Origin: a virus
IMG/VR virus record: IMGVR_UViG_3300045977_000131
Span: 1-35,128 of that record
Length of the DNA stretch: 35,128 nucleotides
Direction: 5' to 3' (one strand)
In this document: one piece after another, positions 1 through 35,128 of the stretch
How the letters are laid out: each line of letters opens with the position of its first letter
Position numbering within the stretch: position 1 is the stretch's first letter
The notes under the pieces: generated by a model
Seen by the model: only the letters and a program-made list of their open reading frames with translations
Told to the model about the DNA's origin: nothing
Database searches by the model: none
Made by a program: the position numbers and the translations under genes

Positions 1-42
1 GTTTACAAAATGACGGTGGTTTTAGAGGCAATCAAGCAGTGA
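1..42 (+). CDS. 3' end of an ORF entering from the left, or a tiny 10-codon ORF
   Basis: The frame starting at base 1 is open and ends in TGA at 40-42 (VYKMTVVLEAIKQ). It could be the tail of a gene cut by the window edge, or start at the ATG at base 10. Nothing identifies its function. It lies upstream of the HNH gene and its ribosome binding site. Confidence 0.25.
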   Translation, partial: VYKMTVVLEAIKQ

Positions 43-121
43 AGCCGCCGTATAATAATCGAGCCATGACAGCGGTATGAACGCTGCCATGGCCCTAACC
101 ACGAACCTTCGAGGAGGTCCA

Positions 122-772
122 ATGGCTTCAGCCACAATATCACGACGCGCCCGCGTTTGTCGTTTATGCGCCAACTCTGAGCCAGTCGCAATCTTTCGTA
201 AGACGGGAAATATTTGCAATCGCTGTAAGCAGGCGAGACACAGATTAAGGATCGAAAACGGTTACCTGCCGCCGCTCTCAAAGCGCGAGCCAAAGCCAAT
301 AATGGAGCGGCTGCTAGCTCACCGCAGGATAGATCCAAACGGCTGTTGGGTTTGGACTGCTTCCACTGACAGACAGGGCTATGGCCACATTTCGAACGTA
401 TTCATAGGCGGAAAATCGCGCTCTATTTCCGTTCACAGACTGGTTGCCCATTTGATCCACGGACTTGATTTAAGCAGTAGGAATACCTACGCCTGTCACC
501 ATTGCGACAACCCGCCATGCTTCAACCCGGATCATCTCTTCGTCGGAACCCCGAAGGACAATTCGGACGATTGCAAGAACAAGGGACGCGAGAGGCACCA
601 ACTAGGGGAGGAAAACGGCGGTGGCGGCAAGCTAACCGCTGATCAGGTTTCCGAGATCAGGGACCGATACAGGCACGGGGAATCTCAAAGAGTTATCGCG
701 AGCGCCTTCGGTGTTGATCAAACGATGATCAGCATGATCGTGCTGCGAAAGCAATGGCGTCACGTCCAGTGA
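122..772 (+). CDS. HNH endonuclease (HNH_3 type) with zinc ribbon and C-terminal HTH
   Basis: This 216-residue protein looks like a free-standing phage homing endonuclease. Residues 13-35 hold two CxxC pairs (C13/C16, C32/C35), a probable zinc ribbon. Residues about 74-140 are the HNH_3 core: the GCWVW opening, a SVHR histidine region, then CHHCDNPPCFNPDHL with the metal-binding His/Cys cluster and the HNH N and H. Residues about 168-215 (KLTADQVSEIRDRY through WRHV) form a helix-turn-helix typical of the DNA-binding tails of these nucleases. The start at 122 is chosen because GAGGAGGT sits 4-11 bases upstream; an upstream in-frame ATG at 77 has no such site. It lies just ahead of a broken endolysin, and such nucleases often mark insertion sites. 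Nuclease family is well supported by motifs; homing activity is inferred. Confidence 0.85.
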   Translation: MASATISRRARVCRLCANSEPVAIFRKTGNICNRCKQARHRLRIENGYLPPLSKREPKPIMERLLAHRRIDPNGCWVWTASTDRQGYGHISNVFIGGKSRSISVHRLVAHLIHGLDLSSRNTYACHHCDNPPCFNPDHLFVGTPKDNSDDCKNKGRERHQLGEENGGGGKLTADQVSEIRDRYRHGESQRVIASAFGVDQTMISMIVLRKQWRHVQ

Positions 773-794
773 ACGCCAAGTTGGAGGCGCTGAA

Positions 795-905
795 GTGAAT
801 CAGGGTATGAGGCCCGCAGGTTCAAGTCAGGCCATTCTTTTAACCATCAAACAACGCGGCGCCGCATGGCTGGGGCGCGCTGGAGCGGCTATTGAGTGCA
901 TCTAA
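795..905 (+). CDS. Small 36-residue ORF of unknown function
   Basis: A GTG start follows a good GGAGG at 783-787 with 7-base spacing, and the frame ends in TAA at 903-905, overlapping the GTG start of the next gene. The product (VNQGMRPAGSSQAILL...) has a short hydrophobic patch and an Ala/Gly-rich end but no recognisable domain. The ribosome binding site and translational overlap argue that it is translated, perhaps as a coupling leader for the membrane protein that follows. Confidence 0.4.
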   Translation: MNQGMRPAGSSQAILLTIKQRGAAWLGRAGAAIECI

Positions 906-1192
906 CGGATTGGCTCCTTCAGAACGCATGGTCCATCGTAGTGACCGCAGTGCTCGTTTACAACTACGTCATCCGCAAAGACACCAGCCGAGATATTCAG
1001 ATCAAGGTGCTACAGGATGCGGTGGCCGAGCACGTCAAGCAGTGTACGGAAACGCCGAACTCAACCTTGCTCGCTGAAATTCGCGCTGTGAACAAATCGC
1101 TGGCCGACCATGCCGAGCAGGATCGGCAAGTGGCGGCAGAAATCCGCGCCGACATTCGCGAGATTAACCGGCTCTTGGCTAACCGATCATGA
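896..1192 (+). CDS. Membrane-anchored coiled-coil protein beside the endolysin (holin- or spanin-like)
   Basis: The 98-residue product has one N-terminal transmembrane segment (about residues 10-27, WSIVVTAVLVYNYVI). A long charged helix follows (about 35-98) with heptad-like spacing of hydrophobics (IRAVNKSLADH, IREINRLL). The GTG start overlaps the preceding small ORF, and its TGA overlaps the ATG of the endolysin (ATGA), so the genes are translationally coupled. A single N-terminal anchor with a coiled-coil tail beside a lysozyme fits an inner-membrane spanin-like or accessory lysis protein; DUF2730-type phage proteins look similar. It has one membrane segment only, so a classical multi-span holin is less likely. 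Lysis role is inferred from context. Confidence 0.6.
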   Translation: MHLTDWLLQNAWSIVVTAVLVYNYVIRKDTSRDIQIKVLQDAVAEHVKQCTETPNSTLLAEIRAVNKSLADHAEQDRQVAAEIRADIREINRLLANRS

Positions 1193-1500
1193 CACCCGAC
1201 CAGCTATTCCAACGCCTGCTGACGTTCATTCTGCGCCCTGACCACGAGGGCGGATACGCGAACGACCCGCAAGACCCCGGCAAGGAAACGATGCGCGGGA
1301 TAACTGCGCCGGTCGCTCGCAAGTGGGGATACTTCGGCCCGATGCGCGATCTGCCCATCGAACTGACGGAGAAGATTTACCGCGTGGACTACTTCGACCT
1401 GTGCCGCTGTGCCGAGTTGCCGCAACCCTTGGCCGCGCTGGTGTTCGACGCAGCGGTTAACCAGGGACCGGGAGCAGCCGGCGAATTCATCAGCGAGTAG
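1189..1500 (+). pseudogene. GH108 endolysin, catalytic domain only (truncated)
   Basis: The 103 residues match the catalytic half of glycoside hydrolase 108 N-acetylmuramidases, which cleave peptidoglycan at the end of the lytic cycle. The catalytic Glu lies in the hallmark HEGGYANDPQDPG (about residues 19-31), followed by TMRGIT and the FDAAVNQGPGAA motif near residues 86-98. Family members run about 160-190 residues and continue into a PG_binding_3 domain. Here the frame stops shortly after GPGAA. A recognisable piece of that second domain (GAIGPKTVAAVQ) appears about 270 bases downstream, so the gene has been interrupted. Whether the catalytic half alone is active cannot be told. No other lysozyme is seen in the window. 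Confidence 0.75.
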
Positions 1501-1754
1501 GCGCCAAATGAGTGCACTTCCATGTCCTGATTCTTAAATCCGTAGAATTGCCGCAGCCTTGATCCTGCTCACCCAGGTTTAACGCGTGAAGCCGCGGCGC
1601 GGCTGGGCTGGAAACAAGGAATGCTGCGGCTCGTCGAATTCCTTTTCGGTAATCAAAGCGTGAGGCTCCACGAACCAGGGGTGGGCATGGGTTTTGAAGT
1701 TCAAGACGAAACCCGGCGGTAAGGGCCAGCATGGCGTCTACGACCTCACAGAAG
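1501..1754. other. Unexplained insert splitting the endolysin
   Basis: This stretch separates the two endolysin pieces and has no convincing complete gene. The minus strand holds an open segment containing WFVEPHALITEKEFDEP that ends at a TAA near 1580. The plus strand holds LTREAAARLGWKQGML, which resembles the helix-turn-helix of sigma factors, but only briefly. Both look like fragments. A small intron is possible in principle, but I see no convincing intron core. Confidence 0.4.
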
Positions 1755-2120
1755 ACGACGTTCGGACAATCGCACGGCGCAATCGGGCCGAAGACTGTCG
1801 CCGCAGTGCAGTCGATCAACCCCAAGGCGAAGCGCGCCAGTGAGTACCGCCATTCCGAAATCAAGTCCGCCACCATGAAGCGCGTTCAGGAAGAGTACAG
1901 AGCGATCCGGATTGAACGGTCAAATGAAACGACCCGGCGCAACAAGTCATACATGACCGCAGTCCGAGCGGCGGCGGCGCTCCGGCGCCGTATCCGCGAA
2001 TGGCGTGACCGTCACGACAGCGTCACGGAATTCCAGTTACCGAATCTTGGCGGCGTTCATCCGTGGCGCGCTGACGAACGGGCGTCGTGGGCTGAACACG
2101 AAAGCAAGAAAGGGCAATAG
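1731..2120 (+). pseudogene. Displaced PG_binding_3-like C-terminal part of the endolysin
   Basis: The frame encodes 129 residues. GAIGPKTVAAVQSINPKA is the signature opening of the PG_binding_3 domain that follows the GH108 catalytic core. MKRVQEEYRAIRIER and a later RRRIREW resemble the YRxxR and GWxxR parts of that domain, but they are separated by sequence that does not fit, including a KRASEYRHSEIK stretch that looks partly duplicated. The first ten or so residues are not domain-like, so the ATG at 1731 may not be used. It ends immediately before the next gene. I read it as the remnant of the split endolysin; a new small gene built from the remnant is an alternative. Confidence 0.45.
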
Positions 2121-2954
2121 ATGCCGGATACAGAATTACCCGATTTAACGGCCGCTGAAGACCTGCAGGACGACGACCTAGCGTATGTCGTGCAGGGCGG
2201 CGCGGCTGACCGTAAGGCCACCATTGCGCAGTTACGGGGCGACCCCGCGGCGCGTCTTGTGGCGCTCGATGAGTTGTCACCGTTGACGGAAGAAGACCTG
2301 CTGTTCGTTGTGCGCGGCGCTGGTTCCCCGCTGGAATACACCGCCTACAGAACTACGGTTGCGGACCTGATTGCTCTGGCGCCGACGTCAGACTTCGACC
2401 CGGGATACACCACGCCTGTCGATGGTGACTTCGCCTGGTCGAATCAGGGCGGCGCGAGCATTACCACGCTGGCAAACGGCGGACTGTTCTTGAGGGCGCC
2501 GGCGGGAAGCGCAATCAATCTGCGCTGCCGTGTGAAGGCTGCGCCAGCGACACCGTATTCGGTCATCGCGCGTATCGAACCGCTAATCGGCGGCGTGAAC
2601 ACTAGCCAATTGTGCGGGCTGCTGTTCTCCGACGGCACAAAGCTGGTAACGCTGGCCGTTACGAGCGCGGCAATGGCGCGCGTCACTCGCTGGAATAACA
2701 CCGGGTCTTACAGTGCGGATTCACTGGTACGCGTGGGCAGACCGGCGGGCTGGTTCAAAATCGAGGACGACGGAACCAACCTGAAGTATTACGTCGGCAA
2801 CGACGGCGAGAACTGGATTCTGATGTTCAGTCAGGCGCGCGGCAATTTCCTATCTACCGGACCGACGCATATCGGCTGGTTCGTCAATTCCGAAGAAGCC
2901 AGCCAGGCCATCGACGCGGCGGCAACGCTGCTGAGTTGGGAAGAGACCACGTGA
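2121..2954 (+). CDS. Tail-fibre-like protein with concanavalin-like C-terminal domain (copy 1)
   Basis: The 277-residue product begins with two short repeats, LPDLTAAEDLQDDDLAYVV and a later ALDELSPLTEEDLLFVVRG, of the kind at the start of phage tail-fibre and appendage proteins. From about residue 95 it becomes a beta-rich domain (DGDFAWSNQGGASI, then DDGTNLKYYVGNDGENW) resembling DUF1349/concanavalin-like folds that bind sugars. A clear paralog lies at 10312-11166: both begin MPDT, both carry GDFAW-NQGGAS, and both end LLSWEET or LLSWKET. ATG follows the previous stop directly, and its own TGA overlaps the GTG of the next gene. A receptor-binding or fibre role is inferred. Confidence 0.65.
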   Translation: MPDTELPDLTAAEDLQDDDLAYVVQGGAADRKATIAQLRGDPAARLVALDELSPLTEEDLLFVVRGAGSPLEYTAYRTTVADLIALAPTSDFDPGYTTPVDGDFAWSNQGGASITTLANGGLFLRAPAGSAINLRCRVKAAPATPYSVIARIEPLIGGVNTSQLCGLLFSDGTKLVTLAVTSAAMARVTRWNNTGSYSADSLVRVGRPAGWFKIEDDGTNLKYYVGNDGENWILMFSQARGNFLSTGPTHIGWFVNSEEASQAIDAAATLLSWEETT

Positions 2955-3415
2955 GCAAGCTGGTACTGGTCGAGGGCGGATACCTTGAACTCACCGAGAT
3001 AGACGGCGACCTGAAGCTGGTCGCGGTCGACCCGTGGACGAAACGGATTTCCGTCTATCAGGCAAACCGGCTACTGGACCGTGAATTCGCTAACGGCGCA
3101 TGGTTCGAACCTCGAAGCACAGATCCGGGCGAAGATGGAAGCGGCGGCGTGATTCCCGGCATGGTGCGCACGTTCGTCCCGGCGGCTAACTTCAGCGTGG
3201 CGTCGAATAAGGAAAAGACGAACGCTGAGCCGATTCACTTCAACAACGTTCCCGCGTGTGACATCCGGTTTATGGCCTTGTTCACCGCGGAAGAGGACGG
3301 AAACTTCATGCGGTCCTGTCCGTTGACTACGGAACTGATTGGCGTGCCGGACGGGGCTTCTGTGACGATTCCGGAGGGCGGTTCAATCTTCAGCTTGCAG
3401 GACGTCGAGAGCTAA
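2951..3415 (+). CDS. Phage tail-fibre-like small protein (DPGE family, copy 1)
   Basis: The 154-residue protein contains NRLLDREFANGAWFEP followed by STDPGEDGSG. This is a divergent form of the motif seen in many phage proteins as NRLL...F...LHTADPGETGANE, found near the end of tail operons. A paralog is at 13951-14349. The extra N-terminal block (SKLVLVEGGYLELTEIDGD) is not in the paralog. GTG at 2951 is preferred because it overlaps the TGA of the preceding gene. The last residues (VTIPEGGSIFSL) match the end of the paralog (VTIPEEACIFAF). A strong terminator follows. It is probably a minor structural or adhesion protein; exact function unknown. Confidence 0.6.
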   Translation: MSKLVLVEGGYLELTEIDGDLKLVAVDPWTKRISVYQANRLLDREFANGAWFEPRSTDPGEDGSGGVIPGMVRTFVPAANFSVASNKEKTNAEPIHFNNVPACDIRFMALFTAEEDGNFMRSCPLTTELIGVPDGASVTIPEGGSIFSLQDVES

Positions 3416-3422
3416 AAGAAAA

Positions 3423-3454
3423 AGCCACCCCGCCGGGTGGCTCTCTCTTGTTCT
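3423..3454 (+). terminator. Rho-independent terminator closing the left module
   Basis: AGCCACCC (3423-3430) pairs perfectly with GGGTGGCT (3435-3442) around a CGCC loop, and a T-rich tract (CTCTCTTGTTCT) follows. It begins 8 bases after the stop of the upstream gene and separates the lysis/tail-fibre block from the main structural operon. Confidence 0.85.
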
Positions 3455-3833
3455 AGGCTGGCCTGAATTCGCGCTGGACCCCGTCGGGCCGCTGGCTGGT
3501 TTCAGTCGGACTCTTTCGCCTTCGGCGTGGCGGTTTTCTTCTTACTCATTTTCCGATTCCCCGCAACCCCACCTGTTTCCCATTTCGGGAGAAGACAGGT
3601 AACCACCGCGCAGCCGAGCACAGAATAGGCGCCTGCAGCCGTCCACGTCAAACAAAACTTGCACCATGGGGGTATACTCTCCCCGAAAGCAACTGCAAGA
3701 CGTCGAGTTCGGGATAGGGGCGCTATGCGACATGTTCAAAGGTTAGGGGTCGTTCGGCGTTGATAGCGCCGTGCGGCCCCGCTTTATGCCTACAGGAATC
3801 GGCAAACAGCATGGGGCAACAACTGAAGGTTGA
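3455..3833. other. Spacer between left module and structural operon
   Basis: No convincing gene is visible. The minus strand has a 15-codon ORF near 3505-3552 (MSKKKTATPKAKESD) of unknown value. A TATACT at 3673-3678 could be a -10 box, but no good -35 lies 16-18 bases upstream. The operon that follows must be transcribed from here or by read-through, and I cannot fix its promoter. Confidence 0.4.
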
Positions 3834-3983
3834 CCGCTCAGGATTGCCGAATTCGTTGACGAACTGGCAGCACGCCGCGGCTATCGCTATGCGCTTCTGG
3901 ACGCCATCGACGACAGGTTCGGGCTTGGCTGGAATCGCCGCCTGATGCGCTGCCACCGGCTTGCGATCGAGTTGACGCGCTGA
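3834..3983 (+). pseudogene. Small protein fragment lacking a normal start
   Basis: The frame encodes LRIAEFVDELAARRGYRY followed by LLDAIDDRFGLGWNRRL and CHRLAIELTR, which reads like real protein but has no ATG, GTG or TTG after the upstream stop at 3831-3833. An ATG at 3811 in another frame (MGQQLKVDRS) could be its true start if a one-base indel near 3840 occurred. Its TGA overlaps the ATG of the next tiny ORF. Function unknown. Confidence 0.35.
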
Positions 3984-4045
3984 TGTTCTGGCGATTCTGG
4001 CAGGCGGTTATGACGGTTCTTTTCGGGATACCAAAGAATGAGTAA
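3983..4045 (+). CDS. 20-residue hydrophobic peptide
   Basis: MFWRFWQAVMTVLFGIPKNE starts in an ATGA-type overlap with the previous frame and ends inside the start of the following two-span membrane protein. It is hydrophobic and aromatic. The overlap on both sides suggests translation, but the length makes any call weak. Confidence 0.3.
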   Translation: MFWRFWQAVMTVLFGIPKNE

Positions 4046-4247
4046 GTGGTGTGACAAGAGACTTCTAGCTGCGCTGTTCGTGTTCATGGTGCTAGTCGTC
4101 ATATACCTGCACTGGCTGGCGCCGGAGCCGGGAACAACGCAGTGGGCAAGGGAAACGGCGAATCTAATCATCGGCGGTCTGGTCGGGCTTGTGACCGGCG
4201 CGCTATTGGCAGGCGGCGGCAATCCGCCAAATGGAGAGAGTCAATGA
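4038..4247 (+). CDS. Small two-span membrane protein, holin-like
   Basis: The 69-residue product has two hydrophobic segments: about residues 9-25 (LLAALFVFMVLVVIYL) and 43-60 (LIIGGLVGLVTGALLAG). They are joined by a short loop, with a charged start and a polar tail. Size and topology match small class II-type phage holins. Its TGA overlaps the ATG of the next gene. It is separated from the endolysin fragments by the terminator at 3423, so pairing with them is not proven. A membrane protein of other use is the alternative. Confidence 0.5.
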   Translation: MSKWCDKRLLAALFVFMVLVVIYLHWLAPEPGTTQWARETANLIIGGLVGLVTGALLAGGGNPPNGESQ

Positions 4248-4609
4248 ATTGGGGAGCATTCGGAAAGGCTGTTGCCAATGTCGGCGGTCTGGTCGCCGGT
4301 ATCGGTCCAATATTCGCCGCGTCCACCAAGAACACCAAGGACGACATGATTGTTGCGCGCACCGTGGACACGCTGAATCAGATCGTCGGCGTTGTCGAGT
4401 CGGTTGAAGTGTTCAACGCTGCGCTGACCGCGCCTGTCACTGGATCGGAGAAAGCCAAGGCTTCAGGTCCAATGGTCGCGCAGATCATCATTCGTTCGAT
4501 GGAAGCGAGCGGAAAGAAACTCGACGGCGACAAGCGCGAGAAGTTCGCCGCGGCCTGCGCTGCGATGGGCGGAAACGTCGCGGACATCATGGATTGCTTC
4601 AAGGACTAA
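4244..4609 (+). CDS. Small helical protein of unknown function
   Basis: The 121-residue product begins with a glycine-rich hydrophobic stretch (AVANVGGLVAGIGPIFA, about residues 8-24) that could be a membrane segment. It continues as predicted helices rich in Ala, Lys and Asp. The ATG is chosen because it overlaps the TGA of the preceding holin-like gene. No family is recognised. Its place directly before the head-closure gene and after a membrane protein suggests a small virion or lysis accessory protein; this is a guess from position. Confidence 0.5.
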   Translation: MNWGAFGKAVANVGGLVAGIGPIFAASTKNTKDDMIVARTVDTLNQIVGVVESVEVFNAALTAPVTGSEKAKASGPMVAQIIIRSMEASGKKLDGDKREKFAAACAAMGGNVADIMDCFKD

Positions 4610-4969
4610 GTGAAAGACTACGCCGCGGGCGACCTCGACCGGATAGCAACTATCCAGGTTAAGACGAGTGTCGCCGATGAGATGAGCGCCGAAGGGACGG
4701 AAGAGTGGGCCGAATATGCGGCCGACGTTCCTTGCGCTGTGGAGTATGCCGGATCGCGCGAGTTCCCGGCGAGCGTTAAGCGAGTAGCTGAATCGACCGT
4801 CCGGTTCGTGTTCCGCTACCGCTCCGACATCGACCCGGCCACCATGCGGATTGTGTACGTGGAAGACCACGACGCCAGCCCGACACGGGAACAAGTCTTC
4901 GACATCTTTCCGCCACAGCACATCGGTCGCCGTGACTTCACGGCAGTAGAGGCCAAAGAGTCCCAATAA
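4610..4969 (+). CDS. Head-tail adaptor / head closure protein (Phage_H_T_join type)
   Basis: The 119-residue protein fits the SPP1 gp16-like head-closure family. It opens with a short beta start (GDLDRIATIQVK) and a DEMSAEGTEEWAEYA insertion. The diagnostic C-terminal half follows: a TVRFVFRYRSDIDPATMRI strand pair and then VYVEDHDASPTREQVFDIF. These proteins form the ring that closes the capsid connector and receives the tail. GTG directly follows the preceding stop. The next gene starts immediately at its TAA. Portal and capsid genes, usually just upstream, are absent. Confidence 0.75.
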   Translation: MKDYAAGDLDRIATIQVKTSVADEMSAEGTEEWAEYAADVPCAVEYAGSREFPASVKRVAESTVRFVFRYRSDIDPATMRIVYVEDHDASPTREQVFDIFPPQHIGRRDFTAVEAKESQ

Positions 4970-5422
4970 GTGAACGTCGAGACTGCGGTTTATCGGCTGC
5001 TGATTACAGACGGCGGCGTTAGCGGAATTGTGTCTGGCCGCGTGTTCGGCGGCGTTCTCAGGCAGGACGTTGTTTATCCGGCCATTGCGTACAGGCCGTC
5101 AGGCCCGCGGCGAGTGATTCGCACAATGGAAGGCGGATGCGCTTTGTTCGCACAGCAGTTCGCCGTGTTCTCCGTCACCGATCAGGAGCACGGAGCGTTC
5201 AAGACATCCGTGCTTTTGGATGAAGCCGTATTCGCCGCGCTGGACGAGTTCAGCGGCACGGTGAGCGACGGCGGCTCACCCGAAGACACCCTTGAGATAC
5301 AGGCCATCTTTTCCGGCCATGTCGCGCACGAATACCAGCATCGCGACCTTGGCGGCAAGCGCCTGCACGAGTTTCTGACCGAGTTCGACGTTCATTACAT
5401 AGACCCGACCCGAAGTTCCTAA
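4970..5422 (+). CDS. Tail terminator / completion protein (DUF3168-like)
   Basis: The 150-residue product matches the DUF3168 pattern. It has an N-terminal helix (VETAVYRLLITDGGVSGIV) followed by GRVFGGVLRQDVVYPAIAY, a beta sheet with a QQFAVFSVT strand, a helix (SVLLDEAVFAALDEF) and a final RLHEFLTEFDVHY strand. Members form the hexameric ring that ends the tail tube and docks it to the head. It starts with GTG next to the previous stop and precedes the tail tube gene, the expected order. Confidence 0.75.
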   Translation: MNVETAVYRLLITDGGVSGIVSGRVFGGVLRQDVVYPAIAYRPSGPRRVIRTMEGGCALFAQQFAVFSVTDQEHGAFKTSVLLDEAVFAALDEFSGTVSDGGSPEDTLEIQAIFSGHVAHEYQHRDLGGKRLHEFLTEFDVHYIDPTRSS

Positions 5423-5466
5423 AACCCTAACAAACCCCAACAACCCGAAAGAAAAGGAGTCCGAAA

Positions 5467-5886
5467 ATGGCCACAGCGGCAACCCTCGGTTATCAGACCT
5501 ATCTCAAGCACGGTATTGCTGGAAGCCCGATCAGCTTCGCCACCATCGCAGAAGTGCGGCGCATCGGCAGTTTCGGCAGCAAGCGCGGACTGGTCGACGT
5601 GACGAACATGGACAGCCCCGACAGCGCAAAGGAATTTATCCTGGCACTGAAAGACGGCGTGGAGTTCACCGTCGTTGCAAACTGGCTGAGCGACACGACT
5701 CAGGATGCGATTATCGCTGCCCACGATGCCGGTACGCTGGAAGACTTCCAGATGGACTCCACTCTCGGCGGCTGGCAGTTTGACTTCTCCGCGCTCGTTC
5801 TCGGATGGGAAGTTTCCCCTGAGCCTGAGAAGCAGGACGAAATCACATTCACATTCAAAGTCTCCGGCCCGATTCAGTTGAGCTAA
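5467..5886 (+). CDS. Major tail tube protein
   Basis: The 139-residue protein has the size and pattern of siphovirus major tail proteins. There is a short N-terminal strand, a VDVTNMDSPDSAKEFI loop (the usual 'vdvT...d..kefi' region of tail tube proteins), strands DGVEFTVVANWL and FDFSALVLGWEV, and an immunoglobulin-like ending DEITFTFKVSGP. AAAAGGAG lies 7 bases upstream of the ATG, the strongest ribosome binding site in the operon, in keeping with a major structural protein. A 44-base gap before it is the only notable spacing in this stretch. Confidence 0.8.
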   Translation: MATAATLGYQTYLKHGIAGSPISFATIAEVRRIGSFGSKRGLVDVTNMDSPDSAKEFILALKDGVEFTVVANWLSDTTQDAIIAAHDAGTLEDFQMDSTLGGWQFDFSALVLGWEVSPEPEKQDEITFTFKVSGPIQLS

Positions 5887-5890
5887 GCGC

Positions 5891-6220
5891 ATGGCTGTTC
5901 TCAAGAAAGGCGCTTCTCTTCCTGCGACTTCTCATCCCATGGATATACCGGAGTGGGAAGGCGCAGTCTTGATTCGGGCAATGAGCGTTGCCGACCTCCG
6001 CGAGTTCCAAAAGCAGTCGAAAGACGACGAACTCGCGGCGGCATCGTTCGCCATTCTCAAGTCTGTTTACGATGCTGACGGGCAACCGTTCTTCGATGAC
6101 ATCGCGGCTGTCGAGCAGCTTGAAATGGGAATCTTTCGCCGGCTCAGCGAAGCCGTCGGCAAGCTCATCAATCCCGACCCGAAAGCAATCGCAAAAAACT
6201 CCGAAGCCAGCCTGAACTAA
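5891..6220 (+). CDS. Tail assembly chaperone, short form (gpG-like)
   Basis: The 109-residue product is the short tail-assembly chaperone that coats the tape measure protein during tail building. It lies between the tail tube and tape measure genes, has the usual length, and is helical with a VADLREFQKQSKDDE stretch and a SEAVGKLINPD end. A -1 frameshift site near its 3' end (6193-6239) lets part of the ribosomes continue into the downstream frame to give a longer form of about 244 residues ending at 6624. This is the classical gpG/gpGT arrangement. Confidence 0.8.
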   Translation: MAVLKKGASLPATSHPMDIPEWEGAVLIRAMSVADLREFQKQSKDDELAAASFAILKSVYDADGQPFFDDIAAVEQLEMGIFRRLSEAVGKLINPDPKAIAKNSEASLN

Positions 6221-6239
6221 GGTTCGCGTACAGGCTGGC
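6193..6239 (+). promoter_or_regulatory. Programmed -1 ribosomal frameshift element
   Basis: The slippery heptamer A AAA AAC (6193-6199) is in the correct phase with the upstream gene (gcA AAA AAC). Six bases later a perfect 9-bp stem begins: GCCAGCCTG (6206-6214) pairs with CAGGCTGGC (6231-6239) around a 16-base loop. The zero-frame stop TAA (6218-6220) lies inside the loop. The -1 frame continues without a stop into the DUF4035-like domain. Confidence 0.92.
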
Positions 6240-6624
6240 CGCTCACCTTGGCGGCATGCGGAAAGTAAACCGTATGCCGTGCACGGAGTTTTACGAGTGG
6301 CTTGTTCTCGAACAGATCGAGCCATTTGGCGAGCGCGGGCACTACTTCCGATCCGCGCAACTCCTGACCCTACTCGCCAACATCAACCGAAAGCAGGGAT
6401 CGGCACCGTTCGAACTCTCGGACTTCATGCCGAAGTTCGACGATGACGACTCGCCCCGGCAGACCCACGACGCCATCAAGGCCGCAATGATGGCACTCAA
6501 AGCACAGCAGGACGCACACCTTAAAGCCAAGGAACGCGCAGAGCGCAAGAAGCGCGAACGACAGGAACGACGTGGCGCTAATACAGGGACTCGACCAACT
6601 CGAAAGAAAACTCCGCGAGATTGA
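6200..6624 (+). CDS. Tail assembly chaperone, frameshift extension (gpT/DUF4035-like)
   Basis: This is the -1 frame read after slippage at 6193-6199. The extension begins LRSQPELRFAYRLAAHLGG and continues MRKVNRMPCTEFYEWLVLEQ and EPFGERGHYF, the pattern of DUF4035, the usual fused C-terminal part of siphovirus tail chaperones. The end is lysine/arginine-rich and coiled (KAKERAERKKRERQERR). An internal ATG at 6256 exists, but it lies inside the conserved domain after the RFAYRLAAHLGG block, so translation by frameshift is much more likely than independent initiation. The extension binds the tape measure while the common N-terminal part recruits tail tube subunits. Confidence 0.82.
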
Positions 6625-6949
6625 ACTGTCCGTCCAGCGCAAGGCGTTGCGGGATGGCGTCAAGGAAGGCGCGGTGTTGATCGCGGAGGAAGCATCAAGG
6701 CGTGCTCCCGTTCTCACCGGAGAGTTACAGGAAAACATCATCGTTTCCATGCGCGACTCCGAGTCCGACGCGAAGACGGTCGCGGCTCGCATCGGGCCAT
6801 CTAAGCGCGTGTTCTACGGCGTGTTTGATGAGTTTGGAACGGCGCACATGACCTCGCAGCCGTTCCTTATTCCTGCCTTTGAAGCCAAGAAGGAAGAGGC
6901 GCTTCAGTTGACCAGCGAGCACTTCATCGAAGCAATTAATGAGGCGTAA
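6572..6949 (+). CDS. HK97 gp10-like neck/tail component
   Basis: The 125-residue protein fits the HK97 gp10 family. It has an N-terminal helix pair (GLDQLERKLREI, then RKALRDGVKEGAVLIAEEA), the hallmark RRAPVLTGELQENI (the family's 'aP..tG.L..si'), a beta region VAARIGPSKRVFYGVFDEFGT and QPFLIPAFEAKKEE. These proteins sit in the neck or at the tail terminator. The GTG start overlaps the end of the chaperone extension by 53 bases. Its position after the chaperone and next to the tape measure is unusual, since it normally lies between head closure and tail terminator genes. Its TAA overlaps the tape measure ATG. Confidence 0.75.
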   Translation: MALIQGLDQLERKLREIELSVQRKALRDGVKEGAVLIAEEASRRAPVLTGELQENIIVSMRDSESDAKTVAARIGPSKRVFYGVFDEFGTAHMTSQPFLIPAFEAKKEEALQLTSEHFIEAINEA

Positions 6950-9888
6950 TGGCGTTATCAGGTAGCGGCCCAATCAGTTCGCTCTTTGTCGAGTTCCGCG
7001 CTTCGACCTCCAAGTGGTCGGAGGACATGCGGGCCATTGGCAAAGAGGCGCGCGAACTCGAAAAGGTTCTCAAGCCGACCATCGACCGCGCCAAGGAAAT
7101 TGGCATCGCATTTACCGCCGTCGGTGGCGCGGTGCTGGCGTCCATCGGGGCCATGGTCAAAAGCTCCATCGACCTTGGCGACAAGCTGAAGGATATGTCC
7201 GTTCAGACGGGCGCGAGCGTCGAGCAGTTGTCGCGCCTTGGCTTCGCCGCTGAACAGAACGGGGCCAGCCTTGAGGATGTTGGAACGGCGATGCGTAAGG
7301 TATCGCTGAGCGCGCTCGAAGCGGCCAACAACATCAAGGGCAAGCAGGCGGAAGCGTTCTCGGCGCTCGGCATCGAAGTTCAGGCCGCAAACGGTCAGAT
7401 CAAGGACGCGAACACGCTGCTGTTCGAAATGTCCGACGCGTTTGAAAAGACTCAGGACGGGCCGGAGAAGGTTGCAACGGCGGTCGCGTTGCTCGGAAAG
7501 AACGGCGCGGCGCTAATCCCCGTGCTCAACTCGGGAAGCGCCGAACTGAAGCGCATGGGCGACGAACTCGAAAGCGTCGGCGCGGTCATGTCGACAAAGG
7601 CCGCAATCGCTGCCGACGAGTTCAACGACGCGATCAACCTGAATAACAAAGCCATCCAGGGATTCAGCAACGCGGTCGCCGCGGCCCTCGTGCCGGCGCT
7701 CACCGATTTGGTTCGCCAGTTGACTCCGGTTATCGCCAAGTTCGGCGAGTGGGCGCGCATGTATCCGGAAGTGGTGCGGCTGACGGCGCTGCTCGCCGCG
7801 GAGTTGACGGGCGCAGGCGGTCTGATTATCGGCTTGACGGCTGTTGCGGCGCTCCTGCCGAAGATCAACGCGGGACTGTCCCTTCTGGCAAAGAATCCGA
7901 TTATCGCGGCCATCGCTGCATTCGTTGCGCTCGCCACGGCGGCGTTCGTCTACCGGCATGAACTGGAACTCGGCATCAACGCCATTAAGCAGTACATCGC
8001 AAGTGCTCTGATTCCGCTGATCGACATCGCGGCCAAGGTTGCGCGGGCCTTCGAGGGAGTGATTGAGCTAATTCCCGGCATTGCGGACAGTGCGCCGTTA
8101 AGTGGATTGCACGGGCGCTTAACGGCGCTGAGTCTTGAACTGGAAGAGATGGCCGAGAACGCGCGCGTGGCGAATATCGCGCTGCGGTTCGAACAGCTGG
8201 ACCTCAATCCTCACATTGAAGGCATTGACGATCTGAATAAAGGCGTCATCAACTTTGGCGACAACACGAAGGAGGAGGCAGAGAAGGCAGCGGAGGCGCT
8301 TAAAAAGCTTAAGCAGGACTCGATAAACGACCTTATCGAGGGATTCTCCCAGATGGACATGGAGAACCGCGCCGCAACGCTGACCACTCTCAGAAGCGTG
8401 AAGATCGGCGTCGACATGGGGCCGCTTCCAAAGGCCCCCGAAGACCTCAAAATCTGGTCCGAAAACATGCTTGCCGCTTGGGATCGCATCGGCAAGTCCG
8501 GCTCTCTTCCGCTTCTCTTGCAGAGCATCGAGCGCATCAAGGAAACGATGGGGCAGATCGAGATGCCGCCGATGTTGGCCGAGATGACCACGCGCGCAGA
8601 ACTCGCGATGAAAAAAGCGCGGGACCAGGCTAATGATTTGGGCGCGTCCATTAAGGAACTGACCGGCCTCGGCTATGACGAAGTTCAGATCATGGCGATG
8701 TTGGCCGGTGAGTTCAGCACGGCCGCGCGCAACGTGGAACAGTACGGCGTGAAGGTCGACGAAACGACCGACAGGATTCTTGCTCAGATCGACGCCACGA
8801 AGAAAGCGGCGGCAGAAGCGCAGCGCTGGCAGCAAACATGGTCACAGGTAATGGCCAACATCGTGACGGACTTTGCGCGCGGGATAACGGACGTTATCTT
8901 CCGGGCGCGATCCTTTACGGGCGCTCTGGCCGACATTGGAAAGCAGGCGGGCCGCGCGTTCACTCAGGCATTCTTCGCCGAACTCTTTAGCCCGTTGACG
9001 CAGATGCTCGCCGGATGGGGCCGTCAGTTGGCGGGGATGCTTCAGACTCAGGTTATTCCGAAGATTACTGGAGCTATAGGGCTTGGCTCGATCGCGTCAA
9101 AGACCGGGGGCGCTGTTCCTCCAGTAGTGCCGGGAGTTCCGGGAGCACAGGGCGGATTCTTCGGACTCTCCGGCGCTAAGCTGCTCGCGTTTGCTAAAGA
9201 CCCGATTACGCTGGCGGTCGCCGCTGTCGTTGGTGGCATCTTTGCCGCAACAAAGCTAATCGGCCGGGGCCGCGAGCAAGCCGACAAGTTCGGCGATCAG
9301 ATCGAACGTCCCTTCGCTCTCCAGATCGGCCAGATTGTCGACGGCTTCAACTCGGCAAAAGCAGCCGGCGCGCTCTCTCTTCAGGAAGCCAAGGCAACCC
9401 GAGACGAACTCGTACAGCTTCAGCGGACATTCAACTCGCAGGCGTCGGCATTCGCCGCAGAAGGCGATCAGCAGCGAAAGGTTGTCGAGCAGGCCATCGC
9501 GGGACATAACGCGAACTTCGGGCCGAACCTGACGCGCGTGCTGGATCAGGTAAACGCGGAGATTGCCGCACTGTCGAAGGGGGGCGGCGTGAACGGTTCC
9601 GGCATCCCAGCGACCGGCCTTGCTCTTTCGGCTTCGAACGTCATCGACGGAGCGGCGGATAAGTTCGTCCTTGCGGTAGACCGGCTGGTGGCGCATGGCG
9701 GCACGGGCGGCTCAGTCATCAACGCGCCGTTCAATCCTACCGTCAACGTGAGCATCGACGGCGCCACGGCCGACGTGCGGCGCGAACTGATGGCGCAGAT
9801 CGACGAGATTCTAAACACCGGCCTTGATGGCTGGCGCGAGAAGTGGACGGCATACTTCCGCGACAACAAAGGGCTGGTGACAGCATGA
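6949..9888 (+). CDS. Tail tape measure protein
   Basis: At 979 residues this is the longest gene of the window, placed directly after the chaperones. It sets tail length, is packed in the tube lumen and is ejected with the DNA. The first 60 residues are helical (KWSEDMRAIGKEARELEKV), followed by a hydrophobic helix (IAFTAVGGAVLASIGAM, about 52-68). Next comes the region typical of tape measures (LSRLGFAAEQNGASLEDVGTA, LFEMSDAFEKTQDGPEK, VALLGKNGAALIPVLN). Further hydrophobic stretches lie at about 275-330 and near 745-770. The C-terminal part (TWSQVMANIVTDFARGITDV) is also family-like. TAATG overlap fixes the start. A 979-residue tape measure predicts a tail of roughly 145 nm by the usual 1.5 angstrom per residue rule. 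Confidence 0.88.
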   Translation: MALSGSGPISSLFVEFRASTSKWSEDMRAIGKEARELEKVLKPTIDRAKEIGIAFTAVGGAVLASIGAMVKSSIDLGDKLKDMSVQTGASVEQLSRLGFAAEQNGASLEDVGTAMRKVSLSALEAANNIKGKQAEAFSALGIEVQAANGQIKDANTLLFEMSDAFEKTQDGPEKVATAVALLGKNGAALIPVLNSGSAELKRMGDELESVGAVMSTKAAIAADEFNDAINLNNKAIQGFSNAVAAALVPALTDLVRQLTPVIAKFGEWARMYPEVVRLTALLAAELTGAGGLIIGLTAVAALLPKINAGLSLLAKNPIIAAIAAFVALATAAFVYRHELELGINAIKQYIASALIPLIDIAAKVARAFEGVIELIPGIADSAPLSGLHGRLTALSLELEEMAENARVANIALRFEQLDLNPHIEGIDDLNKGVINFGDNTKEEAEKAAEALKKLKQDSINDLIEGFSQMDMENRAATLTTLRSVKIGVDMGPLPKAPEDLKIWSENMLAAWDRIGKSGSLPLLLQSIERIKETMGQIEMPPMLAEMTTRAELAMKKARDQANDLGASIKELTGLGYDEVQIMAMLAGEFSTAARNVEQYGVKVDETTDRILAQIDATKKAAAEAQRWQQTWSQVMANIVTDFARGITDVIFRARSFTGALADIGKQAGRAFTQAFFAELFSPLTQMLAGWGRQLAGMLQTQVIPKITGAIGLGSIASKTGGAVPPVVPGVPGAQGGFFGLSGAKLLAFAKDPITLAVAAVVGGIFAATKLIGRGREQADKFGDQIERPFALQIGQIVDGFNSAKAAGALSLQEAKATRDELVQLQRTFNSQASAFAAEGDQQRKVVEQAIAGHNANFGPNLTRVLDQVNAEIAALSKGGGVNGSGIPATGLALSASNVIDGAADKFVLAVDRLVAHGGTGGSVINAPFNPTVNVSIDGATADVRRELMAQIDEILNTGLDGWREKWTAYFRDNKGLVTA

Positions 9889-10319
9889 GCAATCGCCGCG
9901 CCTGGTATTTGACCGACGCCGACGAGATGGAAGAATTCCCGCTTGCTGAGCGGTTCGGCTCGTCCATGCGTGTCGAGCGCGTGACCCTCGACATGACAGC
10001 GGAGCGCGGCCGACGGTTCATCTACACGCAGGAAGAGCGCCGCCGAGTGTGGACGCTGCTGTTTCGGTTCCACACGCAGGAGATTTACGACTTCTTTGAA
10101 GACTTGGACGCAGCCGTGACCGGCGACGAAACGCCGTTCTATTTCGTGCTGGACCCGGACGCCTCGCCGATTGATGCCGTGCTGGTACGCAAGGAGAAAG
10201 ACTTCGATCCGCGCCCAATGGACACCGGCAAGTCATCCGGCGACACGGCCGCTCCAATTTGGGACTACACCCTCACCCTAACCGAAGAGATCGACACGGA
10301 GTTCAGCATAGATGCCTGA
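9885..10319 (+). CDS. Tail protein downstream of the tape measure (distal-tail-like)
   Basis: The 144-residue product is predicted mostly beta. It begins SNRRAWYLTDADEMEEFPLAE and contains ERVTLDMTAERGRRFIYTQ, a WTLLFRFHTQEIYDFFEDL segment, FYFVLDPDASPIDAVLVRK and a closing WDYTLTLTEEIDTEFS strand. This resembles the short proteins that link tube and hub in siphovirus tails, but I do not recognise a named family. ATG overlaps the tape measure stop (ATGA), and its own TGA lies 8 bases inside the next gene, so it is translated as part of the tail operon. Confidence 0.55.
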   Translation: MSNRRAWYLTDADEMEEFPLAERFGSSMRVERVTLDMTAERGRRFIYTQEERRRVWTLLFRFHTQEIYDFFEDLDAAVTGDETPFYFVLDPDASPIDAVLVRKEKDFDPRPMDTGKSSGDTAAPIWDYTLTLTEEIDTEFSIDA

Positions 10320-11166
10320 CACCAAGCTTAGCGAGATCGCTACAGAGCTAACCGAACTTCAGCAGACAGACCGGCTTTACGCAGTGCAGTATGACGGGTC
10401 ACCGCCGACTCCCGTCTCCAAGTTCGTCACCTACGAGACGTTGCTGGCTGCGATTGGCGAAGAGGTGGGACAGGGGGGGAACGTAACATCGACTGGAGCT
10501 TTCGGGGCTGAGCCGGGATCATCTGCTGCCGGCGACCTGTATCTGCCGAATAACGCTTCCCATATTGCTCGAAGCAATGGGAGCAACTTCGACGCGCAAT
10601 GGGGGCCGGTATTCCCTATGACGCCTCCTATTAGCGGAGATTTTGCGTGGAGAAATCAGGGCGGCGCTTCGTTGGTGACAACCAGCGGCGGTATTTTCCT
10701 GAAGGCACCTACAAATGGCAGCCACAGCTTCAGAATACGGGAAAAGGCGGCGCCCTCTACGCCTTACACCATCACTGCGTTAATCATCCCGTTCACATTG
10801 AATGTGGATTATCAGTTGGTTGGAATCGGCTGGAACGACGGGACGAAGTTGGCCGTATTTGGAGTGTTTAGTAGCGCCTCGTCTGGGAATTTGCTTCAAA
10901 GCAGTAAGTACGCAACCGTTACGGGCGCCTCGGCGGGCGACTATGCCTTTTTGCTACTGCCGCAAGGTGGCCCAATATGGCTAAGGATCACTGACAACGG
11001 AACGAACCGGATCTGCTCCTACTCTTTTGATGGTGAAAACTTCATCCAGGTCCACTCGGTCTCCCGTACTGATTATCTTACGCCGACCAACATCATGTTT
11101 TACGCCAACGACCTCAATACGAGCTATGAATGTGCGTTAAAACTGCTGAGCTGGAAGGAAACATAA
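10312..11166 (+). CDS. Tail-fibre-like protein with concanavalin-like domain (copy 2)
   Basis: The 284-residue paralog of the protein at 2121. The N-terminal block (MPDTKLSEIATELTELQQTD, then RLYAVQYDG) corresponds to the 'LPDLTAAEDLQDDDLAYVVQ' type repeat of copy 1. The C-terminal domain begins GDFAWRNQGGASLVTT (about residue 107) and carries TDNGTNRICSYSFDGENF, equivalent to DDGTNLKYYVGNDGENW in copy 1, and ends LLSWKET. Identity is modest but the pattern is aligned throughout. The start lies in an 8-base overlap with the previous gene. It probably forms part of the tail tip or fibres; the beta-sandwich domain may bind a surface sugar. Confidence 0.62.
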   Translation: MPDTKLSEIATELTELQQTDRLYAVQYDGSPPTPVSKFVTYETLLAAIGEEVGQGGNVTSTGAFGAEPGSSAAGDLYLPNNASHIARSNGSNFDAQWGPVFPMTPPISGDFAWRNQGGASLVTTSGGIFLKAPTNGSHSFRIREKAAPSTPYTITALIIPFTLNVDYQLVGIGWNDGTKLAVFGVFSSASSGNLLQSSKYATVTGASAGDYAFLLLPQGGPIWLRITDNGTNRICSYSFDGENFIQVHSVSRTDYLTPTNIMFYANDLNTSYECALKLLSWKET

Positions 11167-11173
11167 GCCTTCA

Positions 11174-13942
11174 ATGCCTCTGATACTCGAAGGCGGCGGC
11201 GACCTTCTCTTAGAAGACAGCGACAGTCTTTTACTCGAAACCGCTCCGGAAGCGCAGGACCCGTCATGCGACTTTGACGCGGGCGCGGACTTCTCCTGTA
11301 CCGCCTACGTCTCGCGCATCCGTGGCGCTCGATGGCTGGCGATCGGTACCATCTTTCTCGATGACGCCACCGAGTACGTCGCGACCGGGCGCACCACGCA
11401 TCCTTCCCGAACCTACGAGGGGCGCGTTCTCTCGTGGGGCAGCATCGACAAGTCCATCCCTGTCCCGTCGGGGATGCCGCAGGCTTCTCAACTGCGCTGC
11501 CGTCTGGCTGACACTGACGAAGCATGGCGCGACAAGCTGGGCGGGCAGACTCCGCAGGGGCGGCGCATTCAGGTCAAGTTCCTTCAGGAAGGAACGTCAG
11601 AAGCAGCAGCCGACATTCTGTTTACCGGCATCATCGAAGAGTTTTCTACAGGGCCGGGGTATGTCGAAATCTACGCGGTCAGCGACGAGTTGTCGTGGCT
11701 CGACGAGCGTATCCCCGATGTCATCACGCCGGAGAACTTCCCTGAGTATGCGAAGGTCGAGCAGGCATTTCTTCCGGTGTGGCTCGGGCACGTTGTCGGA
11801 AAGGCGGTCTCGCTCGGCTTTGCCAATGCAGCCCCAGCCGAACCGGCAGCGGGCGCTCTGGTCGATGCGGCCGACGCTGCCGACGCCCTGACGGCTGAGA
11901 TACTCGCGGCGGTGTTCACTTCGCCGGGATCACTCTTTGGCGTGCTTGCAGCCCAGCAAGAATGGATTGAGAAGATCGAGTCGAAGTACGCGCAGGCTCT
12001 CCCGCTCATCCTGAACGAGTTCAACCTGCAATACGACGCCGGGGTGATTGAACTCGCGGACGCCGTTTACGCGCGGGACAAGCTGCAAGACTTGCTCGAC
12101 GCGGTGGACGCTCGGGCGACGGAGTATGCCGCGGGCAACTCTCAGCGCGCGGCGGTCATCAGCAACTTCCGCGGCGGTGTGACTTCCTTCTATGGCGACA
12201 CATGGGAAACGCTGCTGGCGGAACTCGACGCGAAGATAGCCACGCTGGAAGGTTCGCCACCGGCTGAAGCATTCGCGCCACAGGGGGCCGTCCCGCTCCC
12301 CTACATCGGCGGCAATCGGTGGGGCGCGGCGATGCACCCGTTGTGGCGGGAGTTGTGCCTGTATCGCAAGGAGCCGGACGAGGCGGTATTTACCGGCGTG
12401 CCGATTGAGGAATACGCCGTGACGGCGGAAGTCCGGAGCTTCGCGGAGTATCCTGACAGAACCTTCACCTGTACGTTCATCGACTTCCTTGTCGCCCAAC
12501 CGGACGGCACGGAAATCCGTCTTGACTCTGACGGGGCCTACTCGCGAGACGCATTCGGCTCCATGCCCGCCGCTGGCTACGCGGCCGACGGATTCAACGG
12601 GCCGCTTCGCAACCCGGTCGACGGCTTCCTGATCCTAAAAGAACTCATCCTGCCGAAGTCGGCCACGGCGGCAAACTCGAATATAGACGCGCTGATCGCT
12701 CTCCGGAACAAGATGGAAACGGGCGGGGCGACAATGCCGCCGCTGTTCTGTGACGGGGTGGTGAATGAGTCCATGACCGGCCGAGAACTCATGGGGCGGT
12801 TCCATGCGACGTTTCAGACCGACTTCTACCACGATAAGAAGGGCCGCGAGACGCTGAAGCGCATCGACGACACGGACGACGGCAGACCGGAGATAACCGA
12901 GCACGTTATTGTGCGGAATACCTGGGGCGAGCGTTCCCCGAATCCGACCGTCAACCGATACCGGGCAAACTATGGCCGCGACTACGCCACCGACAACTGG
13001 TTCGACATCGCTTTAGCCGACAATCTGAGCGATCAGGAGGCCCGGCAGAAGGTCCAGGACGCAACGGTTGACTTCTGGTTCGCCCGAGACGCGCAGACGG
13101 CTCTAGCGGCCACGCAGGACCGTTTACGGTATACGGCGCTTGGCTCCTACCGGCAACGCGCAGAAGTGCCGCTGCCGCAAGTCTCGGCCTTCCTTGAACT
13201 GGCCAAACTGGTAGGCTGGACGCACTACCGCGGAATGCAGATCAGCGGCTACCACAACCGGGAAGCCAAGATCATCGGCTATTCCATCGACCTTGACGGC
13301 TTCAAGGTGGCGATCGACTCGATTGTGCGGGTTGCTCTGCCGTTCGGTGAGCGGCAACTGGCGGAAGCGAACTTTGACGCGGGCGCTCCGATGACGGTCG
13401 AAGAGAGCCATCAGAACGAAGTATTCCCGATTTCGGTCGAAGAAAACCCGGTACCTGACACCGTAGCCAACAATACGACGCGCGTTCGGATTGTCGATGG
13501 CGAGCCGGAATACCCTATGGTTCCCGGCGACACGCTGTATTACTCGCTCGACATCACGGGCGGCTCTGGCGTCTCTCCGATGGCGAAGGAACACTATCGC
13601 TTCCCGGAGCCGGACCCGCTGAAGACGCTAACTGCCGTAACCATGAAAGTCCGGTTGCGAAAAACCATCAGCCCGGCGCACGTTCCACAGGCTGCATACG
13701 CATCGCTGTATGAGGGAACCAATCTGAACGACGTGGACAACGGAACGGCGTCGTTCGGCTTTGGCGCGATGGTTTCGGCTGATTTCGCCACATACGAGTC
13801 CAGTCCCGTTTCCGCCGCAACGTGGAACAGCTACACCGATCCAGTTCTCGCGTTCAGGCTGTTCGACTCATCCGGCGAAATCGGCTCGCCGTACCCAACC
13901 TTCGACATATCCGAAGTCAAGATCGTTTACCACTACGCATAG
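11174..13942 (+). CDS. Tail hub / tail-tip protein
   Basis: The 922-residue protein lies where siphoviruses encode the tail hub or tip attachment protein. It opens with short degenerate repeats (LILEGGGDLLLEDSDSLLLE). Residues about 35-190 are a beta-rich region (TAYVSRIRGARWLAIGTIF, then FTGIIEEFSTGPGYVEIYAV) like hub and baseplate domains that hold the inserted ligand between beta layers. Residues about 255-365 look helical and Ala-rich, and 600-740 carry more hub-like beta sequence (RNTWGERSPNPTVNRYRANY, FKVAIDSIVRVALPFG). The last 170 residues form a separate beta-sandwich-like end (MKVRLRKTISPAHVP, then FDISEVKIVYHYA) that may be a carbohydrate or receptor module. No enzymatic motif was seen. 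Confidence 0.65.
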   Translation: MPLILEGGGDLLLEDSDSLLLETAPEAQDPSCDFDAGADFSCTAYVSRIRGARWLAIGTIFLDDATEYVATGRTTHPSRTYEGRVLSWGSIDKSIPVPSGMPQASQLRCRLADTDEAWRDKLGGQTPQGRRIQVKFLQEGTSEAAADILFTGIIEEFSTGPGYVEIYAVSDELSWLDERIPDVITPENFPEYAKVEQAFLPVWLGHVVGKAVSLGFANAAPAEPAAGALVDAADAADALTAEILAAVFTSPGSLFGVLAAQQEWIEKIESKYAQALPLILNEFNLQYDAGVIELADAVYARDKLQDLLDAVDARATEYAAGNSQRAAVISNFRGGVTSFYGDTWETLLAELDAKIATLEGSPPAEAFAPQGAVPLPYIGGNRWGAAMHPLWRELCLYRKEPDEAVFTGVPIEEYAVTAEVRSFAEYPDRTFTCTFIDFLVAQPDGTEIRLDSDGAYSRDAFGSMPAAGYAADGFNGPLRNPVDGFLILKELILPKSATAANSNIDALIALRNKMETGGATMPPLFCDGVVNESMTGRELMGRFHATFQTDFYHDKKGRETLKRIDDTDDGRPEITEHVIVRNTWGERSPNPTVNRYRANYGRDYATDNWFDIALADNLSDQEARQKVQDATVDFWFARDAQTALAATQDRLRYTALGSYRQRAEVPLPQVSAFLELAKLVGWTHYRGMQISGYHNREAKIIGYSIDLDGFKVAIDSIVRVALPFGERQLAEANFDAGAPMTVEESHQNEVFPISVEENPVPDTVANNTTRVRIVDGEPEYPMVPGDTLYYSLDITGGSGVSPMAKEHYRFPEPDPLKTLTAVTMKVRLRKTISPAHVPQAAYASLYEGTNLNDVDNGTASFGFGAMVSADFATYESSPVSAATWNSYTDPVLAFRLFDSSGEIGSPYPTFDISEVKIVYHYA

Positions 13943-13950
13943 GGGAACAC

Positions 13951-14349
13951 ATGGCATTCAAGCGAATCAGCGAGTACAACGCGAACCGGCTGCTGGAATT
14001 GGAATTCGAGGACGGCGCATGGATCTCGCTTCACGACGACGACCCCGGCGAGAGCGGCGCTAACGAAATCGCCGACGTAGACCGCGTGTTCGTCAGTGCG
14101 GCCGGCTGGAGCGTTGCGGCCGACAAGGAACTTCACAACGTGGACCAGATCGACTTCGAGAACATGCCGGCGTGTGAGGTTAGCTACTTCGGCGCGTGGG
14201 ACGCAGAGACGGCCGGGAACTTCCTGCGGTCCACGCCGCGGCTCGACGGCTCACCGCTCGAAGTCACGCCGCTGAGCGTATCGGAAGGAAACACGGTCAC
14301 CATACCGGAAGAAGCCTGCATCTTCGCCTTCTCGAACGTGGAAGTGTAA
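13951..14349 (+). CDS. Phage tail-fibre-like small protein (DPGE family, copy 2)
   Basis: The 132-residue paralog of the gene at 2951. It shows the family motif more clearly: NANRLLELEFEDGAWISLHD followed by DDPGESGANEI. SLH-x-DPG-x-x-G-x-N-E is the conserved core of a common phage tail family. The C-terminal half (FENMPACEVSYFGAWDAET, FLRSTPRLDG, VTIPEEACIFAF) aligns with copy 1. It starts 8 bases after the hub gene, with GGGGAACAC upstream as a weak ribosome binding site, and ends in a TAATG overlap with the next gene. It is probably a minor virion protein of the tail tip. Confidence 0.68.
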   Translation: MAFKRISEYNANRLLELEFEDGAWISLHDDDPGESGANEIADVDRVFVSAAGWSVAADKELHNVDQIDFENMPACEVSYFGAWDAETAGNFLRSTPRLDGSPLEVTPLSVSEGNTVTIPEEACIFAFSNVEV

Positions 14350-14603
14350 TGCCAACCGACGAGCAAGTCAGAGCAACGCTTCCCGCGCCCACAAACTACG
14401 CGGCGCGAAGGACGCTCATTCACCTGAAGAGTGTCCATACAAGGCTTCTGTCTGCTTCCGATGACGTGGCGCGCTGTCCGGAAATTGCGGCGTATGCGGG
14501 CACGATCCGGCTAATGGCTAACGCAATCGAAACGGCCCGCGCTCAAATTGCGTTGGATATTCACTGCGCGGAAAACGGGCTAGCCCTAAAGGAGTATGCG
14601 TGA
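14349..14603 (+). CDS. Small helical protein, unknown function
   Basis: The 84-residue product (MPTDEQVRATLPAPTNYAAR...) is predicted helical with no membrane segment and no domain I recognise. The ATG overlaps the preceding TAA, and its own stop overlaps the GTG of the Ig-like gene. It therefore belongs to the end of the structural operon and may be a small virion accessory or a chaperone for the secreted protein that follows. Confidence 0.5.
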   Translation: MPTDEQVRATLPAPTNYAARRTLIHLKSVHTRLLSASDDVARCPEIAAYAGTIRLMANAIETARAQIALDIHCAENGLALKEYA

Positions 14604-15217
14604 AAGCACTATTGCTGCTGATTCTGACGGCTGGTCCGCTGATGGCCCAGCAGTCCGTCACCCTGCCAACCTATGACGGCCAGCCGGTAACGATCATCCC
14701 GCGAGACAAGCGGGGCAAGCCGGTTGCGAAGGTGGACGGCGCTTTAACGTGGAAGTCCTCGAATGAAGCGGTGGCCCGCGTGGACTCCTGCGACGAGGGC
14801 AATCTGGCGTGCGTGATAAAGGCGTACAGCGAAGGGACGGCCACCATCACAGTAACAGGTGACGGCGCTATGGGCGCTCAGGTTCGTCCGCTGACGTGGA
14901 CGGTTGCCGTAACGGTGACCGCTCCTGAAGCCTACTCGCTCGACGGCGTACTCGGCCCGCAGTTGCCGGATGTGGCTGCTCTACGCGGCACGGTAACGCT
15001 GGTCGCCAACGTGGCCGACGATACCGGCGTTTCTTCGTTTAAATGGCTCATAGACGGCGCTCCGCTCGGGGAGCCTATCGCCATACCTCCCGCTGTAATC
15101 GAGACGCCTTGGGACACCACAAGCGTTGAGCCTGGCATTCACGTTGTAAGCGGCGAGGCGAGCGATGCGGCGGGGAACGTCGGCACGAAATCCCTCTCCG
15201 TGCTGGTGGGGCGCTAG
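14600..15217 (+). CDS. Secreted Ig-like domain protein
   Basis: The 205-residue protein has a clear signal peptide: positive VK, hydrophobic ALLLLILTAGPLMA, then a likely cleavage after MAQ near residue 17. Residues about 20-110 resemble a BIG2-type bacterial Ig domain (GALTWKSSNEAVARVDS, then YSEGTATITVTGDG). Residues about 125-205 resemble a second Ig-like fold of the kind found in cell-surface proteins (VTLVANVADDTGVSSFKWLI, SGEASDAAGNVGTKSLSVLV). Phage Ig-like domains are usually fused to virion proteins; here the signal peptide implies export by the host cell. It could decorate the lysogen surface or act late in infection. The GTG start overlaps the preceding stop, and its TAG overlaps the stop of the convergent minus-strand gene. 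Confidence 0.65.
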   Translation: MKALLLLILTAGPLMAQQSVTLPTYDGQPVTIIPRDKRGKPVAKVDGALTWKSSNEAVARVDSCDEGNLACVIKAYSEGTATITVTGDGAMGAQVRPLTWTVAVTVTAPEAYSLDGVLGPQLPDVAALRGTVTLVANVADDTGVSSFKWLIDGAPLGEPIAIPPAVIETPWDTTSVEPGIHVVSGEASDAAGNVGTKSLSVLVGR

Positions 15218-15558
15218 TCTCGCTTCTTGGACTGCGCTAGTAGGTCAGCGAACAGAACAGGGTTGCTTTCGCGCAGGTATGCTCCGACGCCAAAGTTCTC
15301 CCATCGCGCATCCTCGGCCTTGCGCTTGGCTCTATACTTGCTGTCCCTTTCTTCTGCCCGCGCCTTCACGCTCTCAGGATCGTGCTGCTTGCAATAGAGA
15401 CCGCCTTCGCCAAAGCCGCGCGCTCTGAGGCATTGGTAAAAGCGCCCGCCTCGTCCGCTCTCCTGAACCTCTTCGATGCACCTATCGGGCTTCTCGGGAT
15501 ACCCATTTGGGTTGCCCGCCCATGCGCCGTAAATCCTCTTGCCGTCTTTTACTCTCAT
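15214..15558 (-). CDS. Cysteine/histidine-containing phage protein, unknown function
   Basis: The 114-residue product contains AGNPNGYPEKPDRCIEEV, a GGRGGRFYQC segment, then FGEGGLYCKQHDPE, a recurrent pattern in small phage proteins. C27, C43, C55 and H58 could bind one metal. The C-terminal half is highly charged and helical (KARAEERDSKYRAKRKAED). It is the last gene of the minus operon; its stop codon shares bases with the stop of the Ig-like gene. Its ATG overlaps the stop of the preceding gene. No biochemical role is known to me. Confidence 0.55.
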   Translation of the reverse strand: MRVKDGKRIYGAWAGNPNGYPEKPDRCIEEVQESGRGGRFYQCLRARGFGEGGLYCKQHDPESVKARAEERDSKYRAKRKAEDARWENFGVGAYLRESNPVLFADLLAQSKKRD

Positions 15559-15899
15559 CTTCCTTCCTTTCCGCTCTGGAGTCCGTTGGCGCGGGCGTAG
15601 GCCAGTAGAACGGCCAGCGCCAGCGACGGCTGATCAGCCGTGCAGCATTCAGGGGAACGTGCGGCCTCGCTTAACAGTCGGAGCGCCTTGTCGATGACGC
15701 CGCAGCGGATCGCAGCAGCCTTGTATTTAGTTGCCGCCAAATCCTCCAGCAACCGCCAAGCGTTCGCGGGCTCAAGCCAGTCGAGGGGCACTTCTTCTGG
15801 ATCGAACTCAGCGCCAGTAATGGGGTCGCGGGCCATCCACTCTCCCCGCTGCTCGCTCACCAGTCTGCACAGTGCGGCTGTCTCGGATGGGCTGGTCAT
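15555..15899 (-). CDS. Hypothetical phage protein
   Basis: The 114-residue product from MTSPSETAALCRLVSEQRGE is mostly helical, with an Ala/Leu-rich second half (ALRLLSEAARSPECC, then PSLALAVLLAYARANGL). The start at 15899 is chosen over an upstream one because AAAGGAAC lies 8 bases before it and it overlaps the end of the preceding gene. No domain is recognised. Operon position implies an early, non-structural role. Confidence 0.5.
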   Translation of the reverse strand: MTSPSETAALCRLVSEQRGEWMARDPITGAEFDPEEVPLDWLEPANAWRLLEDLAATKYKAAAIRCGVIDKALRLLSEAARSPECCTADQPSLALAVLLAYARANGLQSGKEGR

Positions 15900-16033
15900 T
15901 TGGGCGGTTCCTTTCTGGACTGCCAGCCAATTACCAACCGCCAAAGAATTATTTCGCCTTTCCAGCATGGCCCATCGGCGCGCACGTAGCGAAATCCGCC
16001 GCTCTCAGAATTCAGCATGACCCAAGCAATCAT
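15896..16033 (-). CDS. Small 45-residue hypothetical protein
   Basis: The product is MIAWVMLNSESGGFRYVR followed by GPCWKGEIILWRLVIGWQ, rich in Trp. The ATG at 16033 is preferred because it overlaps the TGA of the upstream gene (ATGA), giving the same coupling seen throughout this operon. An in-frame ATG 15 bases further upstream is possible. Function unknown. Confidence 0.45.
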   Translation of the reverse strand: MIAWVMLNSESGGFRYVRADGPCWKGEIILWRLVIGWQSRKEPPK

Positions 16034-16230
16034 TGGTAGTGGCCCCATGGTTCTGCCGTTTTCTCGGCTGGCGTGTTCGCTATGGCCCGCCGCTTCAATC
16101 CTCGGAGGATTATCTGGAACCACTCCTCAACGTCGGAGTAGTCGTCCAGCGTCAGATTCGACGGGAATTCCATAATGAAATCGCCCATATTGTGTTGATG
16201 AATAATCCGATTCGCTTCAGCCTGCGTCAC
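16030..16230 (-). CDS. Small 66-residue hypothetical protein
   Basis: The GTG start follows GGAGAGGGAT. The product contains RIIHQHNMGDFIMEFP and LTLDDYSDVEEWFQIIL, a mixed helix/strand pattern with an acidic centre and a basic patch (RGLKRRAIA). No family is recognised. Small acidic proteins of this type in phage early operons are sometimes host-takeover or anti-defence factors, but there is no specific evidence here. Confidence 0.45.
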   Translation of the reverse strand: MTQAEANRIIHQHNMGDFIMEFPSNLTLDDYSDVEEWFQIILRGLKRRAIANTPAEKTAEPWGHYQ

Positions 16231-16242
16231 ATCCCTCTCCTT

Positions 16243-16635
16243 TCATTCCGCGTCGCGGGTGGGCAGCAGGGCGGTTTCCGAATGCGCCTCACACAGATGG
16301 TTGTCTAGCTTGAACCCGGCGCTTTTCTTCGCTGATCTGCTGCCGTCATCCGGGAACAACTCGCTTTTCCATCCGCACGGGCACTGCGCCTGCTGAAACT
16401 TCACGGTCACGATTTCCGACTGCTTCGTGTATTCGTCGGGCGTCATGAACTCGCTGTCTGGAGTGAGGCGCTTTCGCCAGTTCTGATAGACGCGACCCTT
16501 GTCTGCGCCCATGAACACGGCTCGACCTCCGGGATAGACCTGCAACACGCCGTCTGCGCCTTCAATCTCGACGTAGATCATCATGCGGTTCTTGCGCGCC
16601 CAATCGTGGGCTTCATCGACAGATCGAAATACCAT
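16243..16635 (-). CDS. Hypothetical protein with CxC and His/Cys cluster
   Basis: The 130-residue product starts MVFRSVDEAHDWARKNRMMI, a small alpha/beta unit. Near the C-terminus it has a QAQCPCGWKSELF segment and then a KLDNHLCEAHSE segment. C-x-C plus H-x4-C/H spacing suggests a metal site of C2H2 type. TIDY boundaries: 5 bases after the preceding gene and 12 bases before the next. Function unknown. Confidence 0.5.
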   Translation of the reverse strand: MVFRSVDEAHDWARKNRMMIYVEIEGADGVLQVYPGGRAVFMGADKGRVYQNWRKRLTPDSEFMTPDEYTKQSEIVTVKFQQAQCPCGWKSELFPDDGSRSAKKSAGFKLDNHLCEAHSETALLPTRDAE

Positions 16636-16640
16636 TGCGG

Positions 16641-17297
16641 TTACTCCTTCTCAGATGTGGCGGCTACGAGTTGAGCGTACTTCTGCTGCCATTCCTGACG
16701 CGCAGCCAGTTCCTTGAACCACATGTCGCGGTGTTTCTCGTTGTCGGCGCGCCACAATTCAGCCGCGCCCTTCAACCGCTCCATCTCCCGCCCCTGCTCG
16801 GCCTTCTCCTGTAGGGCGTTGTCGCGCTCCACGATCAGACGGCAGTTCACATCCTCACGATGGCGCATCCTGTCGTTTAGCACGCGCAGTTCATCCCCGC
16901 TGGTGGCGATGGCCTTGGTTGCGGCTGACAGTTGCCGCCGCAACTCCGATTCCTCTCGGCGGGCGCTGTCGCGCTCCTGTTCGAGGCGGGCGGCGTGGGC
17001 GAGGATCGCGGCGCGGGCTTCGTTTGACGCCATCTCCAAGTGTCCGTGCCGCTCAGTGTTGTAGTCGGATGACAACGGACGGTTAAGATAGCGGTCCAGC
17101 TTTACCCTCGCATTCTCAAAGGCCACCACCAACCGCTCAACCTCGGCCGGATCGACCGCCGCCCTGCCCGCGTCGTAGGCAATCGTCAGGTTGCGCGCTT
17201 CCCGCTCAGGGCTGTCACTGAACAAAAAGCTCATCTGCTCAATCGACGGGCCCACCATCGACTCGTACCCTTCGGCGTTCTTCTCAACCCTATACAT
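16641..17297 (-). CDS. Coiled-coil protein of unknown function
   Basis: The 218-residue product from MYRVEKNAEGYESMVG has a short N-terminal region with EQMSFLFSDSPEREARNLT. About 130 residues of nearly continuous coiled coil follow (LEQERDSARREESELRRQL, EDVNCRLIVERDNALQEKA, EQGREMERLKGAAELWRA). The start is fixed by a TAATG overlap with the upstream stop; the longer frame upstream lacks coding character. Similar Gln/Glu/Arg-rich coiled coils occur in phage early operons without assigned function. Confidence 0.55.
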   Translation of the reverse strand: MYRVEKNAEGYESMVGPSIEQMSFLFSDSPEREARNLTIAYDAGRAAVDPAEVERLVVAFENARVKLDRYLNRPLSSDYNTERHGHLEMASNEARAAILAHAARLEQERDSARREESELRRQLSAATKAIATSGDELRVLNDRMRHREDVNCRLIVERDNALQEKAEQGREMERLKGAAELWRADNEKHRDMWFKELAARQEWQQKYAQLVAATSEKE

Positions 17298-17563
17298 TAC
17301 CGTCCCTCCTGCTGCGCTTGCGGCGCTGTGGCTGTGAGCGCGGTCATTATTCTGTTGTCCAGTTCCTGCGGGATCTCCCACAAGCCGAGCGCGCCCCTGT
17401 ACGGGATTGGCTCCGGTAACGGGTAGGCTGGCCCGAGAACGAAACCAAAGCGGCGCGGCTCATAGTTGCCGAAAGCGTATTCTTCGTCGCTGATCTGCGT
17501 CCGGTCTGGCGAAAGAAACCAGTCCGACACTTCTCGCTCGCCGCCCTTTCCGATTCCGATCAT
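17297..17563 (-). CDS. Hypothetical protein, start uncertain
   Basis: From the ATG at 17563 the product is 88 residues: MIGIGKGGEREVSDWFLS, then EEYAFGNYEPRRFGFVLGPA and PIPYRGALGLWEIPQEL. The Pro/Gly/aromatic mix suggests a small folded domain. The frame stays open to a TTG at 17653, adding 30 residues that look less protein-like. Neither start has a good ribosome binding site. No family is recognised. Confidence 0.45.
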   Translation of the reverse strand: MIGIGKGGEREVSDWFLSPDRTQISDEEYAFGNYEPRRFGFVLGPAYPLPEPIPYRGALGLWEIPQELDNRIMTALTATAPQAQQEGR

Positions 17564-17724
17564 CTTGCGTGTTTGCGCAAAATGATTAGCCGGATTGGTG
17601 CCCACGCTCTCACACGACGCTCTAGCCTTATCAATTACTGAGCAACTATCCAATCACTCATTTTCACATATTGCTACTCATGCTCACTCGGCCTATACTT
17701 TGCCGCCGGAGTTAAGATCGTGGA

Positions 17725-18186
17725 TCACCCCTCCGCCCTCCCGCCGCGGATTTGGGCGAGTAGCGCGCGGGCCTTCGTCAGTGCGACAGTCGCGCCAATC
17801 TCATCGTTGGCCGGATTGAACGGCCACAATAAAGCCGCCGCCTGCAGCAGCGCGTGATCGTCGGCGGGGCGGGCCAGAAGCGCGGCTTCGAGTTCGTCAA
17901 TGCGATTCTTCAGGAATGCAACTTCCCGCAGCTTTTTCAGTTCACGCTCGACGCGGTTATTGATGTCGTCGTGCAGCCTTTTGCGCTCCTCTTCCAGTTC
18001 TTTGATACGAAGCGCGTGATCGTCGGTGGGGCGGGGTTGTCCTTCCCTTGCGACGTAGGCCGCGATGACGGCAGCGGCGGTGCGCTCCCAATCGGCCTTG
18101 AGCGTCTTGGATTCTTGATCCCACGGCCAGTTAGGGTTGTTCTCCTCGAACGTCTCAAACGCTACCTGTCCGTAACTCTTACCCAT
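17725..18186 (-). CDS. Phage protein with DDHALLQAA motif and inserted coiled coil
   Basis: The 153-residue protein has three parts. Residues 1-50 (MGKSYGQVAFETFEENNPN, then ERTAAAVIAAYVAR) align with the first part of the gene at 20329. Residues about 52-108 are coiled coil (IKELEEERKRLHDDINNRV, VAFLKNRIDELEAALL). Residues about 108-150 (ARPADDHALLQAAALLWPF and TVALTKARALLAQIR) align with the end of the 20329 protein. The RPxDDHAL motif occurs twice, flanking the coiled coil, so the coil may have been inserted with duplication of that motif. Start overlaps the preceding gene by 8 bases. Function unknown. Confidence 0.5.
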   Translation of the reverse strand: MGKSYGQVAFETFEENNPNWPWDQESKTLKADWERTAAAVIAAYVAREGQPRPTDDHALRIKELEEERKRLHDDINNRVERELKKLREVAFLKNRIDELEAALLARPADDHALLQAAALLWPFNPANDEIGATVALTKARALLAQIRGGRAEG

Positions 18187-18412
18187 TGCTGGCCTCCTCG
18201 GGGTGTCGTATTTCGATGATGGCGCGATAGCGCCAGAACTCCCCGTGACGTTCGGACTCGTAACAGGATCGGCACACGCGCCACTTGCCGTTTGCGCCGA
18301 GAATCAACTCGGCAAGGTTGCCGCACGATCCGTCGTCAACCGGAGTACCTAGCGGCTGATGCAATGCGGGCCGCTTCAGTACTGGATTCCACTCGCACAA
18401 ATCAGGCGTCAC
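18179..18412 (-). CDS. Small cysteine-containing protein, probable zinc binder
   Basis: The 77-residue product from VTPDLCEWNPVLKRPALHQ contains CGNLAELILGANGKWRVC followed two residues later by another Cys (CRSC) and HGEFWRYRAIIEIRH. The CxxC plus upstream Cys and His suggest one zinc site. The GTG at 18412 is chosen because it overlaps the TGA of the upstream gene (GTGA); the longer open frame upstream is antisense noise. Function unknown. Confidence 0.5.
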   Translation of the reverse strand: MTPDLCEWNPVLKRPALHQPLGTPVDDGSCGNLAELILGANGKWRVCRSCYESERHGEFWRYRAIIEIRHPEEASNG

Positions 18413-19149
18413 TTGCTGGCCTCCTCGGCGGGGGTGGCGGGGCAGGCCGAGTGATAGATGTTCGGCTCGCCGGTGAACCATTGCGGCCCTTTGCCGTGCC
18501 AACTGTCGGTTACGGGAGACTCCCCGTACTTGAATCCCTTGCCGCATTTGCAGCAACGCGAGAACGCCCACCGCTTGAATTGTTCCACGCAATGCACTTG
18601 GAACTTCCAGTGATGGAAATGCCATCGGGGCTTACGCCACCACGGGCGCTCGTCAGTCCGAATCAACCGAACCGCGCACAGCAGCAGCCGTACCAGCCCG
18701 TCTTCGTTGTCCTGAGCTTCTCGTGCTGACGCGATTATGTTGTCATGCGGATAGGACGCCAATGAGAGCACGCGCGTAACGTGCTTGGATGGAAGAGGCT
18801 TCCAGCGGGGGCGCTTCTTCAGATAGAAAAGCGCTTCCTGCCACGCCGCATAAAGTATCTGGATGTGTCCCGCGCTGGCGAGATTGATGGACGCGTAGTC
18901 CATCGAAAACCAGAAAGACCACTCGTCTTTGGCGGCTTTCTTGGCCCACTCGCGGTCGGCTTCGCTGCATTTAACAAAAGCCCATCCGCAGGAATCGTCG
19001 GAGCCGTCGCGCTCCGGATCGACATGCCACACGGTTACGATAGGGCTGCGCGGCATCCACTTGCCGTAAACGCGCTGGTCAAATTCAGAAACGGAACGCT
19101 TCTTAATCGGGAAGCGGATCTCGAAAGCAACTGTCATTGGATCGTGCAT
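18409..19149 (-). CDS. Conserved hypothetical phage protein with C-terminal zinc-binding region
   Basis: The 246-residue product has an N-terminal part with VAFEIRFPIKKRSVSEFDQR and VTVWHVDPERDGSDDSCGW, a middle helical region (GHIQILYAAWQEALFYLKK), and a C-terminal part with WWRKPRWHFHHWKFQVH and a CCKCGKGFKYGE segment. A late Trp and HSAC complete it. The WHFHHWKxQ...L..F..RC..CG.......H..C pattern is shared by proteins of phages and some bacteria, and looks like a metal-binding fold. An ATG leader of 11 codons precedes it (see the 23-base repeat). Enzymatic role unknown. Confidence 0.5.
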   Translation of the reverse strand: MHDPMTVAFEIRFPIKKRSVSEFDQRVYGKWMPRSPIVTVWHVDPERDGSDDSCGWAFVKCSEADREWAKKAAKDEWSFWFSMDYASINLASAGHIQILYAAWQEALFYLKKRPRWKPLPSKHVTRVLSLASYPHDNIIASAREAQDNEDGLVRLLLCAVRLIRTDERPWWRKPRWHFHHWKFQVHCVEQFKRWAFSRCCKCGKGFKYGESPVTDSWHGKGPQWFTGEPNIYHSACPATPAEEASK

Positions 19150-19168
19150 GTAATCTCCTTAATCGACA

Positions 19169-19191
19169 TTCTTCCTCCAGCGCGCTAGTGG
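19169..19191 (-). repeat. 23-base direct repeat with ribosome binding site, copy 1
   Basis: This block, which includes GCGCGCTGGAGGAAGAA on the minus strand, is repeated exactly at 21632-21654. In copy 1 the next codons are ATGTCG, opening an 11-codon ORF (MSIKEITCTIQ) that overlaps the start of the gene at 19149. In copy 2 the same ATGTCG starts the HNH-like gene. The copy here may be the scar of a lost or moved homing gene. Confidence 0.7.
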
Positions 19192-19596
19192 TTAGTCGTG
19201 GCTGTACTCGTCAACCGAGATGCCGTCGCGGGTGGCCGTGACCTGAACGTGGTCTCCGAACGACGCAAGCAACACGTCGTCATCGTTCGCTCCTTTCCAC
19301 CAGTCGCACGCGTTCTTGTGTTTCTTGTCGCCCCACGAGGCATGCTCAAATCCGTCTTCGTCGTCGCCCTCGTCTCCCGCCGATCCGACGCGCTTGATGG
19401 TAAGGTCGCTGGCACCAAACACGCACGGTTCGCCGTCGTTGAAATACGGCGTGTACTGAGTCCAGCGAAGTGCCTCCACGTCGGGGTTGTCGTTGAAAAA
19501 CGTAGCCAGTTCTGCTTTGAATGCGGCCTGTCCGTGTTCTTTGATTTGTGCGCGGGCCGCTTCCATCGAAGCCTTCAGTTCTGCAATCGTGCTCAT
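19192..19596 (-). CDS. Conserved phage protein (FNDGEPC motif)
   Basis: The 134-residue acidic protein begins with helices (IAELKASMEAARAQIKEHGQ) and carries WTQYTPYFNDGEPCVFGA, the conserved centre of a small protein family I have seen in phage and bacterial genomes. Acidic stretches (GDEGDDEDGFEH) and a C-terminal HVQVTATRDGISVDEYSHD end follow. An ATG at 19596 fits. No function is known to me. Highly acidic proteins can mimic DNA, but this is only a possibility. Confidence 0.55.
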   Translation of the reverse strand: MSTIAELKASMEAARAQIKEHGQAAFKAELATFFNDNPDVEALRWTQYTPYFNDGEPCVFGASDLTIKRVGSAGDEGDDEDGFEHASWGDKKHKNACDWWKGANDDDVLLASFGDHVQVTATRDGISVDEYSHD

Positions 19597-19604
19597 AGGT
19601 CTCC

Positions 19605-19952
19605 TTAATCAACTAACGGAATGAATGTGGTTTTACGTTGTGCCCCAAGCAGGCCAGAAAGCGGCAAGCCTTCAAAGCAGTCCTGAAGCGTTGGAATAGT
19701 GCCAAGGTCGTCGAGAACGTGCTGTTCTCCGATGTCGCGCACGCTGACTTCCTTGCCGTCAGAGTTAGTTATCAGCGTTCCGAATACTTGCTCACACAGG
19801 TAGATGCCGAAGGCGTTGTGAAGCACGGCGCGATGCCGCATGTCTGGAATCATCGCCTTTGTCTGGTCGAAGAAATCGTGGATGCGCTGATAGTCCTCGC
19901 GCTTTCCGCCCCACTTGCGGGCGCTGCGATTGGCATGTATGTGCGGTTTCAC
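19605..19952 (-). CDS. DUF6915-like phage protein
   Basis: The 115-residue protein matches a widely distributed phage family (recalled as DUF6915). It has HIHANRSARKWGGKREDYQ, then IHDFFDQTKAMIPDMRHRA, LHNAFGIYLCEQVFG, ITNSDGKEVSVRDIGEQHV and DDLGTIPTLQDC. Conserved His, Asp and the RDIGEQHV block suggest a structured, perhaps metal-dependent fold, but no function is established that I know of. The start is GTG; a tiny 11-codon ORF (MEREQNNRRRV, 19949-19984) ends overlapping it and may couple its translation. Confidence 0.7.
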   Translation of the reverse strand: MKPHIHANRSARKWGGKREDYQRIHDFFDQTKAMIPDMRHRAVLHNAFGIYLCEQVFGTLITNSDGKEVSVRDIGEQHVLDDLGTIPTLQDCFEGLPLSGLLGAQRKTTFIPLVD

Positions 19953-19985
19953 ACTCGCCTCCGGTTGTTCTGTTCCCGTTCCATG

Positions 19986-20327
19986 TCAGTCCCCTCTGTA
20001 GCTGAATCGTTTGCAGTACGAGAAGATGCGCCCGCCGACTCCTCGTTCCTCGCCGTAACATTTCTCGTCGCAAACGTGGCCCTTTACCCACGTCGCCCGC
20101 CGCTTACCGTTGGGCAACTGCTCCCACGCTGGCGTTGCAGTACCTTCAGGGTCAACGCAATCGACATGGGCGCGCCTGCCGTAGCCGCCGTCGAAGTAAT
20201 ACTGGCCTAGTGTGATGTCTTGCTCGCAAACGGCGCAATCGTGCATCGACAGGCAACGCCGAATCTTGTAGCGGCTGTACTTGTTCCACAGCGCCTCAGT
20301 TATGGTTGTCAACTTCTCCCGTTCCAT
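19986..20327 (-). CDS. Zinc-binding hypothetical protein
   Basis: The 113-residue product contains HDCAVCEQDITLGQYYFDG, YGRRAHVDCV, then VKGHVCDEKCYGEE and FSYCKRF. C-x2-C followed by H-x2-C looks like a treble-clef or RING-like zinc site, and the later C-x3-C may form a second. The pattern CAVC...I..GQ.Y.DGG..RRAH..C resembles PARP-type or phage zinc-finger proteins. Its DNA-binding role is only inferred. The sequence around its start (TGACATGGAACGGGA on the minus strand) recurs at its 3' end. Confidence 0.55.
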   Translation of the reverse strand: MEREKLTTITEALWNKYSRYKIRRCLSMHDCAVCEQDITLGQYYFDGGYGRRAHVDCVDPEGTATPAWEQLPNGKRRATWVKGHVCDEKCYGEERGVGGRIFSYCKRFSYRGD

Positions 20328-20328
20328 G

Positions 20329-20643
20329 TCACTGGCCCTTGGGGGTGCGGATCGCGGCGAGCATCAATCTGGCGTCATTGACTGCCCGCGCTTCGTTTAT
20401 AAGGAACGACCCTATGCCGTATCCGTCAACGTAGAAGGTCGCGGCTCGCAACGCCACAGCCGCCTGCAATAGTGCGTGATCGTCGCTCCGGTTTTCGCTA
20501 GCGGTCTGGCGGTTGGCGTATTCGTCAATGACGGCCTGTGCCACCAGTTCGCAGATGCCGCGCTCCTCAATCGGTAGTTCCGCCCATGGCGTGTCACCGT
20601 TCGGCGTTACGGACTCGTATGCAATTTCGGCGTAGCTCTTCAT
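20329..20643 (-). CDS. Phage protein with DDHALLQAA motif, short paralog
   Basis: The 104-residue product (MKSYAEIAYESVTPNGDTPW, then CELVAQAVIDEYANRQ, SDDHALLQAAVALRAATF and NDARLMLAAIR) is the compact form of the gene at 17725. Both ends align, but the coiled-coil middle is missing. It ends 1 base before the next gene. Function unknown. Confidence 0.5.
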   Translation of the reverse strand: MKSYAEIAYESVTPNGDTPWAELPIEERGICELVAQAVIDEYANRQTASENRSDDHALLQAAVALRAATFYVDGYGIGSFLINEARAVNDARLMLAAIRTPKGQ

Positions 20644-20647
20644 GCTC

Positions 20648-20881
20648 TTACCTCACAAAATGGATTGCTTCTTGCATCTTGTCGATGATGCTGTTGACGT
20701 AATCAAGGGCGTGTTGCTGTTCTTCCGTCTGCGGAGCGCTCAGCCTTTCGAGCATTCCCTTGAGCGTCGAGCGCCCAACTATGCAAGCGGCCCGGAGCGT
20801 GTCCGTGCGGGCTTCAGATTCCGCTAGTTGTCGGTTAAGCCGGTCAATCTCTTGGTCGTATCCAATGCGTCCCATCGCCAT
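20648..20881 (-). CDS. Small coiled-coil protein
   Basis: The 77-residue product is nearly all helix: YDQEIDRLNRQLAESEART, then LKGMLERLSAPQTEEQQHA and YVNSIIDKMQEAI. Such short coiled coils with an N-terminal leucine-zipper look are common in phage early operons. ATG is 1 base after the stop of the upstream gene. Function unknown. Confidence 0.5.
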   Translation of the reverse strand: MAMGRIGYDQEIDRLNRQLAESEARTDTLRAACIVGRSTLKGMLERLSAPQTEEQQHALDYVNSIIDKMQEAIHFVR

Positions 20882-20882
20882 T

Positions 20883-21182
20883 TCACTCCCCTCCTTGCGG
20901 GACGGATGCGGGCAATCCGAACTTGCGGAGCATGTAGGCGCGGATCAGTTGCGCGCGTTTCGAGCGGCGAGCGTCATCAGCGGCGTCAACGATGTCGATC
21001 ATTTGACGTGAGTCAATGTGCAGGGATTCCGCGGCTCCAATAAAGCGGCAAGAGTCAAGCCCGACAAGTGACGTGATCGGGCATTCGGTCCGGCCGTCAC
21101 ATGTGCGGACAATCCCCCCGAACTTGTCAATCCGCCATCCGCCCAACTCGGCGGCGCGGTCTATTACTTCCTTCACGGACAT
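20883..21182 (-). CDS. Hypothetical phage protein
   Basis: The 99-residue product has an N-terminal helix (VKEVIDRAAELGGWRIDKF), a short Cys-containing loop (TCDGRTECPITSLVGLD), a SLHIDSRQMIDIVDAADD helix and a basic segment (ARRSKRAQLIRAYMLRKFG). It overlaps the end of the HNH-like gene by 10 bases, so that gene is integrated into the operon. No family is recognised. Confidence 0.5.
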   Translation of the reverse strand: MSVKEVIDRAAELGGWRIDKFGGIVRTCDGRTECPITSLVGLDSCRFIGAAESLHIDSRQMIDIVDAADDARRSKRAQLIRAYMLRKFGLPASVPQGGE

Positions 21183-21631
21183 GGCGGCACTCCTTTCCAG
21201 CGGTTTCCTTTTGCAGTTGATAGGACTTGCTCGGTGGTCAGTCCGCGCTTGTATCGCCAGTGGACCTTTCTAGGGCTTAGCCCGAGCCTCTTGGCCCATT
21301 GGAATAGCGGCAAGGTGACGCCCCTGTATTCAATAGAAATGACGTTGCGCTTGTTTAGGGACTGCTCGGCGACGGTGGCCCATTTGCAGTTCGAAGGCTC
21401 GTAATTCCCGTCGTTGTTGATGCGCTCAAGCCAGTGCCCATCAGGGCGCGGCCCCATATCATCGTAGAAAGCCTGAAATGAATTCCATCTGTCACAGATC
21501 CGGATGCCGCGCCCGCCATAGTTCGCATAGGCAACGGCTTTCGGATTCAGGCATCGGCTTCTCATGCCAACCCATGATGAGTACGACGGCGTTCCGTGCA
21601 TCCAGTGCCGCGGTCTCAGGTTCTTCGACAT
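21173..21631 (-). CDS. HNH-like homing endonuclease candidate (GGRGI...DRINNDGNYEPxNCxW family)
   Basis: The 152-residue protein belongs to a phage family with the pattern TPSYSSWVGMRSRCLNPKA, then YGGRGIRICDRW, DDMGPRPDGHWLERINNDG and NYEPSNCKWATVAEQ. It is often grouped with HNH or AP2-type mobile nucleases. The ERINNDGNYEPSNCKW stretch plays the part of the HNH core but lacks the canonical first His, so activity is uncertain. The C-terminal part (GVTLPLFQWAKRLGLSPRKV, HWRYKRGLTTEQVL) is a helix-turn-helix for DNA binding. The ATG at 21631 lies 7-10 bases after a GGAGGAAG that is part of a 23-base repeat found again at 19169, suggesting mobility. Confidence 0.65.
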   Translation of the reverse strand: MSKNLRPRHWMHGTPSYSSWVGMRSRCLNPKAVAYANYGGRGIRICDRWNSFQAFYDDMGPRPDGHWLERINNDGNYEPSNCKWATVAEQSLNKRNVISIEYRGVTLPLFQWAKRLGLSPRKVHWRYKRGLTTEQVLSTAKGNRWKGVPPCP

Positions 21632-21654
21632 TTCTTCCTCCAGCGCGCTAGTGG
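21632..21654 (-). repeat. 23-base direct repeat with ribosome binding site, copy 2
   Basis: Identical to 19169-19191. Here it supplies the GGAGGAAG ribosome binding site of the HNH-like gene, and its far end contains the TAG stop of the preceding frame. Confidence 0.7.
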
Positions 21655-21866
21655 GTGACATTGAACGTGATGGCCCACACCCACGGGTTTGCGTCCCATG
21701 AGCCTTTGCCGTTGATGGACTCCCACAGGTCGCGGTAAACCGTCCGCGTGTATTGCTCCCACCCATAATCAATCGCGGCTTCCGGATCTTCGGGAGCCAC
21801 CTTGCGCTTGCATTCGGGCGAGCAATACTTAACACCAGCAAACGCCGCGACGGAATACCTGGTCAC
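21648..21866 (-). pseudogene. Frameshifted C-terminal part of the RusA-zinc-finger protein, or separate small gene
   Basis: The frame reads SVAAFAGVKYCSPECKRK then PEAAIDYGWEQYTRTVY and NPWVWAITFNVTH. YCSPECKRK is the second half of a zinc finger whose first half (RCPGCDQVFRR) ends the overlapping RusA frame, which stops shortly after. Removing one G near 21840 would join them into an intact finger, C-x2-C...C-x3-C. A GTG at 21866 could start an independent 72-residue protein, but it would lack the first cysteine pair. One-base error, true frameshift or recoding are all possible. Confidence 0.5.
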
Positions 21867-22452
21867 AGCCGGGACATCGCACTTCAGCGCGCTCCTGTGC
21901 GCGCCAATGCAGGTCGCACTTCTTGGAGCAGAACTTCGGCGGCTTCTTCAATGCGGCGCGCCCCTTTCGGTCGAACAGCGATCCGCACACCGTACAGGTG
22001 AAGCGCCTGTCTCTGTCCATCGTGCTCTTTGCGTCACACACCGCAACGACGGTCCTCGGATTGTCAGGGTCAAACTCGATGAAACTAGCCTGCGCTGTTA
22101 CATAGCAGTCGTCCTTCCACACTCCCGCTTTTGTGGCGGCGTCCATGACGAGCTTCATAAGGTTATCGGTGTCGATGCGCTGAAAGTTTGGCCTGTAGAA
22201 GATTGCGGCTATTGCAACGCATCCCGTGATTGGATTGCCCTTGAAGTTCTCTTGAAATGTAGCGATTAGATCGCGCTCGCCGTTCGCGGTGTTCGCAGGA
22301 GTGTAAAACCTGCGAGACTTTGCCGACCACCGCGCCCGCGACTTGCTTACTGGCGCGCCCTTGTGAACCATGAAGTTCATTCGCTCCATGTCGGCGTCCT
22401 CCCCTACAAGTCCGCGAATCTTCGTAAATATCAGGTCAATGTCCTTGTTCAC
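21829..22452 (-). CDS. rusA: RusA-like Holliday junction resolvase with zinc-finger tail
   Basis: Residues about 20-135 fit the RusA family. They have a basic opening (GAPVSKSRARWSAKSRRFY), then YRPNFQRIDTDNLMKLVMDA and ATKAGVWKDDCYVTAQ. The conserved acidic residues D (DTDN), D (MDA) and DD (KDDCYV) are all present. RusA cuts four-way junctions during phage recombination and clears branches before packaging. Residues about 150-207 add a zinc finger (CTVCGSLFDRKGRAALKKP, then FCSKKC) and the start of another (CPGCDQVFRR) cut off by a frameshift. The GTG start overlaps the stop of the small zinc protein upstream. It lies in the same operon as ERF and YqaJ-type genes. Confidence 0.82.
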   Translation of the reverse strand: MNKDIDLIFTKIRGLVGEDADMERMNFMVHKGAPVSKSRARWSAKSRRFYTPANTANGERDLIATFQENFKGNPITGCVAIAAIFYRPNFQRIDTDNLMKLVMDAATKAGVWKDDCYVTAQASFIEFDPDNPRTVVAVCDAKSTMDRDRRFTCTVCGSLFDRKGRAALKKPPKFCSKKCDLHWRAQERAEVRCPGCDQVFRRGVCWC

Positions 22453-22616
22453 AGCAGATCCCTCTTGTAAGCGCCCGCCTTGCTGAGCGCCTGCCGCTTA
22501 CGGCAGCAGTCGCGGCACGACGGGTTGCGGCCGTCTCGCGTGCTGGTACAGCGCCCGAAATGCACTACGTTCTTCGGCGTCTTGCAGCCGGCGCAGGTCT
22601 TCTTGGGAAATTCCAC
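22449..22616 (-). CDS. Small zinc-finger protein upstream of RusA
   Basis: The 55-residue product (VEFPKKTCAGCKTPKNVVHF, then TSTRDGRNPSCRDCCRKRQ, ending GAYKRDLL) has two C-x2-C pairs plus an extra Cys. This matches a zinc ribbon of the type found in small phage HNH-associated and nucleic-acid-binding proteins. GTG start at 22616; a good GAGGATGA lies just upstream. Its TGA overlaps the GTG of RusA. A competing frame from the ATG at 22620 gives 40 residues without motifs. Confidence 0.6.
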   Translation of the reverse strand: MEFPKKTCAGCKTPKNVVHFGRCTSTRDGRNPSCRDCCRKRQALSKAGAYKRDLL

Positions 22617-22635
22617 TCATCCATCCTCACAATCA

Positions 22636-22700
22636 GCCGGGGCTTTCACCCCGGCCAACCGTCACAGAATCCTCAGGGTCTATGCGTAGGGCCGCTACGC
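22636..22700 (-). other. Two tandem hairpins between YqaJ-type nuclease and zinc protein
   Basis: GCGTAG (22684-22689) pairs with CTACGC (22695-22700), and GCCGGGG (22636-22642) pairs with CCCCGGC (22649-22655, loop CTTTCA). No T-run follows either on the minus strand, so they are not classical terminators. They may be an mRNA-processing or attenuation element. A 10-codon ORF (MKLLTGANRA) starts at the nuclease stop and runs into the first hairpin. Confidence 0.5.
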
Positions 22701-22723
22701 GCGGTTTGCTCCGGTGAGCAATT

Positions 22724-23446
22724 TCATGCGCTCTTCCCGCTGTTGACGGCCGCTAAGCTGTCCTTCAGCGCCCGAATGATTGCTTCGCGCGAGAACTCGT
22801 CATCGTTGGGCGATGGCTTCTCCGGCATCCCGTACTTATCCAGGTATTCCTTCCACAGCCGCTCCAGTTCGTCGCAGAACTCCAGAACCAGCGGTTCCAT
22901 CTTGGCGATGAACTTCTCGTCACGCTCGGACCTGTGGACCGCTCGCGGCATACCATCGGGCGAATAGGACAACAGGTCGTTCCATTTGCGATTGGCGACC
23001 CATAACTGAGACTGGACCTGTATGCGGTGTTCCTCGTATGCAGCGCCGGACATCAGCAAATAACCGACGTGTACGGCCGGTTTTGGTATTTTCACTTCGA
23101 GCATTCCGTCATCGCCCACAAGGCGGTCAGGTGAAGCGCCGTACCGCCCGCAATCTGACGATATGAAGCCGACCTTCTCCGTGGTCACATCGCCCTGAAA
23201 CTCGTAATACGCGACCGCCTCCGGCTCTTTGTCCGATCCGCGCTCCATCCATGACGTTTTGAAGTCGGTATTGGGAAGCCCCGTGGCGCGCTCGGCAATA
23301 AGTTCCAGCCGGTACATTTCGGCCTGCTTCGACGGGTTGCCCGTGGGCGTCACAATGCGGTGAAACTGGCTGGCCGTGGGCTTGCCAACACGAACCTCCA
23401 TCCATTGCGGACTGCCCTGAACGATGTCCTTGTAAATGACGGGCAC
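22724..23446 (-). CDS. YqaJ/lambda-exonuclease-type recombination nuclease
   Basis: The 240-residue protein fits the YqaJ viral recombinase family, which degrades one strand of double-stranded DNA to feed strand annealing. Early residues VQGSPQWMEVRVGKPTASQF are the family opening. ERGSDKEPEAVAYYE carries the first catalytic Glu. GASPDRLVGDDGMLEVKIPK carries the PD-(D/E)xK core, with Asp in SPDRLV and the E-x-K in LEVK. The EEHRIQVQSQLWVANRKWND region supplies the later Gln. It starts with GTG 3 bases after the ERF stop, giving an ERF-exonuclease pair functionally like Red. Confidence 0.85.
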   Translation of the reverse strand: MPVIYKDIVQGSPQWMEVRVGKPTASQFHRIVTPTGNPSKQAEMYRLELIAERATGLPNTDFKTSWMERGSDKEPEAVAYYEFQGDVTTEKVGFISSDCGRYGASPDRLVGDDGMLEVKIPKPAVHVGYLLMSGAAYEEHRIQVQSQLWVANRKWNDLLSYSPDGMPRAVHRSERDEKFIAKMEPLVLEFCDELERLWKEYLDKYGMPEKPSPNDDEFSREAIIRALKDSLAAVNSGKSA

Positions 23447-23448
23447 GT

Positions 23449-24174
23449 TTACGCCCGCATCTTTCTGCGCTTGTCGGCAATCGCGCTCATGGCCTTCTTG
23501 TAATCGCGCTTCAGAATGGTCCGAACGCTGGTTGCGTTCATCACTTCGAGGAACTTCTTCACGTCGGACCCGGTGTCAGCAAGGCCCGTCTCGATGTCCT
23601 GAGCCTCGTCATTGCTCACCGGCTCCAAGCTGTTCCCGTCTTGATCGTCGCCCTCGGTGACCAGGTTAAAGAACATATTGGTCAGCGCCCGACGCGCATA
23701 ACTGACGGTGGAGATAACGGACTGTGCGCCGTTCTTCGATCCGCTGTTGTCGAGCGGCAGAGTGATTTCCTTGGTCTCGCTGTGGCCGTCACGGTGCGTT
23801 AGCCGGCAAGTCACGCGCACGCCCTTATCGGTTGCGCTGCTGTCGAAGGACATGGCGAAACCTTCGCCGGCGAGGAACGGCCTCACCAGCTTGTCGATGT
23901 CTTCGAGCTTGGCGTATGGGCCGTGGTGACTCTTGCCGCGCTTCGGGATCGGCGGCAGCTTCGCGGTCAGATTGGACAGCGCGGCAAAGAACTTCGTGCG
24001 CCGCTCATCCGCCACAACGCGCTCCTGCATGTCGAGAAGCGCCTTCATCTTCTCCGGGTCAAACCTGGGATCAGCGGCAACGTGCGCGATGACCTCCAGC
24101 AGGTTTGAGGGTTGAACCGCAGGCGTCATGTCCTTCGCCTGCGTTAACGTCAGTTGCGTGTTTTCAGAATCCAT
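23449..24174 (-). CDS. erf: ERF-family single-strand annealing protein
   Basis: The 241-residue product matches the Essential Recombination Function family. A variable N-terminus leads to DPRFDPEKMKALLDMQERV and FFAALSNLTAKLPPI. Then come SHHGPYAKLEDIDKLVRPF, FAMSFDSSATDKGVRVTCRL, THRDGHSETKEI and AQSVISTVSYARRALTNMFF. The tail is acidic then basic (KRDYKKAMSAIADKRRKM). It anneals complementary single strands and pairs with the exonuclease downstream. The ATG at 24174 is taken because upstream sequence is non-coding and holds a terminator-like hairpin. That hairpin implies expression by its own signal or by antitermination. Confidence 0.85.
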   Translation of the reverse strand: MDSENTQLTLTQAKDMTPAVQPSNLLEVIAHVAADPRFDPEKMKALLDMQERVVADERRTKFFAALSNLTAKLPPIPKRGKSHHGPYAKLEDIDKLVRPFLAGEGFAMSFDSSATDKGVRVTCRLTHRDGHSETKEITLPLDNSGSKNGAQSVISTVSYARRALTNMFFNLVTEGDDQDGNSLEPVSNDEAQDIETGLADTGSDVKKFLEVMNATSVRTILKRDYKKAMSAIADKRRKMRA

Positions 24175-24178
24175 AAGT

Positions 24179-24208
24179 TCAAAAAGAGGCGGGCCGGTTA
24201 GACCCGCC
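24179..24208 (-). terminator. Terminator-like hairpin upstream of ERF (minus strand)
   Basis: Read on the minus strand, GGCGGG (24208-24203) pairs with CCCGCC (24193-24188) and is followed by CTCTTTTTG (24187-24179). That is a good stem plus T-run, only a few bases before the ERF start. A second hairpin, GCAGGC (24232-24237) with GCCTGC (24243-24248), lies just upstream of it. Together they could form an attenuator controlling recombination genes. Confidence 0.65.
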
Positions 24209-24274
24209 GGAGTAAGAGACTGAACCCGAATGCAGGCAAGGGGCCTGCGGCCCAATCGGCACGGTTGCCGAAAC

Positions 24275-24454
24275 CTAAATCACCACGTCAATCAGGGCCT
24301 CGCAGTCGCACCCCGTCACGAGCACGGTCCGGAAGGGCCTGCGCCCCATGCCGAAGAGCGCGCGGGCCTCCTGATGGCATTCGAGGCAGCAGAGTTCGGG
24401 TCCGACGGAGCGCCCGTTGTCGTCGATGTCCACGTCCGCGAGGGTGACCGTCAT
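24275..24454 (-). CDS. Small cysteine-rich protein
   Basis: The 59-residue product (MTVTLADVDIDDNGRSVGPE, then CCLECHQEARALFGMG and TGCDCEALI) has C-x2-C and C-x-C with a His, enough for one zinc site. ATG overlaps the stop of the upstream gene (ATGA). It precedes the hairpins before ERF. Function unknown. Confidence 0.5.
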   Translation of the reverse strand: MTVTLADVDIDDNGRSVGPELCCLECHQEARALFGMGRRPFRTVLVTGCDCEALIDVVI

Positions 24455-24759
24455 ACCGCCGCCCTCTGTCTTTCCTGAAACCGCGCTTCCATCCACTCGG
24501 TGCGCCGCTCCCGCGATCCCCAGCAGTCGCCGGGGCACTCGTTGTAGAGGTAGCCCACGATTGCGGGCAGGGCCTTCAGGCTGTCGCTATCGGCCAACGA
24601 AATCGCCATCCCGAGCTTGTTGTCGATGCAGGCGGCAAGGAAACTGCCCGTTGGCCGGCCAGTCTCGACATAGGCGTCAATGCTTTCCTTTAGGGCGTCC
24701 GGCAGTTCGATGCCGCGAAAGATGTACTGCGCGGTCTTGATTCGCTTCAGTGGTCTCAT
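24451..24759 (-). CDS. Hypothetical protein, helical
   Basis: The 102-residue product begins MRPLKRIKTAQYIFRGIELP, a short basic strand, followed by DALKESIDAYVETGRPTGSF, a helix turn that leads to LAACIDNKLGMAISLADSD. The layout suggests a small ribbon-helix-helix-like or phage regulatory fold, but motifs are too weak for a firm call. A later NECPGDCWGSRERRTEWM adds two Cys. The start at 24759 overlaps the upstream stop (TAATG). Function unknown. Confidence 0.45.
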   Translation of the reverse strand: MRPLKRIKTAQYIFRGIELPDALKESIDAYVETGRPTGSFLAACIDNKLGMAISLADSDSLKALPAIVGYLYNECPGDCWGSRERRTEWMEARFQERQRAAV

Positions 24760-24950
24760 TAGAATTCTCCTTCCCAAAACTCCGCCTCAATCTCCGCGTG
24801 TTTGTCGCGCTCCGTCGCCCCCGAGACGCAGCGATCGCAGCGGCCGTCCTCGGACAGCGAATAGCATTCGGCGGGGCATGTGGCGCACTCCAAGAGCGGC
24901 TCGCACTCCGCTTCCGGCCCGATGTGGCGCTCGTAGTAGAGGGCGATCAT
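24759..24950 (-). CDS. Small cysteine-rich zinc-ribbon-like protein
   Basis: The 63-residue product contains CEPLLECATCPAECYSL followed by GRCDRCVSG. Several Cys pairs (C-x2-C, C-x3-C, C-x2-C) can hold one or two zinc ions. The acidic tail (HAEIEAEFWEGEF) is unlike a DNA-binding surface, so a protein-binding role may be more likely. ATG at 24950 overlaps the upstream stop (ATGA). Confidence 0.5.
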   Translation of the reverse strand: MIALYYERHIGPEAECEPLLECATCPAECYSLSEDGRCDRCVSGATERDKHAEIEAEFWEGEF

Positions 24951-25261
24951 TTCAGCAGGTCCGCCATTTCATCGAAGTACATGTCGAATTCGTTGCTGGA
25001 GCAGGCGCGCTCTCGAGCGATTTCAAAAACCTTCTTGAACTTGGCGTCATTGCGCGACACGCCGTAACGCTTCTCAAGCGATGCGATGAACCTGTCTTCA
25101 GAGTCGCGCGACTTCCGATTCTCTTCGGCCCGTATCTCGCGCTTCTTGGCATCAATGGCGTCATCGTTTGCTTTCAGTTGGGCCTTGAGTTCGACGCGCT
25201 GATTCCGCAGTTGCGCCAGATCTTTTTCCAATGTCTTTTCCAGCTTCGTCTTGTCGCTCAC
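24947..25261 (-). CDS. Coiled-coil protein with globular end
   Basis: The 104-residue product starts as coiled coil (TKLEKTLEKDLAQLRNQRVE, KAQLKANDDAIDAKKREIR). It ends in a short helical domain (RFIASLEKRYGVSRNDAKFK, FEIARERACSSNEFDMYFDE). The GTG at 25261 is preferred because it overlaps the stop of the small membrane ORF upstream (GTGA). No family is recognised. Confidence 0.5.
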   Translation of the reverse strand: MSDKTKLEKTLEKDLAQLRNQRVELKAQLKANDDAIDAKKREIRAEENRKSRDSEDRFIASLEKRYGVSRNDAKFKKVFEIARERACSSNEFDMYFDEMADLLK

Positions 25262-25383
25262 ATCAACCTCCAAAGCACCACCATCACCCACGCATCAGCC
25301 GCCAGCGCCACAACCGGAAGCGCCATGCGGCGTATCGCCAGTCGAAGCGCGTCATTCCGCCGAGGGGTCAGGTAGATGGTCAT
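25258..25383 (-). CDS. Small membrane protein, 41 residues
   Basis: Product: MTIYLTPRRNDALRLAIRR followed by MALPVVALAADAWVMVVLW and RLM. A basic N-terminus and one hydrophobic helix indicate a single-span inner-membrane peptide with the positive end inside. Both ends are coupled to neighbours by overlaps (ATGA, GTGA), supporting real translation. Confidence 0.45.
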   Translation of the reverse strand: MTIYLTPRRNDALRLAIRRMALPVVALAADAWVMVVLWRLM

Positions 25384-25478
25384 TGCTGGCCTTTCTTTGA
25401 GCGTTCAACCGATCGCTTGGCCGCGTCCAGAAAGCCCTGAACGGCATGAAGCTGCCGCTCTTCTAGCCATTGCAGCAA
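25380..25478 (-). CDS. Small helical ORF, TTG start
   Basis: The 32-residue frame LLQWLEERQLHAVQGFLDA then AKRSVERSKKGQQ reads as an amphipathic helix with a basic tail, and its TGA overlaps the ATG of the next gene. The only start is TTG without a clear ribosome binding site, so it might also be read by coupling from the gene that ends at 25494. Confidence 0.35.
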   Translation of the reverse strand: MLQWLEERQLHAVQGFLDAAKRSVERSKKGQQ

Positions 25479-25493
25479 GATTGAGCATCATGG

Positions 25494-25709
25494 CTATTTC
25501 GACTCCGTGGCCATGGGGGCGAGACATCCACGGAAGGGGCACGGCTTCTTTTCCATCATCGCGAGCGCGTGATTGGAAGCGTGGTGCCTGTCAAATGGAT
25601 AGAAGTCCCTGTCTGCCAGAAGTTCTTCCATCAGCTTCGCGTGCTTGGCAAGTTGCGTTCTGGCACGACGATCAGCCGTCTTGTAGTCTCGATTAGTACC
25701 TAAAGCCAT
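25494..25709 (-). CDS. Small hypothetical protein
   Basis: The 71-residue product from MALGTNRDYKTADRRARTQL continues AKHAKLMEELLADRDFYPFD and KKPCPFRGCLAPMATESK. GGAAGGGAG lies about 12 bases upstream. The CPFRGC turn near the C-terminus suggests a disulfide or a half metal site. It follows a single-span membrane ORF by 2 bases. Function unknown. Confidence 0.45.
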   Translation of the reverse strand: MALGTNRDYKTADRRARTQLAKHAKLMEELLADRDFYPFDRHHASNHALAMMEKKPCPFRGCLAPMATESK

Positions 25710-25711
25710 AT

Positions 25712-25828
25712 TCAAACCGCTCCCTTCCTGACAAACGTCCACCAGATCCAAATTGCGAGAAGCGTGCCACCGGCCAGCAGGGCTTGCTTCACGACAGAAA
25801 CCGCGACCGTCAAGTTCAGTTCGACCAT
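25712..25828 (-). CDS. Small single-span membrane protein, 38 residues
   Basis: Product: MVELNLTVAVSVVKQALLA then GGTLLAIWIWWTFVRKGAV. The hydrophobic segment and the RK after it indicate a short membrane peptide. It is the first of two such peptides in the operon. A 22-codon GTG frame (VVALPNDSRTERNARG...) ends overlapping its ATG and may be a leader. Confidence 0.5.
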   Translation of the reverse strand: MVELNLTVAVSVVKQALLAGGTLLAIWIWWTFVRKGAV

Positions 25829-25876
25829 GTAGACGCACCTCGGGCGTTGCGTTCAGTTCTGGAATCGTTCGGCAGG

Positions 25877-25908
25877 GCCACCACGCTCTAACCACCGCGC
25901 TCCAGCCT
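25877..25908. repeat. Two-block repeat element, copy 1
   Basis: GCCACCACGCTCT (13 bases) and CGCTCCAGCCT (11 bases) are separated by 8 bases here and by 7 in copy 2 at 27261-27291. Here the element lies in the gap between two minus-strand genes. Confidence 0.6.
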
Positions 25909-25910
25909 GG

Positions 25911-26123
25911 TTAAACTGTTTCCAAAAACCAGCTTTTCAGGGACTCAACCCGATTAGCCTTACCGGCTCTTTCGAGTTGCTCCCATGTAATCGCGCCTTG
26001 CAGAACCAGATCGTGTGCCGCCTGATAACAGGGACGGCACAAGCCGCGCACTCCGCCGTCCCTCTGACACCGCCTCGTAAGGCAGCGCGGACGGCTTGCG
26101 ACGGCCACAGTTCTTTCACGCAC
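25911..26123 (-). CDS. Small RGLC..HY-type zinc protein, paralog B
   Basis: The 70-residue product carries RCLTRRCQRDGGVRGLCRPC followed by YQAAHDLVLQGAITWEQLE and AGKANRVESLKSWFLETV. C...C...RGLC..C gives a four-cysteine zinc site. The rest (AAHDLV..G.ITWEQLE.AGKA) is a helical region shared with two paralogs nearby at 26116 and 26444. GTG at 26123 overlaps the end of its neighbour; a GTG at 26108 is an alternative. Position at the promoter-proximal end of the operon fits a regulator, but this is inferred. Confidence 0.6.
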   Translation of the reverse strand: MRERTVAVASRPRCLTRRCQRDGGVRGLCRPCYQAAHDLVLQGAITWEQLERAGKANRVESLKSWFLETV

Positions 26124-26325
26124 GGGCTTTGCTCTCTTCAAGAAACCAATCGGAGGCCAGCGTCCGTGCTCCGGCCTTTCCCGCCTCCTGTAATTTCTTC
26201 CAGCTCGTGCGACCGTCCTTGACGAGCTGTCTTGCTGATTCGTAGTGCTTCCGGCACAGCCCCCGGCACACCGGCGAATTGCCGCATGGGGGAAACATAC
26301 AAACCGCATGTGTCAATTTACGCAT
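26116..26325 (-). CDS. Small RGLC..HY-type zinc protein, paralog A (first gene of the operon)
   Basis: The 69-residue product begins MRKLTHAVCMFPPCGNSPVC and continues RGLCRKHYESARQLVKDG, TSWKKLQEAGKAGARTL and SDWFLEESKARA. C-x4-C...RGLC..HY supplies Cys/His ligands. The family (C...C..P..RGLC..HY..A..LV..G.TSW..L) is common in phages, with unknown function. It is the first gene after the promoter at 26368-26396, with a leader of about 35 bases. Its divergent partner at 26444 is a paralog. Confidence 0.65.
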   Translation of the reverse strand: MRKLTHAVCMFPPCGNSPVCRGLCRKHYESARQLVKDGRTSWKKLQEAGKAGARTLASDWFLEESKARA

Positions 26326-26367
26326 GATTCAAAGCTCCGAATACAGACGATTACAGCAACTTGCAGG

Positions 26368-26396
26368 GTTATACACGTGGATGGCCTACGATGCAA
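26368..26396 (-). promoter_or_regulatory. Sigma-70 promoter of the long minus-strand operon
   Basis: On the minus strand TTGCAT (26396-26391) and TATAAC (26373-26368) are separated by exactly 17 bases. The -10 box lies 42 bases ahead of the first start codon at 26325. No other comparably good promoter is seen for this operon of about 11 kb. Confidence 0.72.
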
Positions 26397-26443
26397 GCCT
26401 AAAATGTAGATTTATTCGGAGACCTTCTGAAACACTGTGCGAC

Positions 26444-26731
26444 ATGACGACTGAGGACCGATGCCTATTTCCAAAGTGCGAGAATCCGCCGGCCAGTCGC
26501 GGGCTTTGCAAGAACCACTACCAGATGGCTCATGACAAGGTTAAGCAGGGAAAGACATCATGGGAGGCTCTGGAGAAAGCAGGGAAAGCGAATCCGCGTC
26601 AGGTCAAGGAGGGATCGTGGTTCGAGGAAAAGCCTACAGGGGGGAGTAAGAAAAAATCGTTTGGGATGAATGGGCCAGCGCGCGTCATCGGAGACATCAC
26701 GTACCTCTTCAAAGAACGCAAAAGCACCTAA
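26444..26731 (+). CDS. Small RGLC..HY-type zinc protein, paralog C (divergent)
   Basis: The 95-residue product from MTTEDRCLFPKCENPPASRG continues LCKNHYQMAHDKVKQGKTSW, EALEKAGKANPRQVKEGSWF, then a longer basic tail (GGSKKKSFGMNGPARVIGD). It is clearly related to the two minus-strand neighbours, with the strongest match to paralog A. The ATG at 26444 begins the conserved region; longer upstream frames run through the promoter region and lack coding character. A plus-strand -10-like TAAAAT lies near 26400 but without a good -35. Confidence 0.65.
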   Translation: MTTEDRCLFPKCENPPASRGLCKNHYQMAHDKVKQGKTSWEALEKAGKANPRQVKEGSWFEEKPTGGSKKKSFGMNGPARVIGDITYLFKERKST

Positions 26732-26806
26732 CGCACGCTGCCCCTTCCGGCCTGCGGCAATGATGAGCCGTCCCATGCCGTCAGCAAGCGCGTCTGTGTC
26801 TCTATT

Positions 26807-26878
26807 GTGCTCGGCGTGCTTGCCTTCGCCGTCGTGTACTTCCTCACGGGGAAGTCCGCGATGATCCTGGTATCGTGA
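26807..26878 (+). CDS. Small hydrophobic ORF, start uncertain
   Basis: The frame reads VLGVLAFAVVYFLTGKSAM then ILVS, a single membrane span. Its TGA overlaps the GTG of the next gene. The frame is open and coding-like upstream (SHAVSKRVCVSI) back to the stop of the preceding gene, but no ATG is available, so the true start could be earlier or the frame could be a remnant. Confidence 0.35.
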   Translation: MLGVLAFAVVYFLTGKSAMILVS

Positions 26879-27195
26879 AGATCAAGATAGCGGCCATTGC
26901 TCTTGCCGCGCTCTACTTTATCGGAATGACCGTCTGGAACGTCACGCATCCCGACCCACCAAGGCCGGATCGCGGCGGTATATTCACGGTCAGCGAGTAC
27001 CGGATCTACAGGGCGCTCCGGGATACTCCCGAAAAGGACCATCCGAAACTGCCGATTACAATGGGCGGCAGCCTTCACAGCATGATGTTCATTGCTGGAC
27101 AGGTGGAGGACAACTTGAGAAACGGACGCCGGCTGACCGGCATCGCATCACATGAGATTCGCTATTCCTACAACTGGAACGGCGAGACTGAATAG
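26875..27195 (+). CDS. Membrane-anchored or secreted hypothetical protein
   Basis: The 106-residue product has a signal-anchor start (VKIKIAAIALAALYFIGM) followed by a periplasm-like soluble part: SEYRIYRALRDTPEKDHPK, PITMGGSLHSMMFIAGQVED and HEIRYSYNWNGETE. The GTG overlaps the stop of the hydrophobic ORF before it. No domain is recognised. A superinfection-exclusion or envelope role is a guess from topology. Confidence 0.5.
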   Translation: MKIKIAAIALAALYFIGMTVWNVTHPDPPRPDRGGIFTVSEYRIYRALRDTPEKDHPKLPITMGGSLHSMMFIAGQVEDNLRNGRRLTGIASHEIRYSYNWNGETE

Positions 27196-27222
27196 CAATC
27201 CGACGAAGGTGTTATTTCGCGC

Positions 27223-27252
27223 TTGACACGCTAGCGCCCTTGCGTCTACCTT
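27223..27252 (+). promoter_or_regulatory. Sigma-70 promoter of the right plus-strand operon
   Basis: TTGACA (27223-27228) is a perfect -35. TACCTT (27247-27252) follows after an 18-base spacer. The gene at 27307 starts about 55 bases downstream, leaving room for the hairpin leader described next. Confidence 0.55.
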
Positions 27253-27260
27253 AGCCGCGA

Positions 27261-27291
27261 GCCACCACGCTCTGCCACTTCGCTCCAGCCT
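27261..27291. repeat. Two-block repeat element, copy 2
   Basis: GCCACCACGCTCT and CGCTCCAGCCT, as in copy 1 at 25877-25908, here directly downstream of the promoter at 27223 and running into the hairpin that covers the ribosome binding site of the next gene. Confidence 0.6.
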
Positions 27292-27305
27292 CTAACGGAG
27301 GCTGG
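27285..27305 (+). promoter_or_regulatory. Leader hairpin sequestering the ribosome binding site
   Basis: CCAGCCTC (27285-27292) pairs perfectly with GAGGCTGG (27298-27305) around a five-base loop. The GGAGG ribosome binding site is inside the 3' arm, and the ATG (27307) follows after one base. If folded it would block initiation, so translation of the next gene could be regulated. Confidence 0.6.
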
Positions 27306-27306
27306 A

Positions 27307-27522
27307 ATGTCCGACAGTCAGACCGAACAATCTACACACCACTCCGGCATCCGCTCGGGCGCCGGGCATGTCGCGTACTGCAACCTGTGCGGCATACCCA
27401 AGTATCCCTGCGCCCTGCATGAAGACGCGGTTCGCATCCTCCGCGAGCACCGCGAGACGCAAGAGCACCAGCTACAGCTCTCCTGTTACCAGACTTCCGG
27501 CAAGCGCGAGGGGAGCCGATGA
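27307..27522 (+). CDS. Small hypothetical protein with CxxC
   Basis: The 71-residue product includes SGIRSGAGHVAYCNLCGIP, then KYPCALHEDAVRILREHRE and LSCYQTSGKREGSR. C-x2-C plus C-x2-H can bind zinc. It is the first gene after the promoter at 27223, and its stop overlaps the ATG of a truncated gene (ATGA). Function unknown. Confidence 0.5.
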   Translation: MSDSQTEQSTHHSGIRSGAGHVAYCNLCGIPKYPCALHEDAVRILREHRETQEHQLQLSCYQTSGKREGSR

Positions 27523-27572
27523 AGAAGCCCGTCGAGTCCATCCGAATGAATGACGCTGCCCGTGAGGCCGGC
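27519..27572 (+). pseudogene. First 18 codons of a truncated plus-strand gene
   Basis: MKKPVESIRMNDAAREAG starts in an ATGA overlap with the preceding gene, as real genes here do. At about 27572 it runs into antisense sequence of integrase A, so everything after codon 18 is lost. The original gene cannot be identified. Confidence 0.6.
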
Positions 27573-27917
27573 GTGCTGGACATACTCTTCAATCTTCGCC
27601 GTCTTGATGCTCGCCAAAGTCATGTATCCGAAGAACGGGTTAATGTGCTTCTCGAAGTTCCGCTTCAGGTCTTTGAGGCTGGCCCGCTTCTTAATGGCGT
27701 AGTTCCGCTCCATGTCGGCGGCAATCTCTTTAAACAGGCATCGGCCCGTCCGGTGAGTGATCGGCGCGCCCTGCGCCAGCATCCCTTCGAGCCGCTTCAG
27801 TTCGTCACAGGCGGCTTGATAGTCGGTCGTCTCGGCGCTCCGGGGGCGCTGCTTGCCGTCGATCATGGGGGCTATCCACCAGAACGGCGAGTCTTTACGG
27901 CGGTAAGGCTTACTCAT
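27573..27917 (-). pseudogene. Tyrosine recombinase A, 3'-truncated
   Basis: About 115 residues of a phage integrase N-terminal half remain. RRKDSPFWWIAPMIDGKQRP is the usual arm-binding opening, then ETTDYQAACDELKRLEGML. The core-binding domain begins LFKEIAADMERNYAIKKRAS and ends NPFFGYMTLASIKTAKIEE. After YVQH the sequence becomes antisense to the truncated gene at 27519. The whole catalytic domain, with its Arg, His and Tyr residues, is missing, so it cannot be active. Its own promoter remains upstream at 27927. Orientation is convergent with the truncated plus-strand gene, so one deletion could have removed both 3' ends. Confidence 0.8.
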
Positions 27918-27926
27918 GGGCCGGGA

Positions 27927-27954
27927 ACTATACCACCCCGCCCCTGCGAGGTGG
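27927..27954 (-). promoter_or_regulatory. Promoter of integrase A, near-leaderless
   Basis: On the minus strand TATAGT (27932-27927) lies only 9 bases before the ATG, so transcription would start within a few bases of the start codon. CCACCT sits 16 bases upstream as a weak -35. The layout and sequence resemble the promoter of integrase B at 29437. Confidence 0.5.
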
Positions 27955-27958
27955 CGGG

Positions 27959-28591
27959 ATGAGCATACCGGGACCGATGGGCAAACTCATGGGCGAAGTG
28001 GACGCGATGGTCGAGGATCGAATCATCCGGGAACGGCTCAAGGCTCCCTTCCCGTGGTTCGGCGGCAAGTCTCGTGTCGCTGACCTCGTGTGGCAACGGT
28101 TTGGCGATGTCCCTAACTACATCGAGCCGTTCGCCGGTTCGCTGGCCGTCCTGCTGGCCCGTCCGCACGATCCGCACACCGAGACAATCAACGACCTTGA
28201 CTGCATGGTGGCGAACTTCTGGCGGGCGCTTTCCGCCGATCCTGACGCCGTTGCTCAGTATGCCGACTGGCCGCCTTACATGGACAGCCGAACGGAGGGC
28301 CTTTATGCAGCGGACTCGCTTTCCGTAGCGGCCGAAGTGCGCCATTGGGCCATCGAGAACGGGAATAACCGGCTGCTCAGAATCGCGCTGTGTGGCTACG
28401 AAGGCGAGCACGACCTGCCGGGCTGGGATTGTGTGGAGTGGAAGGCCAAAGGCGGATACGGCTCGCAGGGCAAAGGAACCGGGCGGGAAAACGCTGGCCG
28501 GGAACGCATCTGGTTTTCGCCGCACTGTCTTGCGGTCAAGCGGCAACAGGAAGTCTTCGACTTCACAAGCGGCTGCGAGGCGGGGCGATGA
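27959..28591 (+). CDS. DNA adenine methyltransferase (D12/Dam-like) with internal deletion
   Basis: The 210-residue product keeps the N-terminal SAM-binding part (APFPWFGGKSRVADLVW, then YIEPFAGSLAVLLARP and INDLDCMVANFWRAL) and the C-terminal part of the family (SVAAEVRHWAIENG, then RIALCGYEGEHDLPGW and WKAKGGYG, RERIWFSPHC). Relatives are about 300 residues. Between YADW and PPYMDS roughly 90 residues are missing, including the target-recognition region. The join gives DWPPY in place of the catalytic DPPY. The deletion is in frame, so a protein could still be made, but methylation is unlikely. The ATG abuts the promoter of integrase A. Its TGA overlaps the next gene start. Confidence 0.75.
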   Translation: MSIPGPMGKLMGEVDAMVEDRIIRERLKAPFPWFGGKSRVADLVWQRFGDVPNYIEPFAGSLAVLLARPHDPHTETINDLDCMVANFWRALSADPDAVAQYADWPPYMDSRTEGLYAADSLSVAAEVRHWAIENGNNRLLRIALCGYEGEHDLPGWDCVEWKAKGGYGSQGKGTGRENAGRERIWFSPHCLAVKRQQEVFDFTSGCEAGR

Positions 28592-28629
28592 GGCCTCTCT
28601 GCATTGACCTGTTCTGCGGCCTTGGCGGC
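28588..28629 (+). pseudogene. First 14 codons of a C5-cytosine methyltransferase
   Basis: MRPLCIDLFCGLGG is the unmistakable motif I opening (DLFCGLGG) of DNA cytosine-5 methyltransferases. It starts in an ATGA overlap with the previous gene. After GG the sequence switches to antisense of integrase B, so the rest of the enzyme, including the catalytic Pro-Cys motif, is lost. Confidence 0.8.
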
Positions 28630-29424
28630 TTTCCAGTACGGCGACTGAAACACGTAGACAGCATCCGGAAGGAAGCGGCGGCGATTCTCGAGCATGGCTT
28701 TGACTCGAGGGGTAATGGAGAGGATGCGCCTCGCGTAATCGGTCTTCCCCGCCCTGATTTCAATGTAGCCGGACCTCGAGTTGTGCGCGCCTTCGATGTG
28801 AACGTCGGTCCACTCGAGCGCGACTCCTTCGCCGGCGCGAACTCCGGTATCCAGCGAGAGCGTGGCGAAGTCGCGAAGGGTGTGTTCAGCCATCGCCAGA
28901 TACGCCGCCTCTTGTCCGTAGGACAGCACGAACTCCCTGCCCTTCTCTCCGGTCAGCCTGGGATTGGTCGGCGCGGCAGCGGGCAATTTAAACGTCTTTC
29001 TGGCGACATTCAGCATCCGCTTCAGGACGGTCACTTCCCTGTTGATGCTGGCAATCGACATGGTGTGTTTGCGGTGGCGGATGTATTCCTCCACGACGGC
29101 TTCGTCGATCAGGTTCAACCGGCATTGAGCCAGCGGTTTGTGCTCGAGCAGGCGCCGGACCTTCTCTTCGTAAAACTCCACGGTGGCCGGGTGATCGCCG
29201 TTTCTGGTCCGGACGAACTCGAGGAAGTCTTCCTTGAACTTCTCGAGAGTCGGCCCCGGCTTATTCGGTCTCAGGCCGTGGATCGCCAGCGCGAGATCCG
29301 TCTTGGCCTTCGCCTCAATCTTGCGGGCCTCAGCAGCGTTGCCGAGTTTGGTGGACGCCTGATGCCGCTCGCCGTTGAACCGGAACGAATACCAGTAGAC
29401 GCCGCCGCGTTTGTATATCGCCAT
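28630..29424 (-). pseudogene. Tyrosine recombinase B, 3'-truncated
   Basis: About 265 residues of a second integrase, unlike A in sequence. The N-terminal arm domain is MAIYKRGGVYWYSFRFNGER. The core-binding domain is FKEDFLEFVRTRNGDHPATV to INREVTVLKRMLNVARKTF. The catalytic domain starts FATLSLDTGVRAGEGVALEW, which holds the first catalytic Arg, and continues IRAGKTDYARRILSITP with the Lys. After VFQSPYWK it meets the truncated cytosine methyltransferase. The HxxR, His/Trp and Tyr motifs are gone, so it is inactive. Its open frame continues to 28396 only by chance in antisense of the adenine methyltransferase. Confidence 0.82.
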
Positions 29425-29436
29425 ACGTGGCCGCGA

Positions 29437-29464
29437 ATTATAGCCCACACCCCCAGCGAGGCAA
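29437..29464 (-). promoter_or_regulatory. Promoter of integrase B, near-leaderless
   Basis: On the minus strand TTGCCT (29464-29459), a 16-base spacer and a perfect TATAAT (29442-29437) precede the integrase ATG by only 12 bases. The stretch GCCTCGC, a G-rich spacer, TATA and CGGCC is shared with the promoter of integrase A. The ATG of the plus-strand methyltransferase lies 5 bases beyond the -35. Confidence 0.65.
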
Positions 29465-29468
29465 GGGC

Positions 29469-30080
29469 ATGAGGGTGCTTGTGGCCTGCGAGTTCTCCGG
29501 TGTGGTGCGCGATGCCTTTGCCGCGCTCGGCCATGACGCGTGGTCCTGTGACCTGCTGGACTCGGAAACGCCAGGGCAGCACATCCGCGCCGATGTCTCA
29601 AAGGTGCTCGGCTGGGGCTGGGATTTGATGGTGGCTCATCCGCCCTGCACATACCTGACCAACGCCGGCGTGCGCCACCTTCACGAAAACGTCTCGTCAC
29701 GTCTTGGGAATCGGACGGCCATTTACGGGAAGGCCCGCTGGGTCGAGATGGAGAAGGGCGCCGAGTTCTTCAATGTGCTCAAGAGCGCGCCTATACCGAA
29801 GATTGCCGTCGAGAATCCCGTACCGCACGGTTACGCAACGCGAATCATCGGCCGATACACGCAACTGATTCAGCCCTGGATGTTCGGGCACGGGGAAACC
29901 AAGGCCACCTGCCTATGGCTGAAGTCGCTGCCGCCGCTGTGGCCCACGCAGGTTGTTGAAGGGCGCTTCCCGCGCGTCGACAAGACGCCGCCATCCAAAG
30001 ACCGCTGGAAGCTCCGCAGCGTCACCTATGCAGGCATAGCCCGAGCCATGGCAGAGCAGTGGGGCAATCCCCCGCCCTGA
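29469..30080 (+). CDS. Phage SAM-dependent DNA methylase-like protein
   Basis: The 203-residue protein belongs to a conserved phage family annotated as DNA (cytosine) methylase. The opening MRVLVACEFSGVVRDAFAAL and DAWSCDLLDSE form the SAM site. WDLMVAHPPCTYLTNAGVRH carries the Pro-Cys motif. KIAVENPVPHGYATRIIGRY matches the motif VIII-like VENP, and IQPWMFGHGETKATCLWLK and DRWKLRSVTYAGIARAMA complete the family pattern. It looks full length and intact, in contrast to the two damaged methyltransferases before it. It may modify phage DNA against host restriction. AAGGGC before the ATG is a weak ribosome binding site. Confidence 0.75.
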   Translation: MRVLVACEFSGVVRDAFAALGHDAWSCDLLDSETPGQHIRADVSKVLGWGWDLMVAHPPCTYLTNAGVRHLHENVSSRLGNRTAIYGKARWVEMEKGAEFFNVLKSAPIPKIAVENPVPHGYATRIIGRYTQLIQPWMFGHGETKATCLWLKSLPPLWPTQVVEGRFPRVDKTPPSKDRWKLRSVTYAGIARAMAEQWGNPPP

Positions 30081-30138
30081 GCGCCGCTATTGGGGGTGTT
30101 GTTCCTAAACACGGACGTTACTTGTTGAGGTTGAATCG

Positions 30139-30843
30139 TTGAAGTTCTTTCGCATTCGGAATTGGGAAAAGTACCAGCATTACAAGGATCGGTTCCCGCC
30201 TTGGATCAAGCTGCATCGCGGCATTCTCCGCGAGCACAAATACTTCATCCTCACCGAAATTGAACGCTGTCACCTGGTCGGACTTTTTCTTGTCGCGGCA
30301 GAAACCGGCAACAAAATACCAAACGACCAGCAGTGGTTACGCGTTCAGCTTTCTACGTCAAAACCTGTAAACCTAGACAGGTTAGTAGATACCGAGTGGC
30401 TGGAATGGATGGAGCAAGACGCTAGCAACGTGCTAGCAGATTGCAAGCAGCCTGATAGCGACACGCTAGCCTCGCGCGTGCCCGCGCGATATGTCTCTCC
30501 CTCTGTCTCTTCTTCTGCCTCTGTTCCCGGGAAAGGGGATGCAGGGGAAAACCCGGAAAAGCTCACCTTTGGCGAGTTCGGGAACGTCCGATTGACGGCC
30601 GAAGAGCACGAAAAGCTTGTTCAGAAGCTCAACGGCGCGCACGAGTCCTACATAAACCGGCTCGACCGTTGGGGCGCCGAGCAGCCGGCCAAATTCAGAC
30701 AACGCAAGAACCATTACGCCACGATCCTTACCTGGTACGACAGGGACGGGAAAGAGGGCAAGTTGCCCGCGCGCAAAGAGACGCCGGAAGAAGCGCGAGC
30801 GCGATTGACGAGGGAGTATGAGCAAAAACTACAGCGTCGCTGA
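30139..30843 (+). CDS. Replication protein, phage replisome-organiser/O-like
   Basis: The 234-residue protein opens KFFRIRNWEKYQHYKDRFPP then WIKLHRGILREHKYFIL, the signature of phage replication initiators with a winged-helix N-terminal domain (residues about 1-95). A low-complexity serine-rich linker follows (RYVSPSVSSSASVPGKG). The C-terminal basic helical part (LTFGEFGNVRLTAEEHEKLV, then RLDRWGAEQPAKFRQRKNHY and YATILTWYDRDGK) is also typical. It likely recognises the phage origin and recruits the helicase loader. TTG start at 30139, 58 bases after the methylase. The last 26 bases overlap the next gene. Confidence 0.72.
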   Translation: MKFFRIRNWEKYQHYKDRFPPWIKLHRGILREHKYFILTEIERCHLVGLFLVAAETGNKIPNDQQWLRVQLSTSKPVNLDRLVDTEWLEWMEQDASNVLADCKQPDSDTLASRVPARYVSPSVSSSASVPGKGDAGENPEKLTFGEFGNVRLTAEEHEKLVQKLNGAHESYINRLDRWGAEQPAKFRQRKNHYATILTWYDRDGKEGKLPARKETPEEARARLTREYEQKLQRR

Positions 30844-31465
30844 GTTCATGTCAGCCATGCAGTTGAACTTCGGGGAGCCGAAAGACGACGGGATTTATCT
30901 GGATCGGCTCGCATCGTTCAAGCCGTGGGAGCTTGGCAAGATTTTTGATTCGATGGTCGAGACCTACGACCGCGCAGGCTTCCCGCGGTTAGCCGCGATC
31001 CTGAGCGCCGCTAAGTCTCTCGGGTTGCCCAAGCTGGACCCGCAAGAAACGTCAACGGACTGGCGCCCAACGGACTGCCGGTTGTGCGGTGGCTCCGGCA
31101 TGGTGGCGTCGATCTGGTCCACGTCGGAGCGGCCCAGCCCCACGGGCGAGTTCACCGTGGACGTGCGCGAGCGGATTCACTTCGGCCCGTACCAGGCATC
31201 CGGTCCCTACCTCGTGGGTGACTTTACGCGCACGGTGTCCCGCTGTACGTGCGGCGCGAACACAAAATGCGTTGGCGGGTTGCCTGTCTTCGAGCTGGGA
31301 AACGACAAGGTAGAGCGCGCCATGCCGAAGCGGCCACAGGACGGCAAGAGCATCGCGGAACTGCGCGAGGAGTTCAAGCGGCTGTTCGGTGATGCGCTCA
31401 AGAACAAAACAAATCCGGCGCCGCGGCAGTATCGGCGGAACAGAGAACCGGGCGATGAGGATTAA
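30818..31465 (+). CDS. Putative replication accessory protein with zinc-like motif
   Basis: The 215-residue protein follows the initiator, where phages often encode a helicase loader or similar. Residues 1-75 are helical (VAEFMSAMQLNFGEPKDDG, YDRAGFPRLAAILSAAKSLG) and resemble the N-terminus of phage proteins in this slot. CRLCGGSGMVASI (about residues 86-98) and SRCTCGANTKC (about 141-151) form a zinc site like that of DnaJ or small loaders. No Walker A motif is seen, so it is not a DnaC-type ATPase. The tail is basic. Confidence 0.55.
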   Translation: MSKNYSVAEFMSAMQLNFGEPKDDGIYLDRLASFKPWELGKIFDSMVETYDRAGFPRLAAILSAAKSLGLPKLDPQETSTDWRPTDCRLCGGSGMVASIWSTSERPSPTGEFTVDVRERIHFGPYQASGPYLVGDFTRTVSRCTCGANTKCVGGLPVFELGNDKVERAMPKRPQDGKSIAELREEFKRLFGDALKNKTNPAPRQYRRNREPGDED

Positions 31466-31601
31466 GAAAGCAATCGGCCCCCGCGTAGTGCGGGCGCGGC
31501 GGATCAGCCAGCCGAAACGGAAAAGGAAATCCAACTTGAAACGGCTTGGACCTGACGCCGCGACGGCCGATGCCCGCATTCAGGCGAAAGGGAGGATATG
31601 A
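31455..31601 (+). CDS. Small very basic protein, 48 residues
   Basis: Product: MRIKKAIGPRVVRARRISQ then PKRKRKSNLKRLGPDAATA. It has many Arg and Lys and a few hydrophobics, typical of nucleic-acid-binding or leader peptides. It starts inside the preceding gene by 11 bases and ends in an ATGA overlap. Confidence 0.5.
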   Translation: MRIKKAIGPRVVRARRISQPKRKRKSNLKRLGPDAATADARIQAKGRI

Positions 31602-31771
31602 AACTCACTGTAGACAACCGTAGCGCCTCCGACATGCTGGCCTATCTGGAGGCAAGGGTCGATGCGCTCCGTGAGCGTGTGCGCGAATTGGAGCAGGAAA
31701 ACGGGCAACTCCGCGCTGAGCTGCATTTCGAGCGCTACAACAACGCGCTGGATGAGGCGGTGCGCGGGTGA
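31598..31771 (+). CDS. Small leucine-zipper protein, 57 residues
   Basis: Product: MKLTVDNRSASDMLAYLEA then RVDALRERVRELEQENGQL and RAELHFERYNNALDEAV. The regular heptads form one coiled coil (residues about 12-45), probably a dimer. GGGAGGAT lies 2-9 bases ahead of the ATG, close for a ribosome binding site. It may be a small regulator. Confidence 0.6.
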   Translation: MKLTVDNRSASDMLAYLEARVDALRERVRELEQENGQLRAELHFERYNNALDEAVRG

Positions 31772-31968
31772 CACAGGGGCGCGAGTGGGTGCGGTGGAAA
31801 TCAACACACGGTCCGAAGCGTGATTGGACGATGTGGCATTTGATGCAGGCGCAACGGTCCGACATGACGACGTGTTCGGTCATCGTCGAGCGCATTGACG
31901 CAGTTACACACGAGAAGCCAGCCGAGCGCGTCTGTGAGTCGTGCGTGAAAGCGGGTAGCCGTGCCTAA
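31768..31968 (+). CDS. Small protein with C-terminal CxxC
   Basis: The 66-residue product includes REWVRWKSTHGPKRDWTMWH, LMQAQRSDMTTCSVIVERI and VCESCVKAGSRA. One C-x2-C plus an earlier Cys and His pairs may bind zinc. GTGA overlap with the preceding gene. Confidence 0.5.
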   Translation: MTQGREWVRWKSTHGPKRDWTMWHLMQAQRSDMTTCSVIVERIDAVTHEKPAERVCESCVKAGSRA

Positions 31969-32110
31969 CGTCAAAGCCAAGCCCTGTGACGAATGCCACG
32001 TCATCAAGCCGCTGGTCTGCTACCCGGTCGACCAGAAGCAGCCCGACTCGCGCGGCAACACATGCTCGAAGTGCAAGAACGACGCGGACAAGAGAAAGGC
32101 GAAACGGTGA
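31961..32110 (+). CDS. Small zinc-ribbon protein, 49 residues
   Basis: VKAKPCDECHVIKPLVCYPV and GNTCSKCKNDADKRKAKR contain two C-x2-C pairs, a compact zinc ribbon with a basic end, as in small phage 'recognition-type' zinc proteins. The start overlaps the previous gene by 8 bases, and its TGA overlaps the next GTG. Confidence 0.55.
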   Translation: MPNVKAKPCDECHVIKPLVCYPVDQKQPDSRGNTCSKCKNDADKRKAKR

Positions 32111-32181
32111 AGTGGGACATGGTTCTCTATGGCGTCTTAGTCGGCATCTTCATCGCCCGCATTGTCAGGCGGTGCAGGTGA
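32107..32181 (+). CDS. 24-residue single-span membrane peptide
   Basis: VKWDMVLYGVLVGIFIARI then VRRCR is a hydrophobic helix with a basic tail. It is coupled on both sides by GTGA overlaps, which is good evidence of translation despite the length. Confidence 0.45.
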   Translation: MKWDMVLYGVLVGIFIARIVRRCR

Positions 32182-32366
32182 TTCGTGTTTGCCAACGGTG
32201 CGGAGCAGTCTTGAAGCAGCGCGACAGCGAGCGCCCGTCAGAGTTTGAAAGGCGGCAGCGGTGCGGCCAGTGCCAGCCGGGACGCGCGCCTAGACCGAAG
32301 AGTTTTCGCAAGCGTGCCATGGAAGCTATGGCCAGAATTTTGGAACGGAGGGAAAAGTTGGTGTGA
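32178..32366 (+). CDS. Small zinc-finger protein, 62 residues
   Basis: VIRVCQRCGAVLKQRDSERP then RRQRCGQCQPGRAPRPKS has two C-x2-C pairs forming a zinc ribbon, followed by a basic helix (RKRAMEAMARILERREKLV). GTG start inside the stop of the membrane peptide. It is the last gene of a chain of six overlapping tiny ORFs. Confidence 0.55.
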   Translation: MIRVCQRCGAVLKQRDSERPSEFERRQRCGQCQPGRAPRPKSFRKRAMEAMARILERREKLV

Positions 32367-32438
32367 GTGTGGTTGCTCTCGCCTAGGCGGGGATTGCCAC
32401 GGTAGTGCAGGGCTCATCTCAACGGGAGGAAAGTAAGA

Positions 32439-33020
32439 ATGGAAACACTCAAAGTTCGATGGACCGGAATCAGGCCGATGCTTATGCACAATGGCCTTCT
32501 TGTTGACCCGATGAATCCTTTTCAGCGTCGGATCAAGGAACTTGCGCGCAAGGGCGCGAAGAAACTGACGGACTCTGATTACGAGCAGATCGACAGGCTC
32601 AAATGGGAAGGCGGTCTCTACTTCGACGAGAACGTCGGGCCGTTCGTGCCTAACGACAACATCGAAGCGACGATTCTTGCAGGCGCGCGCAAGTCGCGTC
32701 AGGGCAAGGAAACGCAGGCCGCTGTGTTCGTGTCGGATGAGATCGTGAAGCTCGACTACAAAGGGCCGCGCACGATGGAAGCGCTGTACGTGGATAAGCG
32801 GTTCCAGCTTCGGAAGCGCGTCACCATCGGAAAGGCCGCAGTTATCGGAGTGCGTCCGATGTTTCCGACTGGCTGGTCTATCGACTTCGAAATCGAGTTT
32901 GACGATTCGGTTATCAACCGAAAGGACGTAATCAAGGCCATGGAAGAAGCGGGCAAGCTCTGCGGCCTTGGCGACTGGCGCCCTAAGTTCGGAAGGTTTG
33001 TTGTAGACGTTTTGAATTGA
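32439..33020 (+). CDS. Conserved phage protein near replication genes (possible DNA-binding)
   Basis: The 193-residue protein belongs to a family common in phages. It has LKVRWTGIRPMLMHNGLLVD, NPFQRRIKELARKGAKKLTD, WEGGLYFDENVGPFVPND, NIEATILAGARKSRQGKE, VLxIGVRPMFPTGW-type RPMFPTGWSIDFEIEFDDS and GLGDWRPKFGRFVVDVLN. The beta-rich pattern and basic helices would suit single-stranded DNA or RNA binding. No enzymatic motif or established function is known to me. GGGAGGAAAGTAAG before the ATG is a strong ribosome binding site. The hairpin repeat array starts at its 3' end. Confidence 0.65.
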   Translation: METLKVRWTGIRPMLMHNGLLVDPMNPFQRRIKELARKGAKKLTDSDYEQIDRLKWEGGLYFDENVGPFVPNDNIEATILAGARKSRQGKETQAAVFVSDEIVKLDYKGPRTMEALYVDKRFQLRKRVTIGKAAVIGVRPMFPTGWSIDFEIEFDDSVINRKDVIKAMEEAGKLCGLGDWRPKFGRFVVDVLN

Positions 33021-33534
33021 GTTATTCCACGCCTCGTTGGGGCTCGGAAAGGTTCGGCGCGCCGGTGCTTGCCAGTGTCGAGCTTATCTCGGATCGGCTA
33101 AATCACTGGACGCCCTTCGGGCGTCCAGAAGAAATAACGCAATCATAAACAGTTTTCACGGGCGCGCCTCTAGTCCGGTCCTGTATGGCTAGGCGTTGCT
33201 CGGTTCGGCACTGTTCGGCTAAATCACCGGGCGCTAAGTCGCCCGGAAGTGAAACGCAATTATTGGAAATACCAGATTCCCGTGCATGGATCGGTTCGGT
33301 GCACCCGAAGCCGTCCAAGGATCGGTCCTGTAGAGCGCGGCGGGTCTTGGTGCGGCTTAACACGGAGCGGGCAACCGCTCCGAAGTATTCGCAATCATAA
33401 AGCTATCGGGTTCTGACAATAGCGTGGAAAGGCGCAAGCCCGTCGCTGTGGGGTTCTGTCAGGCTAGGCGTTGGATGGGTTCGGTTAGTCCACGGGAGCG
33501 GCAACGCTCCCGAAGTAAAACAAGAGAGGCTTAC
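33021..33534 (+). repeat. Four-unit hairpin repeat array with GGNNN pentamer periodicity
   Basis: No coding frame fits this 514-base interval. Four units recur every 120-137 bases. Each has a G-rich stretch with five-base phasing (GGTCC TGTAT GGCTA GGCGT), a conserved GGCTAAATCAC-type block, a perfect GC-rich hairpin, and then GAAGTNAAACGCAATCATAAA-like sequence. Hairpins lie at 33107-33127 (9 bp), 33227-33246 (7 bp), 33364-33381 (7 bp, GCAA loop) and 33494-33511 (7 bp, GCAA loop). In the fourth unit the trailing block is replaced by AAGAGAGG, the ribosome binding site of the gene at 33535. Confidence 0.8.
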
Positions 33535-34026
33535 ATGACAACAGAAGTTCGCAGGCTCCCATTGTGGAAGCACTGCTTTGATGAAATGCGGAAAGACGGC
33601 ATCGAATACGGGAAGGTGTTTGGTGCTGACTTCTTGGAGAATCACCTATCGGAAACTCGCGACTCTATGCGGTTCAGTCTGGACATCTCACGCATTAGAA
33701 ACGCAATGCTTGAAGAAGGCTATTACCTGTCTGGTGAGGGCCACAATGGCAACGCCTACGAGATTGTGCCAGCGGCAGACAATCACAAGATCATGTCCCG
33801 CAAGCTGGCCACGGCGAAGAAGGAAACTCGGCAAGCCGTTACGCTGGGCGTTAATACCCCAATGGACACGTTGACGGAATCAGAGCGAACTCGGCATTCG
33901 CAAGTGTTGGAGCGCGCGCAGATCCGCCTCGCTCTCACGAGAAACGCCAGCAAGATCAGGCCGATTCTCCAGAAGACAGCGCCCAATCTGCTGAAGTCGA
34001 TTCAGGACTCAGAAAAGAGCGCCTGA
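33535..34026 (+). CDS. Conserved phage protein downstream of the repeat array
   Basis: The 163-residue product contains RRLPLWKHCFDEMRKDGIEY, FGADFLENHLSETRDSMRF, LDISRIRNAMLEEGYYLSG, then PMDTLTESERTRHSQVLERA and IRLALTRNASKI. This matches a family of phage proteins found after replication genes, with a winged-helix-like N-terminal part (IRNAMLEEGYYLSGEG). DNA binding is therefore plausible. AAGAGAGG lies 5 bases before the ATG. Its neighbour pattern suggests that the repeats and this protein belong together, perhaps as a regulator and its sites. Confidence 0.6.
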   Translation: MTTEVRRLPLWKHCFDEMRKDGIEYGKVFGADFLENHLSETRDSMRFSLDISRIRNAMLEEGYYLSGEGHNGNAYEIVPAADNHKIMSRKLATAKKETRQAVTLGVNTPMDTLTESERTRHSQVLERAQIRLALTRNASKIRPILQKTAPNLLKSIQDSEKSA

Positions 34027-34027
34027 T

Positions 34028-34077
34028 CGCCTATAGAAACGCGCGCGCGCCTACAGTTGCTAAAAAAGCTATAGGCG
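34028..34077. terminator. Inverted repeat after the right operon, terminator candidate
   Basis: CGCCTATAG (34028-34036) pairs with CTATAGGCG (34069-34077) across 32 bases that include a CG run and an A-run (TAAAAAAG). It starts just after the stop of the preceding gene. The long loop and lack of a T-run make it atypical; it could be a protein-binding site instead. Confidence 0.45.
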
Positions 34078-34329
34078 CGCGTTCTCGTTTTCGGTTGTTG
34101 ACAGCACCGCTAAAATACCGACGCGCCGACAGGCGCTCTGCTCCATAAAGAGATTCCCCTTCCTTGCGGCGCGCATGCGCTCACCCTCCCCGACTCCTTT
34201 CCCCTTGACGGTTGTTAGTTCGCGTGAAATGTAACGGGTTGCTCATGTCCCGCGCCTCATCGCTCTCGGCGCTTTCACCCGTGTAGAGCATGGCCAGCGT
34301 GCCGCTTCTTCTGAAGCCTGACAACACAC
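34078..34329. other. Intergenic region without a supported gene
   Basis: TTGACA occurs near 34100 and TTGACG near 34206, but neither has a convincing -10 at 16-18 bases. A frame opened by an ATG near 34290 is less protein-like than the overlapping gene at 34330. Regulatory function is possible; nothing more can be supported. Confidence 0.4.
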
Positions 34330-34650
34330 TTGCGTCTAAAAATAGCCGGAACCGAAGACTGGATTACTCGCCGGGAAGCGGAGATTCTCGTTCAAAACGG
34401 AGACGCCATTATCGCTCGCATTGGTGAACGTCTCGAAGTGCGTACCACGGAAGAGTACGAGCGGAAATTCTATCGCTGGCAACGTCGGCAGAAATCCGAA
34501 ACGCGGCGCTTCGATAGAGCCGTTGCGGAGTCCTGCTCTACCCGAGTGTGGAAGTCCAGACATAGCGGCAACCGTCCCATGGTGGACGCTCCACGCGCCA
34601 AGGTTCGCCAGTTCGTCGAGATAGCACCAAGAGGGATAACCTCCCGCTGA
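34330..34650 (+). CDS. Hypothetical protein upstream of HNH gene
   Basis: The 106-residue frame starts at TTG with no good ribosome binding site. The first 50 residues (LKIAGTEDWITRREAEILV, then NGDAIIARIGERLEVRTTE) look like the small phage domain 'WITxREAExLV..G.A......LEV'. The remainder (ETRRFDRAVAESCSTRVWK, then SGNRPMVDAPRAKVRQFVEI) is basic and less convincing. It ends just before the HNH GTG. Confidence 0.5.
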   Translation: MRLKIAGTEDWITRREAEILVQNGDAIIARIGERLEVRTTEEYERKFYRWQRRQKSETRRFDRAVAESCSTRVWKSRHSGNRPMVDAPRAKVRQFVEIAPRGITSR

Positions 34651-34651
34651 T

Positions 34652-34966
34652 GTGGCCGTTGTCTTTCGCTGCACGAAGCCAGGTTGCCGGAATGCCGAGC
34701 CTTGCAGTGAGCACCCCAAACACAGGCCATCAGGATCGGGCACGCTATACAGCCATCGACGCTGGCGCAAGCAACGCCTTGAATTCCTTCGACGCTACCC
34801 GCTCTGTGTTCACTGCACCAGCGAGAACCGAGTCACTGCGGCCAACATCGTCGACCACAAGCGCGACCACCAAGGCAACGACGCGCTGTTCTGGGATCAA
34901 TCCAACTGGCAATCCCTCTGTAAGCGGCACCATGACATCAAGACGGCGCGGAGCCGCCATTCGTGA
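34652..34966 (+). CDS. HNH endonuclease of the terminase-adjacent type
   Basis: The 104-residue protein has the compact phage HNH layout: RCTKPGCRNAEPCSEH, then YSHRRWRKQRLEFLRRYPL with CVHC (first zinc pair), ANIVDHKRDHQGNDALFW (first H of HNH in VDH), DQSNWQSLCKRHHDIKTAR (N, then C and HH). Such proteins (HK97 gp74 and relatives) lie next to terminase and nick DNA during packaging. GTG start at 34652. Terminase, portal and capsid genes would be expected to the right. Confidence 0.85.
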   Translation: MAVVFRCTKPGCRNAEPCSEHPKHRPSGSGTLYSHRRWRKQRLEFLRRYPLCVHCTSENRVTAANIVDHKRDHQGNDALFWDQSNWQSLCKRHHDIKTARSRHS

Positions 34967-35057
34967 TTAAAGGTAATTGCATTACGGTGTGGCGCTGCGT
35001 TTCAGCGTATGGCTGACCGAAGAAAGAAGCATCACCAGCACAGCTAAGGCTAATGTA

Positions 35058-35128
35058 ATGAACAGTATGCAAGTTGTAGGCTTTACTGGGGGGCACGTTC
35101 AATCTCTAGGGCTGAAAGCAAGGAAAGG
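35058..35128 (+). CDS. Start of an ORF running off the right edge
   Basis: The frame MNSMQVVGFTGGHVQSLGL then KARK remains open to the end. No family can be called from 23 codons. The 91 bases before it (34967-35057) hold only a 12-codon frame (MADRRKKHHQHS) and a 5-bp hairpin, with nothing else supported. Confidence 0.3.
   Translation, partial: MNSMQVVGFTGGHVQSLGLKARK

Follow-up and report, generated by a model that had tools for sequence, protein, structure and literature searches.

Three apparent deletion scars, all in frame, lie within 1.06 kb, in non-essential integrase and methylase genes, in an IMG/VR uncultivated phage genome (a 35,128-base virus record, analysed in full and called the window below). 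Probably, separate illegitimate deletions are removing a dispensable lysogeny and modification module from a temperate phage or prophage. The initial annotation had described two tail-to-tail fusions, in which the 18-codon start of a plus-strand gene (u1) and a 14-codon Dcm start each adjoin the interior of a minus-strand integrase; both joins, at 27571/27572 and about 28630, are present. A further join inside the adenine methylase gene dam had been missed. The case serves mostly as a worked correction: the record has at least four lesions, and the two fusions resembling a recombinase mechanism turn out to be among them. If the joins are real, deletions are stripping a phage of integration and modification genes while leaving the operon readable, and the exact scars can be sought in sister phages.

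Table 1. Coordinates of the integrase-methylase cluster in the window
Feature	Position	Strand	Remarks
Small ORF	27307..27522	+	Upstream of cluster; TGA stop overlaps the ATG at 27519
u1, gene start, 18 codons	27519..27572	+	No identity assigned; cut at join 1
Join 1, putative deletion scar	27571..27573		int1 homology to intact Terriglobia integrases ends here
int1 remnant, 115 aa	27573-27917	-	N-terminal/SAM-like core-binding part of a tyrosine recombinase; PF14659, E 4e-6
int1/dam divergent intergenic region	27918..27958		Related to the int2/MT3 intergenic region
dam, D12-class adenine methylase, start intact	27959-28591	+	PF02086, positions 1-72 of 253 only
Join 2, putative deletion scar in dam	28268..28276 (~28271)		Codon 105, ADW-P/PY; 3 shared bases, CCG
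Dcm (cytosine methylase) start, 14 codons	28588..~28630	+	Conserved N-terminus of intact phage cytosine methylases
Join 3, putative deletion scar	28629..28634 (~28630)		Dcm start adjoins int2
int2 remnant, tyrosine recombinase, 264 of about 400 aa	about 28633-29424	-	PHROG_1, E 1e-26
int2/MT3 divergent intergenic region	29425..29468		Minus-strand promoter TTGCCT-16-TATAAT
MT3, full-length phage DNA methylase	29469-30080	+	PHROG_757, residues 1-200 of 203

Integrase remnants

Chromosomal tyrosine integrases of Terriglobia (Acidobacteriota; loci L122 and L206-L217) are full-length homologues of both int2 (46% identical) and int1. They measure about 350-450 aa and carry HxxR...Y, which the much shorter window copies lack. 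Of 399 Terriglobia-class genomes, 60 have relatives of int1, the best being 39% identical. The core-binding domain of int1 is present, its PF14659 match lying above the cut-off, and the sequence stops before the catalytic domain, which is absent. The remnant terminates in ...KIEEYVQH; intact Terriglobia integrases align to its residues 113-115 and then read RQxxGAANATINRE, and past this point the window reads the antisense of u1. Because the intact integrases continue from that very column, the coordinate given for join 1 is right within one or two bases.

The second integrase matches positions 116-371 of 611 in PHROG_1, with its core-binding (SAM-like) domain present (PF13102, E 6e-4, under the Pfam cut-off). 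Its last residues are VFQSPYW, and its best intact relative is a Terriglobia integrase of 403 aa. The claim that both integrases had lost their catalytic residues thus applies in full to int1 and in part to int2, which in the alignment keeps Arg-I (TGVRAGE) and the beta-Lys and lacks HxxR, His/Trp and Tyr. No PF00589 catalytic tail was found elsewhere in the record; judged by its sequence, int2 is a remnant that would not be a working enzyme. An intact promoter, likewise claimed for both integrases, is found for int2, but the int1 side has only a -10-like TATAGT. The integrase relatives are what points to a putative acidobacterial host. In one Terriglobia genome (L122, 2343-4212), a serine-recombinase-like gene immediately precedes the intact int2 relative, both on one strand.

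Methylase genes

The methyltransferase starts reported behind each integrase are intact and MT3 is full length, but dam itself is broken by an in-frame internal deletion. It matches its viral relatives as two blocks meeting at codon 105. Both blocks are present in 28 of 34 viral dam relatives, roughly 330-650 nt apart (417-585 nt in six relatives with the same DWP...DPPY context), and the remaining 6 have only the first block, near a contig end. Within the missing part, roughly 110-215 aa, fall the DPPY aspartate and a tandem repeat of 14 aa that varies. A check of dam for the motif I region, central domain and DPPY found the central part gone and DPPY reduced to WPPY. None of the 34 relatives carries the join 2 deletion, and a search with the exact pattern of the join returned 53 matches with no dam relative among them.

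The phage D12-class adenine methylases of L002-L034, which have a central tandem repeat, are about 50-81% identical to dam in their N- and C-terminal parts; unlike them, dam has no central part between DWP and DPPY. In loci L002, L004, L005, L006, L008, L009 and L011-L013 the repeat of about 14 aa (QLPHLGDAGTGVHR / RPHLGNAGKGVN) lies mid-protein and varies in copy number, and variable repeat number in viral D12 adenine methylases gives large length differences among close relatives. Intact integrases lie close to two of the dam relatives (L002, L020), though there they share the strand and the arrangement is a different one.

The Dcm start (MRPLCIDLFCGLGGF) matches the intact phage cytosine methylases of L026 and L028 (DLFCGLGGF). 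For MT3, more than 590 viral relatives were found, and 80 loci of these relatives showed no common int or dcm neighbour. The comparison with relatives that had been proposed shows that full-length versions of int1, int2 and dam exist, as does an intact dcm N-terminus.

Reading frame and start motif

Joins 1-3 are all in frame (1/27 by chance), and this figure, like those for the motif and the intergenic regions below, needs caution as the features were noticed after the fact. Across antisense int1 the u1 frame is open as far as 27962, and across antisense int2 the Dcm frame as far as 29472, giving a chain of plus-strand ORFs (27307-27522, 27519-27962, 27959-28591, 28588-29472, 29469-30080) whose neighbours overlap by ATGA. 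NTGA overlaps are common across this genome. The integrase remnants have no stop in 379 codons of the antisense frame, for which the probability is about 0.002 with phage-average codon usage and the argument is weaker when GC3 is matched. The open antisense frame is largely owed to codon usage, TTA, CTA and TCA being rare at this GC3; selection for it was considered as well, and the case is weak once codon usage is allowed for.

The window contains exactly four copies of GCGAGG-N7-ATGA (27506, 27946, 28575, 29456), at the last four starts of the chain, so that copies stand on both sides of each integrase remnant; the motif occurs in none of 37 related loci. The regions upstream of dam and MT3 agree at 27 of 41 bases, the top value among 1540 gene-start pairs (mean 11, SD 2.9). 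Taken together, the in-frame joins, the ATGA chain, the motif and the related intergenic regions are mildly odd and may not be due to chance. The motif and the related intergenic regions are the one feature in favour of cassette exchange or site-specific insertion at GCGAGG-N7-ATGA, in which every integrase would have been left between two copies before internal deletion set in. We regard such an origin as very improbable. GCGAGG-N7 with its start codon looks like a well-spaced Shine-Dalgarno-like site, and within the flanking pairs N7 is equal at only 2/7 and 3/7 positions, which fits ribosome-binding sites and argues against a duplicated tyrosine-recombinase core. For an att-flanked element, an identical core of at least about 7 bp would be expected at both ends; the ends share 6 + 4 conserved bases around a non-matching N7. 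The outer flanks, at the u1 and dcm starts, show no likeness past the ribosome-binding site, the dam deletion needs another cause, and the intergenic pattern shared by the integrase-methylase pairs was found in no other virus searched. No relative shows an exchanged cassette, and neither the viral contigs nor the 399 Terriglobia-class genomes yielded a relative with this operon that could represent an empty site.

In a bolder version, integrase elements would repeatedly target GCGAGG-N7-ATGA at gene starts of a phage methylase operon, each bringing in a new gene start together with an integrase in antisense; later in-frame loss of the catalytic part would restore translational coupling along the operon. 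This seems extremely improbable to us; if true, such targeting would be a ratchet building methylase operons.

Origin of the joins

The initial annotation had offered repeated deletion between convergent genes as one explanation, and this is the best fit: both integrases have intact relatives, and a third independent deletion lies inside dam. It had also held the coincidence too unlikely for chance and suggested a cassette-exchange hot spot, which is not borne out, since the dam deletion needs neither a recombinase nor any special geometry and the endolysin lesion described below lies 26 kb from the cluster. A single deletion at a place where a plus-strand gene meets a minus-strand integrase head-on takes away the two 3' ends and keeps the two 5' ends, and the geometry is thus no surprise. 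What we see is a cluster of deletions without any special two-recombinase geometry.

With intact relatives of the identifiable damaged genes, scars in dispensable genes and one deletion confined to a single gene, tolerated random deletions explain all three joins. The att-like cores or repeats suspected at the breakpoints did not appear in a repeat scan; the 3 shared bases at the sole resolvable join, together with the lack of repeats at the joins, fit illegitimate deletion. Because the integrase remnants are free of stops, the losses look recent. As neither the viral contigs nor the 399 Terriglobia-class genomes yielded a relative in which the arrangement is intact, the ancestor is pieced together gene by gene: it would have carried the small gene at 27307 and u1 (+), int1 (-), a promoter, dam (+), dcm (+), int2 (-), a promoter and MT3 (+). 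One deletion would have removed the 3' part of u1 with the int1 catalytic domain, a second roughly 330-650 nt inside dam, and a third most of dcm with the last ~140 codons of int2. The in-frame scars were perhaps kept because ribosomes could run by ATGA coupling into MT3. Comparison with intact relatives shows which gene parts are missing, and the sequence shows the plus strand running in frame through all the scars; we infer deletion as the process, the order of the events and a loss of the ability to integrate.

A comparable loss is known from the plaque-forming Streptococcus thermophilus phage TP-778L, in which aberrant excision left only a truncated integrase gene (PMC3952083). The window resembles it as a phage genome in which only truncated tyrosine integrase sequence remains after aberrant recombination or deletion. 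TP-778L, however, had a single integrase, and its loss was traced to recombination between complete and truncated integrase copies (PMC3952083), whereas in the window two integrases from different families are affected along with methylases, and deletion is the presumed cause.

The fourth lesion splits the endolysin gene (1183-2120). Its GH108 domain is complete to about 1488, and part of a peptidoglycan-binding C-terminal domain (GAIGPKTVAAVQSINP; local search, E 5e-5) lies in another frame at about 1763-1830, with about 280 unrelated bases (~1488-1770) between the two. As an endolysin is not dispensable, its splitting speaks against a decay of dispensable genes, although GH108 is complete.

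The endolysin also bears on whether the joins exist in the virus at all. They could be chimeras from whole-genome amplification, library preparation or assembly, which we judge rather unlikely. The number of unusual joins, at least four within 35 kb and one of them in the endolysin gene, would suit this origin. Short shared sequence at joins is a feature of amplification chimeras, and 3 bases are shared at the resolvable join. No second copy of the virus was found in IMG/VR for any join, and searches of viral contigs with int1 and int2 gave no other copy of the virus or the joins. Against it, three of the four joins are placed non-randomly, close together in accessory genes, and all three keep the frame. 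No piece recurs in the record as an inverted or duplicated copy, the joins have no k-mer-sized repeat able to mislead an assembler, and base composition shows no step there. Inversion chimeras were ruled out by the lack of inverted copies, and a group I intron or other RNA element was rejected because the window has no match to Rfam elements and no tRNA.

The same deletions could belong to the general pseudogene decay of an integration-defective prophage in a bacterial chromosome. Integrases, methylases and endolysin are all damaged, the integrase relatives are chromosomal in Terriglobia, and no terminase, portal or capsid gene was recognised within the 35-kb record. Yet the tape measure gene (979 aa), a tail gene (922 aa) and the exonuclease, Erf and RusA genes are whole, a codon model likewise shows no break in the long structural and recombination genes, no host gene was recognised in the window, and packaging genes usually lie close to where the window ends. 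General decay in a chromosome is on balance distinctly unlikely, and we retain separate deletions from a dispensable module as the preferred explanation.

Genome setting

Recognised tailed-phage genes comprise head closure, major tail, tape measure, other tail, lysis, exonuclease, Erf, RusA and replication protein genes. The best viral matches of the replication protein are at most 41% identical, and the window is not close to any sequence fetched. Gene order is odd at 1-4610, where HNH, holin, endolysin and fibre-like genes precede the head-closure gene; the fibre-like genes at 2121 and 2936 are paralogues of those at 10312 and 13822-14349. Small Cys-rich proteins with the pattern C..P.C...P..RGLC..HY are encoded on both strands at 25911-26731, in at least three copies around a divergent region. 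Tandem repeats are absent from the window, and a 30-nt direct repeat (97% identical; 19163-19191 and 21625-21654) lies upstream of the minus-strand genes 19149 and 21631.
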